Assembly (NCBI RefSeq): GCF_013394655.1
Contig: NZ_CP053351.1
Span: forward strand, 4,256,001-4,320,000
Direction of reading: 5' to 3'
DNA from: Winogradskyella schleiferi
GTDB taxonomy: Bacteria; Bacteroidota; Bacteroidia; Flavobacteriales; Flavobacteriaceae
Length of the DNA: 64,000 bases
A program made the translations under genes and the position numbers. The notes under the pieces were generated by a model. That model had not been told where the DNA came from. It saw nothing but the letters and a program-made list of their open reading frames with translations, and did no database searches. How positions within the stretch are numbered: the stretch's first letter is position 1; each line of letters starts with the position of its first letter. Below are positions 1 to 64,000 of the stretch, one piece after another.

Positions 1-667
1 TCTTAATCTGAGCGGCAAATTTTCCCATATCAGATTTAATGGAAGCCATCAGAACTTCACGCTGTTTTAATTCACTTTCTAATTCTCGCTTTGCAATTCG
101 ATTTTCTTCTATGAGTTTTTGTTTATCTTCCTTTTGTTTGGATAATTGAATGTTCAACTCTTGTAATTCCTTTGTTTTGGTCTTAATTGCTTCGCCTTGT
201 TCTTTTTGATATTCTCTATATTGCCTAATATATTGTAGTCGTTTATAGGCTTGCTGAAAATTTCTTGAAGACAGTAAAAACATCACTTTACTCTGTTCAG
301 ATTTACTTTTATATGATTTGACGACCATAGCGGCATAATCGTCCTTCAATTCTTGTAACTGAGTTCTAAGACTTGTAATTTCTTTTTGATTGGTACTTAT
401 TTCCCTTGTTAAAAGATTAGCCTGTTCGTTGGTAATTCTTATCAGGTTTTTTCTAACATTTACCTTGTAGTTGATATCTTCAATCAACGTTATTGCTGAT
501 TTTTCTTCTTTCTTTTTCGTAAACAACAACGCGTTGATTTGCTTCATTTCTTTTAAAACCTGTTGGCGTTGTTGCTCAAGCTTTTTTTGCTTGTCGCTTT
601 GCGCAAAGAGAGACGTGCAGGACAACAGAAGTCCTAAACTTAGAAGTATATAAAAATTCTTTTTCAT
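1..667 (-). CDS. EnvC-like murein hydrolase activator, partial (N-terminal part)
   Basis: The start codon (ATG) is at 667 and the gene runs off the left edge, so only about 222 codons are visible. Residues 1-24 form a Sec signal peptide ending in SLFAQ. From about residue 25 the chain is a long K/E/Q-rich coiled coil with no other domain in view. This is the layout of the EnvC / M23-type peptidoglycan hydrolase activators, whose degenerate LytM domain sits at the C terminus and would lie outside the window. EnvC-type proteins act in the periplasm on cell-wall amidases during septum splitting. The upstream neighbours on the same strand are a DUF4292 lipoprotein and a TPR protein, a common flavobacterial order. 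The family call rests on the N-terminal half and context only. Confidence 0.75.
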   Translation of the reverse strand, partial: MKKNFYILLSLGLLLSCTSLFAQSDKQKKLEQQRQQVLKEMKQINALLFTKKKEEKSAITLIEDINYKVNVRKNLIRITNEQANLLTREISTNQKEITSLRTQLQELKDDYAAMVVKSYKSKSEQSKVMFLLSSRNFQQAYKRLQYIRQYREYQKEQGEAIKTKTKELQELNIQLSKQKEDKQKLIEENRIAKRELESELKQREVLMASIKSDMGKFAAQIK

Positions 668-1000
668 TAATTTTTTAATGATTTTAACCTATTATAAAAA
701 AACACCCTAAAAGCTTCGCTCGGTAATTTCTAAACAAAACATATTTTGTTTTTAATTAGCCTCAAGGGGACAATCCTAGAAAGCATCATAAATTTTAGCT
801 GAAAAACAAATTGATTTTTCAAAATTATAAACCTTCATCAATTTTTAGTCTTAAGTCTTTTTTACTTAATTATTAGTGACCCATCAAAAACAATTAGATA
901 TTGTTTTATTTTCAAACTATACTGTTTATCAGTTAGTTAAAATTATATCTTGGTTCTTTGTTCTTGAAGCGAAGCGGTCTTACGTCTCATATCGCATATC
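668..1000. other. 333-bp intergenic region without a gene
   Basis: No convincing reading frame. It holds an AT-rich perfect hairpin (AAACAAAA / TTTTGTTT, 732-751) and scattered motifs (AACACCCTAAAA near 701, CCTCAAGGGGACAAT near 760) that resemble a degraded copy of the arms of the large fold-back at 55139-55251. It separates the EnvC-like gene from the DUF4292 gene, so the two may not be strictly cotranscribed. Confidence 0.5.
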
Positions 1001-1792
1001 TCATTTTATCTCAATTTCCTTATAACCAGAAGGAATATTAAATGGAAAACGAACCTCACCATCCAAAGCTACCGATTTAAACTCCAGCGTAATAGCCACT
1101 TGGTCTGTATCATCAACAGCGATAATTCTGATGTTTTCTGGTATAATCTGCTTTTTAACTTCTTGATACGATGAGTAATCGACTTGAAGCATACGCTTCT
1201 TTAGTTGTTGTTGCAATTGTAAACTATCCATTTTAAAATGTGACGGATTTATCAAATAAAACAATTCCATAATCGCATTTTGGTCTTTTGGACTTATGGC
1301 ATATGAATTTCCGTTTACTGAAACCTGATGTGGTTCGTCTTTTAGGTCATAAATCGATTGGCCTAAAAGAATGTTTTGGACTTTCATAAAATCGAGATCC
1401 ACGCCAACTACATCACTTAACAGTTTGTAATCGCCATCAAAATATTCGTTGTCCAGCTTATTGTAGAATCGCACTTTTTCTGGTGTAATCATCATTCGAG
1501 CCATACCCAAAGTAGCACTTAACCATATCACTTTATCTTTTTTCATACGAAGGCTAAACGTATGCCCTTGTTCATTTTCGCCTTGAATGATATCAATGGC
1601 GACCCTAGCATTCATGGTTTTAAAATCGGCTTCATTCTTCTCGTGTTGCCTTATGACTTGTTTTGCCGATAGCTTATCGCTTGCTACACCAGAATCGATA
1701 ACGCTTTTGGCGGAATTACAACTGAATGTTAAAGCGATAAGTATGGTACTAATTATAAGTTTTGTACTTATGTAAAATTGGGATAACTTCAT
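1001..1792 (-). CDS. DUF4292 family lipoprotein
   Basis: 263 residues. The N terminus is a lipoprotein signal (hydrophobic stretch 12-24, lipobox ALTFSC with lipidated Cys25). The remainder is one soluble domain with alternating beta-strands (for example VIWLSATLGMARMMITPEKV) typical of the DUF4292 family of Bacteroidota; its fold is thought to be distantly LolB-like, so a role in outer-membrane lipoprotein or lipid handling is an inference, not shown. The ATG at 1792 directly follows the stop codon of the upstream TPR gene with no spacer, so the two are almost certainly translationally coupled and form an operon. Confidence 0.85.
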   Translation of the reverse strand: MKLSQFYISTKLIISTILIALTFSCNSAKSVIDSGVASDKLSAKQVIRQHEKNEADFKTMNARVAIDIIQGENEQGHTFSLRMKKDKVIWLSATLGMARMMITPEKVRFYNKLDNEYFDGDYKLLSDVVGVDLDFMKVQNILLGQSIYDLKDEPHQVSVNGNSYAISPKDQNAIMELFYLINPSHFKMDSLQLQQQLKKRMLQVDYSSYQEVKKQIIPENIRIIAVDDTDQVAITLEFKSVALDGEVRFPFNIPSGYKEIEIK

Positions 1793-3154
1793 TTACTGTT
1801 GAGGCTTTAAGGTTTTCGCCTTTTTAGCAAACGTTTCAGATTTACTAATATTATTCAAGGCTTTGTAGGCAATGCTTAGTTCGGAATAGAAATCGGCTTC
1901 CATGGTGGTATTGTCGATTAAAAAATCCAGTCCCATTTCTAGATTATCAATGGCTTTTTGTGATTGACCTAAATTATTATTTGCCACTCCATTCATTAAA
2001 TACAAAATAGGTTGTGCAGGATACAATTCCAAAGCACGTTCACTATCTGTTATAACTGCTTTATAATCTTTTATATCTAACTGAAGTAATAAGACATCCT
2101 TAATTAATTTGAAGTCGTTAGGGTCTTGCTTCAAAGCTTCTTTAAAATTTGAAAGTGCTTTTACCTTATCGCCTGCTCTTAAGTAATAGTGTCCCAAATC
2201 GCTATGCGTTTGCGCATCTTTATTGTCGTCTATAAGCGCTGTGATATCAATTAAATCCGACTCGTATTCAGGATTTTTAGCTACAAATGCCACAAAATCC
2301 TTAAGCACTTTGGCTTTCGCATCTGCATTTATTGTTGGGCTCGTTAATACTACTTTTACAGAGTTGATGGCATCATCTACTTTTTCATCTTGAAGGTAAA
2401 ACTTATACAATGCCAAATGCACAAACTTAGAATCTGGTTTCACTTTTAGTAAGTTTTTCGCTGCTTTATAAGCGTTTTTGTGGTCGCCTGTTTGGCTGTA
2501 TCTATAAATAAGCTTTAAGTGATTATCCTCATTATTCGGATTATTGGCGACACGTTCTTCTAAATTTTCAATACGATCGTCTGCGTTGCCTGTGATACTG
2601 TAGATATCGTTTCGCATGGCGTCTCTCGATTCACTTAAACCGAATTCAGCATCCAATTCATCCAATAAATCCAAGGCTTGTTTGTATTTTTCCTCTCTAA
2701 CATAAAGTGCCGCCAGATCCTCTTTATAATCTGGATGGTACTTTACCAACTGTTTAATCGTTTTTAAAGCATTTCTAATATCATCTTGTTGGAAATATAC
2801 ATCGTAAAGTTCATCTAAAAACCAAACATTGTCAGGTTGCATGTCGATGGCTTTCTTTAGATTTTCTTCTGCAGCACCAAAGTTTTTAAGTTTGTTATAG
2901 TTTTTACCTAATTCAAAATAAATGACAGGAAGCTTGCTATTAAGGTTCAAACATTTATGAAGCGCATCAACGGCGCGATCATAATTTTCTATGCCTTTTT
3001 GCTTCAGCGCCTCAAAAAAATGCTCTTGAAATTCGTCTTCAACATTCCCTAAGTCGTCGTCTGGTCGTTTATTGAAATCGACTTGGGCGTAGATTGACTG
3101 CGGAATAATTATTAATCCGATTAACAGCAATAGTATGTATAGTTGTTTTTTCAT
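1793..3154 (-). CDS. tetratricopeptide-repeat periplasmic protein
   Basis: 453 residues with a signal peptide (1-24, ending SIYAQ), then helical TPR repeats through most of the chain. Clear repeats are seen around residues 40-110 (ALHKCLNLNSKLPVIYFELG), 210-260 and 315-450 (DLGHYYLRAGDKVKALSNFK). It is probably an exported scaffold for protein-protein contacts in the envelope; no enzymatic motif is visible. The gene abuts the DUF4292 lipoprotein gene (0-bp spacing), which suggests the two products work together. Its start is an ATG with a good signal sequence directly behind it. Confidence 0.85.
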   Translation of the reverse strand: MKKQLYILLLLIGLIIIPQSIYAQVDFNKRPDDDLGNVEDEFQEHFFEALKQKGIENYDRAVDALHKCLNLNSKLPVIYFELGKNYNKLKNFGAAEENLKKAIDMQPDNVWFLDELYDVYFQQDDIRNALKTIKQLVKYHPDYKEDLAALYVREEKYKQALDLLDELDAEFGLSESRDAMRNDIYSITGNADDRIENLEERVANNPNNEDNHLKLIYRYSQTGDHKNAYKAAKNLLKVKPDSKFVHLALYKFYLQDEKVDDAINSVKVVLTSPTINADAKAKVLKDFVAFVAKNPEYESDLIDITALIDDNKDAQTHSDLGHYYLRAGDKVKALSNFKEALKQDPNDFKLIKDVLLLQLDIKDYKAVITDSERALELYPAQPILYLMNGVANNNLGQSQKAIDNLEMGLDFLIDNTTMEADFYSELSIAYKALNNISKSETFAKKAKTLKPQQ

Positions 3155-3240
3155 ATGTAGTACCTAAAGGCACTATTTTACTCTTTCTTGTTTTTTACCG
3201 ATATGTTGTCCTCTAGGACAAAAATTGAAGTCTCTAATTG

Positions 3241-3558
3241 TTAAATTTTACTTTGTTTTTGATTTAACATATCTTCAATCATTTCAAACTTTTCTAACAC
3301 TTCAAATTTTTCACAGGACGCCTTCATAGTCTTTCTAAAATGATTGGCTTCTTCTGGTAAATTAACACCAGCATTATCAAAAGTATGTTTATCAGGCCGT
3401 TGTGCGTAGGCAAAGAAATGTAGTGCATCTTTTTGATGTAATCTAGATCCTAAGCTTCCTTCGTATTTGTAAATCAAATTGGTCAAACCTTTCCAAGCAT
3501 CAATGAATTTATGTTCTTGGTCTGGTTTAATTTTAATGGCGTACAATACGATATACAT
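3241..3558 (-). CDS. small protein resembling the antibiotic biosynthesis monooxygenase (ABM) fold
   Basis: 105 residues, ATG start, no signal peptide or membrane segment. The opening MYIVLYAIKIKPDQEHKFIDAW and the spacing of strands and helices resemble the dimeric alpha+beta barrel of ABM-domain proteins, which often act on small aromatic or haem-type substrates, or have no known activity. No substrate can be named. It lies 86 bp upstream of the TPR gene on the same strand. The family assignment is by pattern only. Confidence 0.6.
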   Translation of the reverse strand: MYIVLYAIKIKPDQEHKFIDAWKGLTNLIYKYEGSLGSRLHQKDALHFFAYAQRPDKHTFDNAGVNLPEEANHFRKTMKASCEKFEVLEKFEMIEDMLNQKQSKI

Positions 3559-3851
3559 GTTTAGTTCAATTTATTTTTCTCACTTAACAACCGTGTAATT
3601 TTTTAATTTCAAAAGTTATTCCAAAAATTAATTTATCTGACTTCCTTTTTTCATCCCAGAGGGATTTTATATGGGTTGAAAACTGTTTGTTCTCATTTTT
3701 AAATGTGCCTTTAGGTACATTATATACCGTTCTTAAAGGTGCTTTAAACCACTTCTTTTCTTGATTAAAATTAGTTTCAAATTGATGGAACAAAAATAAG
3801 CTGCTGAATGAAAAATAGGTTCACAGATTAATTTGGGTTATGCTTCATGAG

Positions 3852-3871
3852 ATTCCTGCTTTCGCAGGAAT
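3852..3871. repeat. dispersed stop-codon hairpin, copy 1
   Basis: Perfect 8-bp stem ATTCCTGC / GCAGGAAT with a 4-nt loop (TTTC). It ends 1 nt before the stop codon of the minus-strand gene at 3873. Related copies lie at 5207, 10219, 24307 and 55307, all in the same position relative to a minus-strand stop codon. No T-run follows, so it is not a standard intrinsic terminator. Confidence 0.8.
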
Positions 3872-3872
3872 T

Positions 3873-4892
3873 TTATTCTATGACGGTATAATCCCCAATG
3901 CTAATCTTTGTAAACTCACCATTATATTTCACATGATTACCAATCATAGCTTCATCTAAATTAGCATTTTTAATAGTCGTTTGATTCTGAATTAAGCTAT
4001 TTTTAACGGTTGAGTTTTCGATCACGCAATCTTTTCCTATAGACACATATGGTCCAACCGTTGTGTTTTTCAGAACTGTTCCTTTTCCTATAAAACAAGG
4101 CTCAACAATTTTTGAGTTTTCTAAAACGACAGAATCGTCAATTAATTGCTCTTCATTATCTGAGGTTAAAAACCCTAGCATTTTAGCATTCGTTTCTAAG
4201 GTAACGGCTTTGTTTCCGCAGTCCATCCACTCGTCAACAGTTCCTGTTTTGAAAATTCTTCCATCAGCCATCATGCGTTTAATACCATCATTGATTTGGT
4301 ATTCACCGCCATTCATTATATTTTCATCTAAAATCTCTTGTAATTTTTCCTTTAAAACCGCCACATCCTTAAAGTAGTAGATTCCGATAACGGCTTGGTC
4401 ACTAACAAAAGTTTCTGGCTTTTCAACCAATTCAACAATGTTCTTATCTGCATTCAATTTTACGACGCCATAAGCTTCAGGATTTGCAACACATTTTGTC
4501 CAAATCACACTATCCGCCGTTGGATCTAAATCGAATTCTGCTCTAATCAATGTATCCGCATAAGCAATTACGGCTGGTCCGGAAAGTGATGGTTTGGCAC
4601 TCATAATGGCATGACCAGTTCCTAATGGCTGATCTTGTCTATAGATGGATGCTTTGGCTCCTAATCCTTCAGCGAGTTCCGTTAAACTCTCGACAACCTC
4701 ATCTCCAAAAAATGCTGGATCGCCTAAAACAAAAGCAATTTCCTCAATCGGTTGCTTTAAAACTTTAGCAATATCCTTAACTAAACGATGGACTATAGGT
4801 TGTCCTGCAACAGGAATTAAAGGTTTTGGTACGGTTAAACTGTGTGGTCTTAGGCGAGAGCCTCTGCCTGCCATTGGTACTATTATTTTCAT
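3873..4892 (-). CDS. sugar-phosphate nucleotidyltransferase
   Basis: 339 residues. The N terminus (MKIIVPMAGRGSRLRPHSLT, then VPKPLIPVAGQP) is the G-x-G-x-R...PKP nucleotide-binding signature of the NTP_transferase family, which makes NDP-sugars from sugar-1-phosphates. Residues about 250-339 show hexapeptide-like repeats (VVLENSKIVEPCFIGKGTVL) of a left-handed beta-helix, as in bifunctional or oligomeric family members. The sugar is not determined by sequence. The gene lies between dUTPase and envelope genes, an order common in flavobacteria. A palindrome of the 5'-leader class lies 12 nt upstream of the ATG and a stop-codon hairpin lies just after the gene. Confidence 0.88.
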   Translation of the reverse strand: MKIIVPMAGRGSRLRPHSLTVPKPLIPVAGQPIVHRLVKDIAKVLKQPIEEIAFVLGDPAFFGDEVVESLTELAEGLGAKASIYRQDQPLGTGHAIMSAKPSLSGPAVIAYADTLIRAEFDLDPTADSVIWTKCVANPEAYGVVKLNADKNIVELVEKPETFVSDQAVIGIYYFKDVAVLKEKLQEILDENIMNGGEYQINDGIKRMMADGRIFKTGTVDEWMDCGNKAVTLETNAKMLGFLTSDNEEQLIDDSVVLENSKIVEPCFIGKGTVLKNTTVGPYVSIGKDCVIENSTVKNSLIQNQTTIKNANLDEAMIGNHVKYNGEFTKISIGDYTVIE

Positions 4893-4904
4893 ATCCTATC
4901 TAAA

Positions 4905-4923
4905 TCCTTTCCAAAGGAAAGGA
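4905..4923. repeat. 5'-leader palindrome, copy 1
   Basis: Perfect 8-bp arms TCCTTTCC / GGAAAGGA with an AAA loop. In the sense of the minus-strand gene it is followed by TTTAGATAGGAT and then the ATG. Almost the same cassette precedes atpH (13376-13394) and a related one precedes dut (5678-5691), each 12-13 nt from the start codon. Confidence 0.75.
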
Positions 4924-5206
4924 CTTTTTTATTTTAATTAAACTATGTTTTAAATTATTTTATGTTTTTTTCAACCTAATTATTTACTTTTTGGGTTTAT
5001 AACTACAAAGTTTTCAAAACCTTGCAGGAAATTTAATTGATGCCTGCGAAAGCTATTATCTTTTAGGTTATACTTTCTTCCCGTGAAAACACGAATTTTT
5101 TATTAATTTCTAATTTTATTATAAATCTAATTCCAGTTGGTACTCCATTTGGCTTGTTTGCCAATATATATAGACATACCAATGTTTCAAGCTTATTTAT
5201 TCTGAG

Positions 5207-5226
5207 ATTCCCGCGTTCGCGAGAAT
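5207..5226. repeat. dispersed stop-codon hairpin, copy 2
   Basis: Sequence ATTCCCGCGTTCGCGAGAAT folds with one mismatch. It ends 3 nt before the dut stop codon at 5230. The mutated bases are partly compensatory compared with copy 1 (CGCG/CGCG core), which points to selection on the stem. Confidence 0.75.
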
Positions 5227-5229
5227 TGG

Positions 5230-5664
5230 TCATCTAACTCCTGTACTCCCAAAACCACCTTCTCCTCTATCGGTTTCAGAAAGCTCTATTGAATCTACCC
5301 ATTCTGCACGCTCATGTTTTGCAATCACTAATTGTGCAATACGCTCACCATTATTTATCGTAAAGTCGTCGTTAGAAAGGTTGACCAAAATAACACCTAT
5401 TTCGCCTCTGTAATCTGCGTCAATTGTTCCTGGTGCGTTCAAAACTGTAACTCCCATTTTAGCAGCCAATCCGCTCCTTGGTCTTACCTGTGCTTCAATC
5501 CCAACAGGTAATTCTATGAATAAACCCGTTCCAACAATGGTTCTTTCTAGAGGTTTAAGGACTCTAGATTTAGTTATACTTGCGCGTAAATCCATTCCAG
5601 CAGATGCTATGGTTTCGTAATGCGGTAAATCGTGTCTGGATTTGTTTATAATTTTTATTTTCAT
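5230..5664 (-). CDS. dut: dUTP diphosphatase
   Basis: 144 residues from the chosen ATG at 5664 ([18 protein letters not shown]). All five motifs of trimeric dUTPases are present in order: [44 protein letters not shown] and [10 protein letters not shown]. The enzyme hydrolyses dUTP to dUMP and PPi, keeping uracil out of DNA and feeding dTMP synthesis. A second ATG at 5670 and a TTG further upstream are in frame; 5664 is preferred because family members begin with this sequence and because the leader palindrome then sits at the same 13-nt distance seen before two other genes. It lies between the flippase and nucleotidyltransferase genes. Confidence 0.93.
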
Positions 5665-5677
5665 TCCCATCTTACGT

Positions 5678-5691
5678 CTTCCCAAGGGAAG
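5678..5691. repeat. 5'-leader palindrome, copy 2
   Basis: Arms CTTCCC / GGGAAG with an AA loop, embedded in GTCTTCCCAAGGGAAGAGAC. It is 13 nt upstream of the preferred dut ATG. The arm sequence differs from the copies at 4905 and 13376 while pairing is kept. Confidence 0.65.
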
Positions 5692-5752
5692 AGACTTTTT
5701 AATTATGTTTTAATTTTATAAAAATGCTTCTGTGCTCAGCATGATTACACCA

Positions 5753-7210
5753 TTACCTATTCAATAATTGCTTTAATTCCTTCTTTTCAAGTAAAATAAC
5801 TAAGCCCAAAAATACAATTATCATTACAATTCCGAGAATATAATGCTCTCGATATCTATAGAAAAACAGAAATGAAAATAGAACAGATACAGTAAGGTAA
5901 AGACCTATTTTCTTCAAATCATACGGAATAGGATAATATTTTCGTCCGAAATAAAAAGATATCAACATCATCACTGAATAAGCTGAAAGCGTTGCTATTG
6001 CCGAACCTTTAAAACCAATAATTGGAATTAAAACATAATTCAACACTAAGGTTACGATGGCACCAACTATTGAAATATACGCGCCAAACTTAGTGCGATC
6101 CGTGATTTTGTACCAAACCGAAAGGTTTTGATAAATACCTAAGCAAAAATTCGCCAAAAGTATAAAAGGTACTATCCACATGGCTTCGTAATACGCTTCA
6201 CTTAAAATAATGTAAGGTTTTAAGAGGTCTGCAAAAACAACGACCACTAAAAGAATTACAGAACCAAAGGCTATAAAGTATTCTAAAATTTTTGCATAGT
6301 TTTTTTGAGGGTTTTCGGTTTTAGAGTGACTGAAAAAATAAGGCTCTATGCCTAAACGAAAGGCGGTTGCAAACAAGGTCATAAATAAGGCCAATTTATA
6401 GCATGCTGAGTACATCCCGATTTGTTCGTTTGCAACATTCACTGGTAAAAGATGTTCCAATAAAATACGATCGAAGGTTTCATTAACGGAATAAGCAATA
6501 CCTGCCACAAGAACAGGCATGGTGTATTTCATCATTTTTTTCCATAAAACGGTATCGAATTTGAACTTAATTTGAGCGTAGAATGGGAGCAATAAAACTA
6601 AAGTTAGTCCGCTCGCTATTAAATTTGAAATGAATATGTAACTGATTTGATAATCTGGAATATAGATACTGTTGAAAAACGAATTGCTCTCTGCTAAACC
6701 GTTCAAGTATAATAGTAGGAAGATATTGAGCCCAAGGTTAACCGCAACGTTAAATATTTTAATAATGGCGTAGCGCATAGGTCTTGCTGTAGCGCGCAAC
6801 CAAGCAAATGGAATAATGACCAAAGCATCTAAAAGTAGAATAATAAATACTAAATTGAGATATTTAAGTTCTATATTTATTGCTGTTGAAATCTGATGTC
6901 GTAACAGGAAAGCAATACCCAATAAAATAAAAGAACTCACAATTAAGGAAATAGCTGAAGTACTCGTTACTTTTTCTTGATTGTCTTCTTTATTGAAAAA
7001 CCTAAAAAAAGCGGTTTCCATGCCATAGGCCAAAACCACATTAAAAAGTACAAAATAAGCGAATATGAACGATACGCGACCATATTCCTCAACAGATAAC
7101 ACCTCTGGATTGGTATAAAGTGGTACCAAAATAAAACTCAACATTCTAGGCAATACTGTTGCTAAGCCATAAATGAATGTTTGCTTAAAAAGTGATTTGA
7201 ATCCGCTCAA
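5753..7210 (-). CDS. polysaccharide flippase / MATE-like membrane protein
   Basis: 485 residues with about 12-14 hydrophobic segments from residue 8 to the C terminus and no soluble domain. The opening (GFKSLFKQTFIYGLATVLPRM) is typical of Wzx/RfbX-type oligosaccharide exporters found next to dut in flavobacteria, which flip lipid-linked glycans across the inner membrane. The start is TTG at 7210: an in-frame stop lies just upstream and the next methionine would remove the first helix. A second flippase is encoded in the polysaccharide locus (39485-40732), so this one probably serves another glycan. Confidence 0.85.
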   Translation of the reverse strand: MSGFKSLFKQTFIYGLATVLPRMLSFILVPLYTNPEVLSVEEYGRVSFIFAYFVLFNVVLAYGMETAFFRFFNKEDNQEKVTSTSAISLIVSSFILLGIAFLLRHQISTAINIELKYLNLVFIILLLDALVIIPFAWLRATARPMRYAIIKIFNVAVNLGLNIFLLLYLNGLAESNSFFNSIYIPDYQISYIFISNLIASGLTLVLLLPFYAQIKFKFDTVLWKKMMKYTMPVLVAGIAYSVNETFDRILLEHLLPVNVANEQIGMYSACYKLALFMTLFATAFRLGIEPYFFSHSKTENPQKNYAKILEYFIAFGSVILLVVVVFADLLKPYIILSEAYYEAMWIVPFILLANFCLGIYQNLSVWYKITDRTKFGAYISIVGAIVTLVLNYVLIPIIGFKGSAIATLSAYSVMMLISFYFGRKYYPIPYDLKKIGLYLTVSVLFSFLFFYRYREHYILGIVMIIVFLGLVILLEKKELKQLLNR

Positions 7211-7274
7211 TCTTAAAAATAATTATGAAATCCAAAAGTATTAAATATATATGGGTCTTTTTGTTAGATGATGC

Positions 7275-7305
7275 AAAAAAAGCCTTGCTTTACCAGCAAG
7301 GCTTT
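7275..7305 (-). terminator. intrinsic terminator
   Basis: Perfect 11-bp stem AAAGCCTTGCT / AGCAAGGCTTT (7279-7289 with 7295-7305) and a 5-nt loop. On the minus strand it is followed by a run of T, as expected for rho-independent termination after the gene ending at 7331. Confidence 0.85.
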
Positions 7306-7330
7306 CATGAATTTTTAAATCAAAAATACT

Positions 7331-7858
7331 TTATTCGTCGTCGTCAACTGTAGCTACAATGGTAGAGGACTTTTTTTCATAAATTGATGGTGGTCCGTTT
7401 TCATAATACGTCCCTGCGAATTCATTCACAGACGTGATTTTTAAATATTTAGTTGTTCCTCCTTCAACATAACTCACAACACATTCGTCGTCTTTGAGCC
7501 TAAAGGGATAATCCGCTGGTGCTTCTGGTTTTTTGAATGTGTAATTTTTAGAATCATTCTCCAGTATGGCAAAATACTTACCGTTTTTTTCATTCAGTTT
7601 ACCTGTAAGGTTTCTAAAATAAATACGATCTATTTCAACGTTGTCGGACAAATTAGTTATAGGAACGAAAATATTTATTCCTGTTCCACCAACTTTGATG
7701 CCTGCATACCATTCTTGAAAAGAAACGGTTTTAACTGTAAATGGTGCTTGTTGTTGTAATGTAGTTGCGGTTGTCATTTTTTGTGCAGCACATGGTAAAG
7801 CGGTACCATAAATAGCTGCGAAAACTAAGACGTAAATTGCCTTTTTAAGTCGTTTCAT
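7331..7858 (-). CDS. exported protein with one copy of an unrecognised repeat domain
   Basis: 175 residues from the ATG at 7858 (MKRLKKAIYVLVFAAIYGTA). This start is preferred over the ATG at 7912 because the DNA upstream of it is conserved with the leader of the neighbouring paralogue. A signal peptide ends near residue 25 (ALPCAAQ). Residues about 38-160 form one domain with the motifs TVSFQEWYAGIKVGGTGIN, DRIYFRN, FRLKDDECVVSYVE, YLKIT and YYENGPPSIYE. The same domain occurs in the next two genes (8166-9551 and 9696-10136). I do not recognise the family; function unknown, location probably periplasm or surface. It ends just before a strong terminator. Confidence 0.8.
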   Translation of the reverse strand: MKRLKKAIYVLVFAAIYGTALPCAAQKMTTATTLQQQAPFTVKTVSFQEWYAGIKVGGTGINIFVPITNLSDNVEIDRIYFRNLTGKLNEKNGKYFAILENDSKNYTFKKPEAPADYPFRLKDDECVVSYVEGGTTKYLKITSVNEFAGTYYENGPPSIYEKKSSTIVATVDDDE

Positions 7859-7972
7859 GTTAATGTAGGTTAAGGTTTGGACGGGCAATATAGATAAAAA
7901 AAGTAATTTCATCTACCAAAAACCTATTTTATCGATGAAATGCACTATTGCTCTCAGCCAATATACATACAA

Positions 7973-8187
7973 CTAAACTATAGCGGCATAAATACTTGAT
8001 GCATTGTTTTCAGAAATATAAGGTGGTCCGTTTTCGTAATAAACTCCTGGTTTTTCATTCAAATTTTTTACTTTAGGATATTTAGGTTCTTCATTTTCCA
8101 AAAAGCTAATAGCAAATTCTTGATTAGCTAAATCATATAGATAGTCATCATCTTTTTCAGACTTATTACAGGAGTAGTAAGGGGATT
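7973..8187 (-). pseudogene. out-of-frame C-terminal remnant of the multi-copy lipoprotein
   Basis: After the stop of the upstream reading frame (8166), the other frame continues the repeat domain: PYYSCNKSEKDDDYLYDLAN, then FAISFLENEEPKYPKVKN and GVYYENGPPYISEN, ending with TAG at 7973-7975. This matches the second half of the domain in the intact copies. The two frames are joined by removing one A from the coding-strand AAAA run (plus-strand TTTT at 8186-8189), by comparison with the intact copy that reads NKSPYY. It is therefore the lost tail of the gene at 8166-9551. Confidence 0.8.
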
Positions 8188-9551
8188 TTATTTTTTAAAA
8201 TCACACTATCTCGACCGTAAATTTCTACCAATTTTAATTTTCTGAAGTAAATATAATCTAGTTTGAAATCGTCCTTATTATTTACAATAGGCACAACAGC
8301 ATTCATACCTAAACCTTCTACATATATGCCAGCGTACCTTTTTTTAATGGCTGTGGTTTTAACTTTAGATCTTGTCTTAGGTTCAAACCTTGGTTTGGGT
8401 TCTAATTTGATGTCATCACAAGATTCTACTATTGTTTCACTTCTTCGTTGATAAGTGATAGGCGGAAGGTTTGTATCATAAATTCCTTCTTTTAAAATAA
8501 CATCTGTGCGTTTTAGAGGATTAACTTCAGCTTTTTCGATAAAACTATCCGCACTTTCATTGTTAGCTAATGTTGTTATATACTTATCTTTCTCATCATT
8601 TCTTGCAGCAACTGTTATAGCGGTATTTTCGTAAATTGAAGGTGGTCCATTTTCATAATAGGTACCTGCTTTTTCACTCATGTCAGTTACTTTTAAATAT
8701 TTAACTACTCCATTTTCCACATAACTAATAGCACATTCGTTATCACCTAATGTAAATGGAAAATTATCGTCTTTTTCTGTCTTTTTAAAGGTATAATAAG
8801 GGGACTTGTTTTTTAAGACGGCTGTATATCTACCATAGTTTTCAACGAGCTTAGCTTTCAGGTTTCTAAAATACACGCTATCTATTTTAATATGTTCTTC
8901 TTTATTAACTATAGGTACAAAAACATTCAATCCAGTGCCTCCAACTTTTATACCTGCGTACCATTCTTGATACGATATCGTTTTAACTTTAAATGTTTTA
9001 GTAGGTTGAAACTTGGGTTCAGGTTTTAAATTTGACTCCTCACCAGATACTATCATTGCTTCTCGCCTTCTTTGGTACGCCAAAGGTGGACCATCTTTAT
9101 AGTAAATTGCTTCTTTTTGTATGACATCGGTCAGTTTTAGATATTTAACCTTACCTTTTTCAACATAACTAATTGCGCATTCGTTGTTAGCTAAGGTAAA
9201 CGGATAGTCATTTACTTTTTCTGTTTTTTCTATGGTATAGTCAAGTGAATTAGTCCGTAATACGGAAGTGTATCTACTATAATTTCTAACTAACTGACCT
9301 TTAAAGTTTCTGAAATAGACACTATCTATGATGATATCCTCAGCTTTATTAACTATTGGCACATAAACATTGATACCTGTATCTTCTTCATTATCGCCAG
9401 CATTCCATTCTTGAAAAGATATTGTTCTGACTTTAAATGGAATAGGTTCTTCCGACGATTTGATAAATGCTCTTGAACTTGAACACTGAAAATTGGACGA
9501 AGCTAAAACAGCTAAACCTATAATGTAGGCTGCTTTTCTTAATCGTTTCAT
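8166..9551 (-). CDS. lipoprotein with multiple copies of the unrecognised repeat domain, frameshifted at its 3' end
   Basis: 461 residues from the ATG at 9551 (MKRLRKAAYIIGLAVLASSN); lipobox SNFQC puts the lipid on Cys23. Domain copies: A at about 37-162, B at 186-309, a headless tail of an A-type copy at 321-371, and a B-type copy from about 394. The linker after copy A (PEPKFQPTKTFKVKT) reappears in altered form at about 384-398 (EPKPRFEPKTRSKVK), so an A-B block appears to have been duplicated and the second A lost its first half. The later copies have lost conserved residues (EWYAG to KRYAG, NECAIS to NESADS). A one-base insertion in an A-run ends the frame at 8166; the missing 70 or so codons are intact in another frame down to 7973. 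Function unknown. Confidence 0.8.
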   Translation of the reverse strand: MKRLRKAAYIIGLAVLASSNFQCSSSRAFIKSSEEPIPFKVRTISFQEWNAGDNEEDTGINVYVPIVNKAEDIIIDSVYFRNFKGQLVRNYSRYTSVLRTNSLDYTIEKTEKVNDYPFTLANNECAISYVEKGKVKYLKLTDVIQKEAIYYKDGPPLAYQRRREAMIVSGEESNLKPEPKFQPTKTFKVKTISYQEWYAGIKVGGTGLNVFVPIVNKEEHIKIDSVYFRNLKAKLVENYGRYTAVLKNKSPYYTFKKTEKDDNFPFTLGDNECAISYVENGVVKYLKVTDMSEKAGTYYENGPPSIYENTAITVAARNDEKDKYITTLANNESADSFIEKAEVNPLKRTDVILKEGIYDTNLPPITYQRRSETIVESCDDIKLEPKPRFEPKTRSKVKTTAIKKRYAGIYVEGLGMNAVVPIVNNKDDFKLDYIYFRKLKLVEIYGRDSVILKNKIPLLLL

Positions 9552-9695
9552 AATAATGTAGGTTAAGATTTGGAAATGCAATATAGATGAAAAACACAAT
9601 AAATCTATTAAATGCACTTTTTATTCGACAAAAAGTATTTTAAGGTAAGATTTTTTATATATATTTAACATTTATGTATCAACCAGAGTACTTTA

Positions 9696-10136
9696 TCATC
9701 TATTTGAGGAATTTTTAGGATAGTTTAAAGGCTTGTGTTCCTTAATATTAGATATTTTGAAATAATGCACTTTATCATGCTCTAAGTAGCTCATTACACA
9801 TTCATCATCCTGTATTTGAAATGGCCAACTTGAAGTCGTTACATTCGACTTCAAACGTCCAATGTATAATAAACTATCTTTAGTATTGGATTGAAGTTTG
9901 GCTACTTGTCCACGAAAATATAGACTATCCAAATCTATCAAAGTATCATTTATCTCAATATAGACGTTAACTCCAGAACCACCTTCTTTTATTCCTGCGT
10001 TCCACTTTTGGTAATACACTGTTTCAACTGTGAATGGTGTTTCTTTTTCTAGCTTAGGCATGGATACACATTGATATAGCGCTATGAATGACACTTGTAT
10101 CAATATAAAAAATACTAAGTTTTTTAATATTTTCAT
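9696..10136 (-). CDS. lipoprotein with one copy of the unrecognised repeat domain
   Basis: 146 residues, ATG start, lipobox IALYQC (Cys23). Residues about 34-138 carry the same domain as the two downstream genes: TVETVYYQKWNAGIKEGGSG, then LDSLYFR, FQIQDDECVMSYLEHD and HYFKIS. It is the most divergent of the set and lacks the GPPxxYE ending. It lies between a terminator of the atp operon and the next paralogue, so the three genes form a tandem array with their own transcription. No function can be assigned. Confidence 0.8.
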   Translation of the reverse strand: MKILKNLVFFILIQVSFIALYQCVSMPKLEKETPFTVETVYYQKWNAGIKEGGSGVNVYIEINDTLIDLDSLYFRGQVAKLQSNTKDSLLYIGRLKSNVTTSSWPFQIQDDECVMSYLEHDKVHYFKISNIKEHKPLNYPKNSSNR

Positions 10137-10170
10137 ATTATAAATATAAGATTTCGAAAAGTAATGTCAT

Positions 10171-10199
10171 AAAAAAACCTAACTCATTAAAGTTAGGTT
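10171..10199 (-). terminator. intrinsic terminator at the end of the atp operon
   Basis: Perfect 9-bp stem AACCTAACT / AGTTAGGTT with a 6-nt loop, flanked on the plus strand by seven A (10171-10177), which gives a T-run on the minus strand. It follows the atpG stop by about 45 nt and separates the operon from the lipoprotein array. Confidence 0.85.
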
Positions 10200-10218
10200 G
10201 AAGTATTTTAAGTCTGAG

Positions 10219-10238
10219 ATTCCTGCTTTTGCAGGAAT
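10219..10238. repeat. dispersed stop-codon hairpin, copy 3
   Basis: Perfect 8-bp stem ATTCCTGC / GCAGGAAT with a TTTT loop, ending 3 nt before the atpG stop codon (10242). The real terminator lies beyond it at 10171-10199, so this element does not itself serve as the terminator here. Confidence 0.8.
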
Positions 10239-10241
10239 TTG

Positions 10242-11102
10242 TTAGTTATTCAATGCCTCAGCACCACCAACAATCTCTAAGATTTCGTTAGTAATGGCAG
10301 CTTGTCTTGCTTTGTTATAAGTTAATTTAAGTTGATCTCTTAATTCTGTGGCGTTATCTGTTGCTTTATGCATCGCTGTCATACGAGCACCATGTTCAGA
10401 AGCAAAAGAATCCCTTATGCCTTTGTACAATTGTGTTTTTAATGCCTTAGGAATTAAAGCTTCAACAATCTCCTCTTTAGAAGGTTCAAAAATATAATCT
10501 GTATTAGAAACCACATCGCCTTCAACTGGCTTAATTGGTAAAAACTGTTCCGCAATTACAAGCTGAGTCGCTGCATTCTTAAAGTGATTGTAAACAATTT
10601 CAATTTTATCAAACTCTCCTGATGTAAATTTATCCATTAACATTTCAGCTATCTCAGCAACATTATCAAAAGTTAAATCGTCATAAAGGTCACTTTTATT
10701 AGCGATAACTTTATTGGTCTTTTTAAATGCATCGTTAGCTTTCTTACCGATTGCTAAATAAGACACTTCTTGGTTAGCATAAGTGCTTCCAGAGAGTCTA
10801 TTAACCTCTTTAATAATATTAGAATTAAAAGCACCTGCGAGACCTCTGTTAGAGGTAATAGCAACGATTAAAACGTTCTTCACTTCTCTTTGAACAGAAT
10901 ATTTACTTCCTGAATCTGCGTCTAAAGTAGCGCTTAAACTCTGAAGTAATTCCGTTAACTTATTGGAGTATGGACGCATGGCAGTAATAGCATCTTGGGC
11001 TTTCTTTAACTTGGCAGCAGATACCATTTTCATGGCACTTGTAATCTGCATCGTTGAAGATACCGATGATATTCTGTTTCTAATTTCCTTTAAATTCGCC
11101 AT
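10242..11102 (-). CDS. atpG: ATP synthase F1 subunit gamma
   Basis: 286 residues. The N-terminal helix (MANLKEIRNRISSVSSTMQI, then TSAMKMVSAAKLKKAQ) and the C-terminal helix (ARQAAITNEILEIVGGAEAL) are the two arms of the rotating central stalk and are highly conserved in all gamma subunits. It couples proton flow in Fo to catalysis in F1 at the inner membrane. It is the last gene of the atpB-E-F-H-A-G cluster; atpD and atpC do not follow, as usual for Bacteroidota where they sit elsewhere. A stop-codon hairpin and then a strong terminator follow. Confidence 0.97.
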   Translation of the reverse strand: MANLKEIRNRISSVSSTMQITSAMKMVSAAKLKKAQDAITAMRPYSNKLTELLQSLSATLDADSGSKYSVQREVKNVLIVAITSNRGLAGAFNSNIIKEVNRLSGSTYANQEVSYLAIGKKANDAFKKTNKVIANKSDLYDDLTFDNVAEIAEMLMDKFTSGEFDKIEIVYNHFKNAATQLVIAEQFLPIKPVEGDVVSNTDYIFEPSKEEIVEALIPKALKTQLYKGIRDSFASEHGARMTAMHKATDNATELRDQLKLTYNKARQAAITNEILEIVGGAEALNN

Positions 11103-11188
11103 CCTTTTATTATAAAGACCCTTCTAGCTACCTCCAACAAAATATGTTTTGCTTTTGGTAATCATCCGAGTGACATTAGTTTAAAATA

Positions 11189-12769
11189 TTAAGCTCTGTA
11201 TTTACTTGAAAGATCTTTTGCTACGCTTGTCAATGTATCAATGACCTCATCGGTTAATTTACCTGCTTTAAGTGTATCTAAAGTATCTCTATGCTTGGCG
11301 TTTAAGAACTCCAAATAGTCTCTCTCAAATTCCTTCACTTTATCGACAGGAACATCCTTTAACAAGTTCTTAGAACCTGCATAAATAATAGCGACCTGAT
11401 CTTCAACTCTGAAAGGGTCGTTTTGTGCTTGCTTCAAGATTTCAACATTACGCTTACCTTTGTTGATTACGTTTAGTGTAACCGCATCTAAATCTGAACC
11501 AAACTTAGCAAATGCTTCCAATTCACGGAACTGCGCTTGATCTAATTTCAATGTACCAGATACCTTTTTCATAGATTTAATCTGTGCATTACCACCAACA
11601 CGCGATACTGAAATACCTACGTTAATCGCTGGACGAACACCAGAGTTAAATAAATCACCATCTAAGAATATCTGACCATCCGTAATCGAAATTACGTTAG
11701 TTGGAATATATGCCGATACGTCACCCGCTTGTGTTTCAATGATTGGCAATGCCGTTAAAGAACCACCACCTTTTACTAAAGGTTTTAGAACCTCAGGTAA
11801 ATCGTTCATTTCTTTAGCAATAGAATCATCGTTAATGACTTTAGCAGAACGCTCCAATAATCTTGAGTGTAAGTAGAATACATCACCAGGATATGCCTCA
11901 CGTCCTGGAGGACGTCTTAACAATAAAGACACCTCACGGTAAGCAACGGCTTGTTTTGATAAATCATCAAATACGATTAAAGCCGGACGACCAGTATCTC
12001 TAAAATATTCTCCAATAGATGCGCCTGTAAATGGTGCATAAACTTGCATTGCAGCAGGATCTGATGCATTTGCAGCAACTATTGTTGTATAAGCTAAAGC
12101 ACCTCTTTCTTCTAAAGTTTTAGCAATTAAAGCTACTGTTGAAGCCTTTTGACCTACAGCAACATATATACAATATACAGGCTCACCTGCATCGTAAAAT
12201 TCTTTTTGATTTAAGATGGTATCAATACAAACCGCTGTTTTACCAGTTTGACGGTCACCAATTACCAACTCACGTTGCCCTCTACCAACTGGAATCATGG
12301 CGTCAATCGCCTTAATACCTGTTTGTAACGGCTCAGTTACCGGCTCTCTGTATATCACACCAGGTGCTTTACGCTCTAAAGGCATTTCATAAGTTTCACC
12401 AGCGATTGGTCCTTTACCATCAATAGGATTACCTAAAGTATCTACAACACGACCAACAATACCTTCTCCTACTTTCACAGAGGCAATTCGTTCTGTACGT
12501 TTTACTATAGAACCTTCTTTCACTCCTATTGAAGTTCCTAAAAGTACAATACCTACATTATCCTCTTCAAGGTTAAGTACAATTCCTTCTGCACCACCAT
12601 CGAATTCCACTAATTCACCATATTGCACATTAGCTAATCCGTAAGCACGTACAATACCATCACCTACAGTTAATACTGTCCCTACTTCGTCTAATGAAGC
12701 ACTTGCTTCAAAACCTGAAAGTTGTTGTTTTAAGATTGCTGATATTTCAGCTGGTTTTACTTCTGCCAT
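11189..12769 (-). CDS. atpA: ATP synthase F1 subunit alpha
   Basis: 526 residues. The P-loop GDRQTGKT is at residues 171-178, and the family signature [19 protein letters not shown] lies near residue 380. The alpha subunit forms the hexameric F1 head with beta and carries the non-catalytic nucleotide sites. The gene lies between atpH and atpG on the same strand. The 56-bp spacer from atpH contains a heptanucleotide tandem repeat directly upstream of the ATG at 12769, an unusual feature in an essential operon. Confidence 0.98.
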
Positions 12770-12775
12770 CTCTAT

Positions 12776-12807
12776 TTAGATATTAGACGTTAGATGTTAG
12801 ACGTTAG
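12776..12807. repeat. heptanucleotide tandem repeat (TTAGAYR) x 4.6
   Basis: Units read TTAGATA, TTAGACG, TTAGATG, TTAGACG, TTAG. The array fills most of the atpH-atpA spacer, ending 6 nt from the atpA ATG. It lies in the untranslated spacer, so a change in unit number would alter the atpA leader without breaking a frame. Confidence 0.85.
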
Positions 12808-12825
12808 TCGCCAACTCTGACGTTT

Positions 12826-13362
12826 TTAATTTAATGTAAATTCTCTTTTTAATTTATCGAGTTTGTTTGCGATACTTGCATTATACTGAATATCTCCTAC
12901 TCGTAATATGAAACCACCTAAGATGCTTTCATCTATAATATTTTCTAATTCTGCTTTCTTACCTGTTAGTTCTTTCACTTTAGCAACAACCTTGGCTTTT
13001 AAATCCTCAGTTAAAGGCACTGCTGTCGTTACCTTCGCAATTTGTGAGTCCCTTAGTCGATCGTATAACATTATATAACTTGCAGCTACATCATTTAAAA
13101 GCGCCAGTCTTTTGTTTTCAATTAATGTGTCTATTAAATTAAAGGTTGCCACATTAGCATCCTTAAACACTTTTGAAAGTACCGATTTTTTATCTGAAGC
13201 TCTCACTACAGGACTTTGAAGCATCTGATCTAAGTCCACACTCTGAGTGATAGCGTTAGTGATTGATTTCATATCACTGTTTACCGCTTCAGCAGATTTA
13301 TTGTCTGTTGCTAAGCTCAAAACTGCTTTGGCATAACGTATTGCCGCTCTAGATCCTGCCAT
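12826..13362 (-). CDS. atpH: ATP synthase F1 subunit delta
   Basis: 178 residues, the usual length of the OSCP/delta family. The N terminus (AAIRYAKAVLSLA) and the C-terminal stretch (DESILGGFILRVGDIQYNAS) are the family signatures. Delta joins the peripheral stalk (b subunits) to the top of the F1 head. It lies between atpF and atpA. A leader palindrome sits 13 nt upstream of the ATG, inside the operon, in a sequence context nearly identical to that before the nucleotidyltransferase gene at 4892. Confidence 0.95.
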   Translation of the reverse strand: MAGSRAAIRYAKAVLSLATDNKSAEAVNSDMKSITNAITQSVDLDQMLQSPVVRASDKKSVLSKVFKDANVATFNLIDTLIENKRLALLNDVAASYIMLYDRLRDSQIAKVTTAVPLTEDLKAKVVAKVKELTGKKAELENIIDESILGGFILRVGDIQYNASIANKLDKLKREFTLN

Positions 13363-13375
13363 ATCCTATTCTAAA

Positions 13376-13394
13376 TCCTTTCCAAAGGAAAGAA
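13376..13394. repeat. 5'-leader palindrome, copy 3
   Basis: TCCTTTCC / GGAAAGAA arms (one mismatch) with an AAA loop, followed in the sense of atpH by TTTAGAATAGGAT and the ATG. The cassette, including this non-palindromic tail, is nearly the same as the one at 4893-4923. Confidence 0.75.
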
Positions 13395-13411
13395 GTTCTT
13401 ATTAATTAATT

Positions 13412-13906
13412 TTAGTTTAAAGTTGCTTCTCCTAACATGTTTTCAACCAATTTTAGTTGCTTGTCTTTGTTAGATAATTCTTCACGCACTACCTTTTCAG
13501 CGATATCGATTGATAAGCCTGCAACATAGCTTTTTAATTCTGCCATCGATGCTTTCTTTTCACTTTCAATAGCGGCTTGTGCCTGCTCAATCATTTTGCT
13601 CGCTTGTGCTTGCGCTTCTTCTTTAGCGTCTGAAACAATTTTATTCTTCATGTCACGAGCATCTTTTAACATCGCTTCACGTTCAGCACGTGCTTCTTGC
13701 AGAATACGTTCGTTATCAGCATGAAGGTTTTCCATCTCCCTACGTGCCTTTTCAGCAGAAGCCAATGCATCTTTAATACCTTCTTCTCTTTCGCCTACAG
13801 CCCCTAAAATCGGTTTCCAAGCAAATTTTCTTAAGATAAGAAGCAATATCAAAAATGTAATTAACGTCCAAAAGACCAATCCAAATTCAGGTGTAATTAA
13901 ATCCAT
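13412..13906 (-). CDS. atpF: ATP synthase Fo subunit b
   Basis: 164 residues. One membrane helix near the N terminus (about 9-27, LVFWTLITFLILLLILRKF) is followed by a long charged helix rich in A/E/K/R, as expected for the peripheral stalk dimer that holds F1 against Fo. Residue AWKPILGAVGEREEGIKDAL is characteristic. It lies between atpE and atpH in the usual order. Confidence 0.96.
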   Translation of the reverse strand: MDLITPEFGLVFWTLITFLILLLILRKFAWKPILGAVGEREEGIKDALASAEKARREMENLHADNERILQEARAEREAMLKDARDMKNKIVSDAKEEAQAQASKMIEQAQAAIESEKKASMAELKSYVAGLSIDIAEKVVREELSNKDKQLKLVENMLGEATLN

Positions 13907-14013
13907 TTTGTTTTGTTTTAAATAACTTAAATTTTATCCTTCTACACATAAAGCTTTGAAGGATGATATAAAATACAGAAGCAACCAACCGTTACTTCTG
14001 TATCTTAAATGTC

Positions 14014-14238
<225 letters not shown>

Positions 14239-14242
14239 TTAA

Positions 14243-15331
14243 TTAATGATGTTCTTCTTCAGTTGCCATCCCAAAATAAAGGGCTGACAATATTGTAAAT
14301 ATATAAGCTTGAATCGCTGTTACTATAATTTCAATAACCGTAATAAACAATGAGAATGCTACAGATACTGGTGCTATATAAACAGTTTCAAATACAAATA
14401 TCAATGACATTAACGCTAATATGATTACGTGACCAGCCGTAATGTTGGCAAACAAACGAATCATTAAGGAAATAGGTTTTACAAACATTCCTATAATCTC
14501 AATTGGCATTAAAAATATTTTCATTGGTACAGGAACGCCTGGCATCCAAAAGATGTGCTTCCAATAGTTTTTATTACCGCTAAATGTTGTAATAATAAAT
14601 GTAATAACCGCTAATGTAAATGTAAACGCAATGTTACCACTTAAGTTAGCTCCATTAAAGATTGGTATTAACCCAAAAATATTATTGATCCATATAAAGA
14701 AAAATATGGTTAATAAGTAAGGCATGTACCTTTTGTATTTATGCTCACCAATCATTGGTCTTGCGATTTCATCCCTAACAAATACAATTAGAGGTTCAAC
14801 AAAACTAGCGACTCCAGTTGGTACGTAATTTTCTGATTTTTTATAACGACGTGCGGCAAATAAAAAGATTAATAACAATAGCGCCACAGAAACCCACATC
14901 ATAAATACGTTTCTCGTAATCGATAAATCTAATTTCGGTCTGTGTGCGTTTGTTGGATGATGCTCAGCATCGTATTTTACTGCCGTTGCGCCTTCGTCTA
15001 AAACATATACTTTTTCGTGTACGTTAACAAAACGCTGTCCGTTCTTCTCAACAACAACTTCTCCGTTATAATCATGGTGGAATTCTGAAGATGAAAACGT
15101 GGTTAACCCATTATCCGTCCATAAAATCAAAGGTAGTGGGATAGAAACAGCATGGCCATTCCAATCAAATAAGTGCATTCCGTAAGCATCCTTAACGTGA
15201 TGTAAGATCATCTCTTTAGGATCGAATTTTTCGTCGTCTCCTCCTTCTTTTGTTTCAGAGGCAAAACCAATATTAAATACCGTTAAAAATAACGCTGAAA
15301 ATATTATGCTTTTAAAGGTGCTTATTCTCAT
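14243..15331 (-). CDS. atpB: ATP synthase Fo subunit a, with N-terminal periplasmic extension
   Basis: 362 residues, longer than the classic 270. Residues 1-24 look like a signal peptide and about 25-135 form a hydrophilic extension (KFDPKEMILHHVKDAYGMHL), a known feature of Bacteroidota subunit a. The membrane part starts near residue 140 and contains the essential arginine in LMIRLFANITAGH, which faces the c-ring and forms the proton half-channels. It is the first gene of the Fo-F1 cluster and has a good promoter 40 nt upstream (15371-15401). Confidence 0.96.
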   Translation of the reverse strand: MRISTFKSIIFSALFLTVFNIGFASETKEGGDDEKFDPKEMILHHVKDAYGMHLFDWNGHAVSIPLPLILWTDNGLTTFSSSEFHHDYNGEVVVEKNGQRFVNVHEKVYVLDEGATAVKYDAEHHPTNAHRPKLDLSITRNVFMMWVSVALLLLIFLFAARRYKKSENYVPTGVASFVEPLIVFVRDEIARPMIGEHKYKRYMPYLLTIFFFIWINNIFGLIPIFNGANLSGNIAFTFTLAVITFIITTFSGNKNYWKHIFWMPGVPVPMKIFLMPIEIIGMFVKPISLMIRLFANITAGHVIILALMSLIFVFETVYIAPVSVAFSLFITVIEIIVTAIQAYIFTILSALYFGMATEEEHH

Positions 15332-15370
15332 TCTAATGGGCTTAAAAAATACCTTACTTTAAATTCGGTG

Positions 15371-15401
15371 CAAATGTACGTACATTATATGAATTCACAA
15401 A
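15371..15401 (-). promoter_or_regulatory. Bacteroidota-type promoter of the atp operon
   Basis: On the minus strand the sequence TTTG (15401-15398), a 19-bp spacer and TACATTTG (15378-15371) match the flavobacterial consensus TTTG-N19-TAnnTTTG recognised by the housekeeping sigma factor. The leader to the atpB ATG would be roughly 30-35 nt. It lies in the gap between the AtpI-like gene and atpB, so the atpB-G genes can be transcribed independently of the upstream genes. Confidence 0.8.
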
Positions 15402-15478
15402 CAATAATTTATCGATAATTTTTAATGCCGTTTTGTCGATTAAAACAACTGATTAATAGGTGTTTTGAAACTATTTAT

Positions 15479-15877
15479 TTAAGACTTCTGAAGAAATTTA
15501 GTGATGGTAAAAACCTCAAAGGATAAATACAAGAAATATGGAATGAAGAAATTTGCAAGATCAAATCCTTTCTGCTCTGGTTTAGATAAAATCCAAGGTA
15601 ATAAAAATACCATAGTGAGTATCATTTTTAAAAGCATTCCCAAGATAAACGCATTAAACACTTCGGTTTTACCAATAGAATCCCGATAATTTATTAAGGT
15701 GTAGATAATTAGCACAGTTATAATATGAAATAGATAAATCTGCCATAAAGGGAAAAACAAAACAACATCTTTTGCAAAATGATAATTGAGATAACTATGA
15801 ATTCCAAAGAGTAAAGCACTTAAGATAAGTAGTTGAATAAGAAAATTTACTTCTCTTTTTTTAAAAAGGTCATTCAT
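15479..15877 (-). CDS. AtpI-like membrane protein
   Basis: 132 residues with four hydrophobic segments (about 12-28, 38-60, 73-95, 108-125) and short loops, the topology of AtpI-type proteins encoded ahead of ATP synthase genes. AtpI/AtpZ proteins help c-ring assembly or act in cation handling. Sequence identity to classical AtpI is not obvious, so the call rests on topology and position. Its ATG overlaps the atpZ stop codon (ATGA), which indicates translational coupling. Confidence 0.7.
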   Translation of the reverse strand: MNDLFKKREVNFLIQLLILSALLFGIHSYLNYHFAKDVVLFFPLWQIYLFHIITVLIIYTLINYRDSIGKTEVFNAFILGMLLKMILTMVFLLPWILSKPEQKGFDLANFFIPYFLYLSFEVFTITKFLQKS

Positions 15878-16140
15878 TTATTGTCATCTTTTGAAGCTGC
15901 AATAATACGTCTAATTACGTAAATAATTGAAGCAATAACAGAACCCAATGTTAGTCCTAGTGTAAATAAGTTATTTTCGTTGGGATAAGACTCATCTAGT
16001 TTAATACCAATAAAAGTGCCTATCGCTATTATAGCAACCATTTGAATTACAATCCCTGAATAGACTGCATAAGAATTAAGCTTGTCTTTCTGGTCTTGTG
16101 GTTGTTGGCTCTGAGGCTTGTTGTGGTTTGCTTGGCTCAT
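15874..16140 (-). CDS. atpZ: AtpZ/AtpI family protein
   Basis: 88 residues. A hydrophilic, Q/P-rich N terminus (1-22) precedes two membrane helices (about 25-47 and 57-76), with the family core YSGIVIQMVAIIAIGTFIGI and ending in charged residues. AtpZ pairs with AtpI in a cation channel or assembly role for the ATP synthase. The only ATG in frame lies 65 nt inside the bactofilin gene, so the disordered N-terminal tail of AtpZ is encoded by the same bases as the disordered C-terminal tail of the bactofilin. Confidence 0.85.
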   Translation of the reverse strand: MSQANHNKPQSQQPQDQKDKLNSYAVYSGIVIQMVAIIAIGTFIGIKLDESYPNENNLFTLGLTLGSVIASIIYVIRRIIAASKDDNK

Positions 16141-16522
16141 TAGATAATGATTTAACGGTACCTTTCATGCTACACGTTGCGTTAAAAGTTGCTCCTGGCT
16201 CAACAGCCAACTTACTTATATGGACTTCACCTTCAATATGAGCTGTAGATTTTAAAGATAAGGTACCAGATAAAATAAGCTTACCTGAAAATTTACCTTC
16301 AAAATCGGCATTTTCACCTTGTAGAGTCCCTTTTATAAAACCAGATTTACCGACCACAATCTTTCCTGATGTTTTAACATTTCCTTCTACAGTTCCGTCA
16401 ATTCTAAAAGGGCCTTGGCTGGCTATGTCACCTACAATTTTAGTGCCTTGTGCTATTATGTTTTGCTGAGTAGTTGTTTCCATGGTTGATTGTTTTGGTT
16501 TTTTGTTGTCTGAAGAAAACAT
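16076..16522 (-). CDS. bactofilin (polymer-forming cytoskeletal protein)
   Basis: 148 residues. The central part (about 20-120) is a right-handed beta-helix of short repeats (GTKIVGDIASQGPFRIDGTV, then KIVVGKSGFIKGTLQGEN), the bactofilin domain. These proteins self-assemble into membrane-associated filaments that position cell-wall or motility machinery. N- and C-terminal tails are polar and probably disordered. The gene lies 17 bp downstream of porW and overlaps atpZ by 65 nt in another frame. Confidence 0.9.
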   Translation of the reverse strand: MFSSDNKKPKQSTMETTTQQNIIAQGTKIVGDIASQGPFRIDGTVEGNVKTSGKIVVGKSGFIKGTLQGENADFEGKFSGKLILSGTLSLKSTAHIEGEVHISKLAVEPGATFNATCSMKGTVKSLSNEPSKPQQASEPTTTRPERQA

Positions 16523-16539
16523 GATGATTTGGTTTTAAG

Positions 16540-19176
16540 TTACTGTAACTCTAAATACGCATTTAAATTTTTATGTCTTTGTATTATAGCATAGTTTGCC
16601 GATGAAATTGCAAAATAAGGTCTTGTAATTTTAGGTTTTACAATACGCCCTCTTTTGTCCTTTTCTCCCGATTTCAGTAATTCTGCAAATCCTTTTGCAC
16701 CACCTATACTTTTTAGTCCATGCACCACTACAAAAGTAGTGTTTTCGTCGTAAACATCCTTTGATGTACTAAGGTCAAAGTATTCTACCTTAGCAACTTC
16801 CTCGTCTAAAGTCTTAATAAATGCCTCAACATCTTCTTCCTCATTATTCTCGAATTGAAAAATGACATTAAAATTCTCGGCATCATCATCGGCTACAAAT
16901 TCCTTTTTTGCCAACACAGGAAAGGCATTCGTTATAATATCTTGTGCCTTTTTACCTTCTTCTGTATTCACATAAGTTAAGGCAATATAGTTAATTCCTT
17001 CCTTATAAGCTTCAAAACCGTAAAGTCTTCCTTTAGCGGAGGCTTTTAGAATTTCAAATTTTGGCACAAAATCATCGCCTTCCAAGCGTTTTATCTGCGC
17101 TTCTGCTTCTTTAATCACAGCAGCATATTCTTCATTTTCAAATTGTTTGTAGAGCTTAGTGTAAATGGCTTCAGGACTGTTTTCGTCCTTAGATAGTTCT
17201 GATTGTGGATTTAAAAGAATTTCGGCATAACGAGAATCTGGATACTCATTGATGATTGTCGTTTTCATCGCTTCCGCTTTTCGGTTTAGTCCTAATTCGA
17301 CATAAAGACGATATAAATTATATTTTGAAGGTAAAATCAATCGGTCTTCAGGATTGTTTTCCAATAAATCCTCGAACCTAGTTTTTGACAATTCAAGTTC
17401 TTTAAATTTTTCCTTATAAATAATACCCAATTGATAATAAGCGAAGTTTCGCTCTTTAGCGATGCTATCTAATTCTTTTTGCTCTGTTGGTAAAGATGCC
17501 AAATAGGTTTCTGGATCAAAACGTGTATCTTCTGTAGCGGTGTCCATTAAGCTATCATTCTTTACAGTGTTTACAAGACTAGCACGCTCACTAGACAGTC
17601 TCCAGTTATCTTGAAGTTTACGATTTCCCCAAAGTTTCAGAAACTCATTTTTACCGTAAGCTACAGTAGTTTGGTTATAAAAATAAAAACTGCTTTTGCT
17701 ATTATTGTTACTTATCACTTGATTTCCTTTAGACTGAAAATTCTTGGACATATCTGGTGGACCGCCCACACTTCTTAGATTTTGTGATTTTCTTTGGTCT
17801 AACTTATTAGTTGCTATTGGCTGATTTTTTTGTCGTTCTAAGGCTGCTTCTTGTTCTTTTTTTGCTTCTAGCGCTTTTAATCGTTGGTCTTCCGCAAATT
17901 GTGTGTAAATGGCCAATTGTTCAGCTTTTGGAAGACTCACCATTCTTAGAATACTATCATTGGTTTGCGCAATACCTTCATAATATATCACATCATCGAG
18001 GTTTTCCCGTTTCTTCTTTATGATTCTGTAGAGCTTGGTGTTTTCAACCATGGCAGTCATCGTTGAGTCGTAATAGGCTCCAGCGATTTTATATATATTC
18101 TTGTCGAAATACATATTCCCTAATGTTTCGTAATTAAGGGATCTTAGGTATTTGTCTGAGCTTGTTTTTCTAAGTGATTTATTATAATAGACTTCCGCAA
18201 TACTATCTGACATCTTATGGCGATGGTATTCGGCAATGCGGTAATAGATTTTATCTAAAAATGGTCTGTTCTCTCTGTTTTCTTCAAGTTCAGCTAAATA
18301 GTCTTCAAACTCTATTTCATTTCCATCTGAGGCCTCAAAATTATTTGATTTTTCAATATGTGCGTTGATATAAAAAGATCTTGGGATCTGACGATGCATG
18401 TCTATAATGGCATCGAACTCCATATTTGCACTGTCTTTTTTACCAAATTCATTATAAATTTGTCCTTTAATAAAATGATAACGTGCTTTTTCTCTTTTCA
18501 CTTCTGTGTTTTCCGCAGCAATTGTCAGTTGGGCAAGCGCACTATCCTTAGATTTTGTATTGAGATAAGCTTGCGCTAAAGCTGCCGAAGCATCTGCTAA
18601 ATCTTGGCCTTCGATGTCTTCTTCTTTGAGGAGTCGTGTCAGTTTCTCAATAGCACCAACGTTATTATCTAAACGCATACTTGTTTTTTCGCGCCAGATT
18701 TTAACCTGATTTATTTTATCGCTTGTTGGATATTTATTTAAAATATTGTTGAAAGCTGCCATTGCTGGCACAAATCGTTGATCGAAATAGCGTGCCTGCC
18801 CTAAAAGTAAATAAGCTTCGTCAATCTGTGGATTTTTTTCCTTACCACCTATATTCATCCCGTGAGTTTGGATGGCCTTAATGGCTTTTTCTTCAGCACG
18901 CTCAAAATCGGCATTTTTGGTTTGTCCTGGCAAAAAAATATCTTCGGACACACTCATACGCTCAACAGGCAAGAGCTCCCAGAAATTTTCTGTAAATTCA
19001 TTATTTACACCATCAATGCCACGTATCAGCGCAATATTGCCATTATAAAGCACATTGTATTTAGTGCCTAAAGCATGAAACTGTCGGTTAATGAATTTAT
19101 CTTTTTTGCGCGAACAGCTTTGGGTAAGCATTGATGCACAGAAAAGCAATAATATGATTTTGTAATAGGTTTTCAA
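16540..19176 (-). CDS. porW: type IX secretion system lipoprotein PorW/SprE
   Basis: 878 residues. The N terminus is a lipoprotein signal with the lipobox MLTQSC (Cys21) followed by SRKKDKFINRQFHALGTKYN, characteristic of PorW (SprE in gliding flavobacteria). The body has TPR-like helical repeats (about 100-420 and 560-720) with a Q/K-rich low-complexity linker in the middle. PorW connects the outer-membrane translocon to the trans-envelope motor of the type IX secretion system and is required for gliding. The start is TTG at 19176; it is accepted because the signal peptide begins exactly there and no ATG is available. It heads the porW-bactofilin-atpZ-atpI-like gene string. Confidence 0.88.
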   Translation of the reverse strand: MKTYYKIILLLFCASMLTQSCSRKKDKFINRQFHALGTKYNVLYNGNIALIRGIDGVNNEFTENFWELLPVERMSVSEDIFLPGQTKNADFERAEEKAIKAIQTHGMNIGGKEKNPQIDEAYLLLGQARYFDQRFVPAMAAFNNILNKYPTSDKINQVKIWREKTSMRLDNNVGAIEKLTRLLKEEDIEGQDLADASAALAQAYLNTKSKDSALAQLTIAAENTEVKREKARYHFIKGQIYNEFGKKDSANMEFDAIIDMHRQIPRSFYINAHIEKSNNFEASDGNEIEFEDYLAELEENRENRPFLDKIYYRIAEYHRHKMSDSIAEVYYNKSLRKTSSDKYLRSLNYETLGNMYFDKNIYKIAGAYYDSTMTAMVENTKLYRIIKKKRENLDDVIYYEGIAQTNDSILRMVSLPKAEQLAIYTQFAEDQRLKALEAKKEQEAALERQKNQPIATNKLDQRKSQNLRSVGGPPDMSKNFQSKGNQVISNNNSKSSFYFYNQTTVAYGKNEFLKLWGNRKLQDNWRLSSERASLVNTVKNDSLMDTATEDTRFDPETYLASLPTEQKELDSIAKERNFAYYQLGIIYKEKFKELELSKTRFEDLLENNPEDRLILPSKYNLYRLYVELGLNRKAEAMKTTIINEYPDSRYAEILLNPQSELSKDENSPEAIYTKLYKQFENEEYAAVIKEAEAQIKRLEGDDFVPKFEILKASAKGRLYGFEAYKEGINYIALTYVNTEEGKKAQDIITNAFPVLAKKEFVADDDAENFNVIFQFENNEEEDVEAFIKTLDEEVAKVEYFDLSTSKDVYDENTTFVVVHGLKSIGGAKGFAELLKSGEKDKRGRIVKPKITRPYFAISSANYAIIQRHKNLNAYLELQ

Positions 19177-19291
19177 ACGTTGGTTCTATTTGGTTAATAG
19201 ATAACTCAAAAACACCCTGTTTAGTGTGTTGGGTGGTAAAAATACATATCTTTTTGAATTATTGGCTTTATTGTGACCTGAAAAATATTCT

Positions 19292-19329
19292 CTCGCGTAG
19301 GTACAAGTCGCGACGTGTCCGTACACGAG
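19292..19329. repeat. REP-like GC-rich imperfect palindrome
   Basis: The core GTCGCGAC is a perfect palindrome and pairing extends outward to 19292 and 19329 with 15 of 19 positions paired, ending in GTAG.../...GTAC blocks. This is the look of REP sequences mobilised by REP-associated tyrosine transposases. It lies downstream of the ABC ATPase gene and is far more GC-rich than its surroundings. No RAYT gene is present in the window. Confidence 0.55.
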
Positions 19330-19354
19330 GGTTGTTCGTAAGTGCAGGTGAGTT

Positions 19355-19370
19355 TTCCCCTTTTGGGGAA
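19355..19370. repeat. hairpin TTCCCC-TTTT-GGGGAA
   Basis: Perfect 6-bp stem with a 4-nt loop, 10 nt beyond the stop codon of the ABC ATPase gene. The following motif CTAAAGGGGATT resembles parts of the fold-back at 55139. It may act as a 3'-end stabiliser. Confidence 0.6.
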
Positions 19371-19380
19371 CTAAAGGGGA

Positions 19381-20103
19381 TTATTCTTCTTCTTGTGATG
19401 CCATGGCGCTGCTTCCAAAATGCGCTTCCAATTCCTTTAATGTTGTAGGATTGGTTTCTAAATCTTTAATCACATTGCCCTTTTCTAACACAACGATTCT
19501 TTCACACACATCAGTCACGTGCATTAAATCGTGACTAGATACCAAAACGGTTCCACCTTGTTTTTTGGCTAAATCTTTAATAATTTGTTTTAGTCTTATT
19601 TGGGTGGTTGGATCTAGGTTTGCGAAAGGTTCATCTAAGATAATAACTTCAGGATTACCGATTAATGCTGCTACAATGCCGGCTTTCTTTTGGTTTCCTT
19701 TACTTAAATCCCTTAGGTATTTTTTCTTTCCTATAATTTCGCCGTTAAAGAAATCTTCAAACTTTGATGTTAAATTATCGACATCTGCTTTGTTTTGTCC
19801 GCGTAATTCTCCGATAAAATAGAAATATTCTTCAGGTGTTAGATAACCGATCAAGAAACTTTCGTCAATAAAAGAAGATGTGAATGGTTTCCAGTCTTCA
19901 CTTTCATCCACAACAACGCTATTACTTGTAATGTTTCCTGTGGTTGGTTTAATTAAATCTAATAATAAACTGAAATACGTTGTTTTTCCAGCACCATTAT
20001 TTCCTACCAAACCAAAACTTTGACCTTTAGGGATTTTTAATTCTTCAATATTAAGAACAGTTGTTCCTTTATATGCTTTTGTAAGGTCTTTTGTATATAT
20101 CAT
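19381..20103 (-). CDS. ABC transporter ATP-binding protein
   Basis: 240 residues from the ATG at 20103 (MIYTKDLTKAYKGTTVLNIE). An upstream TTG at 20142 would overlap the preceding gene and is not preferred. Walker A is LVGNNGAGKTT (near residue 34), the signature is LSKGNQKK, Walker B is EVIILDEPFANLDP and the H-loop is VSSHD. The preceding gene, 13 bp upstream, encodes the partner membrane protein (DUF5687), so together they form an exporter-type ABC system of unknown substrate. C-terminal residues are acidic (ASQEEE). Confidence 0.92.
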   Translation of the reverse strand: MIYTKDLTKAYKGTTVLNIEELKIPKGQSFGLVGNNGAGKTTYFSLLLDLIKPTTGNITSNSVVVDESEDWKPFTSSFIDESFLIGYLTPEEYFYFIGELRGQNKADVDNLTSKFEDFFNGEIIGKKKYLRDLSKGNQKKAGIVAALIGNPEVIILDEPFANLDPTTQIRLKQIIKDLAKKQGGTVLVSSHDLMHVTDVCERIVVLEKGNVIKDLETNPTTLKELEAHFGSSAMASQEEE

Positions 20104-20116
20104 GGTTGTTTGTGTA

Positions 20117-21595
20117 TTAGTTATCTTGACTAAAAGCGTCAATCATTTTGTGTTTTGAATCGAGATATTTTTGGGTGATACCTTTCATTAATTTTTTATG
20201 AAAAACAATGCCTGAAATTCCAAGTACGATTAATAAGGCTATTGCAGCTCCAAAGCCAGCGAGCCAGTTGACTAGGCCAAATAAACCCATTGGCACCAAC
20301 ATTAACGGAATACCAATCAGCCATTGTACGGCTCCAGTTCCTTGATAATTAAAAGCTGCTTTTTTATCCAATTCAATTTTTTTACGGTTGAAAGATCCTC
20401 CCCAAAGTATCACGTGCGTATTGACGCCAATATTATAAATCGCTGCTGCAAAGTGTGCGATCAAGATTTTATAACCAAAATACACATACGGAATACCCAA
20501 AACAAAAAGCAGAACCACGCTTATGACCATTAATATAAATTTTGAACGCAAATATTGCTCGTATTTAATGTTTTGGCTCATTAATAGTTTGTAGTAAGCG
20601 CTATCCCAAGCTGGAATGAACTGTCCGAAATTGATCAAGAAAAACCCTGTTGAGAATATTCCGATAAAAGCAGACATGAAAGACATTTCCCTGTACATGG
20701 GCTGTGGATAAAAGAACAGTCCATAAAGCACACCAATCAACAATAAAAATGTCATGGATTTTGTTCTTTTGTTTCTCCAAATCAGTTTTAAATCTAATTG
20801 CATAAATGGTGCAATGTCTCCAAAACGTTTGGTCCAAGATAAATCTGCCGCATTGACTTCTATAACTTTAGATTTCAGTGAGCTATCTAAAAATAGTTTA
20901 CTTCTTAAAATTTTAAAGTTGAAAGCATAACAAAATGCTAGAATTGCAATTGGAATAAGTATGAAAATTGGGTTATTTGCTATTCCTATTAGTGCTTCAC
21001 CAATTAATGTGGTCATTGGAAGCACGCCAAAATGGTTTAAGCCAAACAAGATACCCACAACTGTAATAATAGGAAGAAATGATAATTCTTTCTCAGCAGA
21101 AAAAGCTTCAATAATAAAATTCAGAAAATTGATAATAAGTACAAAAATTATCATGGTAAACATCCATGTTAAAACCATGGAAGTTGCATAGCCATCCCTT
21201 ACGAGCATAATACTAAATGGAATGATGGCAAATAAGGGTAAAAAATTAAAAAACGATACTGCAGATTTTCCTAAAACATAGTTAACTACTGTAGATCGTT
21301 TTATGGGTAAAATAAGTAAGGGCTTTACACTCATAACGGGTAGTTTCTGTAAAAAGAAACGCATCATTAAGTCACCGATAATCCAGAAAAATATAAACCC
21401 ATTTACAATTATGAATGGATCTTGATCAGGATACATTTTTTTAAGAATAAAAAGCAGTCCGAAGCCCAAACTTAAAAACATAACCACAAAATAAAGCGCA
21501 AAAAATACCATTAAGATATTGATAGCTATATTTTTCTGCCAATAGGACGAACGAAAATATTGTTTCCATTCGAGATTGAGAAAATGTTTTATCAT
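20117..21595 (-). CDS. DUF5687 family membrane protein, ABC exporter permease
   Basis: 492 residues with about 12 hydrophobic segments. The start MIKHFLNLEWKQYFRSSYWQ and the segment KSAVSFFNFLPLFAIIPFS are typical of the DUF5687 family in Bacteroidota, which is paired with an ATPase like the one directly downstream. The substrate is not known. The ATG start is at 21595, and the gene lies alone with its ATPase as a two-gene operon facing away from the PaaE-like gene. Confidence 0.85.
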   Translation of the reverse strand: MIKHFLNLEWKQYFRSSYWQKNIAINILMVFFALYFVVMFLSLGFGLLFILKKMYPDQDPFIIVNGFIFFWIIGDLMMRFFLQKLPVMSVKPLLILPIKRSTVVNYVLGKSAVSFFNFLPLFAIIPFSIMLVRDGYATSMVLTWMFTMIIFVLIINFLNFIIEAFSAEKELSFLPIITVVGILFGLNHFGVLPMTTLIGEALIGIANNPIFILIPIAILAFCYAFNFKILRSKLFLDSSLKSKVIEVNAADLSWTKRFGDIAPFMQLDLKLIWRNKRTKSMTFLLLIGVLYGLFFYPQPMYREMSFMSAFIGIFSTGFFLINFGQFIPAWDSAYYKLLMSQNIKYEQYLRSKFILMVISVVLLFVLGIPYVYFGYKILIAHFAAAIYNIGVNTHVILWGGSFNRKKIELDKKAAFNYQGTGAVQWLIGIPLMLVPMGLFGLVNWLAGFGAAIALLIVLGISGIVFHKKLMKGITQKYLDSKHKMIDAFSQDN

Positions 21596-21949
21596 CCTGT
21601 TTTGGTTGGGTTGTGTGTTGGGTTAGTAGTACTTTAGTGAAATTTGTTACACTAACTATAGCAAATTGTATTCTGGCTGATGCCTTGCTATGCCGTTTTT
21701 GGATTTGGATAAAATTACAAAAATTGAGACGTAAAGTGCTAGTGCCTATAAAATTATAAATATGATCGAATGACAAAATAATTAAAACTCAAAAGCAATT
21801 TTATCTAACTCTAAGATTATTAGTGATTGTGTTGTTTTCTTATGAACAATAATGGTATGTATTGATATACATCAAAATTTATTCAGACAAGGTCTTAAAA
21901 ACCTACTAGGTTCTAATACATTTCTTATTTTTGCATAAAACAATTTTTA
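21596..21949. other. 354-bp divergent intergenic region
   Basis: It separates two divergently read units and should contain both promoters. The plus-strand -7 box is annotated at 21926. Repeat fragments of the type AAGGTCTTAAAAACCTACTAGG lie at about 21890-21910. No gene or RNA was recognised. Confidence 0.5.
21926..21933 (+). promoter_or_regulatory. TAnnTTTG -7 box of the PaaE-like gene
   Basis: TATTTTTG matches the Bacteroidota -7 consensus and lies 16 nt before the ATG at 21950. No convincing TTTG box is found at the expected distance upstream, so the promoter is tentative. Confidence 0.5.
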
Positions 21950-23008
21950 ATGTCACAATTTCATTCACTCACTATAAAATCAGTTGATAAAGTAACGGAC
22001 AATTCGGTTGCCATTACCTTTGATATTCCTGAGAATCTAAAAGAAAAATTCAGCTTTAAAGCCGGACAATACATTACCTTAAAAACGACTATTAATAACG
22101 AAGACATCCGACGGGATTATTCCATTTGTGCTTCCCAAAAAAGCGGCAATGTTACTGTAGCCGTAAAGGCGGTTGAAGGTGGTACATTTTCCATTTATGC
22201 TAACGAGCAATTAAAAGCTGGCGATACGCTAGAGGTGGCAGAACCCAATGGACGTTTTACTTTTGAAGCCAATAATGCCAAAACCAGAACCATTGCTGCT
22301 TTTGCTGCTGGAAGCGGAATTACACCAGTTCTTAGTATTGCAAAAACACTTTTGGAAGACGAGCCTTTTAGTAATTTTATCTTGGTTTATGGGAATAAAT
22401 CTTCTGAAGACGCTATGTTTTTTAAAGACCTTGTAGAACTACAAGCATTTTATGGCAATCGACTTCATGTTCATTTTATTTACAGTCAGGTAAAAGAGGA
22501 AGATGCGCTATTTGGTCGGATTGAAAAAAGTACGGTCAACCTCATCGTAAAAAACAAATACAAGGATGTTACAATTGAACAATTTTTTCTTTGTGGCCCA
22601 GAACAAATGATCCATACCGTAAAAGATGTATTAATCGAAAATGGTATAAAGGAAAATGCGATTAAGTTTGAATTGTTTACAGCTCCTGTTGAAGCTGATA
22701 CCGAAATTACGACAGATTTGCCTTCAGGACAAACTAAAATCAAGGTGATGGTTGATGATGAAGAGTTTGAATTCAATATGTCGCAAAAGCAAACTATTCT
22801 TGAAGCGGCTTTAAAACAAGATATTGATGCGCCTTACTCTTGTCAAGGTGGAATTTGTAGTAGTTGTATTGCCAGACTTACCGAAGGCGAAGCCAAAATG
22901 CGTCAAAATAATATATTGACGGATGGAGAAGTTGCAGAAGGTTTGATATTAACGTGCCAAGCGCATCCGACGTCTGCAAATGTTGCTGTGGATTATGATG
23001 ATGTGTAA
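21950..23008 (+). CDS. PaaE-like 2Fe-2S flavoprotein reductase
   Basis: 352 residues. The N-terminal FAD domain has RRDYSICAS (54-62, flavin site), then an NAD(P)H domain with AAGSGITPVLSI and FLCGPEQMI. The C-terminal ferredoxin domain has cysteines 298, 303, 306 and 336 (CX4CX2C...C), the plant-type 2Fe-2S pattern. This FNR-plus-ferredoxin order is that of PaaE, the reductase of phenylacetyl-CoA epoxidase, and of related electron donors. No paaABCD or other oxygenase genes are adjacent, so the electron acceptor is unknown; the AlkB-type monooxygenase at 62 kb is a possible but unproven partner. Transcription is towards the GT9 gene (convergent). Confidence 0.88.
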   Translation: MSQFHSLTIKSVDKVTDNSVAITFDIPENLKEKFSFKAGQYITLKTTINNEDIRRDYSICASQKSGNVTVAVKAVEGGTFSIYANEQLKAGDTLEVAEPNGRFTFEANNAKTRTIAAFAAGSGITPVLSIAKTLLEDEPFSNFILVYGNKSSEDAMFFKDLVELQAFYGNRLHVHFIYSQVKEEDALFGRIEKSTVNLIVKNKYKDVTIEQFFLCGPEQMIHTVKDVLIENGIKENAIKFELFTAPVEADTEITTDLPSGQTKIKVMVDDEEFEFNMSQKQTILEAALKQDIDAPYSCQGGICSSCIARLTEGEAKMRQNNILTDGEVAEGLILTCQAHPTSANVAVDYDDV

Positions 23009-23022
23009 GAAGCCTTCCCTAA

Positions 23023-23039
23023 CCCTTCCAAAGGAAGGG
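23023..23039. repeat. palindrome CCCTTCC-AAA-GGAAGGG
   Basis: Perfect 7-bp stem, same layout (YYTTCC-AAA-GGAARR) as the 5'-leader palindromes, but located 15 nt after a plus-strand stop codon. Confidence 0.65.
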
Positions 23040-23066
23040 AACTAGCTACCAATGAAAAATAACCTG

Positions 23067-23120
23067 AGACCTAGCAGTCCCGAAAGCTTTCGGGAATAAA
23101 ACCTCTTACAGGTCTTTTTT
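23067..23120. terminator. compound hairpin between convergent genes
   Basis: AGACCT (23067-23072) pairs with AGGTCT (23110-23115) and is followed by a T-run; inside lies a perfect 18-bp palindrome TCCCGAAAGCTTTCGGGA (23078-23095). It lies between the convergent PaaE-like and GT9 genes and could terminate the plus-strand transcript. Confidence 0.55.
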
Positions 23121-23158
23121 CTTAAATTATCCTTTATATTTAATACTGAAAAAAAGAA

Positions 23159-24178
23159 TTATAAAACCTCTGAAATTTTTGATACGATAGTTTTTACCGT
23201 AACACTTCCAGCAGCATTTTTATAATCTTCAGGGTATGTGTTGCCGTAAATTGAAGTCGGAATTAAAGGGAATTTCTTTCTATCTGCTGTCAGAGAATAA
23301 TCTTTAAGTTGATTAAAAGGTGCAAAACCAGCAAATGGATGTGTAACTCCCCAAATGGTAATTACTTTTTTGCCTAACATGGCTGCGATATGTGCATTTC
23401 CGGAATCCATAGCTAACATAAGGTCTAGATTTGAAATGAGCACTAACTCATCTTCTAAATTCAATTTTCCGGCTACGGATTTTACGTTGTCGAATTTGGT
23501 TTCAAGTTGATTTAAAATTTCTATTTCTTTGTTTCCCCCTCCAAATAAAATGATATTATAATTTTCAGACAGTTTTTTAATTACATTCTCCATTTGTTCT
23601 AATGGATACATTTTGCTCTGGTGCGCTGCAAAAGGTGCAATTCCGATAGTTTTGAGGTTTTTTTTGGAAATGAAGGCGTTCAGTTCTTCAGAAAACGGTT
23701 TTGGTTTTGGAAATGTAGGTTGCGATAAGTCTACTGGATAACCTAAGGCTTCAAAAACTTCTGCATAGCGTTGAAGCGTGGTTTTTAATTGCCGAAAAGC
23801 CTGTCCTGATGTGAGTGCCTTTTTCTCAGCTCTACCTTTCTTTAATTGCACTACGTTATTTCCGAAGAAAAAGAACTTTAAAATTTTACTTCTAAGAACA
23901 TTGTGTAAATCTGCGACGGCATCAAAACCTAAGGCCTTTAGTTCTTTTGATAATTTATAAAGTCCTAAAACACCTTTGTGATTACCTTTTAAGTCGGCTT
24001 CATATACACTAACGTTTTCTAAATCTTGAAAGAACGGTTTAAACAATCCTCTAGTAACAACTGTGACCTTGAGTTCGGGATGTTGTGCCGTAAGTGCTCG
24101 AAGCACGGGAACTGTCATTGCCACGTCTCCCATTGCTGAAAACCTTATGGCTAATATGTGGTTCGGTTTGTTAGACAT
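23159..24178 (-). CDS. glycosyltransferase family 9 protein (heptosyltransferase-like)
   Basis: 339 residues from the ATG at 24178 (MSNKPNHILAIRFSAMGDVA); another in-frame ATG lies at 24196. The motif RFSAMGDVAMTVPVLRAL and the C-terminal MLAMDSGNAHIAAMLGKKVI with TIWGVTHPFAGF are those of GT9 enzymes, which add heptose or related sugars to the LPS inner core from ADP-sugars on the cytoplasmic face. The acceptor is unknown. It is followed by repeat-rich DNA and shares a gap with DUF4254 on the same strand, as in many flavobacteria. Confidence 0.9.
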   Translation of the reverse strand: MSNKPNHILAIRFSAMGDVAMTVPVLRALTAQHPELKVTVVTRGLFKPFFQDLENVSVYEADLKGNHKGVLGLYKLSKELKALGFDAVADLHNVLRSKILKFFFFGNNVVQLKKGRAEKKALTSGQAFRQLKTTLQRYAEVFEALGYPVDLSQPTFPKPKPFSEELNAFISKKNLKTIGIAPFAAHQSKMYPLEQMENVIKKLSENYNIILFGGGNKEIEILNQLETKFDNVKSVAGKLNLEDELVLISNLDLMLAMDSGNAHIAAMLGKKVITIWGVTHPFAGFAPFNQLKDYSLTADRKKFPLIPTSIYGNTYPEDYKNAAGSVTVKTIVSKISEVL

Positions 24179-24225
24179 AATTTTTATATATGTCATATTA
24201 AGAGAAGACGAAATATCTTAAAATG

Positions 24226-24253
24226 AGATTCTTCGGCTGGGCTCAAAATGACA
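24226..24253. repeat. dispersed intergenic repeat (GATTCTTC...CTCAAAATGACA), copy 1
   Basis: Resembles the segments at 61939-61965 and 63226-63251: a GATTCT-like start and a CTCAGAATGACA-like end. Short elements ending this way are scattered through flavobacterial intergenic DNA. It lies 48 nt upstream of the GT9 start. Confidence 0.5.
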
Positions 24254-24306
24254 GACGTGTTTCTTAACCACTCTTAATATTTAATGCAACCGAAGTGGAA
24301 AATGAG

Positions 24307-24326
24307 ATTACAGCTTTCGCCAGAAT
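24307..24326. repeat. dispersed stop-codon hairpin, degenerate copy 4
   Basis: ATTACAGCTTTCGCCAGAAT, clearly alignable with the perfect copies at 3852 and 10219 but with a weakened stem. It ends 3 nt before the DUF4254 stop codon, keeping the positional rule. Confidence 0.6.
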
Positions 24327-24329
24327 TCG

Positions 24330-24938
24330 TTACTTCAGACCTCTCAAAACAGGATTCAATTCATCATCATTATACATTTTCATCTGCTTGTAAACCTTCA
24401 TGTACTTGTCTCCATTGGAGATATCATTAAGTAGATCATCAATTGCAGTACTTAAATCTACACGTTGCTCCAAAAGGACATCCAATTTCTTTTGACAAGC
24501 TGCTTTATGTGCATCACTGGCATCATCTCTGACGGTCTCGAGATGCATATGGTAAATTTTAAGCGCCAAAATAGAAAGCCTGTCTATGGCCCAAGCCGGA
24601 CTTTCAGAATTGATTTTAGCTCCTGGTTTTACGGTTACATCTTTGTATTTATCCAAAAAATAACTGTCAATATATTCAACTGTATCCGTTCTGTCTTGGT
24701 TAGAGGCATCAATCATTCTTTTTAACTTTAAAGCGGCAACAGGATCAATATTTGGGTCTCTAATAATATCTTCGTAAGCCCACTGAACCGTATCTATCCA
24801 AGATTTTCTGTATAATAAATGTGCGATGAGATCGTCGTTTTTATCGTACTTATTTGTAAAGGGTTGATCTACTGAATTTAAAACTTTATAGGTTTTAATA
24901 ACTTCTTGAAATATAGCGTTAGCTTTTTGTGAAAACAT
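24330..24938 (-). CDS. DUF4254 family protein
   Basis: 202 residues, soluble and mainly helical, with the family core LIAHLLYRKSWIDTVQWAYE and DRIDRLSILALKIYHM-type stretch (AIDRLSILALKIYHMHLE). No catalytic motif is known. It precedes the GT9 glycosyltransferase gene on the same strand, a conserved pairing in Bacteroidota that suggests a link to envelope glycan synthesis (inference). A -7 box CAAAAGTA (24961-24968 on plus, TACTTTTG on minus) lies 23 nt upstream of the ATG. Confidence 0.85.
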   Translation of the reverse strand: MFSQKANAIFQEVIKTYKVLNSVDQPFTNKYDKNDDLIAHLLYRKSWIDTVQWAYEDIIRDPNIDPVAALKLKRMIDASNQDRTDTVEYIDSYFLDKYKDVTVKPGAKINSESPAWAIDRLSILALKIYHMHLETVRDDASDAHKAACQKKLDVLLEQRVDLSTAIDDLLNDISNGDKYMKVYKQMKMYNDDELNPVLRGLK

Positions 24939-24960
24939 AATGAAATCGATTTATAATATG

Positions 24961-24968
24961 CAAAAGTA
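24961..24968 (-). promoter_or_regulatory. TAnnTTTG -7 box of the DUF4254 gene
   Basis: TACTTTTG on the minus strand, 23 nt before the ATG at 24938. No TTTG box is found at the usual distance upstream. Confidence 0.5.
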
Positions 24969-25137
24969 CATGAATTTTTTAAGTTGTAAATTCTTTAAAG
25001 CAACTTAAAAAAATCATGTTCTAACGTATGGGTCTTTTTTGTATTTGTAATTTTAGTTCTTCCTTTTTAAAATTAAATCTTACAATAGAAATACGGTAGG
25101 AATTATTAACTTTATCGGCCGAAACAATTTCCATATT

Positions 25138-25797
25138 ATGCAAATTCACAACCTTTCTGAAACGCCTTCAATTTTAAATACGTTTATGTCTGAATTACGC
25201 GATAAAACCGTGCAAAAAGACAGTATGCGTTTTAGAAGAAACATTGAGCGGATCGGAGAAATTATTGGTTACGAACTCAGTAAATCCCTTCAGTTTGAAA
25301 CGCACCCTATTAAAACACCTTTAGGCACTTCTGAAACCGTTTTACACAAAAAAGATATTGTATTGTGTTCCATTTTAAGAGCTGGTGTTCCACTTCATAA
25401 TGGTTTATTGAATTATTTTGATGCTGCGGAAAATGCTTTTATTTCAGCATACAGACAACATAAGCACAATCCCGAAAGTTTCGATATTGTGGTTGAGTAT
25501 TTAGCTTGTCCGAGTTTGGAGGGTAAAACCTTGATTTTAGCAGATCCAATGTTGGCCACAGGACAATCTATGGTAGCTACTTTCGAAGCTTTAAAACCTT
25601 TTGGTATACCCAAAGCCATACATTTAGTGAGTGTCATTGGTGCGCAACCTGGTATCGACTATATCACAAAAGCGTTTGATGCTGATGTACAACTTTGGAT
25701 TGCTGCTGTGGACGATCACTTAAATGATAAAGGCTATATTATTCCTGGGCTAGGTGATGCAGGTGATCTGGCATTCGGCAATAAATTACAGCAATAA
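25138..25797 (+). CDS. upp: uracil phosphoribosyltransferase
   Basis: 219 residues, ATG start. The PRPP loop LILADPMLATGQSM and the uracil-binding C-terminal part (GYIIPGLGDAGDLAFG) are diagnostic. The enzyme makes UMP from uracil and PRPP in pyrimidine salvage. The gene is read divergently from DUF4254 and overlaps the 3' end of the convergent DUF6427 gene by 12 bp. Confidence 0.94.
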   Translation: MQIHNLSETPSILNTFMSELRDKTVQKDSMRFRRNIERIGEIIGYELSKSLQFETHPIKTPLGTSETVLHKKDIVLCSILRAGVPLHNGLLNYFDAAENAFISAYRQHKHNPESFDIVVEYLACPSLEGKTLILADPMLATGQSMVATFEALKPFGIPKAIHLVSVIGAQPGIDYITKAFDADVQLWIAAVDDHLNDKGYIIPGLGDAGDLAFGNKLQQ

Positions 25798-26703
25798 CCC
25801 AATAATAGGTGTAAGAAGCAAAAGTGCGATAAACACTTGTTTGAACCAACGTTCTGAAATCACTTCGATATAATTCGCCATTATTATAGAAAATGGAACA
25901 AACAAAAATAAAAATTCACTACCGTTTTTTATTGGTGCAATGATTGCAACTAAAATGGCTATAATCGATGCCCAAGCCATAATAAAATAAGATGGTTTTA
26001 ACTTTTTGTTCTTGTCTGGTATGATTCTAAAATAATAGATTATCGTCCATACAAATGAGGTGAACAAAACTGTAAGTTTCAGGATGTTTTCTTTACTATT
26101 ATAGGCTGTAAAGTCTAAACTCGCATAGCGCTTAAAATTTGAAGGTCTCAAGTACACGTCGTGTACGAGAATGTTATAGGTTAAGAGTAGAATTATTACT
26201 GTTACGACACCAGCAAAAGGAATTATCACATTTTTAAAGTCATTTTGGGAATGATAAATCAAAGCCACGATGACCAAGGCAAAAAAGAGTATCGCCCAAA
26301 AATAAAATAGGGTTGCCAATGCAATCCAGAAGGCAGCATCAAACAGCTTCTTTTTAATATTTAATTTAGAATGTAAGCTTATCAATCGTCTTAATGCGAA
26401 TATCACAAACAGATTAGCCAACAATAAATCTAAATGTGTCATCGCCTCTGGAAACATGCCAAAAAGCAAACCAAAGGTCAATATCGCATAACTGTTTCTT
26501 TGGGTCAGATTATTTTTCCCCACAATGAAGTCCAAAAGAAAAACCAAGAACAAAGTGATTCCCCATTTAAAAATCGTGGCTAACGCAGTATTTAGATCTG
26601 AAAACAGCAAGTTATAATTAGTAACTACAAAAAGGAGTGACACATAAACTGCAACGATTATGAAGTTTATGGGCTTAGATTTACTAAAAATGCTTGTAAT
26701 CAT
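25786..26703 (-). CDS. DUF6427 family membrane protein
   Basis: 305 residues from the ATG at 26703 (MITSIFSKSKPINFIIVAVY); an upstream TTG at 26727 is less likely. About 8-9 hydrophobic segments span the whole chain. The family is found next to upp, DUF6341 and purD in flavobacteria and has no assigned function. The last codons overlap the end of upp on the opposite strand by 12 bp, so the two transcripts must overlap at their 3' ends. Confidence 0.8.
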   Translation of the reverse strand: MITSIFSKSKPINFIIVAVYVSLLFVVTNYNLLFSDLNTALATIFKWGITLFLVFLLDFIVGKNNLTQRNSYAILTFGLLFGMFPEAMTHLDLLLANLFVIFALRRLISLHSKLNIKKKLFDAAFWIALATLFYFWAILFFALVIVALIYHSQNDFKNVIIPFAGVVTVIILLLTYNILVHDVYLRPSNFKRYASLDFTAYNSKENILKLTVLFTSFVWTIIYYFRIIPDKNKKLKPSYFIMAWASIIAILVAIIAPIKNGSEFLFLFVPFSIIMANYIEVISERWFKQVFIALLLLTPIIGLLL

Positions 26704-26781
26704 ATAGAGACTCTTATAAATATGCAATTATAATATTTCGCTTCTTTTTAAGCTAAATATCAATTAAACTGTAAAATATTT

Positions 26782-26925
26782 AGCCATGAATACACGAATA
26801 AAACACAATGCCATAGAAAAAATATAATTATCACGAATAAAAAAATCTGCGATTTTTTTGAAAAATTAGTGTTAATCCAATTTGGTTTACTTCAAAACTT
26901 TGAAAATATTCGTGTATTCGTGGCT
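26782..26925. repeat. MITE-like inverted repeat
   Basis: Ends AGCCATGAATACACGAAT (26782-26799) and ATTCGTGTATTCGTGGCT (26908-26925) are reverse complements at 17 of 18 positions. The 144-bp unit has no coding potential and an internal AAAAAATC.GATTTTTT fold. Terminal repeats of the type AGCCACGAAT are seen in many Bacteroidota intergenic regions. Confidence 0.65.
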
Positions 26926-27118
26926 TTTTTATATAGTGATTGACCGCAAAAAAACCAATTCAACTTACTATTATTTTATTTCATGCTCAATCAAAATTAT
27001 AAATATTGCTGTGCTTACATGTATTTTTAAAATATTCAATTTATCGGGACTACCAATAAGCTTAATTCAGTATATAAAATTCTAACCGCACTTTTATACC
27101 AGTATCAATCAGATTTTG

Positions 27119-27126
27119 TACTTTTG
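27119..27126 (+). promoter_or_regulatory. TAnnTTTG -7 box of the DUF6341 gene
   Basis: TACTTTTG, 49 nt before the ATG at 27176. Good match to the -7 consensus; no clear -33 box. Confidence 0.5.
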
Positions 27127-27175
27127 TTGCTTGAATCCCAATTCAAAATTAGAATTGATGTAAATTTATAAAGTT

Positions 27176-27403
27176 ATGAAGGATTTCTTTTACGGAATAC
27201 AAGATTTATTTGTAGATGTATTATTTGCTCCATTTGATGCCCTTAGAGCATTGGAATTAGAAAGCTGGTTTTCTGCTAATATTTTCTCATGGATATTTAT
27301 GATTATAGGCTTTGTAGCATTTGTATATTGGATGCTAGAGCTTAAAAAATACAATGACAATGGAGAAGAAGACAAGTCCATTTCTTCGCATTCCTTTCTA
27401 TAA
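27176..27403 (+). CDS. DUF6341 family small membrane protein
   Basis: 75 residues. The sequence MKDFFYGIQDLFVDVLFAPF, then DALRALELESWFSANIFSW and one membrane helix (about 38-60) is characteristic of this short family encoded beside purD in flavobacteria. The C-terminal tail is charged. Function unknown. Its stop lies only 15 bp from that of the convergent purD gene. Confidence 0.85.
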   Translation: MKDFFYGIQDLFVDVLFAPFDALRALELESWFSANIFSWIFMIIGFVAFVYWMLELKKYNDNGEEDKSISSHSFL

Positions 27404-27418
27404 CTTTATTTCTTTGGT

Positions 27419-28690
27419 TTACAAATCAAAACCAATATCCTTACGATAATTCATCTTATCAAAATGTAGATTTTCTATACTTTGATAAGATTTTTTTATG
27501 GCTTCATGGTATGTGTTTCCATAAGATGTTATTGCCATAACTCGTCCTCCTGAAGTAAGTACTTTGCCATTTTCAGATTTTGCACCAGCATGAAACACAA
27601 TAGAATCGGTAATTTTCTCAATTCCGGTAATTTCCTTTCCTTTTTCATATGCTTCAGGATAACCGCCAGATACTAGCATTACGGTTGTTGCCGCACGTTC
27701 ATCGATTTCAATATTGACTTCAGATAAAGTTTGGTTCGCCATAGCTTTAAAAATGTCAACCATATCTGTTTTTAATCTAGGTAAAACGACTTCGGTTTCT
27801 GGATCTCCCATTCTCACGTTGTATTCAATCACTTTTGGGTCGTCTCCTACTTTGATCAAACCAATAAAAATAAAACCGACATAAGGTAAATGGTCTTTCT
27901 TTAAACCTTCAACCGTAGGTTTAACCACTTGGCTTTCAATTTTGTCTAAAAATTCCTTTGTTGCAAAAGGAACTGGTGAAACCGCTCCCATGCCTCCTGT
28001 ATTTAAACCTGTATCACCTTCTCCAATACGTTTGTAATCTTTGGCTGTTGGTAGGATTTTATAATCTTTTCCATCTGTTAATACAAAACAACTGAGTTCA
28101 ATGCCATCTAAAAATTCTTCAATAACCACTTTGGTACTTGCTTGGCCGAATTTTGCATCAACGAGCATACTTTTTAATTCGTCTTTCGCTTCTTGTAAAT
28201 CATTAAGAATTAAAACGCCCTTTCCTGCAGCTAGTCCATCAGCTTTTAATACGTAAGGTGGGTTTAGGGTTTCTAAAAACCGGTAACCGTTTTCAACATT
28301 GTCCTTTGTGAAGCTTTCGTAAGCTGCTGTTGGAATATTATGGCGCAACATAAACTCTTTAGCAAACTCCTTGCTGCCTTCTAATTCCGCTGCCGCTTTT
28401 TGTGGTCCAATCACTGAAACATCTTTCAAAGCTTCATCTTGTAAAAAGAAATCGTGTATACCCTGTACCAATGGATCTTCTGGACCGACGACTACCAAAT
28501 CTATATTATGTTCTAAAACAGCCGATTTAATCGCTTCAAAATTGGTAACACCAATATTTAAGTTGGTAGCAATGGCTTCCGTTCCTGAGTTTCCTGGTGC
28601 CACAAAAAGTGACTTACAACGGTCGCTTTGTGCTAATTTCCATGCAAATGTGTGTTCTCTTCCGCCAGAACCAAGTACTAAAATATTCAT
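27419..28690 (-). CDS. purD: phosphoribosylamine--glycine ligase
   Basis: 423 residues with the opening NILVLGSGGREHTFAWKLAQ and the ATP-grasp core (KEFMLRHNIPTA, VLKADGLAAGKGV, EYNVRMGDPETEVVLPRL). It ligates phosphoribosylamine and glycine to GAR, the second step of purine synthesis. Full length for the family. No other pur gene is adjacent. The gene is read away from the polysaccharide locus and marks its left boundary. Confidence 0.96.
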   Translation of the reverse strand: MNILVLGSGGREHTFAWKLAQSDRCKSLFVAPGNSGTEAIATNLNIGVTNFEAIKSAVLEHNIDLVVVGPEDPLVQGIHDFFLQDEALKDVSVIGPQKAAAELEGSKEFAKEFMLRHNIPTAAYESFTKDNVENGYRFLETLNPPYVLKADGLAAGKGVLILNDLQEAKDELKSMLVDAKFGQASTKVVIEEFLDGIELSCFVLTDGKDYKILPTAKDYKRIGEGDTGLNTGGMGAVSPVPFATKEFLDKIESQVVKPTVEGLKKDHLPYVGFIFIGLIKVGDDPKVIEYNVRMGDPETEVVLPRLKTDMVDIFKAMANQTLSEVNIEIDERAATTVMLVSGGYPEAYEKGKEITGIEKITDSIVFHAGAKSENGKVLTSGGRVMAITSYGNTYHEAIKKSYQSIENLHFDKMNYRKDIGFDL

Positions 28691-28805
28691 GTTTAAAAAT
28701 TATTTAAGAACGCATCTTACCTTTTTATTTTCCCTGCAAATAATACATTTCGCACCCTAATTTTAGGTCTAAAAAAATTCTCAATATGAGTTCTGACAAA
28801 AATAA

Positions 28806-30173
28806 TTGGTTTTAAGCTTAAAAAACAATTATTTTACGGAAACCTTAAAGGCAAAAAACAATTTGCGATTATTCGATTTTTCTTTAAAAATAAACGGCTT
28901 TGATATTGATAAAGCTAAATCTGCTTTGGCTAAAATTCAAGCTAAAAATGATTTAGATTTTGAAGTTGATGTTGAAAATCGGAAAAAAGCCATTATTTCC
29001 TATCATTTAGAACATAATTCGTTTTATAAAGCCTTTGGAAAATCTATCATCATCAATGATTGGGATTCGGTACCTGTAATGTCTAAGCGTCATTTACAAC
29101 AATCTTTAGAGCAGCGCTTGAGTGATGGATTTACGCCTAAAAATGTCTATGTGAACAAAACTTCTGGCAGTTCTGGTGATCCTTTTATATTTGCAAAGGA
29201 CAAATGGTGCCATGCATTGACTTGGGCAGAAATTATGAATCGTTTTGGCTGGTATGGCATTGATTTTAACTCTTCAAAACAAGCTCGTTTTTACGGAATT
29301 CCATTGGACAAAAAAGCTTACTATAAGGAACGCTTGAAGGATTATTTTAGTAACCGGTTCCGGTTTTCCGTATTCGATTTAAGTGATGCTGCATTTAAAG
29401 AAACCTTAGTTAAATTTAAATCTACGAAATTCGACTATATTAATGGTTATACCAGCTCCATTGTCCAGTTTGCGAAATACCTGAATCGTAAAAGCATCAT
29501 TCTGAATTCAGTTTGCCCTACTTTGAAAGCTTGTATTGTTACTTCTGAAATGTTATTTGATGATGATAAGCAATTGCTGGAAACACAATTTGGAATTCCT
29601 GTTATAAACGAATATGGTGCTTCGGAATTAGATTTAATTGCGTTTCAGAATCCAATGGATGACTGGCAAGTGAATAGCGAAACATTGTTTGTTGAAGTTT
29701 TGGATGAAGATGGTGCTGTTTTGCCGTATGGTAAAGAAGGAAGAATTGTAATTACATCGCTTGACAACAAAGCACATCCTTTCATAAGATACGATATTGG
29801 TGATATTGGCATTTTATCTAAAGATAGTACGATTAAAAAACCGATCCTAAAAAAATTGATTGGTAGAACCAATGATATTGTCGTTTTGCCAAGTGGAAAA
29901 AAAGCAGCTGGACTCACGTTCTATTATATCACAAAAAGTGTAATTGAAAACGATGGCAATGTTTCAGAATTTATAGTTGAGCAGTTTCATATAGACACAT
30001 TTAAAATTAGTTATGTCAGTAAAACAGAACTTTCTGAAGCTGAAACAACAACGATTAAAAATGAAGTGATTCATTATCTCGAACCTCGCATTACCATTGA
30101 TTTTGAGCGTGTGGAAAAACTTGAACGTTCAAAATCCGGAAAATTAAAGCAATTCACATCACATTTAAAATAA
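28806..30173 (+). CDS. adenylate-forming enzyme, PaaK/CapK-like
   Basis: 455 residues counted from a TTG at 28806; a second TTG at 28863 (before RLFDFSLKINGF) may be the true start because homologues begin near there, and no early ATG exists. The P-loop-like KTSGSSGDPFIFAKD (near 112), INEYGASELD (near 267) and the C-terminal part with RSKSGKLKQF are those of phenylacetate-CoA ligase-like ANL enzymes. In capsule and O-antigen loci such CapK-type proteins are thought to activate an acyl group to decorate a sugar. It is followed after 7 bp by a glycosyltransferase gene on the same strand. Confidence 0.85.
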   Translation: MVLSLKNNYFTETLKAKNNLRLFDFSLKINGFDIDKAKSALAKIQAKNDLDFEVDVENRKKAIISYHLEHNSFYKAFGKSIIINDWDSVPVMSKRHLQQSLEQRLSDGFTPKNVYVNKTSGSSGDPFIFAKDKWCHALTWAEIMNRFGWYGIDFNSSKQARFYGIPLDKKAYYKERLKDYFSNRFRFSVFDLSDAAFKETLVKFKSTKFDYINGYTSSIVQFAKYLNRKSIILNSVCPTLKACIVTSEMLFDDDKQLLETQFGIPVINEYGASELDLIAFQNPMDDWQVNSETLFVEVLDEDGAVLPYGKEGRIVITSLDNKAHPFIRYDIGDIGILSKDSTIKKPILKKLIGRTNDIVVLPSGKKAAGLTFYYITKSVIENDGNVSEFIVEQFHIDTFKISYVSKTELSEAETTTIKNEVIHYLEPRITIDFERVEKLERSKSGKLKQFTSHLK

Positions 30174-30180
30174 AGCACTG

Positions 30181-31341
30181 GTGAAAAAACTGATGATTAT
30201 AACGAGTTATTTTCCGCCAGAAATTGGTGCGGCTTCAAATCGTATTTATCATTTGGCGCAAGGCTTAAAAAATGATTATGAGGTTACTGTTGTCACACCA
30301 CTTCCTAATTACCCAACTGGAAAAATTTTTAAGGACTATAAAGGGAAATTCAGCTCTATAACAGAAGAAAATGGTATAAGTATAAATCGATTATGGATTT
30401 ATGCTTCAGTCTCTAAGAATAAGTTTCTGCGTTTAATCGCGATGCTATCCTATAGCTTTAGTTTGATTTGGTTTTTTCTGTGGCATAAAATTCCAGATAA
30501 AGTAATTGTGCAATCGCCTCCGCTTTTAGTATCGTTTACTTGTATGTTCTTTTTAAGGTCTAAAAGAAGAAAGTTGATATTAAATGTGAGCGATTTATGG
30601 CCTAGTGCAGGATTGGAACTAGGTGCTTTAAAAGAAGGCTTTTCTTATAAGGTTTTAAAGAAGCTCGAAGCCTTCAACTATAAAAAAGCAAATCTTATTT
30701 TAGGTCAGAGTAATGAAATCTTAACTCATATTAAAACGATTACAACGAAACCAGAATTGTTTCTGTACAGAAACTTTCCTGAAATTGAAATGCCTAAACT
30801 TCAAGCAACCAACATAACCAATGGCAAAATAAAAATGGTATATGCTGGTCTTTTAGGAGTAGCTCAAGGTATTTACAAACTTTGTAATGAAATTGATTAT
30901 GAGTTTATTGAGTTCCATATATATGGTTCTGGCGCTGAAGAAGAAGCGATAAAAACTTTAATTGAATCAAATCATAACCTACCACTTTATTTTCATGGTA
31001 GAGTGAATAGGGATGAATTGCACAAAGTACTCTTGAATTATGACCTTACCATTATTCCATTGCTTAATAGAATCTATGGTTCTGTACCTTCTAAAATATT
31101 TGAATATGCGAAATTAGGTTTGCCAATGCTGTACTTTGGTGGCGGCGAAGGCGAAATGGTTATTGAGCAAAATAAGTTAGGATGGGTGGCAAAAGAAAGT
31201 AATTATAACGATTTGAATTCAGTTTTAAGAACCATTAAACCTGAGGATTTGAATCTGGATTTAAAAACAGCTATTCAAAGTACTGCAAGGCTTCAATTTG
31301 ATTTCAATAAACAATTGGACGCACTAAAGAAGCTACTTTAA
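30181..31341 (+). CDS. glycosyltransferase family 4 (WbuB-like)
   Basis: 386 residues, GTG start. N-terminal GT-B domain with YFPPEIGAASNRIYHLAQGL and the C-terminal donor-binding part around FHGRVNRDELHKVLLNYDL and PSKIFEYAKLGLPMLYFGG. It should transfer a sugar onto a lipid-linked glycan on the cytoplasmic side. It forms a two-gene plus-strand unit with the adenylate-forming enzyme. Its TAA stop overlaps the stop codon of the convergent WcaJ-type gene (TTAA shared). Confidence 0.88.
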   Translation: MKKLMIITSYFPPEIGAASNRIYHLAQGLKNDYEVTVVTPLPNYPTGKIFKDYKGKFSSITEENGISINRLWIYASVSKNKFLRLIAMLSYSFSLIWFFLWHKIPDKVIVQSPPLLVSFTCMFFLRSKRRKLILNVSDLWPSAGLELGALKEGFSYKVLKKLEAFNYKKANLILGQSNEILTHIKTITTKPELFLYRNFPEIEMPKLQATNITNGKIKMVYAGLLGVAQGIYKLCNEIDYEFIEFHIYGSGAEEEAIKTLIESNHNLPLYFHGRVNRDELHKVLLNYDLTIIPLLNRIYGSVPSKIFEYAKLGLPMLYFGGGEGEMVIEQNKLGWVAKESNYNDLNSVLRTIKPEDLNLDLKTAIQSTARLQFDFNKQLDALKKLL

Positions 31342-32693
31342 TAGGCTTTATCATCGCCTTTTACCGCGTTAATAAAGGTTTGTATAATAATCTTAATATC
31401 TAGGAGTAACGACCAGTTTTCGATATAGAAAATATCGTATTTCACTCTACCAATAATATCCTTATCTGTTTCGACTTCACCTCTGAATCCACTAGTTTGT
31501 GCCAAACCTGTAATACCTGGTTTTACAAAATGCCTTACCATAAATTTATCAATCTTTTTAGCATACATGGTTGTGTGACTTACCATATGTGGTCTGGGGC
31601 CAACAACAGACATATCTCCAAAAAGCACATTGAAAAATTGGGGCAATTCGTCAATACTCGTTTTTCTTATAAATTTTCCAACTTTAGTAACACGTTGATC
31701 GCCTCTTGTGGCTTGATATAAATGTGCATCTTTATTAGGCATCATAGACCTAAATTTATAACAATCGAACTCTTTATAATTAAATCCATTTCTAGACTGT
31801 TTAAAAAACACCGTGCCTTTAGATTCCAACTTAATTAAGATAGCAATGATTGGTGTTAGCCAAGATAAAACAAAGACTATCACAATGCTCGAAAACAAAA
31901 TATCAAAACCACGTTTAATGAAAGTATTTACATTATCTTCTAAAGGAATATTTCTTAAGGTGAGTACTGGAATATAGTCGTAATACTCGTAACGCAATTT
32001 TTTAGCATAAATCTCCTTACTGTCTGGAATAAACTTTAGGATTTTAAGATTGTTATCAGCAAAATCTACGATGTCTGCAATTTGATTATTGGTCAGTTCA
32101 GAGATTGAACAATACATCTCGTCTATGCCTTCATCAAGTACATATCTGAAACACTCCTCTAAAGAATCTTCTTTATTTTTGAAGTTGAAGGTTTTCTTAT
32201 GAGAATAACCATACTCTGGATTACTGTTAAAAAAGTGGTCTAAAGCAATCGTTTTTTTATTTAATCCCAAGATCACTGTTGATCTAAAGTTTCCTCCAAA
32301 AGAGGTTCGATATTTCTGCAATAAATAATATATGGTAAATTTAAAAATAGTAATAAACAGAAAACACAGCAAGGCATATTTTACAATGGGTCTTGGGTAA
32401 ATATCAAGTTCGTGATATAAACCTGAAAAAGCGAAAGTTAACAATAGAAATAAAATAAACTGCTTAACTATAAGGGATAAAATGTTAATTGGTCTTGTGT
32501 ATCTATAGACCTCATAAAACTGGGAGTACACTGATAGTAATATCCAACTTACAGATATTACAGCCGAAAAAACGATGGGATCTCTTCCTTTGAGTAGATA
32601 AAATATCGCAATTCCATTAATGATGGTTAAATCAATAATGTAAGAGATAGGGCGTAAATATCCTGAATATCTTCCGTGCTTAAATAAACTCAA
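31338..32693 (-). CDS. initiating sugar transferase (WcaJ-like polyprenyl glycosylphosphotransferase)
   Basis: 451 residues. Four to five hydrophobic segments (about 12-130), a CoA-binding-like middle domain, then from about residue 255 the bacterial sugar transferase domain: KRGFDILFSSIVIVF, FKQSRNGFNYKEFDCYKFRS, RKTSIDELPQFFNVLFGDMS, VVGPRP and KPGITGLAQTSGFRGE. It attaches the first sugar-1-phosphate to undecaprenyl phosphate and starts the repeat unit of the surface polysaccharide. The start is TTG at 32693. A -7 box (TACTTTTG on minus, 32713-32720) lies 20 nt upstream. Confidence 0.92.
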   Translation of the reverse strand: MSLFKHGRYSGYLRPISYIIDLTIINGIAIFYLLKGRDPIVFSAVISVSWILLSVYSQFYEVYRYTRPINILSLIVKQFILFLLLTFAFSGLYHELDIYPRPIVKYALLCFLFITIFKFTIYYLLQKYRTSFGGNFRSTVILGLNKKTIALDHFFNSNPEYGYSHKKTFNFKNKEDSLEECFRYVLDEGIDEMYCSISELTNNQIADIVDFADNNLKILKFIPDSKEIYAKKLRYEYYDYIPVLTLRNIPLEDNVNTFIKRGFDILFSSIVIVFVLSWLTPIIAILIKLESKGTVFFKQSRNGFNYKEFDCYKFRSMMPNKDAHLYQATRGDQRVTKVGKFIRKTSIDELPQFFNVLFGDMSVVGPRPHMVSHTTMYAKKIDKFMVRHFVKPGITGLAQTSGFRGEVETDKDIIGRVKYDIFYIENWSLLLDIKIIIQTFINAVKGDDKAY

Positions 32694-32712
32694 ATCGCTT
32701 AAAAATAGTTGA

Positions 32713-32720
32713 CAAAAGTA
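32713..32720 (-). promoter_or_regulatory. TAnnTTTG -7 box of the sugar transferase gene
   Basis: TACTTTTG on the minus strand, 20 nt before the TTG start at 32693. The surrounding 172-bp gap (32694-32865) holds no gene. Confidence 0.5.
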
Positions 32721-32865
32721 GTTTTTTTCCTGAGCTAATTGGTTTTATTAATAAAAGTTTTTTTAGCATTCTAATGTTAGAATAAAAACCTAAGATACAA
32801 TATTATTTAAAGTAACGGAAGCGTAAGAAATCAAAAGTAAAAAAATAGCCAAAGGCTTGCAGAGT

Positions 32866-34071
32866 TTACAGTTTATTAAGTTGTTCTAACATATTTGAAA
32901 GAATTTTTTCTTTTGAAAAATTTTCGATTACAAAGTTTCGGGTTTTTTCTCCTCGATTGCGCATTTTTTCTTTATCCGATGTCAAAAGCCTTAGTCCGTT
33001 AACTATTTCAACGGTATATTCGGAATAGTACATTCCAGCACTAGAGGCCTCAAAAATAGATTTGACTTCAGATTCAGGATTACCAATGATTATTGAAGGT
33101 TTTGCGCTTGCCATCATCCCAAGAACCTTGGAAGGCATCACAGTATCTATGACCTCTGGTTTTTGAAATAAAATATGAACATCTGCACTACATAACAAAT
33201 CAGATAAATCTTCAAAAGGTACTGGTGGATAGTAATTTACATTCTCAAATATCTTGATTTCATTACAAATCCACTCTTTTTTCGCACCATCACCAACCAC
33301 TACAACATCATATTTACTTTTATCAATATCCTGACAGAATTGAATAAAAGCTTCCCAATCTTGTTTATCACCAATATTTCCAGAATACAGAATTTTAATT
33401 TTATCGGTTGATAAATAAGGATGTATTTTCGAATTATTAGGATTTATCTTTTCATTATCTATCCAGTTTGGTAAAAAGAATTGTTCGGCATTTGTTTTTT
33501 CAGACAGTCTATTAAGCATACTATAACTTATTGTACTGACGAGATCTGCTTTGGATAGCAACCACTTTTCCAGTTTAAAAAGTAAAGAGAAAACAAAATT
33601 TTTGTTTTTACCAACACCTGTTTGCAGAGCCGCATCAAACTCAAAATCTTGAATATGAGTCCATAGTTTTGTTTTAAACCGTTTCTTTTGAATATACCCT
33701 AAAAATACTGAGGTAGTAAAAGGCACTACCGAAATTACCAAATCACATTCTTTTACTTTATAGAGATTAAAAAATGATCCGAATGTAAAATCTAAAAGAT
33801 GGATAATTCGTTTTAGAAAAGAAGGGTTTTTAGGCACATATTGTTTGTACCTTAAGACTGTTGTTCCATTTAACTCTTCTTTTAAAAACCTGTTTTTTCG
33901 TTTGTATTCTTCAGCTATTTCCCATTTAGGGTAATAGGGAAACGCAGTAACTACTGTAACATTATAACCCGCTTCCCTTAAGAAATCTACCCATTGTGTA
34001 GAATACAAACCTATTGCTGAGTCTTCGGGAGCGTAGTTTAGGCTGATGAATGTGATATTCTTAATGTTCAC
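32866..34071 (-). CDS. glycosyltransferase family 4 (WbuB-like)
   Basis: 401 residues, GTG start at 34071 (family-typical NIKNITFISLNYAPEDSAIG). GT-B fold with the donor site region ILYSGNIGDKQDWEAFI, VVGDGAKKEWI and MPSKVLGMMASAKPSIIIG. It is similar in type to WbuB fucosamine transferases, but the sugar is not certain. It lies 3 bp after the acetyltransferase gene, so the two are cotranscribed. Confidence 0.88.
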   Translation of the reverse strand: MNIKNITFISLNYAPEDSAIGLYSTQWVDFLREAGYNVTVVTAFPYYPKWEIAEEYKRKNRFLKEELNGTTVLRYKQYVPKNPSFLKRIIHLLDFTFGSFFNLYKVKECDLVISVVPFTTSVFLGYIQKKRFKTKLWTHIQDFEFDAALQTGVGKNKNFVFSLLFKLEKWLLSKADLVSTISYSMLNRLSEKTNAEQFFLPNWIDNEKINPNNSKIHPYLSTDKIKILYSGNIGDKQDWEAFIQFCQDIDKSKYDVVVVGDGAKKEWICNEIKIFENVNYYPPVPFEDLSDLLCSADVHILFQKPEVIDTVMPSKVLGMMASAKPSIIIGNPESEVKSIFEASSAGMYYSEYTVEIVNGLRLLTSDKEKMRNRGEKTRNFVIENFSKEKILSNMLEQLNKL

Positions 34072-34074
34072 AGG

Positions 34075-34629
34075 TTAACTTCTGTCTTTAAAGGGTTTTG
34101 CTGGATTTCCTTTACATACCTTGTTCGCTGGCAAATCTTTAAAAACATTACTACGTGCACCAACAATTGTAAAATTTCCGATAGTTACGTTGGGTGCAAT
34201 ATATACATCTGTGGCTAACCAACATTTATTTCCGATGGTTATTTTTTTAGAGTAAATATCAAAATTCATAGAGTTATAATGATGAGAGCCCGTACAAATA
34301 TAACTTCTTTGTGATATAACAGTATCTGATCCTATTTCTATGTCGCCTAGTGAATACAACACAACCTCATCTCCAACCCAACTGTAATCTCCGATTGAAA
34401 CTTTCCATGGATAAGTAATTTGGACAGATGGCCTAATAATTACATTTTTACCAATTTTTGCACCAAAAGCTCTCAGTAAAAATCGCCGCCAACCATACAT
34501 GACTTGAGGGGACCATCTAAAAACCGTTGCCTGTACAATCCACCATAGCTGTACAGTAATTTTAGATTTACCTCTAAAACCTTTGGGGTTTTTATATGAT
34601 CTTAAATTTTGTATTATATTTTTTTTCAA
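34075..34629 (-). CDS. WcaF-like O-acetyltransferase
   Basis: 184 residues. From about residue 70 onward the chain is a hexapeptide left-handed beta-helix (IGKNVIIRPSVQITYPWKVS, then IGDYSWVGDEVVL, VISQRSYICTGSHHYNS, GNPAKPFKDRS), as in WcaF colanic-acid acetyltransferases. It probably adds acetyl groups from acetyl-CoA to a sugar of the repeat unit. Start TTG overlaps the upstream gene's TGA (TTGA junction), which implies translational coupling. Confidence 0.88.
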   Translation of the reverse strand: MKKNIIQNLRSYKNPKGFRGKSKITVQLWWIVQATVFRWSPQVMYGWRRFLLRAFGAKIGKNVIIRPSVQITYPWKVSIGDYSWVGDEVVLYSLGDIEIGSDTVISQRSYICTGSHHYNSMNFDIYSKKITIGNKCWLATDVYIAPNVTIGNFTIVGARSNVFKDLPANKVCKGNPAKPFKDRS

Positions 34630-35711
34630 TTATTCTGAATTATTTTGACCAATTTATTTACAAAGGCTTCCTCATTAATCTGCTCTGTGTATTCGTAATT
34701 AGTGATAATCATTTTTCTGTGGTCATTTAGACTATCATTTATTTCGATCAGTGTTTTCAATATATCATTTGCTGATTGCTTATCAATGAAATACATATTA
34801 GAAGCATCAAAGTAATCAAGCAACGCATCGTGCTCAGTACTAATAATAATATTTCCAGTAACCATAGCTTCTAAAATTGATAATGGCAGACCTTCAATTA
34901 AATAAGAAGGAAATACAAATACGTTTCCCCATTTTAACAATTCTCTTTTATCTTGTTTTTTTACAGATCCAAGATAAGTTAAGTGTTTCGTTTTATTAAT
35001 ATTTCGAATTATAGATTCTTTTAGGCTCTCATCTATATGCCCTGCGCATTTTGCCTGAAAGTTAACATGAGAATCCTCCAACTTATTTAACGCATCTAGA
35101 AAATAAAAGATCCCCTTTTCCGTCATCAAATTACTTAAATAAACGATTTTTAAAGCATTATATTCTTTACTTCCCCTTTCTTTTTTGCTGAGATAAAGAT
35201 AATCTTCAACGAAATTATTCAACACAAAAATTTCTTTCTCTTTAATAAATGGTATGAAATTAGCTTTCAAAGAATCTGATAGAACTATCGCTTTTGTTGT
35301 TTTAGATAAAATAGATTTCAGTATTACTTTCTTCAGTTTACTTGAATTGTTATAGGTATTAATTAATGTGTTCCCATGTAGATGAACAATAATTTCTTTT
35401 CCTAAAATCCAAGCAAGAAAAACAAAAATTGCATATTTTAAAACTCCATAAAAACTTTGTCCAATGGTAATATACACAACGTCATTATTAAATATTTGAT
35501 ACGCTTTGAGGTTTTGTTTTAAAAAAAAGAAGACTTTTTTGAAAGTAAAAGAGCCTACAGATTCTTCAAAGTTTTTGAGTGACGTATCTATTTTAGAGGG
35601 TTGGATATTGGGGTTTTTACACAAACCATCAAAAACTACTTTGTTTGATAAAGACAGACCTGTAGTAGGCTCGGGAAAAGGACCAACAATAAGTACTTTT
35701 AGTCTCTTCAT
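34626..35711 (-). CDS. glycosyltransferase family 4 protein
   Basis: 361 residues, ATG start. GT-B fold: N-terminal VLIVGPFPEPTTGLSLSNKV, C-terminal VYLSNLMTEKGIFYFLDAL and FVFPSYLIEGLPLSILEAM, the nucleotide-sugar site of GT4 enzymes. Donor and acceptor unknown. Composition is very AT-rich, as for the next genes upstream, fitting an exchangeable polysaccharide locus. Confidence 0.87.
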   Translation of the reverse strand: MKRLKVLIVGPFPEPTTGLSLSNKVVFDGLCKNPNIQPSKIDTSLKNFEESVGSFTFKKVFFFLKQNLKAYQIFNNDVVYITIGQSFYGVLKYAIFVFLAWILGKEIIVHLHGNTLINTYNNSSKLKKVILKSILSKTTKAIVLSDSLKANFIPFIKEKEIFVLNNFVEDYLYLSKKERGSKEYNALKIVYLSNLMTEKGIFYFLDALNKLEDSHVNFQAKCAGHIDESLKESIIRNINKTKHLTYLGSVKKQDKRELLKWGNVFVFPSYLIEGLPLSILEAMVTGNIIISTEHDALLDYFDASNMYFIDKQSANDILKTLIEINDSLNDHRKMIITNYEYTEQINEEAFVNKLVKIIQNN

Positions 35712-35763
35712 TTTTTTTGTTTCCTAAATTTAGAATAATGCCTTGTCAAATGTATTGTTCTCA

Positions 35764-37011
35764 TTATTGTTTATCTGACATTTTGCTATTCGGTAAACTC
35801 TTATTTATTTGTTCATTATATGATATTAGTGCAAAAAAACCAATAAAGAAACTGAAATAAATTACACCATCTTCTCTTTCCAAAATGTTTTCAAACGACA
35901 TCATCAATCCATATAATAGTATCAACAGAATTAGAATTTGATTGTTATATCTTATTGCATAAACTAAATTATAAGACATAAAAAACAAAAATACCATTAA
36001 GCCAATAATACCCATAGCCAGCATAAAACTTATATACTGATTATGCGAATTGTATTTTTCTTTATAAAGCGTTGGAGATTCTTTTTTATAGGTTTCTAAA
36101 AGCACATCTTTGTTATCACCTATTCCATAACCAATTATTGGAGACTCCAACATTTTTTTTATTGCAATGCTATAAATTGAATATCTAATATTGGTCGAAG
36201 TTGCGCCACCAGAATCTACATTTTCAATTTTTACAAGTTCTGAGAATTTGGCTCTATATTCAGGAATACTCATTATGGCAACCACATTAAGTATTATTAC
36301 CAATAGTGCAATATATAGTACTTTTTTGCTTCTTTGAAAAAGAGCAAATATCAAAAAAACCAATGCCAAGACAATGATTGGCCCTTTCTTTAATAGTATA
36401 AATAAAAATATTATTAAAATGATATCAAACACTATAATTGCAGCTCTTTTATAATTTGATTGTAGTTTTCTTATGATAAAAAACGAGAATAGGAGAGCAA
36501 CACAAATATGTACCGACAAATAGATTGGATGAATGTTGTAAGGGCCTTGGGCGATTTTATTTACAGTAGGGTAATGAATAAAAATGGTTTGACCATAATG
36601 TAGACCATGATAGAAAAATGATATTAAATTGAAGCTTAAAATAGCGATAAAATAGACGGTAATATACTTATAAGTGTTTTTAGAAATATCATCTAGATAA
36701 CTGCGCGGAAAAAGCGTAAAGATTAAGGGAAATATTACCAGAGAAGCCATGGTCTCTAGCTTATTTAGTCCATATTCTATATTTTGTGAATAAACTAGAC
36801 TAAATATCATTAAAAAATAAATAGTACTATTGATTAAAAACTTATTTAAATCGAATTTAAAAGATTTACCAATATTACCTAACACTACAGAAAGACCAAA
36901 AAAAACAATAATATACGGCTTAACATTTGTGGGAAATAATGGCAACGCAAACATCAACATAAGACTAATGTTTAGCACTTGAAATTTTAAATCTTTGGAG
37001 GTGACAATCAT
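35764..37011 (-). CDS. O-antigen ligase/polymerase-like membrane protein
   Basis: 415 residues with about 10-11 membrane helices and one large periplasmic loop (about 250-310) ending in KYNSHNQYISFMLAMGIIG, the His-containing motif of the Wzy_C/WaaL family. Such proteins join or transfer glycan repeat units on undecaprenyl pyrophosphate in the periplasm. Ligase and polymerase cannot be told apart from sequence alone. It starts at the last base of the preceding gene's region (1-bp overlap with 37011-38420). Confidence 0.8.
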   Translation of the reverse strand: MIVTSKDLKFQVLNISLMLMFALPLFPTNVKPYIIVFFGLSVVLGNIGKSFKFDLNKFLINSTIYFLMIFSLVYSQNIEYGLNKLETMASLVIFPLIFTLFPRSYLDDISKNTYKYITVYFIAILSFNLISFFYHGLHYGQTIFIHYPTVNKIAQGPYNIHPIYLSVHICVALLFSFFIIRKLQSNYKRAAIIVFDIILIIFLFILLKKGPIIVLALVFLIFALFQRSKKVLYIALLVIILNVVAIMSIPEYRAKFSELVKIENVDSGGATSTNIRYSIYSIAIKKMLESPIIGYGIGDNKDVLLETYKKESPTLYKEKYNSHNQYISFMLAMGIIGLMVFLFFMSYNLVYAIRYNNQILILLILLYGLMMSFENILEREDGVIYFSFFIGFFALISYNEQINKSLPNSKMSDKQ

Positions 37012-38420
37012 TATTTTTTTAATGCAAAATTAATGGTTTTATGAACAAGTTTTGGTAAGACCAATACGCCGAGTACTGTACCAATAAAATAGGCGTAACC
37101 ATTAGTAAAATCGCCTCTTAATAGAAACAATAAATGAATTGCAAAATAGAATGCAATTATTTTTTTAAGTTGATCTGGTCTATTAAGCCATATTAACAAT
37201 CTTACCATTACAAGAGCTAAGACAAAAGACAAGAGTATAACTCCAAATATCCCAAAGTTAATATAGCCTTCCGAAACTAGTGGATTAGACAAGTTTGTAA
37301 AATTAAAATTGTATTGGTCTGCAATAAAGTCGCCTACAAGCTCTCCTGTAGATAATGGTTTTGAAGTCCAAATTGCCCTAGGAACAAAAAATAAAAGACC
37401 GCTCAACAATTGATAACCAAACGAAAATCCGTTTTTAGAAACATATTCAATCGTTGCTGATATATTTGAAAAAGCATCATAATTTAGAGTATTAAAAGTT
37501 GTGGCAAACTTGGCTTTAGCAAACTCTTTAGTCAGTAAACTAGGCTTATCGACAATAGCTTCAAATGAATATTCTATATGCGTAAAAATTTGAAATAATG
37601 GAAATAGTAATATCATCGCAAAAAAGAGAAATGACATAATCTTAACATTAGTATTGAGCATTTTAGGGTAAAAAAGGAAAATTAACGCGATATAGATAGG
37701 TCCTAATGCGTTTCTCTTTTCCGTAAGTGGATTCTTAAACCACAGCAACAAAAGAAAAGAACCTATTAAAATAAAAAAGAGAATAATAGTATTGTTGTTT
37801 ATTTTTTTTTGGTTTTTATAGAACTGATAGCATAAAATTATAATGGCTAAAGGAATCATAAATAGCACCTTTTTCTGAACCAGTAATTCAAATACAGAAT
37901 AAGTGGATTTTAACCAATTTGGTCTAGAAATTTCGTCCATCATAAAATCCATACTAAAATATAAAACAGCAATACTAATAACAAAAAGGGTCAGAATGGT
38001 TAAGGGCAGGTTTTTTTCGTTTCTTGGACCGACATTTTTATTTATGCGGTTCTTGTATTTTTTCTTTAAATAGAGGTACGAGAAAAAAAATATAAGATTA
38101 AATAAAATGATAAGTCCGTTGGTCTTTAGAGTTAAGCTAATATCATAAATCATCATTGTAGCAAACCTATAGTTGGTCTCAGTAAAACTTCCTATTTGAA
38201 TTATAGGAGCTAGTAAAAAGAATAAATAATTAAAAACTACATAAGCAGAAATAAAGGGTGAGTATTCAATTTCGATAAATAAATTGTAGTATGTAATAAG
38301 CGTAATTATAAGGAAGCTTATAAAAAAAGACAACCAGACATAAACATCGCAATTAAATAGTGCAAAAAGAATAGAGCTAAGCAATAAGTAAACTACTATG
38401 AATATGTTTCTTAAACTCAT
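37011..38420 (-). CDS. oligosaccharide repeat-unit polymerase (Wzy-like)
   Basis: 469 residues, about 12 hydrophobic segments and one larger loop (about 280-370) with the region FVPRAIWTSKPLSTGELVGD and LSNPLVSEGYINFGIFGVI, a pattern seen in Wzy polymerases. It is likely to polymerise the repeat unit made by the glycosyltransferases around it. Sequence conservation in this family is low, so the assignment rests on topology, motif and context. It overlaps the next gene by one base. Confidence 0.8.
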   Translation of the reverse strand: MSLRNIFIVVYLLLSSILFALFNCDVYVWLSFFISFLIITLITYYNLFIEIEYSPFISAYVVFNYLFFLLAPIIQIGSFTETNYRFATMMIYDISLTLKTNGLIILFNLIFFFSYLYLKKKYKNRINKNVGPRNEKNLPLTILTLFVISIAVLYFSMDFMMDEISRPNWLKSTYSVFELLVQKKVLFMIPLAIIILCYQFYKNQKKINNNTIILFFILIGSFLLLLWFKNPLTEKRNALGPIYIALIFLFYPKMLNTNVKIMSFLFFAMILLFPLFQIFTHIEYSFEAIVDKPSLLTKEFAKAKFATTFNTLNYDAFSNISATIEYVSKNGFSFGYQLLSGLLFFVPRAIWTSKPLSTGELVGDFIADQYNFNFTNLSNPLVSEGYINFGIFGVILLSFVLALVMVRLLIWLNRPDQLKKIIAFYFAIHLLFLLRGDFTNGYAYFIGTVLGVLVLPKLVHKTINFALKK

Positions 38421-39488
38421 TTATTTCAAAATGTTTAAAAATGTTTGTCCCATTGCTTCGGTAGAATACGTATGTCTACAAAATAAGCATATTTCTTGTC
38501 TCTTTGCAATCCAAATAGATTTATGATTATAAACCTCAACGATAGTTTCGCCTAATGAGGCTATATTATCTGTATCAAATAACAAACTATTAATTTCATT
38601 CTGCGAGGCTTCTATTTCAGGAGAATGGTTTTCGTGCTTAGAAATAATCATTGGCACACCAAAACTAAAGCTTTGTGTTATTGACAAACCAACATAGCCT
38701 GGTGATATACTGAATAACGCTTCTGAATAAAACTCTTTTAGCTTTTCAATATTAGAAACGTGGCCTTTAATTAAAACACGGTTCGTAATTTTATGCTCTC
38801 TGATATAATTTTCGATCAAAGGCTTCTCCTCTCCTTCTCCAACAATAATTAAATTAGCAGTTTCAGGGAGTTGAATTAAAACGTTATGAAAAGCCTTTAC
38901 CAGAAAAAAGGCTTTTTTGGGTTTAGACAAACGGCCAACATAAATAAGATGATTTATTTTTTCACTATTAAATGATGTAGCCATGTCTTTTTTAAAATAC
39001 AAGGCATTAGGTGCGGCGTTTATTATTTTATTTGGCATTTTTAACTGAAGCTCCATAGCTTGTGTCTTGGTGTAAACGATAATTTCACTACCCAATTTTC
39101 GCATTAAATGCCTTACAACATCACTTTTACTTTCAGAGCCTGCTCTAGGCCAGGCATGTCCCCAAACCACTGTTTTTTTAAATAATAATTTTCTTAAAAT
39201 CAGAATCAACCAGTTCGATAGAATTCTCGGGTTCATTTCTAATACTATCACATTTTTCTTAAAAACCTCCATCCACATTCCAAACTGGAATAAAAATTTT
39301 CTATTTAAAAAATAATAATTTGCAATGGGTTCAATAAAACCTATGCTTTTGTCTATCGTTATTGACTTTTCGAAATAAGCATTGCCACTATAAATCTTAA
39401 AACCATTACCTAATTCTTCTTTAAGATAAGAAAAGATGTCTTTTCTATAGTCTGGAACTACAGTTTGTAAGATGACAAGTTTTTTCAA
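38421..39488 (-). CDS. glycosyltransferase family 4 protein
   Basis: 355 residues from a TTG at 39488 (KKLVILQTVVPDYRKDIFSY). GT-B fold with HLIYVGRLSKPKKAFFLVKA, LIIVGEGEEKPLIENYI and a donor site around FSISPGYVGLSITQSFSFG. It transfers a sugar in repeat-unit synthesis; the sugar is unknown. The TTG overlaps the TGA of the flippase gene (TTGA), the second such junction in this locus. Confidence 0.86.
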   Translation of the reverse strand: MKKLVILQTVVPDYRKDIFSYLKEELGNGFKIYSGNAYFEKSITIDKSIGFIEPIANYYFLNRKFLFQFGMWMEVFKKNVIVLEMNPRILSNWLILILRKLLFKKTVVWGHAWPRAGSESKSDVVRHLMRKLGSEIIVYTKTQAMELQLKMPNKIINAAPNALYFKKDMATSFNSEKINHLIYVGRLSKPKKAFFLVKAFHNVLIQLPETANLIIVGEGEEKPLIENYIREHKITNRVLIKGHVSNIEKLKEFYSEALFSISPGYVGLSITQSFSFGVPMIISKHENHSPEIEASQNEINSLLFDTDNIASLGETIVEVYNHKSIWIAKRQEICLFCRHTYSTEAMGQTFLNILK

Positions 39489-40732
39489 AATTTAGAGTTT
39501 TTTTTAAAATAATGGTATCCTAAAAGTAGAAGAAGAAATTCTGTAAAAGTTACAGAAATTGCGGTTCCATATATACCATATAGTTTGACCAAAAATAAAC
39601 TAATTAACAGGTTTGCAATACCACCAACAACCATAATATTCATTCTTAATTTATATTTTTTAATAGCTGGTAAATAAAGCGCATTGTACAACATGTTAAG
39701 TCCAGAAAATATGGCTATAAAACTTAATATTCTAAAGATAATACTGTAACTTTCAATTAATCTGTCATCGTAAATAATATTCAAAATAAACTTCCCAAAT
39801 ATTATAATAATTAGGGTAATTACTATACCTGAAGCCAATACAAAAGGTGCCATTTTTTTTATTTTCAATACTTTAGTAATATCTGTTTGTTTTGACAACC
39901 AAGGATACATGGCCTGGTAAAGTGGTACATATACATTTTTCACAGCCAATATTAGTTTCTCCATACTCGAATAGACTCCTACAATGGTATTGCCTGTAAA
40001 AAGCCCTAAAATGAAAACATTACTAGAGGTATATAGCGTAGTGGCAAAATTAGAGACAAACAGACTAGAGCTTTCGTAAACTAATTGTTTTATTAGACTG
40101 TATTTAGGCCATGTTAAATTTACGTACTTAAAGCATAGCAAAAAGCCGAGAAGTCCTGCAATAATAAAACCTAAAGAATTATAGACGGGAACATAGATGT
40201 AATCAGATTCACTTCGAATTAAGATAAAAACAAGCAATGTAAATATCAGCTTAGCAGAAATATTTACTAAAGTCACAAATTTCATTTTTTCTATACCTTG
40301 AAAAAACCAGACTGGAAAAAGCGCTTGACCTATAACAATCCCAAAACTTAGTAAATAAATATTTTTATCTATACTAAATCTAGTAAAAATATTTACTATA
40401 ATATACAGTATCGCAAAAGCAATAACTATCAGAAACAGTTTTACAATCATTATGGCATTAAAAATTTCGGATAATTTTTTTCTATCGTCTCTAGCCAACG
40501 AGATTTCTCTAGTACCACTTAAATTAAACCCAAAATCTACAAATACGGTTAAAAAAACAGCTAAGGACTGTGCAAACATTACTAAACCAAATTTATCCGT
40601 ACCCAATATCCTCACCAAAAAAGGTAATATTAATAAAGGCAATAAATAATTGGCAGCTTGTAATAATAAGAGTGATAAGTAATTATTAGCTAAGACTTTT
40701 TTCTCTTTATCTTGTAAGAACTTTTTAATCAT
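39485..40732 (-). CDS. Wzx-type O-antigen/capsule flippase
   Basis: 415 residues, 12 membrane helices, beginning NYLSLLLLQAANYLLPLLIL, then PFLVRILGTDKFGLVMFAQ and FVDFGFNLSGTREISLARD: typical of RfbX/Wzx transporters that turn undecaprenyl-linked repeat units to the periplasmic face. It belongs with the polymerase and initiating transferase in the same locus. Upstream spacing to rfbD is 12 bp. Confidence 0.92.
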   Translation of the reverse strand: MIKKFLQDKEKKVLANNYLSLLLLQAANYLLPLLILPFLVRILGTDKFGLVMFAQSLAVFLTVFVDFGFNLSGTREISLARDDRKKLSEIFNAIMIVKLFLIVIAFAILYIIVNIFTRFSIDKNIYLLSFGIVIGQALFPVWFFQGIEKMKFVTLVNISAKLIFTLLVFILIRSESDYIYVPVYNSLGFIIAGLLGFLLCFKYVNLTWPKYSLIKQLVYESSSLFVSNFATTLYTSSNVFILGLFTGNTIVGVYSSMEKLILAVKNVYVPLYQAMYPWLSKQTDITKVLKIKKMAPFVLASGIVITLIIIIFGKFILNIIYDDRLIESYSIIFRILSFIAIFSGLNMLYNALYLPAIKKYKLRMNIMVVGGIANLLISLFLVKLYGIYGTAISVTFTEFLLLLLGYHYFKKNSKF

Positions 40733-40744
40733 TAATAGTGGTCA

Positions 40745-41596
40745 TTAGCTTTTATAGGATGAAACCATAAGCCTTACACTTTCTTGCCAAGTATTCAATT
40801 CTTTGTAAAACTCTTCTGTTTTATCAAGATTCAAAACACTAAATTTTGGCCGTTTAGCAAGGGTTTTAAAGGATTTTGTTGGAGAAATTAAACCACTCTT
40901 TTCGGGACTTAGGTTTTTTACTATTTCTTTTGCAAATCCATACCAAGTAGTGCTTTCTCTTGCTGAAAAATTATAAACTCCATAAGGTACGCTGTCTGTT
41001 TTAATGATGTGTAAAATAAAAGCGGCCAAATCGACGCAACTTGTCGGTGTACCATTTTCTTCTGTAGTAATATTTAAAGAGACTCCACTTTCAACTTTGT
41101 CAATAATTGTTTTTAAGAAGTTTTTACCGTGTAAAGAATATAACCAAGACGTTCTAATGATATAGTATGCCTTTAATTGTGCTTTAATATATAACTCACC
41201 TTGTAGTTTTGATTTTCCGTATTGATTGATTGGGTTTGTAGCATCAGTAGTCGCGTATGGTTTTTCTTTATTGCCATCAAACACGTAATCTGTAGATATA
41301 TGTATTAGTTTTACTTGGTAAGTCTTACATACTTCGGCTATGTTTTTTGCGCCTTCAGCATTAATTGAAAAAGCAGCTTCCGTATGTGTTTCAGCACCTT
41401 CCACATTTGTGTAAGCGGCACAATTAACGCAATAATCAAATCCTGAATCCTTAAATACTTCATTTAAACTGTTGCTATCAGTAATGTCGAGATCTTTACG
41501 AGAAAAAAAATGGAACCTTACCAGTTCTATATCTGAAAAATCCTTTATAGTCTGGCCTAATTGTCCGTTAGCACCAAGTACAAGTACCTCTTTCAT
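40745..41596 (-). CDS. rfbD: dTDP-4-dehydrorhamnose reductase
   Basis: 283 residues. The NAD(P)-binding loop GANGQLGQTI, the STDYVFDG motif and the catalytic YGKSKLQGE (Tyr-x3-Lys) identify RmlD. It performs the last step from dTDP-4-keto-L-rhamnose to dTDP-L-rhamnose. Its ATG overlaps the rfbC stop (ATGA). The first two pathway enzymes (rfbA, rfbB) are not in this window, so the locus depends on genes elsewhere. Confidence 0.92.
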   Translation of the reverse strand: MKEVLVLGANGQLGQTIKDFSDIELVRFHFFSRKDLDITDSNSLNEVFKDSGFDYCVNCAAYTNVEGAETHTEAAFSINAEGAKNIAEVCKTYQVKLIHISTDYVFDGNKEKPYATTDATNPINQYGKSKLQGELYIKAQLKAYYIIRTSWLYSLHGKNFLKTIIDKVESGVSLNITTEENGTPTSCVDLAAFILHIIKTDSVPYGVYNFSARESTTWYGFAKEIVKNLSPEKSGLISPTKSFKTLAKRPKFSVLNLDKTEEFYKELNTWQESVRLMVSSYKS

Positions 41597-42138
41597 AGTT
41601 TCGCATCCTTAAAGGTGGGTAGTACTAAATCTTTATCTGAAATAATTAAATCTTCTTTAGAGAACCGCCAATCTATTGCCAAATCTTCATCGTTATACAT
41701 AATACCTGCTTCAGATGCTTTATTGTAAAAATTATCACACTTATAACTGAAAATGGTATCGTCTTCTAAAACTAAAAACCCATGTGCAAAACCTTTAGGT
41801 ACAAAAAATTGCGTTTTATTTTCTCCGGAAAGTTCTACAGAAACGTGCTCACCAAAGGTTGGAGAATTTTTGCGTACATCCACAACAACATCTAAAACCT
41901 TTCCCTTTACGACTCTTACCAACTTTGATTGGGCGTGTTCACCACATTGGTAATGTAATCCTCTTAATACGCCTTTGGACGATTTTGATTCGTTATCCTG
42001 AACAAAATTTATATTAACACCTATTTCGGCAAAAAAAGTTGCTTGATTATAGCTCTCTATAAAATAACCTCGTTTGTCTTTAAAAACTTGAGGTTCTATA
42101 ATAAAGCACCCTTTTAATTTGGTCTCTTTTACAGTCAT
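41593..42138 (-). CDS. rfbC: dTDP-4-dehydrorhamnose 3,5-epimerase
   Basis: 181 residues, the normal length. GVLRGLHYQ (catalytic His), FVPKGFAHGFLVLEDDTIFS and the C-terminal IDWRF identify RmlC, a cupin-fold epimerase acting on dTDP-4-keto-6-deoxyglucose. Together with the following rfbD it indicates that the polysaccharide contains L-rhamnose or a related 6-deoxyhexose. Confidence 0.94.
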   Translation of the reverse strand: MTVKETKLKGCFIIEPQVFKDKRGYFIESYNQATFFAEIGVNINFVQDNESKSSKGVLRGLHYQCGEHAQSKLVRVVKGKVLDVVVDVRKNSPTFGEHVSVELSGENKTQFFVPKGFAHGFLVLEDDTIFSYKCDNFYNKASEAGIMYNDEDLAIDWRFSKEDLIISDKDLVLPTFKDAKL

Positions 42139-42184
42139 GTTATTCTGAAAAAATTCTTATACAGTTCTTACTTAAACCACTTTA

Positions 42185-43237
42185 TTATTCATAATTTTTA
42201 ATATAGTGAAATGCTTTATAGGCAAAAGACACAATGAAAAAAAGAATTAGTGTTAAAATCGGAAAGAACAACGAATACCGTCTAGTAATACTATTATCTT
42301 TTTTTCCAATTTTATCAAACGTAGTAAGAACATCAAAATAAGTATTCTCTTCCGCTACTTTTTGGTTCAAATAATTTAATGTTCTTCTAATTTCCTGTTC
42401 TTTCAAGAATAAATCATATTCTTTAGTAGCTGTTTTTTCCTCTTGAAGTGGCATTACACTTCCTAAGTCAAAGGACAACTTGGGATTTTTAGATTCATTT
42501 TTAATGACTTCCAAATAGGTTTTTTGAATACTGTCTAAACGGGATAACTCCATTGTTAAAGATAAGCGGTCGATATAAGCAGTAGTATCCCGTACCTTCT
42601 TTTGATGTTTTGAAAAATCGTTTTCAAAAGTCTTTCTAAAACCTTCTTGAAGATGGGAAAAAATATCATTTTTAAAAGCTCTTGCCTTAATGGCAAACAA
42701 ATTACCAGATAAAAGATCTCTGTTTTTTACATAATCGACATAACTCAATTCATCTACTAAAGAGGTATCAATAGATTTCACGTATTCGTCATATTCTATA
42801 AATAAATCGTTTTGGGTTTCGGGACCAGCTTCCAATTCAAAGCCGACTAACTCTTTAACTTCTGTCGTGTCTATTTCAAAAATATTGGATAATTCAACAT
42901 AATTGTTTGAACCTATCAATGCGTTGAAATAAGTGATATTATTAAATAACTGATATTTCGAACCAAAATGAGGTTTAACAACCATGTTTGAATAATAAAT
43001 TGGTTCTTTGGTCTTTTCATAAATATAGCCTAACACAGCTGTGACAATCAATGCTATAACAACGAACTTGAAATACAATACAAGTGGTTTTATAGCATAA
43101 ATAATAATAGAAAAAAGACCCTTAAATAGCTTAGCTATGAAGTTAAATAGTCTTTGAAATAAATTCCCAATTGCATTAAACAACTGCCCTAAATCAACCT
43201 CTTCGTTTTGGGGTTGTTGTGGTAATTTTTCACTCAT
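42185..43237 (-). CDS. Wzz-like membrane protein (possible chain-length regulator)
   Basis: 350 residues. A hydrophilic start, an amphipathic/hydrophobic region (about 28-75) with the main membrane helix near 52-73, a long periplasmic part with helical coiled-coil stretches (about 190-300), and a last membrane helix (about 325-345). This two-helix layout with a helical periplasmic domain is that of Wzz/PCP proteins that set glycan chain length. Sequence similarity is not recognisable by eye, so the role is inferred from topology and position between rfbC and DUF6909. Confidence 0.6.
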   Translation of the reverse strand: MSEKLPQQPQNEEVDLGQLFNAIGNLFQRLFNFIAKLFKGLFSIIIYAIKPLVLYFKFVVIALIVTAVLGYIYEKTKEPIYYSNMVVKPHFGSKYQLFNNITYFNALIGSNNYVELSNIFEIDTTEVKELVGFELEAGPETQNDLFIEYDEYVKSIDTSLVDELSYVDYVKNRDLLSGNLFAIKARAFKNDIFSHLQEGFRKTFENDFSKHQKKVRDTTAYIDRLSLTMELSRLDSIQKTYLEVIKNESKNPKLSFDLGSVMPLQEEKTATKEYDLFLKEQEIRRTLNYLNQKVAEENTYFDVLTTFDKIGKKDNSITRRYSLFFPILTLILFFIVSFAYKAFHYIKNYE

Positions 43238-43240
43238 GTG

Positions 43241-44923
43241 TTATGAATTAAATATTTGTTCTAAAATCTTTTTTGTAATGACGTATGTGGGTTTTACGCC
43301 AGAAGTTCCTAATCCTCCTGAGGCCAATGTACTTCCAGTTTCCAAGGGATTATCACTCGCATAATACGCATATCTTACTTTAACATCTTCATTGATACTA
43401 CTTCTAACTTTAGATGCTGCCTGTATGGCTTTTTGATAATGTGCCCCTTCCATCTCTAAACCAATGACATTCCAGGTTGAGTTCTTAAAGAATTTCAATA
43501 TTTCTTTGTTTTGAAGCGAGGTTCCTAAAACAGTAACCATAGTACCTTCATATACAGAAACGCCACAATCCAACAAATCTTTTTTACTAAGTTCGTTTTT
43601 AAACGGGTAGTTGTCTGCGGTTCCTTCAAAAATGTGAGCGTTAGGAATCATAATATCGCCTTTTCCACCTTCTAAAATACCTGCTTTTCCCATTATGGAA
43701 ATGGATTTCACATCCAAGTGAACGTCTTTACCATCAACATTAATAGGCTTTAATAACTCATCTAAAGTTTCATACGCTTGTTCTCCAAACGCATAATCCA
43801 TAACAAAAATAACGGCTTTATTGTCCTTTTCTTTTTCCAAGTATTTAAATTCAGAATTAGAAAAATTAATTTTATCCGTGTCAAAAATCTGAATATCTAT
43901 ATTAGTTCCAGAACTGTCTTTAATAAGAATCATCCCATTTTGCAACGCTGATTTTTCCACTTTATTGCGTAAAGTCGAATTCTTGGAATCACTCAAAGCC
44001 TCGTAGGTCTGAAAAATATCTTTTTTGGCATCCGCACCTTTTAGTGTGCCTTTAGCAAACAAAGAGTTCATTACACTATGCATATTGGCACTAATGATAT
44101 GGATTGGTCGCTCTAATAAACCGTTCTTATGTAAAGCAGATTTAATCGTTTCTGCCCAAGCTTCGCCATGAATATGATGTCCTAAGCGTTCTCTTAAAAC
44201 CGGACTAAAAGTGATGGTGCGTTTGTTGTTATTTATCGTTTCTTCAATGGCTAATTTCCCCAACCAATACACTATGTGCAATAACCGTTCTGGTTGACTT
44301 TCGGTAGCGAATTTAGGATATGCTTCGGTCAATTCATTGAACGTTCTTCCTAAGATATTTGCCGTATGTGTTATGGCTATTTCACGCTCTTTCTGCGTCA
44401 GTTTTTTAGTCGAAGTTACAGCATTTTCTAACTTCTGCCAATCCCTAACCGTCGTCCCTTCTTCATCAATAATAACACGTTTACTGATTTTATGAGACTC
44501 AACAAAAATAAATGTAAGATGGGTTAAAATATCGTAAATCTCAGAGCGACCTCTTGTGATTTCTATATTCATTTGCTCATCATCTATACGATAGCAATTA
44601 CGTCTTCTTTTTGGTGGAATTATGGCCTTAAAATGCGAATTGGCATAACCCTCATCACTGGTAAGGTTAATAAATGTACATTCTTCAATACCCTGTGGTA
44701 AACGGTCCACCACGTAAAGCAAACCTTCCAATTCTGCCTTTTCCTCTCCAATAGAACCATAGATTTCTGGGCGAAGAAGTAACAAAGCTTCACGTAGTGT
44801 TTCTCCGGAAACTCCCATAGGTTTATAAAATCCACGATTAAAAAGATGACGCATGGTAATATACATGCGTTCTATTGCGCTAGAGCTTTCCTGAGCTCTT
44901 GTTCTTTCGTGTTTTTTCTTCAT
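43241..44923 (-). CDS. DUF6909 family protein
   Basis: 560 residues, soluble, no signal peptide. The start MKKKHERTRAQESSSAIERM and the stretch HLFNRGFYKPMGVSGETLRE are typical of this flavobacterial family. The C-terminal half has GLEMEGAHYQKAIQAASKV and YASDNPLETGSTLASGGLGT, which recall nucleoside-phosphorylase-like (MTAN/AMN) folds; that resemblance is only by pattern. It lies 3 bp from the Wzz-like gene and 33 bp from GH3. A possible -7 box (TATATTTG on minus, 44946-44953) lies 23 nt upstream of the ATG. Confidence 0.75.
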   Translation of the reverse strand: MKKKHERTRAQESSSAIERMYITMRHLFNRGFYKPMGVSGETLREALLLLRPEIYGSIGEEKAELEGLLYVVDRLPQGIEECTFINLTSDEGYANSHFKAIIPPKRRRNCYRIDDEQMNIEITRGRSEIYDILTHLTFIFVESHKISKRVIIDEEGTTVRDWQKLENAVTSTKKLTQKEREIAITHTANILGRTFNELTEAYPKFATESQPERLLHIVYWLGKLAIEETINNNKRTITFSPVLRERLGHHIHGEAWAETIKSALHKNGLLERPIHIISANMHSVMNSLFAKGTLKGADAKKDIFQTYEALSDSKNSTLRNKVEKSALQNGMILIKDSSGTNIDIQIFDTDKINFSNSEFKYLEKEKDNKAVIFVMDYAFGEQAYETLDELLKPINVDGKDVHLDVKSISIMGKAGILEGGKGDIMIPNAHIFEGTADNYPFKNELSKKDLLDCGVSVYEGTMVTVLGTSLQNKEILKFFKNSTWNVIGLEMEGAHYQKAIQAASKVRSSINEDVKVRYAYYASDNPLETGSTLASGGLGTSGVKPTYVITKKILEQIFNS

Positions 44924-44956
44924 TTACTTATGCTATTTTAACGCACAAATATAGGT

Positions 44957-46459
44957 TTATTTAGTTAAATTGAGTTGAAGCAATTGGTCGGCAATTTTTC
45001 TGTCATTTGATAGTCTTGGAATTTTGTTTTGCCCACCTAATTTTCCGATGGATTTCATATAAGTTTGAAATCCGTCTTTTTTAATTTTAGTGATTTTTAA
45101 AGGTCTTAAAACCTTTCCAACAATTAAATCTAAGTAATAAGAATTTTGCTGTTTTAAGGAATGTTCCAGAGCTTCAATTAATTCGGCTTCGTTTTCGGGT
45201 TCGTTTTCAAATTCAATGAACCATTCATGATATGGTAAGCCTTCTTCTGGGTTTATTTGAGGCGCGACCGTAAATTCGTTGACAGAAATTGAAGTGTTCT
45301 CAGTGGCTTCTTTTAACGCCTGTTCTACTTCTTTCCCAATGACATGTTCGCCAAAAGCAGAAATAAAATGTTTTATCCGACCGCTGACAATCACTCTATA
45401 AGGTTTTAGAGATGTAAACTGAATGGTATCGCCAATATTGTATGCCCAAAGTCCTGCTGAAGTAGAAATTATCATCACATAATTTACGCCTAACTTTACA
45501 TCTGCAATTGTTATACGTTTTGGGTTGTCCTCGAAAAAATGTTCTGCTTCTACAAATTCATAAAAGATTCCTGAATTCAGTTGAAGCAACATCCCTTTCT
45601 CGTCCTGTTTATCTTGAAACGCAAAAAAGCCTTCACTCGCAGGATACAATTCGATGCTATCAACTTTTCTGCCAATTAAATTCTCGAATTTGGCTCTGTA
45701 TGGTTCATAATTTACACCACCGAAAATGAAAAGATTGAAGTTTTTAAAAAGGTCTCCAACAGGCTTTCCCGACTTTTCAATTAATTTTTCAAAATACATT
45801 TGCACCCAAGATGGAATCCCGGAAATGATCGTCATATCCTCATTTATGGTCTCTTCGACAATGGCATCAACTTTAGTTTCCCAATCCTCAATACAATTGG
45901 TTTCTAAACTTGGCATTCTATTTTTTTGAAGATATTTCGGCACAAAATGGGCTACGATTCCTGACAGTCTGCCGAGCTTTATACCATTCTTTTCTTCCAA
46001 AATCGGACTTCCTTGTAGAAATATCATTTTTCCATCCACAAATTTTGAATTCCCTGTTTCGTGGATATACATTAAAATGGCATTTCTTGCCGCTTCAACA
46101 TGTGTCGGCATGCTTTCTTTAGTAATAGGAATGTATTTTGCCCCAGACGTTGTACCAGACGTTTTTGCGAAATAAGTAGGTTTACCTTTCCAAAGCACAT
46201 CTTTTTCGCCAGCAACCACACGTTCTACATAAGGCTTTAAATCTTCGTAATCCCTTATGGGAACATTGTTTTGAAACGCTTCAAAAGATGAAATTGAGCT
46301 AAAGTTATGGTCTTTGCCAAATGCAGTATGTTCAGCCTCTGAAATTAAATTTTCAAAAACTTTTTGTTGGGTTTCAATGGGTTTGGATGACCATTTATGG
46401 ATTCGCTTTGCCACGTATTTGGCAAACAGTTTAGAAAGTGCGGCTTTAAATGATGGCAT
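44957..46459 (-). CDS. GH3 auxin-responsive promoter family protein
   Basis: 500 residues. FAKTSGTTSGAKYIPITKES is the ATP-binding motif and VNYVMIISTSAGLWAYNIGD with VISAFGEH-like region (FISAFGEHVIGKEVEQAL) completes the GH3 pattern. Plant GH3 enzymes adenylate acids and join them to amino acids; the bacterial substrate is unknown. The gene is conserved next to the M23 peptidase and tatA in flavobacteria. It overlaps the peptidase gene by one base, indicating coupled translation. Confidence 0.9.
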   Translation of the reverse strand: MPSFKAALSKLFAKYVAKRIHKWSSKPIETQQKVFENLISEAEHTAFGKDHNFSSISSFEAFQNNVPIRDYEDLKPYVERVVAGEKDVLWKGKPTYFAKTSGTTSGAKYIPITKESMPTHVEAARNAILMYIHETGNSKFVDGKMIFLQGSPILEEKNGIKLGRLSGIVAHFVPKYLQKNRMPSLETNCIEDWETKVDAIVEETINEDMTIISGIPSWVQMYFEKLIEKSGKPVGDLFKNFNLFIFGGVNYEPYRAKFENLIGRKVDSIELYPASEGFFAFQDKQDEKGMLLQLNSGIFYEFVEAEHFFEDNPKRITIADVKLGVNYVMIISTSAGLWAYNIGDTIQFTSLKPYRVIVSGRIKHFISAFGEHVIGKEVEQALKEATENTSISVNEFTVAPQINPEEGLPYHEWFIEFENEPENEAELIEALEHSLKQQNSYYLDLIVGKVLRPLKITKIKKDGFQTYMKSIGKLGGQNKIPRLSNDRKIADQLLQLNLTK

Positions 46460-47328
46460 TATTCAAAATTGATAAAGTTAGTTGGATCTACAGAATAGCC
46501 CTTGCTCCATAATTCAAAATGAAGGTGTGGTCCAGTAGTTAATTCTCCTGCATTTCCGGACATGGCAATGACTTCGCCCGATTTTACCAAATCACCTTGA
46601 GATTTTGTAATGGCCGAATTATGCTTATAAACCGAAATCAATTCTCGATTATGTTCTATAATCACGACATAACCAGTTTCAACAGTCCATTCGGCAAAAA
46701 TAACTGTACCATCAGCCGTTGCTTTTACTGGTGTGTTTTCTGGCACAACGACATCAACGGCAAAATGTTTATCTTCTAAATTATAGCCTTCGGAAATACT
46801 ACCATTCACTGGTGGAAACAACACGTAATTAGATTGGTCTCCAGACACTTCAAACAGATTGTATTTATCCTCTTTTGCCACTTTTAATCTTAATAAAGAA
46901 TCCTCTCGGTTGGTTGGTACTTGCAAAATATCGAGGTCGGTTTTTGAGGCTTCTAAAATGGAATCTCTGTTAAACTCTAAAGTCGCAACATCTCCTGTAA
47001 GTACTTTTCTTATTGAGGCATAATAACGTTTGTTCAATTCCAGTTCCTGCACCAAAGAATCCGTTTTGTAATTCAACATGGTGGCTTTCTTTTTCAATTT
47101 TGCCGAAGAATAACCAGGAATGTATTCCCTTAATGGTGTAAAAGCAATCAGTAAAACCGTAAAGAACACCAATGAAATGGCAGAAATTGAAGACAGTATA
47201 AACACATTGAGTCGTGTTAACTTTATAGCAAAACGCTCCTCAAACGTATCTTCGTTTAGAATGACCAAACGGTACTTATGAAGCAGTTTTTTAGCTAATT
47301 TTTTTTCTTTTTTTTTCTTTTTTGCCAT
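46459..47328 (-). CDS. M23 family metallopeptidase
   Basis: 289 residues. A very basic start (KKKKKEKKLAKKLLHKYR), one membrane helix (about 40-65), a helical linker, and the C-terminal LytM domain with HFAVDVVVPENTPVKATADG and SGNAGELTTGPHLHFELWSK; the zinc ligands H, D and HxH are all present, so it should be an active peptidoglycan endopeptidase or an anchored activator. It is oriented away from tatA. Cell-wall remodelling in the periplasm is the likely role. Confidence 0.92.
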   Translation of the reverse strand: MAKKKKKEKKLAKKLLHKYRLVILNEDTFEERFAIKLTRLNVFILSSISAISLVFFTVLLIAFTPLREYIPGYSSAKLKKKATMLNYKTDSLVQELELNKRYYASIRKVLTGDVATLEFNRDSILEASKTDLDILQVPTNREDSLLRLKVAKEDKYNLFEVSGDQSNYVLFPPVNGSISEGYNLEDKHFAVDVVVPENTPVKATADGTVIFAEWTVETGYVVIIEHNRELISVYKHNSAITKSQGDLVKSGEVIAMSGNAGELTTGPHLHFELWSKGYSVDPTNFINFE

Positions 47329-47406
47329 TAAAACAAAATTAGTTAAATTACTGAAATAGTATTACGATAAACTCTTAAAGTTCACTATTATTAAACTATA
47401 ATTATG

Positions 47407-47414
47407 TAACTTTG
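47407..47414 (+). promoter_or_regulatory. TAnnTTTG -7 box of tatA
   Basis: TAACTTTG, 19 nt before the tatA ATG at 47434. No convincing -33 box. Confidence 0.5.
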
Positions 47415-47433
47415 CGGTCTAAATCTAAATATT

Positions 47434-47619
47434 ATGATAACTAGCGGTATATTTTTAGCTATAGGTCCTTGGCAAATCGTTCTAATAGTGGTTGCTATTT
47501 TATTGCTTTTTGGTGGTAAAAAGATTCCTGAATTAATGAGAGGATTGGGCAGCGGAATTAAGGAGTTTAAAGATGCAAGCAAAGAGGAGACAGCAGACGA
47601 TACTAAAGAGAAAAAATAA
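47434..47619 (+). CDS. tatA: Sec-independent translocase subunit TatA
   Basis: 61 residues: one membrane helix (about 10-26), the FGGKKIPELMRGLGSGIKEF amphipathic helix and a charged tail. This is the TatA/E form, which builds the pore of the twin-arginine system that exports folded proteins. tatC is not in the window. The gene stands alone on the plus strand and ends in a strong terminator shared with DUF4837. Confidence 0.94.
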   Translation: MITSGIFLAIGPWQIVLIVVAILLLFGGKKIPELMRGLGSGIKEFKDASKEETADDTKEKK

Positions 47620-47636
47620 ACTCTTTTGGAAAACAT

Positions 47637-47670
47637 AAAAAAAGCCAACTTTTAAAGTTGGCTTTTTTAT
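47637..47670. terminator. bidirectional intrinsic terminator
   Basis: Stem AAAAAAGCCAAC / GTTGGCTTTTTT with a TTTTAAA loop. It has a T-run on both strands and serves the convergent tatA and DUF4837 genes. Confidence 0.92.
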
Positions 47671-48647
47671 TACTTTATTTCTATCGATTTTATCATGGCT
47701 TCCAATTCAAAAATATAATCTCGCTTTTCTAATGATGGTGCATATACATAACCATCAGCTACCAAATAACGATTGTTTATTTTGTCCTCAATGGCATAAG
47801 TAATAAATGGTCCAGCCATAGTATAGCCTTTCATTTCCCACATGCCTCTTACTTCGTAAGCTGGTTTGTTGTCTATAATCGTAGTGTACATTGATGGTGT
47901 ATAGGCATCTTCAACAGCCATGTATATACCATCTTCTCCAGGAACTTTGGTTTTAGTGATATGATCTCGCATTTTTACTATATCAACAATCGTGCTATCG
48001 CCTTGAGAAAGGGTTTCCAGAGGCACTTCATATAGCATCAATTCAATAGTTTTGGTATTACTTAGGTTTTTTCGAATCCAGAAAAAATCATCGTCCGCTT
48101 TACTGATTCTATATGCAGACGGAATATCTATTGTAATTCCCAATGCCTTTTCCATCTCTTCATCTTTCAATAAAGACAAATTGATGCGTCTTAATTTCTC
48201 CTTGACTTCTTCTTTATTAAAGGCATCAATGATTTTTTCCCGATTTTCTTTGAGCTGTGTTATAATTTCTTGATCTGTTTTTCCACCTACAACAGCGACT
48301 GTTTGTGGTTTCGCAAAAGCGTTATTTACAATTTTTACTGTGGCTTCAGCACCTTTTTCAATTTTGAGTACAATTCTACTGCGTGCTGCAAAACCATCGA
48401 AAACTTGCGTTGGAATTTGTTTCATATTAAACATAGGCTCTTCTGTTGGTAAGCCGTTTAATGGTGCTGCAAAAATATTTCGAATATTTTCTCCTACATT
48501 TCCTTCCCACAACGTATTATCAGCAACCACAGAAATGGTATTTAGATTACCATTAGATGCAGGTAAATAATTTTGGTTATCTTCTTTCTTAGACTCTCCG
48601 CAAGCCAAGAATAATACACAAAATAATACTGAATAAAAAGCTCTCAT
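47670..48647 (-). CDS. DUF4837 family lipoprotein
   Basis: 325 residues, lipobox CVLFLAC (Cys17). The core (NTLWEGNVGENIRNIFAAPL, FSRIVLKIEKG-type stretch, RGMWEMKGYTMAGPFITYAI) matches the DUF4837 family of Bacteroidota. Function unknown. It lies 23 bp downstream of the lytic transglycosylase gene, so the two are probably cotranscribed and share a role at the cell envelope. Confidence 0.86.
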   Translation of the reverse strand: MRAFYSVLFCVLFLACGESKKEDNQNYLPASNGNLNTISVVADNTLWEGNVGENIRNIFAAPLNGLPTEEPMFNMKQIPTQVFDGFAARSRIVLKIEKGAEATVKIVNNAFAKPQTVAVVGGKTDQEIITQLKENREKIIDAFNKEEVKEKLRRINLSLLKDEEMEKALGITIDIPSAYRISKADDDFFWIRKNLSNTKTIELMLYEVPLETLSQGDSTIVDIVKMRDHITKTKVPGEDGIYMAVEDAYTPSMYTTIIDNKPAYEVRGMWEMKGYTMAGPFITYAIEDKINNRYLVADGYVYAPSLEKRDYIFELEAMIKSIEIK

Positions 48648-48670
48648 AAATTTGTTTTTTGTTGGTTTAA

Positions 48671-50230
48671 CTAATTAGAAACAATTAAAGTCATTCCTAT
48701 TTTGAGTTTATTACTACTAATATCGTTCCAATCTTTAATATTTTGAACAGAAACTCCAGAAAATTTTTGTGAAATCGTCCAAAGTGAATCGCCTTCCCTT
48801 ACTTTATAAGTTTGTTTTCCCTCTGTATTTACGACTTTTTTAACGGATTTCGATTTGTTTGAAGTCCCATGATTTCGAGGAAAAATAGTTAAGCGTTGTC
48901 CTATTTTTAGATTATTACTTCTTAAGCCATTCCATTGTTTTATTTGGCTGACTCTTACACCATATTTTCTAGCAATTTTACCCAAATAATCGCCACTTTG
49001 AACGCGATATCTAATTTTAGTATCATCATTAACAATCTGTGGTAATGGTTTTTCACGACCCTTAAATTCGGCATCGGCAAACGCATAGATTCTCTCTTCA
49101 TTGGTAACAAAAGTACCAACGGCTTCACGAGGTAATCTTAATGGGTATATTTTGCCTTTAACCTTCGGAATAATATCTAATTTATAAGCTGGATTTAAAA
49201 ACTGTAATTCTTCAATTTTAATGCCTGTGGCTTCAGAAACATGACTTAAGGAAATCATTTGTTTCACATGAACGGTATCCGTTTGTATCAATTGAAATTC
49301 TGGTCTTTCGGGTTTAAAACCGTGTTCTTCTGCGTATTCAAAAATATACATGGTGGCTAAAAAAGCAGGAACATAACCTGCGGTTTCCCTTGGCAAATTC
49401 TGACGTATATTCCAATAGTTCTTAGAACCACCAGAACGTCTAATCGCTTTATTTACATTGCCAGGACCGGAATTATAAGCGGCCAATGCCAAATCCCAAT
49501 CATTAAAAATACGATACATTCTGCCCAAATAACCTGCGGCAGCTGTAGTGGATTTTATGGGATCACTTCTATCATCTACGTAGCTACTTACATCTAAATC
49601 GTGCTCTTTTCCTGTACCATACATAAATTGCCAAATACCAGTGGCTCCAACACGAGAGCGTGCTCTGGGTTTTAAGGCCGATTCTACAATCGCCAAATAT
49701 TTCATTTCTAATGGAATATTGTGAATGTCGAATTCTTGCTCAAACATCGGGAAATAAAAATGGCTCAAACCCATTAAGCGCTCTAAAGAACCTCTTCTGT
49801 GTTTCAAATAGCCTTTTATGACACTTTCTAAGGATGCATTATATTCCACGTTAAAAGGTGTTCTCGCATTGAGACGTTCCAATCTCGCTTTTAAGGTATC
49901 TGTAGAAAGTTCTGGATAATAAACCGGTTCATATTCTAATTCAGTAACCGATTTGTATATAGTATCAAACAATGAATTACTGTACAGTTCTTCCAGCCAT
50001 TTTTTTTCGAGTTCTGCAACTTCAGGTAAATCTTTAAGATTTTTAACGCCAGTTGAGTCCTCTTCTGCTTCAATCTTATTTCCTTTTGAAAAAAGTTTTC
50101 CATCAATGACCGCACCATTGTCTGGTACAACTTCAGACGACTTTTTAGCGATGCTATCCGTTTTAGTTTGGGAAAACCCACTAAAAACAGACATACAGAG
50201 ACAAGCCAATAAAAACGTTTTTAATGTCAT
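48671..50230 (-). CDS. LysM lytic transglycosylase (MltD-like)
   Basis: 519 residues with a signal peptide (1-20). The SLT domain (about 160-300) has IVESALKPRARSRVGATGIW with catalytic Glu183 and the AAYNSGPGNVNKAIRRSG motif. Two LysM repeats follow, at 408-451 and 475-519. The enzyme cleaves peptidoglycan glycan strands with formation of 1,6-anhydro ends in the periplasm. It is close to DUF4837 and to the M23 peptidase, giving a cell-wall turnover cluster around tatA. Confidence 0.94.
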   Translation of the reverse strand: MTLKTFLLACLCMSVFSGFSQTKTDSIAKKSSEVVPDNGAVIDGKLFSKGNKIEAEEDSTGVKNLKDLPEVAELEKKWLEELYSNSLFDTIYKSVTELEYEPVYYPELSTDTLKARLERLNARTPFNVEYNASLESVIKGYLKHRRGSLERLMGLSHFYFPMFEQEFDIHNIPLEMKYLAIVESALKPRARSRVGATGIWQFMYGTGKEHDLDVSSYVDDRSDPIKSTTAAAGYLGRMYRIFNDWDLALAAYNSGPGNVNKAIRRSGGSKNYWNIRQNLPRETAGYVPAFLATMYIFEYAEEHGFKPERPEFQLIQTDTVHVKQMISLSHVSEATGIKIEELQFLNPAYKLDIIPKVKGKIYPLRLPREAVGTFVTNEERIYAFADAEFKGREKPLPQIVNDDTKIRYRVQSGDYLGKIARKYGVRVSQIKQWNGLRSNNLKIGQRLTIFPRNHGTSNKSKSVKKVVNTEGKQTYKVREGDSLWTISQKFSGVSVQNIKDWNDISSNKLKIGMTLIVSN

Positions 50231-50306
50231 GGTTACAGAAATTGATTCCTAAATGTTCAACGTTTAGCAAACGTTGGAATCGCTAAAAATAGTATATTTT
50301 TTGCAA

Positions 50307-51494
50307 TTAGCTCATGATCGCCGCAATACCTGGTAGAGTCTTACCTTCAAGGCTTTCTAGCATAGCACCTCCACCTGTACTTACATAACTTACCTTATCT
50401 TCAAAACCAAACTGTTTTACAGCAGCAACAGAATCACCTCCTCCGACTAAAGAAAATGCGCCATTCTTGGTGGCATTGGCAATTGAGTTTCCTAAAGCAA
50501 TAGTGCCTTTGTCGTAGCTTTCCATTTCAAAAACCCCTAAAGGTCCATTCCATAATATGGTATTGCTTTTATTCACGACATCATCAAAAATTTCCCTAGA
50601 TTTTGGACCAGCATCCAAACCTTGCCAGCCATCTGGAATTTTAGTAACATCACAAATTTGAGTGTTGGCCATATTGCTGAATGCATCTGCAGCAATTACA
50701 TCTACAGGTAAGTGAACTTGTACACCTTTTGCCTTCGCTTGTTTTAAAATGTCTAAAGCCAAATCCATTTTGTCATCTTCGCAAATGGAATCTCCAATCT
50801 TTCCTCCTTGTGCTTTTACGAAGGTAAATGTCATTCCACCTCCAATGATCAGATGGTCAACTTTGTCTAAAATATTCTCTATAACTGTGATTTTTGAAGA
50901 TACTTTTGCGCCACCTAGAACTGCTAAAACTGGTTTTTCGCCGTCTTCCAATACCTTTTTGATACTCTCAATTTCTTGAGCTAATAGATTTCCAAAGCAT
51001 TTTGCATCTGGGAAAAATTCGGCCACAATGGTTGTAGAAGCATGTGCTCTATGTGCTGTTCCAAACGCATCATTGACGTAGATATCGCCTAATTTAGATA
51101 ACTGCTTTGCAAAATCCTTATCGCCTTTGGTTTCTTCGTCGTGGAAACGTAAATTCTCAAGCAATAAAATTTCTCCAGGTTGCAAAGAATTGGCTTTTTC
51201 TTCAGCTTCTGCACCAACACAATCACTCGCGAATTTTACTTCAACGCCTAATACATCTTCAATTTTTGGAATAATGTGTTTTAAGGAAAATTCATCCTGA
51301 ACACCTTTTGGGCGACCTAAATGTGACATAAGAACGCAACTCCCTCCATCTTCTAAAATTTTAATGATGGTCGGTTTGGCAGAAACAATTCTTGTAGCAT
51401 CAGTTACTTCGAAATTATCGTTTAATGGTACATTAAAATCTACTCGGATTAATGCTTTTTTATCTTGAAAGTTGAAATCGTTTATGGTTTTCAT
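50307..51494 (-). CDS. pgk: phosphoglycerate kinase
   Basis: 395 residues. [54 protein letters not shown] and the [16 protein letters not shown] site are all present. It forms ATP and 3-phosphoglycerate in glycolysis. The gene stands alone and is read divergently from the delta' gene. A -7 box (TATATTTG on minus, 51534-51541) lies 40 nt upstream of the ATG. Confidence 0.97.
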
Positions 51495-51533
51495 GAGAAT
51501 ATAATAAGGTGTGAATAATAATATTTTGAATTA

Positions 51534-51541
51534 CAAATATA
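51534..51541 (-). promoter_or_regulatory. TAnnTTTG -7 box of pgk
   Basis: TATATTTG on the minus strand, 39 nt before the pgk ATG. The -33 region shows only AT-rich sequence. Confidence 0.45.
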
Positions 51542-51687
51542 AAGATTAACCTGTTAAAAAATAGACTTTAAAGGACTACATTTTAACAATAAATAGCCTT
51601 TATTTACGATAACCTTTTCGCTTATCTGCTTTTTCTCTTTTTAGATTTAACTTTTAAAAAATTAATTTCAGATTCATAAAAATAACA

Positions 51688-51695
51688 TAGTTTTG
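51688..51695 (+). promoter_or_regulatory. TAnnTTTG -7 box of the delta' gene
   Basis: TAGTTTTG ends 4 nt before the ATG at 51700. Transcription would start at or next to the start codon, so the mRNA may be leaderless. Confidence 0.5.
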
Positions 51696-51699
51696 CTAC

Positions 51700-52860
51700 A
51701 TGCAATTTTCAGACGTTTTAGGTCAAAAACACATAAAAAACCATCTTACCACAAGTGTTGATGCTGGCAGAATTGCGCATGCCCAACTTTTTGTTGGTCC
51801 GGAAGGTTCTGGAACCTTACCCATGGCCTTGGCTTATGCCCAATATATATTATGCGGCAATACCAATGGCGAAAACACAGGCGGAAACGATTCCTGTAAT
51901 ATAAAATTCAAGAATTTTTCGCATCCCGATTTGCATTTTGCCTTTCCCGTCACCACGAGCGATAAAGTAAAAAGCAAACCCGTTTCAAGCTTTTATCTCG
52001 AAGAATGGCGAGAACTTTTAGACCAACAACCCTATGGCAACCTCTTTGATTGGTACAAAAAGCTTGGTGTGGATAACAAACAAGGACAAATTGGTGTAGA
52101 TGAAGCCTTGGAAATTGTGAAATCGCTGACACTAAAATCTTATGAAGGTGGTCACAAAGTGATGCTGATTTGGATGGCCGAAAAAATGAATTCTGCTAGC
52201 GCCAACAAGCTGTTAAAGTTGATTGAAGAGCCACCGGAAAAGACCATTTTTATTCTTATTGCTGAAGATGAAGAGCAAATTATCAACACCATTCGTTCGC
52301 GTTGTCAAATTTTGCACTTTCCGCCGTTGGCAGAAGACGCTATTACTGAAGCTTTAGTCAAAAATTACCATATTGAGCAATCGGTTGCTACGAAAATTGC
52401 ACATCAGTCTAATGGGAATTACAACAAGGCTTGTGATTTAATTTATCAGGATAGTGAAGATATTCAGTTTGAAAAATGGTTTGTTATTTGGATTCGTTCG
52501 GCATTTAAGGCTAAAGGCAACAAAGCGGCCATTCACGATTTAATTTCTTGGTCAGAGGAAATTGCCAAAACAGGCCGTGAAACACAAAAGAAGTTTTTAG
52601 CATTTTGTTTGAATTATTTCAGGCAAGCTTTGTTACTCAATTATAAAGCTGATGAACTGGTCTATTTGGAACCGAAATCAGACGATTTTAAATTAGAAAA
52701 ATTTGCGCCTTTTGTCCATGATTCTAATATTATGGAAATTTCAGAAGAGCTCCAAGATGCAATTTATCATATTGAGCGTAACGGGAATTCTAAAATTATT
52801 CTCACGGATTTATCTATAAAACTGACGCGTTTACTACATAAAAGAAGCCAAGCTTCTTAG
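51700..52860 (+). CDS. holB: DNA polymerase III subunit delta'
   Basis: 386 residues with a start typical of the family (FSDVLGQKHIKNHLTTSVDA). The Walker A region is GPEGSGTLP, in which the lysine and following Ser/Thr are missing, as in the non-hydrolysing delta' subunits. KMNSASANKLLKLIEEPP and the SRC motif (TIRSRCQILHFPPL) are clear. It is part of the clamp loader, where the SRC arginine acts on the neighbouring ATP site. The C-terminal part is the collar domain. A hairpin spans the stop codon. Confidence 0.9.
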   Translation: MQFSDVLGQKHIKNHLTTSVDAGRIAHAQLFVGPEGSGTLPMALAYAQYILCGNTNGENTGGNDSCNIKFKNFSHPDLHFAFPVTTSDKVKSKPVSSFYLEEWRELLDQQPYGNLFDWYKKLGVDNKQGQIGVDEALEIVKSLTLKSYEGGHKVMLIWMAEKMNSASANKLLKLIEEPPEKTIFILIAEDEEQIINTIRSRCQILHFPPLAEDAITEALVKNYHIEQSVATKIAHQSNGNYNKACDLIYQDSEDIQFEKWFVIWIRSAFKAKGNKAAIHDLISWSEEIAKTGRETQKKFLAFCLNYFRQALLLNYKADELVYLEPKSDDFKLEKFAPFVHDSNIMEISEELQDAIYHIERNGNSKIILTDLSIKLTRLLHKRSQAS

Positions 52861-52872
52861 GCTCGGCTTTAT
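52845..52872 (+). terminator. possible terminator overlapping the delta' stop codon
   Basis: AAGCC-A-AGC pairs with GCT-C-GGCTT across a 7-nt loop; one mismatch in the stem, followed by TTTATATTTTG. Weak T-run, so only a tentative terminator. The stop codon lies within the loop. Confidence 0.45.
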
Positions 52873-52891
52873 ATTTTGATAAATTGTTATA

Positions 52892-53455
52892 TTATTTTTC
52901 TTCAGTAGTTTCTTCTGCTGTTTCTTCTTCAGTTTTGGCTTCCTTTCCACTATAAGATTCGTTTATGGCTTCAATAACACCTTCCGTGATGTCATTGGCT
53001 TCGTTTCCATATACAACACTTCCTGCTTGGTTTTTACCAAGAATAAAGGTATAACCGTTCTTTTTGCCGTAATCTTCAACGAATTTGTTCATTTTCGAAA
53101 TTACAGAATCCATTTCCGTAGTGAACATTTGTTCCATTTGCTGTTGTTGCATTTGCATTTGTTGCTGCACAGGTTGCCATTTTTGTGAAAAGGCTTGGGA
53201 TTCTTCCTGTTGTTTCTGTGGCGACATTGTGGCTAATCGTTGTTGTATAGACTGCATTTCCATTTGATATGTTTTAGCAATACTGTCACGTTGTTTTGAA
53301 AAATTTTCATTTTGGGTTTTAAACTTATCCTCAATGTCAATTTTCATTTGATAATCGTTAATTACTTTTCCATTATCAATAAATGCGATTTTTTCTTGTT
53401 CTTGGCAAGATGCTGCAAAAATCAAAACAGCTAAACTTAAAATTATTTTCTTCAT
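52892..53455 (-). CDS. OmpH/Skp-like lipoprotein
   Basis: 187 residues. Lipobox IFAASC (Cys17), IAFIDNGKVINDYQMK at the start of the OmpH domain, a long coiled coil very rich in Q and M (about 65-110), and an acidic T/E tail. Skp-type proteins are periplasmic chaperones for outer-membrane proteins; here the lipid anchor is a difference from the soluble enterobacterial form. It is read convergent to the delta' gene. A -7 box (TACATTTG on minus, 53478-53485) lies 23 nt upstream. Confidence 0.85.
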   Translation of the reverse strand: MKKIILSLAVLIFAASCQEQEKIAFIDNGKVINDYQMKIDIEDKFKTQNENFSKQRDSIAKTYQMEMQSIQQRLATMSPQKQQEESQAFSQKWQPVQQQMQMQQQQMEQMFTTEMDSVISKMNKFVEDYGKKNGYTFILGKNQAGSVVYGNEANDITEGVIEAINESYSGKEAKTEEETAEETTEEK

Positions 53456-53477
53456 TGTATTATCTATTAATTTTGTG

Positions 53478-53485
53478 CAAATGTA
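53478..53485 (-). promoter_or_regulatory. TAnnTTTG -7 box of the OmpH-like gene
   Basis: TACATTTG on the minus strand, 22 nt before the ATG at 53455, identical to the box of the atpB promoter. No clear -33 box. Confidence 0.5.
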
Positions 53486-53665
53486 TAAAAGTTAGGTTGT
53501 GTTTTCCTAAAATATTTAAGTATTCATGTTTTCTATTGACATTCTAGAGTCGTATTTGTATAATCTATAGAAAATGAAGCTAAATAAAGCGATTTAAAGG
53601 CGAATCTGATTTTCCTCTTGTATCCGCCCATTGGTAAAGCTAATATCGAACGAAACGGATTCTAA

Positions 53666-54526
53666 TCAAGAATTAGCGTTCTTTAAGACATAAATCTGCG
53701 AAGAATACTCCTTTGAACGTTTTGCTTTACGATTAGACAGCCACCCTATCCAAAATGCTTTGAAAGGATTCATAAATCCGGATTTATATTTTTCTGAAAG
53801 TAAACAGACATAATAGGGATCAAATTTCATCGGTAAAGTTTTGACCAATGTCATGTTTTCATTTTTAAATAATTCTGAAATCGAAGTTTTAGAAAAATGC
53901 CAAAGATGTCTTGGGACATCATAAGCTGCCCAAAAGTTTTTGTAATACGTCGCATCGTAACTTTTAAAATTAGGAACAGCAATTACTAAAGTGCCATTTG
54001 GTTTTAAAAGTTTTTTAAATAATCCTGTATGCATTTCCAAATTTGGTAAATGTTCTAAGACATGCCAAAGTGTAATGACATCAAAAGTGTGAGGTTTTAG
54101 GTTTGATAATTCTTCACTTCCAAAAACGGCGTTGTTGGTTTTTGAATTAGAAATCTGTCTCGCATTTTCGTTAGGTTCAATTCCGCTTATATTCCAATTA
54201 TCTTTTAAAGCAGTTTCTAAAAAATCGCCTGTTCCGCATCCAATATCTAAAAGTGTCTTTGATTCTGATTCAAAAGAATTGATTAATTTCAATTTTCGCG
54301 TTAGACAAATTTCTCTCACTTTATGGTAGGCAAATTCTAGCAGATTTCGCTTTGTGTCAGTATGCGAAATGTAGTCTTCGCTTTTATAATATTCTGAAAG
54401 TTTTTCGGCTTCTGGTTGAGGATATGTTTCTAGCATATCTAATTCCTTATTGTGCAATAATTGGAATTCTTCTTTGGAAACGGAATAGTCTTTTAAGGTT
54501 AGGTATGTTGGGTATGATTTTGGCAC
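53666..54526 (-). CDS. class I SAM-dependent methyltransferase
   Basis: 286 residues, GTG start at 54526. Motif I is LLDIGCGTGDFLETA (about 92), with VITLWHVLEHLPNLEMH as the post-motif region. It is of the Methyltransf_23 type, with a C-terminal stretch of about 90 residues that follows the Rossmann fold. Substrate unknown. It lies 27 bp after a small membrane protein gene on the same strand. Confidence 0.87.
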   Translation of the reverse strand: MPKSYPTYLTLKDYSVSKEEFQLLHNKELDMLETYPQPEAEKLSEYYKSEDYISHTDTKRNLLEFAYHKVREICLTRKLKLINSFESESKTLLDIGCGTGDFLETALKDNWNISGIEPNENARQISNSKTNNAVFGSEELSNLKPHTFDVITLWHVLEHLPNLEMHTGLFKKLLKPNGTLVIAVPNFKSYDATYYKNFWAAYDVPRHLWHFSKTSISELFKNENMTLVKTLPMKFDPYYVCLLSEKYKSGFMNPFKAFWIGWLSNRKAKRSKEYSSQIYVLKNANS

Positions 54527-54553
54527 TTATTTATGAATTTTATACTTTATTTA

Positions 54554-55051
54554 TTATTTAGTTTTAGATGTAATTATTCCATCTAATGTATCATAAGTAT
54601 TATTCAATAATTTCTTTTTCCATTGAAATATTTCAGGCTGCTCAATACAAAAATTCTTTCCATTATTAAAACCACATATTTTAAGACTTAAATTTTTCTT
54701 TCCTATAATCTCTAACTTCATATCTATATCATTAATGTTAACCTCTTCAAACTGATTATTAAATAGCTTGCGAAACTTAATTGTGATTAGCTCATTTTCA
54801 ATTGAAATACTATATATGTATGTGTAAGGTTTTCTGAAACTATATAGAATATTCATAATAAAAATAATGATAGTGATACAAACATAAAATAACAAAATCG
54901 ACACTTGATTAGATTTATCGCCTACTATAAAAATGGAAAAAATATAAGCGCAAAACATATATAAAAAAACATTTAGAAAAGTATTTCCTATGTGTTGAGC
55001 AAAACTATAAACCTCAATATTTAAGATGCTTTCGCTGATATTCTTCCCCAA
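54554..55051 (-). CDS. hypothetical membrane protein
   Basis: 165 residues from a TTG at 55051. Two hydrophobic helices (about 22-46 and 50-68) are followed by a beta-rich cytoplasmic or periplasmic domain of about 95 residues (YIYSISIENELITIKFRKLF). The layout resembles PH-like or YcxB-like small membrane proteins, but no family is recognised. Very AT-rich. The gene lies next to the parS-like sites and the fold-back at 55139. Confidence 0.55.
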   Translation of the reverse strand: MGKNISESILNIEVYSFAQHIGNTFLNVFLYMFCAYIFSIFIVGDKSNQVSILLFYVCITIIIFIMNILYSFRKPYTYIYSISIENELITIKFRKLFNNQFEEVNINDIDMKLEIIGKKNLSLKICGFNNGKNFCIEQPEIFQWKKKLLNNTYDTLDGIITSKTK

Positions 55052-55104
55052 TTTTTCATTAAATTTTAAAGTTTATCCCTAAATCTTTACTGTTATTTTA
55101 AAAT

Positions 55105-55120
55105 TGTTTCACGTGGAACT
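55105..55120. other. parS: parS-like site 1
   Basis: TGTTTCACGTGGAACT matches the near-universal ParB binding site (TGTTNCACGTGAAACA) at 14 of 16 positions including the CACGTG core. Two further sites at 55271 and 57213 support it. It is in the gap between a small membrane protein gene and mnmG. Confidence 0.7.
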
Positions 55121-55138
55121 ATACGTTATAATTCTAAT

Positions 55139-55251
55139 AACACCCCTAAAGTCCCCTCAAGGGGGACAATTTACGGATTGAAAATAACGTTTTCAGATAT
55201 ACGTCTTTTGTTTAAAAAAATTAAAATCACTGAGGGGACTTTAGGGGTGTT
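55139..55251. repeat. 113-bp fold-back with perfect 21-bp arms
   Basis: Arms 55139-55159 (AACACCCC...CCCCTCA) and 55231-55251 (TGAGGGG...GGGGTGTT) are exact reverse complements; the 71-nt centre is AT-rich. The left arm also holds a smaller hairpin (GTCCCC / GGGGAC, 55151-55167). The unit sits between two parS-like sites and has no reading frame. Confidence 0.88.
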
Positions 55252-55270
55252 TTTCATGAATTGTACTAAT

Positions 55271-55286
55271 TGTTTCACGTGGAACA
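55271..55286. other. parS: parS-like site 2
   Basis: TGTTTCACGTGGAACA, CACGTG core with GTTYC / GGAAC arms, 15 of 16 matches to the general parS consensus. It lies 151 bp after site 1, downstream of the mnmG stop. Confidence 0.75.
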
Positions 55287-55306
55287 TTCATTTATTTATT
55301 TCCGAA

Positions 55307-55326
55307 ATTACAGCTATCGCAGGAAT
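55307..55326. repeat. dispersed stop-codon hairpin, degenerate copy 5
   Basis: ATTACAGCTATCGCAGGAAT, one arm identical to the perfect copies. It directly abuts the mnmG stop codon (55327). Confidence 0.6.
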
Positions 55327-57198
55327 TTAACGTCCTAAATAAACCAATAAAACAGAAATATCGTTAGGATTGACACCACTAATTCTAGACGCCTGTGAAA
55401 TAGTTACGGGCTGAATCTTACTCAATTTTTGCCGAGCCTCAATACTCATTGATTTTAGTTTCGAATAATCAAAATCAGCAGGAATCTTTAAATTTTCAAG
55501 CCTATTTAATTTATCCGCATTATTCTTTTCCTTTTCTATATATCCGGAATATTTGACTTGTATTTCTGTTTGCTCTATAACTTCGGTATCTAAATCATGT
55601 TCTTGAATATAGGACTCAACTGCATCAAATTTACGTACATCATCAATCGTAATATTTGGTCTCGCATACAACTTAAACATTTTGTCTTGCTGTTTTACAG
55701 GTGCCGAATTCTTTGATTCCAACACAGGATTAGCCTCTTCAGGCGTCACACTCGTATCTCTAAAAAATTGCACAAATGCCACGGACTTGGATTCCTTTTC
55801 TTCCATTCGTTTCAAACGTTTTTCAGAAGCTAACCCCAATTTATAACCTTTAGGTGTTAACCTAAAATCAGCATTATCTTGTCTTAAAAGTGTTCTATAC
55901 TCTGCACGAGATGTAAACATTCTATAAGGTTCTTCAGTTCCTTTGGTTATTAAATCATCGATCAAAACACCTATATAGGCTTCATCTCTTTGTAACGTAA
56001 ACGCATCCTTCTCTTGCACTTTTAAGCTGGCGTTTATTCCTGCCATTAAACCTTGGGACGCTGCTTCCTCATATCCTGTGGTTCCATTAATTTGTCCAGC
56101 GAAATATAAACCCTCGACAAGTTTAGTCTCTAAGGTGTGTTTCAATTGTGTTGGTGGAAAATAATCATACTCAATAGCATAACCCGGTCTGAAGAATTTT
56201 ACTTTTTCAAAGCCAACGACAGAACGCAACGCTTTAAATTGAACATCTTCTGGCAACGATGTGGAAAACCCATTAATATAATACTCACAGGTATTCCAAC
56301 CTTCGGGCTCTACGAATAATTGATGCCTATCTTTATCCGCAAATCGATTTATCTTATCTTCAATAGATGGACAATAACGCGGTCCCACACTTTTAATTCT
56401 TCCATTAAACATTGGCGAACGGTCGAAACCTTCACGCAACAAATCATGAACTAATTCACTCGTGTAAGACATGTGACACGACCGTTGTTCTTTTAGTGGT
56501 TTTGTAGTATCTAAATAAGAAAACTTTTCAGGATTTTCATCACCTGGCTGTTCTATCATCTTAGAAAAGTCCAGAGAACGACCATCAACTCTTGGCGGTG
56601 TTCCAGTTTTCATTCTTCCAGATTCAAAACCTAAATTCACCAGTTGTTCAGTGATACCAGTTGCAGCTCTTTCGCCTGCTCTTCCTCCGCCGAAATTTTT
56701 GTCTCCAATATGAATTAACCCATTCAAAAATGTTCCGTTTGTTAATACAACACTCTTTCCTTTAACCTCGACTCCAAGTGACGTTTTTACGCCGACTACT
56801 TTATGATTCTTAACTAATAGACCCGATACCATCTCTTGATAAAAATCAAGATTCTCAGTGCCTTCCAAAAGTAGTCGCCAATCTTCAGCAAAACGCATTC
56901 TGTCAGATTGAACTCTTGGACTCCACATCGCAGGACCTTTAGATTTGTTAAGCATCTTAAATTGAATAGCCGAAGTATCAGAAACAATGCCACTATAACC
57001 ACCAAGCGCATCAATCTCTCTTACAATTTGCCCTTTGGCAATTCCTCCCATAGCTGGATTGCACGACATTTGGGCAATATTTTGAAGGTTCATTGTAATT
57101 AACAACGTCTTACTTCCCATATTCGCAGCGGCAGCAGCAGCTTCACTTCCTGCATGGCCAGCTCCTACAACTATAACATCATAAACATCATTAAACAT
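55327..57198 (-). CDS. mnmG: tRNA uridine-5-carboxymethylaminomethyl synthesis enzyme MnmG
   Basis: 623 residues. FAD loop VVGAGHAGSEAAAAAANMG (12-30), the SCNPAMGGIAKGQIVREIDA motif, RVDGRSLDFSKM region and the C-terminal helical domain (SMSIEARQKLSKIQPVTISQ, then ASRISGVNPNDISVLL) are all typical. With MnmE it modifies U34 of several tRNAs. Formerly gidA, this gene lies near the origin in many bacteria. Three parS-like sites flank it: one 15 bp upstream of its ATG and two downstream. Confidence 0.97.
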   Translation of the reverse strand: MFNDVYDVIVVGAGHAGSEAAAAAANMGSKTLLITMNLQNIAQMSCNPAMGGIAKGQIVREIDALGGYSGIVSDTSAIQFKMLNKSKGPAMWSPRVQSDRMRFAEDWRLLLEGTENLDFYQEMVSGLLVKNHKVVGVKTSLGVEVKGKSVVLTNGTFLNGLIHIGDKNFGGGRAGERAATGITEQLVNLGFESGRMKTGTPPRVDGRSLDFSKMIEQPGDENPEKFSYLDTTKPLKEQRSCHMSYTSELVHDLLREGFDRSPMFNGRIKSVGPRYCPSIEDKINRFADKDRHQLFVEPEGWNTCEYYINGFSTSLPEDVQFKALRSVVGFEKVKFFRPGYAIEYDYFPPTQLKHTLETKLVEGLYFAGQINGTTGYEEAASQGLMAGINASLKVQEKDAFTLQRDEAYIGVLIDDLITKGTEEPYRMFTSRAEYRTLLRQDNADFRLTPKGYKLGLASEKRLKRMEEKESKSVAFVQFFRDTSVTPEEANPVLESKNSAPVKQQDKMFKLYARPNITIDDVRKFDAVESYIQEHDLDTEVIEQTEIQVKYSGYIEKEKNNADKLNRLENLKIPADFDYSKLKSMSIEARQKLSKIQPVTISQASRISGVNPNDISVLLVYLGR

Positions 57199-57212
57199 AT
57201 AGTAATTCTTTT

Positions 57213-57228
57213 TGTTCCACGTGGAACA
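57213..57228. other. parS: parS-like site 3, perfect palindrome
   Basis: TGTTCCACGTGGAACA is a perfect 16-bp palindrome and a known form of parS (as in Caulobacter). It lies 15 bp upstream of the mnmG start codon, so ParB binding there could also touch the mnmG promoter. Confidence 0.85.
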
Positions 57229-57338
57229 ATTATACTCCTTAGAAATAAGGATTCTTTTTTATTAAATAAATTTGAGAAAACCAACTATCCTTTTTAACAA
57301 GGAATTTTTCAGCCCGCGAATATACAACCAAATCGTGA

Positions 57339-57752
57339 CTATAAATTTCGTTTTGCTAGATAGTAATCTTCTTTTGAACGCATCAACTTTGCCTCATCTT
57401 CAGACTTATCCTTATAACCACAATAATGCAGAATACCATGAATCATAACTCTTGTCATTTCATTTTCAAAAGACACCTCAAAATCAGAAGCATTTTCCTT
57501 CACTCTATCTACCGAAATATAAATTTCACCATGTAGCTCCTTTCCTACTGAATAGTCAAAGCTAATAATGTCCGTCAACGTATCATGATTTAAGAAATCG
57601 ACATTCAATTGATGTAGATAATTATCTGAACAAAAAATGTAATCAATATCGCCTACTTTACAATTTTCCTCTAAAATAGTTTCTGTTATCCAATCGGAAA
57701 TCTGCATCTCCTGTTCTAAACTAAAATCGGTTTCGTAGTTAAAACTAATCAT
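57339..57752 (-). CDS. ybeY: rRNA maturation endoribonuclease YbeY
   Basis: 137 residues, ATG start overlapping the DUF4175 stop by 8 bp. The motif is VMIHGILHYCGYKDKSEDEA. The family zinc site is H-x3-H-x5-H; here the third ligand position is Asp (HGILH YCGYK D), so the site reads H-H-D. The remaining fold elements (DIISFDYS, LHGEIYISVDRV) are intact. The enzyme acts in 16S rRNA 3'-end maturation and ribosome quality control. It lies in one operon with DUF4175. Confidence 0.9.
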   Translation of the reverse strand: MISFNYETDFSLEQEMQISDWITETILEENCKVGDIDYIFCSDNYLHQLNVDFLNHDTLTDIISFDYSVGKELHGEIYISVDRVKENASDFEVSFENEMTRVMIHGILHYCGYKDKSEDEAKLMRSKEDYYLAKRNL

Positions 57753-60700
57753 CGGCCTTTTTAAAATACTCTTGAATCTTCTTCTTAAAATGATTCTGCA
57801 AAGGTAAGGCTTGACGATTTAAAATTTCAGTCGTATTAAAATATTGTTTCGCTGTCGGAATCTGACTAGGGTTATTTTGGTTGAATTCCTCTTTATTGGT
57901 TTCCGATTTCCGCTTTGTATCTTGGCCTTGCATGAAGGTTGCATTTTCTAATTTAAGCAACTGATGCTGCAGATCCATCATCTTTTGAAGCGTTTGATTG
58001 GTAAAACCCGTATTCAACAAATCCAGTTCAATATCTTCCATCTGTTTAATTAATTCACCAGCAGATTCAATCTTTCCTTCTTTTGCTAATCGATCTTCCA
58101 ACGCTTGACGCAACTGCTGTTGTTGTTGGTAGATCTTGAATAATTCCCCATTCTGTTCTTCACTTCCGCCTTCGCCATAACCGTTGTTCTTTTCGCCTTC
58201 GCCATTTCCATCAGATCCGTCACCACTATTTTTACCGTTTTTACCATTCTTTCCGTCTTTTCCTTCTCCATTTTTACCCTCTCCACCTTCACCTTCTTTT
58301 TGGCCGCGTTGATTGCCTTCACCTTTTTGCTCTCCATTTTCGCCAGACTTTCCGCCTTCGCCCTCTTTTCCATCCTTGCCTTGCTCGCCTGGCTTTTCGC
58401 CTTCACCTTCTTTTCCCTCTTCTCCAGGTTTCTCCCCTTCGCCTTCCTTTCCTTCTTCTCCTTTTTTTCCTTCCTCCTGCTTTTTGACGCCCTCTTCCAT
58501 TTCCTTATTCAACTCCTCTTGTGATTTAATAATATCCGGTAATTGCGAATCGCCTTCCCCTTGACCAGGAGACGGATTCATAGACATTTCCATATTATCT
58601 AAAACATCACTTAAAAAACTTGCCAATTCATTGGTTGAGGTGACAGCATATTGCTGTGCACCGACACCTTGATATAATCTATTTTCAGAAAGTTGTTCTA
58701 GGGCTTTGTCGATGTTAAAATAGACCTCAGTAATCTGGGAATTGACCTTTTCAGAAATCTTTGGTTGCCTTAAGGATAAGGCAAATAGACTATCGTCGAT
58801 ATGTTCAAAATGTTCTCTTAAATTACTTTGTTCAATTATATACTTTCCGTAGTTGTTATTATTGATACCTATGCTTTCAAATGTTTCCATAAGTCCTTCT
58901 TGATCAAAAGAATATAGCAGCAAATTCTCTAGAATTTGACGTAAGGCATCAATATCTTCAGACATTTGATCGCCTCCACCGCCACCTCCAGCTTTCATTT
59001 TCATCATCTCACTCATTTGTTTTATTTTTTTAGCGGCTTTCTTTTGATTTTCTTTCGCTTTCTTTTGCTGCTCCTGAGCTTCCTGTGGCTTCGCTTTAGA
59101 TTCGCTCTCTTCCTTCTTTTCTAATGCTTCTTTCGCTTCTTTTTGATCGAACTTTATTTCATCCTCCAAAAACTCATCCCTTTCAATTTTCATTGGTTTT
59201 TGAAGTTGCCTGTCCTCTCGTTTCAACTCTTCGATGTCTTTTTGAAGTTGATCAAAATTATTATTCAACTTTTCCTGCGCTTCTTTGGTGTTCGCTTTGT
59301 CTTTTTCGGCTAACTTTTCCTGTTCTTCAGCTAATTTTTCCAATTCGCTAGAGACTTTTTCTGCTTTCTTCATCACATAAAACCGCTTGGTCAATTCCAA
59401 AAGTTGTTTCATGCTACGTTTCTTATTCTTATTTTGTTTAGCTAATTCTTCTAGTTTTTGAGTGAATTCCTCTTTATTGATTTTATCCTTTAACTCTTCT
59501 AGTTCTTTTAAAAGTTCTTCATCTTTCTTGAGTTGTTCTTCATTTTCTTTTAAACGTTCTTTTAAGTCCTCCTTAAATTGATCATTTTTCTTTTCGTCCT
59601 TTTGAAATTCTTCTAAATTATCCTGAAGTTTTTTGTTGAAATTTTTCATCAACTGCTCCTGATTTTTCTGACGTTTTAAGAACTCTTCAAATTTCTTCTT
59701 GTCATTAAAATTTAAGCTTTCTTTTTCCTTTTGTGTTTTTGATAATTCTTCAAGTTGTTTATCTTGCTCTTGAAGCTTATCAAAAGTTTTACTGATGTCT
59801 TTTATGGTTTCGTTTTGCTCATTGAGTTGCTTCTGTTCTTCTTCATCTTCGGTTAATTTTCGGTAACTAAAAACAGAACTTTTGGTGCGTTTGTAATTGT
59901 GAATGGCATCGTTGTCAAACACTTCAAAATAGAGTTGGTAACTGACCCCTTCTTCCAAATTAAACTGATTGGGAAATGCACTGACAAACTCACTAAAATT
60001 TGATTTTGATATACTGATAGGCTCAACCACTTTTTTGGACTCATCCTCAGCCGGATAATATACTAACTGCAGCTTTGTTAATCCGTAGTCATCGCTCGCT
60101 TGTCCATAGAAATAAAGGCTTTGCTGATCTATTGAGTCTTTTTGAACCTTGATATTCATCTCTGGATAAATATCTTTGACCACATTGATATTGTATGCTA
60201 AATTTTCGTAATCCTTCAGGTCGTTGTTACTGGTTGTGATGCTGTAATTATAGTTTTTATAGAGTCGTTTTGTCGCTTCAAAATTGCCCTTCTCGCTTGG
60301 TTTAAAACTTAAGGTGTCTTCAGCATAAATTTGAACTCCTGTGGTTGATTTTGTTTTGGCTTTCCATGTTACATTGGTACCTTCAGGAATGACAGCAGAA
60401 CCTGTACTCTTCAAAACCTCATCCTGCTTTTTAGTGTGTGCAGGATAGTCTAAAACCATTTCAAAATTAATCAGGTTTGGTGTATTGACCACATTTAATT
60501 GATAAGGTTTTGAGGTAACATCGTTGGCAGAGAGATTGAATTCTAAAGCTTCTTTAGGTAAACTAAAGGTGAATTGAAATTCGCCGGCTGCAACTTGCTG
60601 TAAAAAGTAAGACTGACCGTTGAATTTAATCTGGGCGTTTTCGGGAATAACGTTTCCAACAGTTGATACTTTTAATTTAAAGTCTTTATTCTCTATGGCT

Positions 60701-61314
60701 TGCAAGGGTTCGTTCAATACAAAAAACTGAAAAGGTGCTGGTGGTTCGTAAGCGGTTTTATAATTTACAACACGTTCGTAACTATCGCTAAACCAATTTA
60801 TTTTTCCTGTTAAAAAGGACAATAACAATATAGCGACGGGAATTGCCGCATATTTTAGGTATTTGGTATTCGACTTAAAATTAATAGCCGATTTAAACGG
60901 AATAGGCTGCAATTCTTGGGATTTTTGCTCTATACTTGCGATTAATAAATCGGATTGTTCTAGATTTTTATTGAGTTGAAGCACATTCAGCAATTTATCG
61001 TTAACCTCTGGAAAATGACTACCAATTAATTTGGAAGCGGTTTCAAAATTGATGCCTTTTCGCAGTTTGAATAAATGCGCTAATGGAATGGCTATGAATT
61101 TTACAAAAAGTGCTAGTTCTACGGCAACAAATGTCCAGAATAGTATAGTTCTTGCTGTTGGATTGAGCCATAACACGTATTCTACGAATAATGTGATAAT
61201 GAGGTATAGCAAACCAATGGCGAAAAATAAGATGGCGCCTTTTAGCAGTTCATTGGTGTAATACCTTTTAATGAACTGTTCTAATTTTTGTTTTATGGTA
61301 TTGAAATTGCTCAT
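57745..61314 (-). CDS. DUF4175 family large membrane-anchored protein
   Basis: 1189 residues. Three hydrophobic helices at the N terminus (about 23-45, 52-74 and 153-170), a beta-rich region (about 190-470), a very long K/E/Q-rich coiled coil (about 480-800), a helical domain (about 820-930), and a Gly/Glu/Lys low-complexity stretch (about 950-1075) with units such as GEEGKEGEGEKPG and KNGKNGKN. A final helical tail follows. Function unknown; the coiled-coil rod suggests a structural or bridging role in the envelope. The gene starts the DUF4175-ybeY pair. Confidence 0.87.
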   Translation of the reverse strand: MSNFNTIKQKLEQFIKRYYTNELLKGAILFFAIGLLYLIITLFVEYVLWLNPTARTILFWTFVAVELALFVKFIAIPLAHLFKLRKGINFETASKLIGSHFPEVNDKLLNVLQLNKNLEQSDLLIASIEQKSQELQPIPFKSAINFKSNTKYLKYAAIPVAILLLSFLTGKINWFSDSYERVVNYKTAYEPPAPFQFFVLNEPLQAIENKDFKLKVSTVGNVIPENAQIKFNGQSYFLQQVAAGEFQFTFSLPKEALEFNLSANDVTSKPYQLNVVNTPNLINFEMVLDYPAHTKKQDEVLKSTGSAVIPEGTNVTWKAKTKSTTGVQIYAEDTLSFKPSEKGNFEATKRLYKNYNYSITTSNNDLKDYENLAYNINVVKDIYPEMNIKVQKDSIDQQSLYFYGQASDDYGLTKLQLVYYPAEDESKKVVEPISISKSNFSEFVSAFPNQFNLEEGVSYQLYFEVFDNDAIHNYKRTKSSVFSYRKLTEDEEEQKQLNEQNETIKDISKTFDKLQEQDKQLEELSKTQKEKESLNFNDKKKFEEFLKRQKNQEQLMKNFNKKLQDNLEEFQKDEKKNDQFKEDLKERLKENEEQLKKDEELLKELEELKDKINKEEFTQKLEELAKQNKNKKRSMKQLLELTKRFYVMKKAEKVSSELEKLAEEQEKLAEKDKANTKEAQEKLNNNFDQLQKDIEELKREDRQLQKPMKIERDEFLEDEIKFDQKEAKEALEKKEESESKAKPQEAQEQQKKAKENQKKAAKKIKQMSEMMKMKAGGGGGGDQMSEDIDALRQILENLLLYSFDQEGLMETFESIGINNNNYGKYIIEQSNLREHFEHIDDSLFALSLRQPKISEKVNSQITEVYFNIDKALEQLSENRLYQGVGAQQYAVTSTNELASFLSDVLDNMEMSMNPSPGQGEGDSQLPDIIKSQEELNKEMEEGVKKQEEGKKGEEGKEGEGEKPGEEGKEGEGEKPGEQGKDGKEGEGGKSGENGEQKGEGNQRGQKEGEGGEGKNGEGKDGKNGKNGKNSGDGSDGNGEGEKNNGYGEGGSEEQNGELFKIYQQQQQLRQALEDRLAKEGKIESAGELIKQMEDIELDLLNTGFTNQTLQKMMDLQHQLLKLENATFMQGQDTKRKSETNKEEFNQNNPSQIPTAKQYFNTTEILNRQALPLQNHFKKKIQEYFKKADD
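58170..58480. repeat. low-complexity Gly/Glu/Lys-coding repeats inside DUF4175 gene
   Basis: Imperfect tandem units code for G-E-K-rich peptide, for example GEEGKEGEGEKP twice in a row. The DNA is a purine-rich run on the coding strand, so slippage-based length change between strains is likely. Open frames on the other strands here are by-products of this bias. Confidence 0.75.
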
Positions 61315-61423
61315 TTAATATTTTTCTTTTCTTTTTTCTCTGTTAATTTTATTCGTTTATTCTTATTGTTTATATATGTTCTCATAATGTGCTTAGCAAT
61401 TGCCTTGATGCTAAACGAACCAA

Positions 61424-61443
61424 CCTGCCTGCCGGCAGGCAGG
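61424..61443. repeat. 20-bp GC-rich perfect palindrome
   Basis: CCTGCCTGCCGGCAGGCAGG, perfectly self-complementary, in AT-rich surroundings. Such CTGCCGGCAG elements occur in other flavobacterial intergenic regions; only one copy is seen here. Confidence 0.75.
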
Positions 61444-61938
61444 AAAATCAAAACGATTTGTTAGGAAATTACTCATTTATTCCTATTGTTTTAATTTTGT
61501 TTTCGTGAATGTTGCACATTTGCAAGCATCATTCGCTGATACATTAATAATTCTATTTCCTTATATAATCTAGTGTTCCAATTCTAGATTTCATAAATTA
61601 ACTCTATTTATGGTTCATTATTTCTGAAAATCGTTGAGTCCGACTTTGTCGGAACTTTTGTACTTTACAATCTTTTGATATTCGTTTTATGAGATTGTAC
61701 GTTAATTATAATTTTTCTAACATTGCTTCCTCTAGGGTTTCATTGTTTGTATCTCAAGACTAATAGCTAATACATCACTCAACAGTCAACACTTACTAAC
61801 CGTCTAATCTACGATTTTATTTTATATGCAATTTCGTTAAAATTGGTAAGATTCTGTTAATTTAGAGGTCTAAGGTGTTAAATTGGGTTGAAATATTTAG
61901 CATTTTGAGTTTTAACGATTAAAAGAACTAAAGTCTAT

Positions 61939-61965
61939 GACGTTTTGACTGCGCTCAGAATGACA
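61939..61965. repeat. dispersed intergenic repeat ending CTCAGAATGACA, copy 2
   Basis: Shares its second half with copies at 24226-24253 and 63226-63251. It lies 22 nt upstream of the alkB start. Confidence 0.5.
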
Positions 61966-61986
61966 TTTAGTACAACAATTTAATGC

Positions 61987-63030
61987 ATGAAAGATTTAAA
62001 ATACTTAGCAGCATTCACAATTCCTTTAGTTTGTTTTTTAGGATTAACACTCAGAGGCTATTGGGTTTGGGCAACACCATTTTATGCGTTTGTTTGTATT
62101 CCCATTTTAGAACTTATTTTTCCAATAGATACCAATAATTTGAAACCTGATGAAGTTGAAAGTAAATTAAAAATTAAGTTGTTTGACTGGTTGCTGTATT
62201 TGAATCTTCCAATTGTTTTTAGTTTGGTTATTTATAGTCTTTTTACAGTTTCAAACGTAGCACTGCTAACTTACGAATTTGTCGGTATCATTTTTTCCGT
62301 TGGTATTGTTTTGGGTGTTAATGGCATTAATGTCGCTCACGAACTCGGGCACAGACAAGCTACAAACGAACGCTTTTTGGGTAAAGCACTACTTCTACCC
62401 GCTTTTTATATGCACTTTTATATTGAACATAATTTTGGTCATCATTTACATGCAGCCACTCCGGAAGATCCTGCAACGGCACGCTATAACCAAAATGTAT
62501 ACTCCTTTTGGTTCACCTCAACATTTCGGCAATATGTTAATGCTTGGAAAATTCAGCTTAAGTTGTTGAAAAATAGAGAATCCCGATTTCTCAGTATTTA
62601 CAATGACCTATTTTGGTATTCTATCTTTCAAATAGGCTATGTAATTGCCATTGCATTACTATTCGGTACCTCTGCTTTACTATTTGCTGTTTGCGCTGGA
62701 ATTGTTGGATTTGTTCTTCTCGAAACCGTTAATTATATTGAACATTATGGGTTATTAAGGTTGAAAACAAAATCAGGACGTTATGAACGTGTTAAGGAAA
62801 TGCACTCTTGGAATTCTAATCACGTTATTGGGAGAATTGTGTTATATGAATTGACTCGACATAGTGATCATCATTACAAATCCTCAAAAAAATATCAAGT
62901 TTTAGATTGCCATAGCGAAAGCCCACAAATGCCTTTTGGCTATCCAACGTCTATGGTTTTGGCTATGATTCCGCCTTTATGGTTTAAGATTATGAATAAA
63001 CGAGTACCAAGGAAGATGATTGTTGAATAA
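61987..63030 (+). CDS. alkB: AlkB-type alkane 1-monooxygenase
   Basis: 347 residues, six membrane helices. The four histidine motifs of integral-membrane di-iron hydroxylases are present: HELGHR (118-123), EHNFGHH (147-153), NYIEHYG (249-255) and RHSDHH (291-296). The enzyme oxidises terminal carbons of alkanes or other hydrophobic chains using electrons from rubredoxin and a reductase. Neither lies beside it; the PaaE-like reductase at 22 kb is in the window but not linked. The size is slightly shorter than that of Pseudomonas AlkB. The start is the ATG at 61987. Confidence 0.92.
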   Translation: MKDLKYLAAFTIPLVCFLGLTLRGYWVWATPFYAFVCIPILELIFPIDTNNLKPDEVESKLKIKLFDWLLYLNLPIVFSLVIYSLFTVSNVALLTYEFVGIIFSVGIVLGVNGINVAHELGHRQATNERFLGKALLLPAFYMHFYIEHNFGHHLHAATPEDPATARYNQNVYSFWFTSTFRQYVNAWKIQLKLLKNRESRFLSIYNDLFWYSIFQIGYVIAIALLFGTSALLFAVCAGIVGFVLLETVNYIEHYGLLRLKTKSGRYERVKEMHSWNSNHVIGRIVLYELTRHSDHHYKSSKKYQVLDCHSESPQMPFGYPTSMVLAMIPPLWFKIMNKRVPRKMIVE

Positions 63031-63212
63031 GATTTTTAAGAGACTAATTTTTTGTCAAAATTCGTGCATTTCTTTTCAAACCAGTGAATCCCTCCCAAAT
63101 AGCGGGATTAGTTCAACTAACTATTTAGAATGGATTGTTTGGCAACTTGTAAAAATAGTGTTTCACTAAAAAAACTTCATGCTTCGCACTTCCAACTTCG
63201 AAGCTATAATTT

Positions 63213-63220
63213 TATCTTTG
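63213..63220 (+). promoter_or_regulatory. TAnnTTTG -7 box of gltX
   Basis: TATCTTTG, 52 nt before the gltX ATG at 63273. The transcribed leader would contain the repeat at 63226-63251. Confidence 0.5.
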
Positions 63221-63225
63221 TACAA

Positions 63226-63251
63226 GATTCTGAAATAAATTCAGGATGACA
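63226..63251. repeat. dispersed intergenic repeat GATTCTG...CAGGATGACA, copy 3
   Basis: The inverted halves (TTCTGAA / TTCAGGA) can pair. It lies in the gltX leader, 21 nt upstream of the ATG. Confidence 0.5.
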
Positions 63252-63272
63252 AACTATTACTATTTTCCAGTT

Positions 63273-64000
63273 ATGTCTAAAAAAGTACGTGTGCGATTTG
63301 CACCAAGTCCAACAGGACCATTACATATTGGTGGTGTGAGAACCGCTTTATTCAACTATTTATTTGCCAAAAAACAGGGTGGCGATTTCGTGCTTCGTAT
63401 TGAAGATACAGACCAAAACCGTTATGTTGAAGGTGCAGAAGCTTATATTGTTGAAGCATTAAATTGGTGTGGCATTTCCTTCGATGAAGGCCCGCATTTG
63501 ACTGTCAGTGCAGGCAATAAGAACGGAAAATTCGGTCCTTACCGACAAAGCGAACGCAAAGATTTATATAAACAATATGCGGACGAATTAATTGCCAATG
63601 GCAACGCTTATCATGCTTTTGATACGGCTGAGCAATTAGATGGACACAGAAAAGGCCACGAAGCCGAAGGCAAAACCTTCATCTACAACTGGCATAACCG
63701 TGAAAAAGGCCGTTTGATTAATTCTTTGGTTTTGCCTGAAGCGGAAACGAAAGCTAAAATTGATGCTGGTGAGGACTATGTGATTCGTTTTAAATCACCT
63801 CAAGATAAAACCTTGCATCTTACGGATACTATCCGTGGCAATATGACCATTGATACCAATGTATTGGACGATAAAGTTCTCTTTAAAAGCGATGGTATGC
63901 CAACCTATCATTTGGCGAATATTGTAGATGACCATCTAATGGAAATCACGCATGTGATTCGTGGTGAAGAATGGTTACCATCTTTAGCCTTACATCAATT
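63273..64000 (+). CDS. gltX: glutamyl-tRNA synthetase, partial (N-terminal part)
   Basis: ATG at 63273; 242 codons seen, the rest lies beyond the right edge. The class I signature is [20 protein letters not shown], followed by [36 protein letters not shown] and a nucleotide-site region with [20 protein letters not shown], then [13 protein letters not shown]. It charges tRNA-Glu. The conserved lysine motif (KMSKR) would be outside the window. Confidence 0.96.

Follow-up and report, generated by a model that had tools for sequence, protein, structure and literature searches.

Three 16-bp palindromes that lie within 2.1 kb of one another on the two sides of mnmG (gidA) in the Winogradskyella schleiferi chromosome are very probably chromosomal parS sites, i.e. 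centromere-like sites of the origin region onto which ParB is predicted to load; judging from the sequence, we place the probability of this reading at about 0.88. The element is of a known kind, chromosomal parS; its bracketing of mnmG was not found described in the open-access literature, and by sequence comparison across the phylum the parS-mnmG layout appears to be old.

Three parS-like sites around mnmG

The window, i.e. the whole 64-kb stretch of DNA analyzed here, corresponds to positions 4256001-4320000 of a closed one-contig chromosome of 4,560,973 bp. Its relevant features, in window coordinates and with the number of matches among 80 named loci, are:

52892..53455, minus strand: OmpH-like gene, neighbour; tblastn match in 41/80 named loci and in L119
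53666..54526, minus strand: methyltransferase gene, common neighbour; Pfam Methyltransf_23; tblastn match in 75/80 named loci and in L119
55105..55120, plus strand: predicted parS site 1, TGTTTCACGTGGAACT; core exact, last outer base deviates
55139..55159, plus strand: left arm (21 bp) of an inverted repeat between predicted parS sites 1 and 2
55231..55251, minus strand: right arm (21 bp) of the same inverted repeat
55271..55286, plus strand: predicted parS site 2, TGTTTCACGTGGAACA; downstream of the mnmG stop
55327..57198, minus strand: mnmG (gidA), tRNA-modification gene between the sites; Pfam GIDA, E=1e-161; TIGR00136, 1.3e-255
57213..57228, plus strand: predicted parS site 3, TGTTCCACGTGGAACA; upstream of the mnmG start, 14 bp spacer
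57339..57752, minus strand: ybeY, common neighbour across mnmG from the methyltransferase gene; Pfam YbeY; tblastn match in 77/80 named loci

A location near the origin is the rule for parS, and the ParB site consensus is given as TGTTTCACGTGAAACA (PMC7383237, as far as its text was available). When the three sites are compared with TGTTNCACGTGNAACA, two are exact and one has a single outer mismatch to the 16-bp ParB consensus. An earlier note on this DNA had reported 16-mers of this type at 55105, 55271 and 57213, and all three are present there, at 4.311-4.313 Mb of the chromosome; site 3 lies 5' of the mnmG start, and sites 2 and 1 lie 3' of the mnmG stop. The note's further remark that it noticed no other such site in the 64 kb is borne out at 0-1 mismatch, and the genome-wide mismatch search that it proposed confines matches at this level to a single stretch: chromosome-wide, the only places with 0-1 mismatch to TGTTNCACGTGNAACA are these three, all inside 2.1 kb. 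With up to two mismatches allowed, the chromosome contains 23 places, vs 11 for a reversed control pattern, and the other 20 are scattered and carry 2 mismatches each. With up to three, the window contains 7 matches (shuffle mean 2.78; 3 of 100 shuffles reach 7), of which the four remaining ones all carry 3 mismatches. The exact 14-bp core GTTYCACGTGRAAC occurs in 3 copies in the genome and its reversed control in 0; no exact core was present in 1.56 Mb of stretches outside the site clusters of three genomes.

The sites are surrounded by the core genes pgk, mnmG and ybeY, and the mnmG product shares 95% identity with its counterpart from Winogradskyella eckloniae, the closest match among the 80 named loci in a comparison that may omit entries from the window's own genome. 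Between sites 1 and 2, the arms of the 21-bp inverted repeat are perfect and lie 71 bp apart; it was considered as a dispersed repeat and rejected, as no second copy occurs in 864 kb of the genome read. A named relative (L282) carries the short motif CCTAAAG in both orientations in this region.

Recurrence of the layout across Bacteroidota

The exact 16-mer TGTTYCACGTGRAACA is found in 135 of 149 Flavobacteriaceae genomes, at 1-3 copies each; the reversed control is found in none of the 149. An mnmG match is present in 148 of these genomes, and all 148 were examined, 108 as sequence and 40 by coordinates, with the result that parS lies within 600 bp of mnmG in 146. Among the 108 loci read as sequence, the exact 14-bp core lies no more than 600 bp from mnmG in 107, and in 105 both flanks carry a core (up to 1 mismatch); two of the three others are cut by contig ends, and the third, G103, has none near mnmG, though one 16-mer occurs elsewhere in its genome. 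The exact 16-mer lies within 600 bp in 39 of the 40 genomes examined by coordinates, the exception being G017. For the 80 named loci (core with up to 1 mismatch, 600 bp), an upstream site is present in 78, a downstream site in 76, both in 75 and neither in 1, i.e. 79 have a site beside mnmG. The proximity of the sites to mnmG noticed earlier can be refined: in almost all of the Flavobacteriaceae genomes examined, parS stands on both sides of the gene. Four Winogradskyella-labelled loci (L229, L231, L233 and L282) lack a second downstream site within 600 bp.

Phylum-wide, 184 of 198 genomes contain the exact core and 9 contain its reversed control. We read 64 mnmG loci at this level, a non-random set composed of the 30 top-scoring mnmG loci, one of which is from the window's family, and of 34 loci picked across families that purposely include site-less genomes and genomes with known displaced sites; the exact core is within 600 bp in 51, and the remaining 13 comprise 6 with one-mismatch cores only and 7 without any. 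Beyond Flavobacteriaceae, 31 Bacteroidota families were considered (f4 by coordinates; f7, f21, f23, f26, f30, f32 and f35 are left out of this count), and 26 of them include one or more genomes with the exact core no further than 600 bp from mnmG. The families lacking an exact core near mnmG are f5, f17, f38 and f39, and f10 has a one-mismatch core. Sites on a single flank are frequent outside Flavobacteriaceae. Upstream of mnmG, Flavobacterium-type loci (L248, L249, L254, L255 and L258) have arrays of 4-12 parS-like sites, counted at up to 1 mismatch; many of these sites are 40-60 bp apart.

There are also genomes in which mnmG and parS are apart. In G017, mnmG is itself site-free and lies 278 kb from the parS sites, which still accompany two genes that neighbour mnmG in the window, those for the OmpH-like protein and the methyltransferase. 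The mnmG-parS distance is 118 kb in G317, 27 kb in G305 and 12-18 kb in G318, and the two are on separate contigs in G161 and G251. The two annotated genomes of family f5 (L204 and L206) have parS adjoining threonine-synthesis genes (threonine synthase) and not mnmG. The separations in G017, f5, G305 and G318 indicate that the parS sites are not part of mnmG. One single-contig genome, G099, has neither an mnmG match nor an exact site; it has one core with 1 mismatch and keeps dnaA and parB.

Replication origin, dnaA and the ParABS proteins

Raw GC skew proved a misleading guide to the origin since it tracks gene strand in this genome; we therefore used per-gene third-codon-position (GC3) skew with fitted strand and replichore terms, on a sample of 611 genes (864 kb in all) drawn from the window and from 40 stretches of 20 kb each. 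The best fit places the origin at 4.32 Mb and the terminus nearly opposite, at about 2.0 Mb. A thinned set of 410 genes gives an origin at 4.32-4.34 Mb, and none of 100 permutations of stretch positions matches this fit; the residual sum (RSS) of the thinned set is 853 if the origin is placed at parS, 1026 if it is placed at dnaA and 1036 when replichores are left out, and the coarse permutation grid has its optimum, 831, at 4.41 Mb. Bootstrapping puts the medians at 4.32 Mb; the thinned set shows a broad lower tail (5% quantile 0.28 Mb, 25% 4.12 Mb). In G062 the origin is fitted at 1.04 Mb (bootstrap 0.99-1.38 Mb), with mnmG at 1.006 Mb and dnaA at the first bases; 5 of 100 permutations match this result. 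The residual sum there is 518 for an origin at mnmG, 544 for one at dnaA and 546 without replichores. In G017 the fit falls at 0.90-0.94 Mb, near the parS cluster at 0.997 Mb, and 67 of 100 permutations match it. The skew signal is clear in the Winogradskyella schleiferi genome only, being weak in G062 and non-significant in G017.

A candidate oriC is the AT-rich gap before rpiB (chromosome 4335200-4335720; 18.7% GC over 300 bp), which holds DnaA-box-like repeats, five of them YTATYAACA. The 500-bp segment richest in TTATNNACA among the 864 kb read is at 4335247, with 4 boxes vs 3 in the next segments; it lies 15 kb past the right end of the window, at a distance of 22.0 kb from site 3. Of YTATYAACA, 5 of the 26 copies in 344 kb fall within about 400 bp at 4335247-4335700, the motif having been picked after reading the region. 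Shuffled sequence also gives clusters of three or four relaxed boxes. The repeat cluster at 4.3352-4.3357 Mb is in our view suggestive of an oriC, and a candidate for one. Six other loci with an rpiB match were compared, and in five (L302, L300, L296, L306 and L202) the densest TTATNNACA segment, with 2-4 boxes, is just upstream of rpiB. As a general oriC marker rpiB fails in G017, the sixth of these, which has no boxes upstream of this gene; the densest segment of G017, at about 991.5 kb, holds 6 boxes (at most 3 elsewhere in the 400 kb read) and lies between rpsU and rnr, about 5 kb from the parS sites. A 9-box segment lies about 2 kb from mnmG in G328, from another family, and no box cluster is present in the 400 kb read of G062. 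Of 120 loci read around mnmG or parS, only 4 reach at least 4 TTATNNACA per 500 bp, so an oriC of this look is probably not within about 4 kb in most genomes. No TTATNNACA occurs in the 4.4 kb read at the dnaA locus. The perfect DnaA box TTATCCACA is not enriched (71 genomic places vs 126 for the control) and was dropped as an oriC locator, having yielded no cluster; a 672-bp gap at window positions 61315-61986 was likewise rejected as oriC, being absent from the segments richest in TTATNNACA.

The dnaA gene is at 1399018-1400412 of the chromosome, 1.65 Mb from the sites. Its distance from mnmG is at least 0.79 Mb in all 29 single-contig genomes with both matches, corresponding to 0.197-0.47 of the chromosome (median 0.338; many of the lengths used are rounded). 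The median dnaA position in these 29 genomes is about two thirds of the path from mnmG to the opposite chromosomal point, and several single-contig genomes start at dnaA, with mnmG and parS roughly one third of the chromosome away. In the 16 genomes checked for parB, drawn from the same 29, this gene is always at least 0.59 Mb from mnmG.

Proximity of parAB to parS is usual, not defining. Here the adjacent parA and parB genes are found near 2.73 Mb, at a distance of 1.58 Mb from the sites, and the gene for ParA (255 aa) is directly upstream of parB, forming an operon. The 301-aa ParB has ParB_N and HTH_ParB domains (TIGR00180, 1.1e-48) and a GERRFRA stretch, which we take to be the CTPase motif; the nearest solved structures are ParB and Spo0J chains. 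Caulobacter ParB contacts parS through Q162, G170, K171, S172, R173, N178, G201 and R204, and R173 and G201 are described as conserved across ParB and altered in Noc (PMC7383237, available text). Counted by hand in an ungapped register, 7 of these 8 residues are shared by the ParB found here, with K in place of S172, and by the same hand numbering it has both equivalents of R173 and G201, the pair marking parS specificity. No canonical SMC passed TIGR02168 (SMC_prok_B), the only model used, the best score being 42.7 bits vs a cut-off of 567.35, so the usual SMC-loading role of ParB-parS may not apply. The best match to the SMC model in the genome is a Wadjet-like jetC beside jetD (L309, about 3136200-3140400).

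These results bear on the earlier note's proposal that this is the chromosomal centromere region, with the origin within tens of kb. The proposal gains support from the rarity of the sites, a parB gene with the R/G residue pair and the skew origin: the latter, at 4.32 Mb, is close to sites at 4.311-4.313 Mb, the oriC-like cluster is 22 kb away, and the skew analysis that the note had called for, run on sampled stretches, shows the cluster of sites lying next to a skew switch at about 4.32 Mb. The note had regarded the lack of a parB gene as evidence against its reading; one was found, with parS-type residues. It had correctly found neither dnaA nor parAB in the window, and both are encoded elsewhere in the genome, each about 1.6 Mb from the sites, a refinement of its reading.

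For ParB binding, sliding and segregation at the sites, we infer the following course from established ParABS systems of other bacteria. Replication would start nearby, and ParB supplied from the distant parAB operon would soon dock on the sites beside mnmG and close as a CTP-dependent sliding clamp; the clamps would spread across the surrounding DNA, mnmG included, and ParA would pull the ParB-loaded DNA apart, with the two new origin regions separating first. ParB sliding clamps that work with ParA have been described (PMC7614844, available text).

Alternative readings and known systems

Since the sites are near the start and stop of mnmG, often within about 30 bp, and each palindrome can be written as a short hairpin, they might be operators of an mnmG regulator, or RNA hairpins at transcript ends, unrelated to segregation. 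We regard this as quite improbable: where mnmG is displaced it lacks a site and the sites are still clustered (G017, G317, G305, G318, G161 and G251), the site sequence is the ParB consensus, and the 12 site-like copies (up to 1 mismatch) upstream of mnmG at the Flavobacterium locus L248 would be odd for an operator. A second ParB-family match above the cut-off in this genome, a 616-aa open frame at 80.9 kb, might suggest that a mobile element or this other ParB-like protein, and not the chromosomal ParABS, is what the sites serve. This is scarcely credible given that the sites lie among the core genes pgk, mnmG and ybeY and recur across the phylum, and that the same model gives a single match, to an open frame about 300 aa long, in 15 of 16 other Flavobacteriaceae genomes, the sixteenth (G099) having a second match that is sub-threshold.

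A further reading accepts the sites as parS and adds that flanking ParB tunes mnmG transcription, coupling tRNA modification to origin state. It is encouraged by the position of site 3 just before the start codon, by the occupation of both flanks in 105 of the 108 Flavobacteriaceae loci read, and by gidA also flanking the E. coli origin (PMC4446571, available text). Against it, lineages without the linkage retain both parts, and the two gaps may just be free space beside a gene; we consider such tuning unlikely. Equally doubtful is the broader proposal that in Bacteroidota parS-mnmG-parS and a nearby oriC form one ancestral unit that would have been held intact as dnaA and parAB ended up at distant late-replicating places, and in which ParB clamps on the two sides would enclose and tune mnmG without a canonical SMC.

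Read as chromosomal parS, the sites beside mnmG offer a simple marker of the origin region for a large phylum, whose genomes, as far as met here, have a weak GC skew and a dnaA gene remote from the origin. They also define an exact 2-kb stretch to examine for ParB binding, plus a candidate oriC, and they pose the question of why so many lineages have retained parS on either side of a single tRNA-modification gene. An earlier survey of parS sites is reportedly that of Livny 2007; a description of mnmG bracketed by parS was not found in the open-access literature searched. To our knowledge, E. coli has no chromosomal parS system.

The E. coli chromosome is alike in that mnmG/gidA adjoins the origin (PMC4446571, available text). 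There is also a likeness to the gut Bacteroidetes studied by Hi-C, which belong to the same phylum and in which parS clusters mark ori, and ori is not systematically correlated with dnaA; the available part of that study reports no known condensin homolog in either of the two Bacteroidetes it covers (PMC10197239). It differs from the present work in covering twelve genomes, without a phylum survey, and the part of its text that was available mentions gidA/mnmG 0 times (PMC10197239). Set against the chromosomal ParABS of other bacteria, the system described here has parAB 1.58 Mb off, sites that hug mnmG and no SMC over the cut-off of the one model used; it shares with them a 16-bp palindrome, few and origin-proximal copies, and a cognate ParA with a parS-type ParB (PMC7383237, available text).
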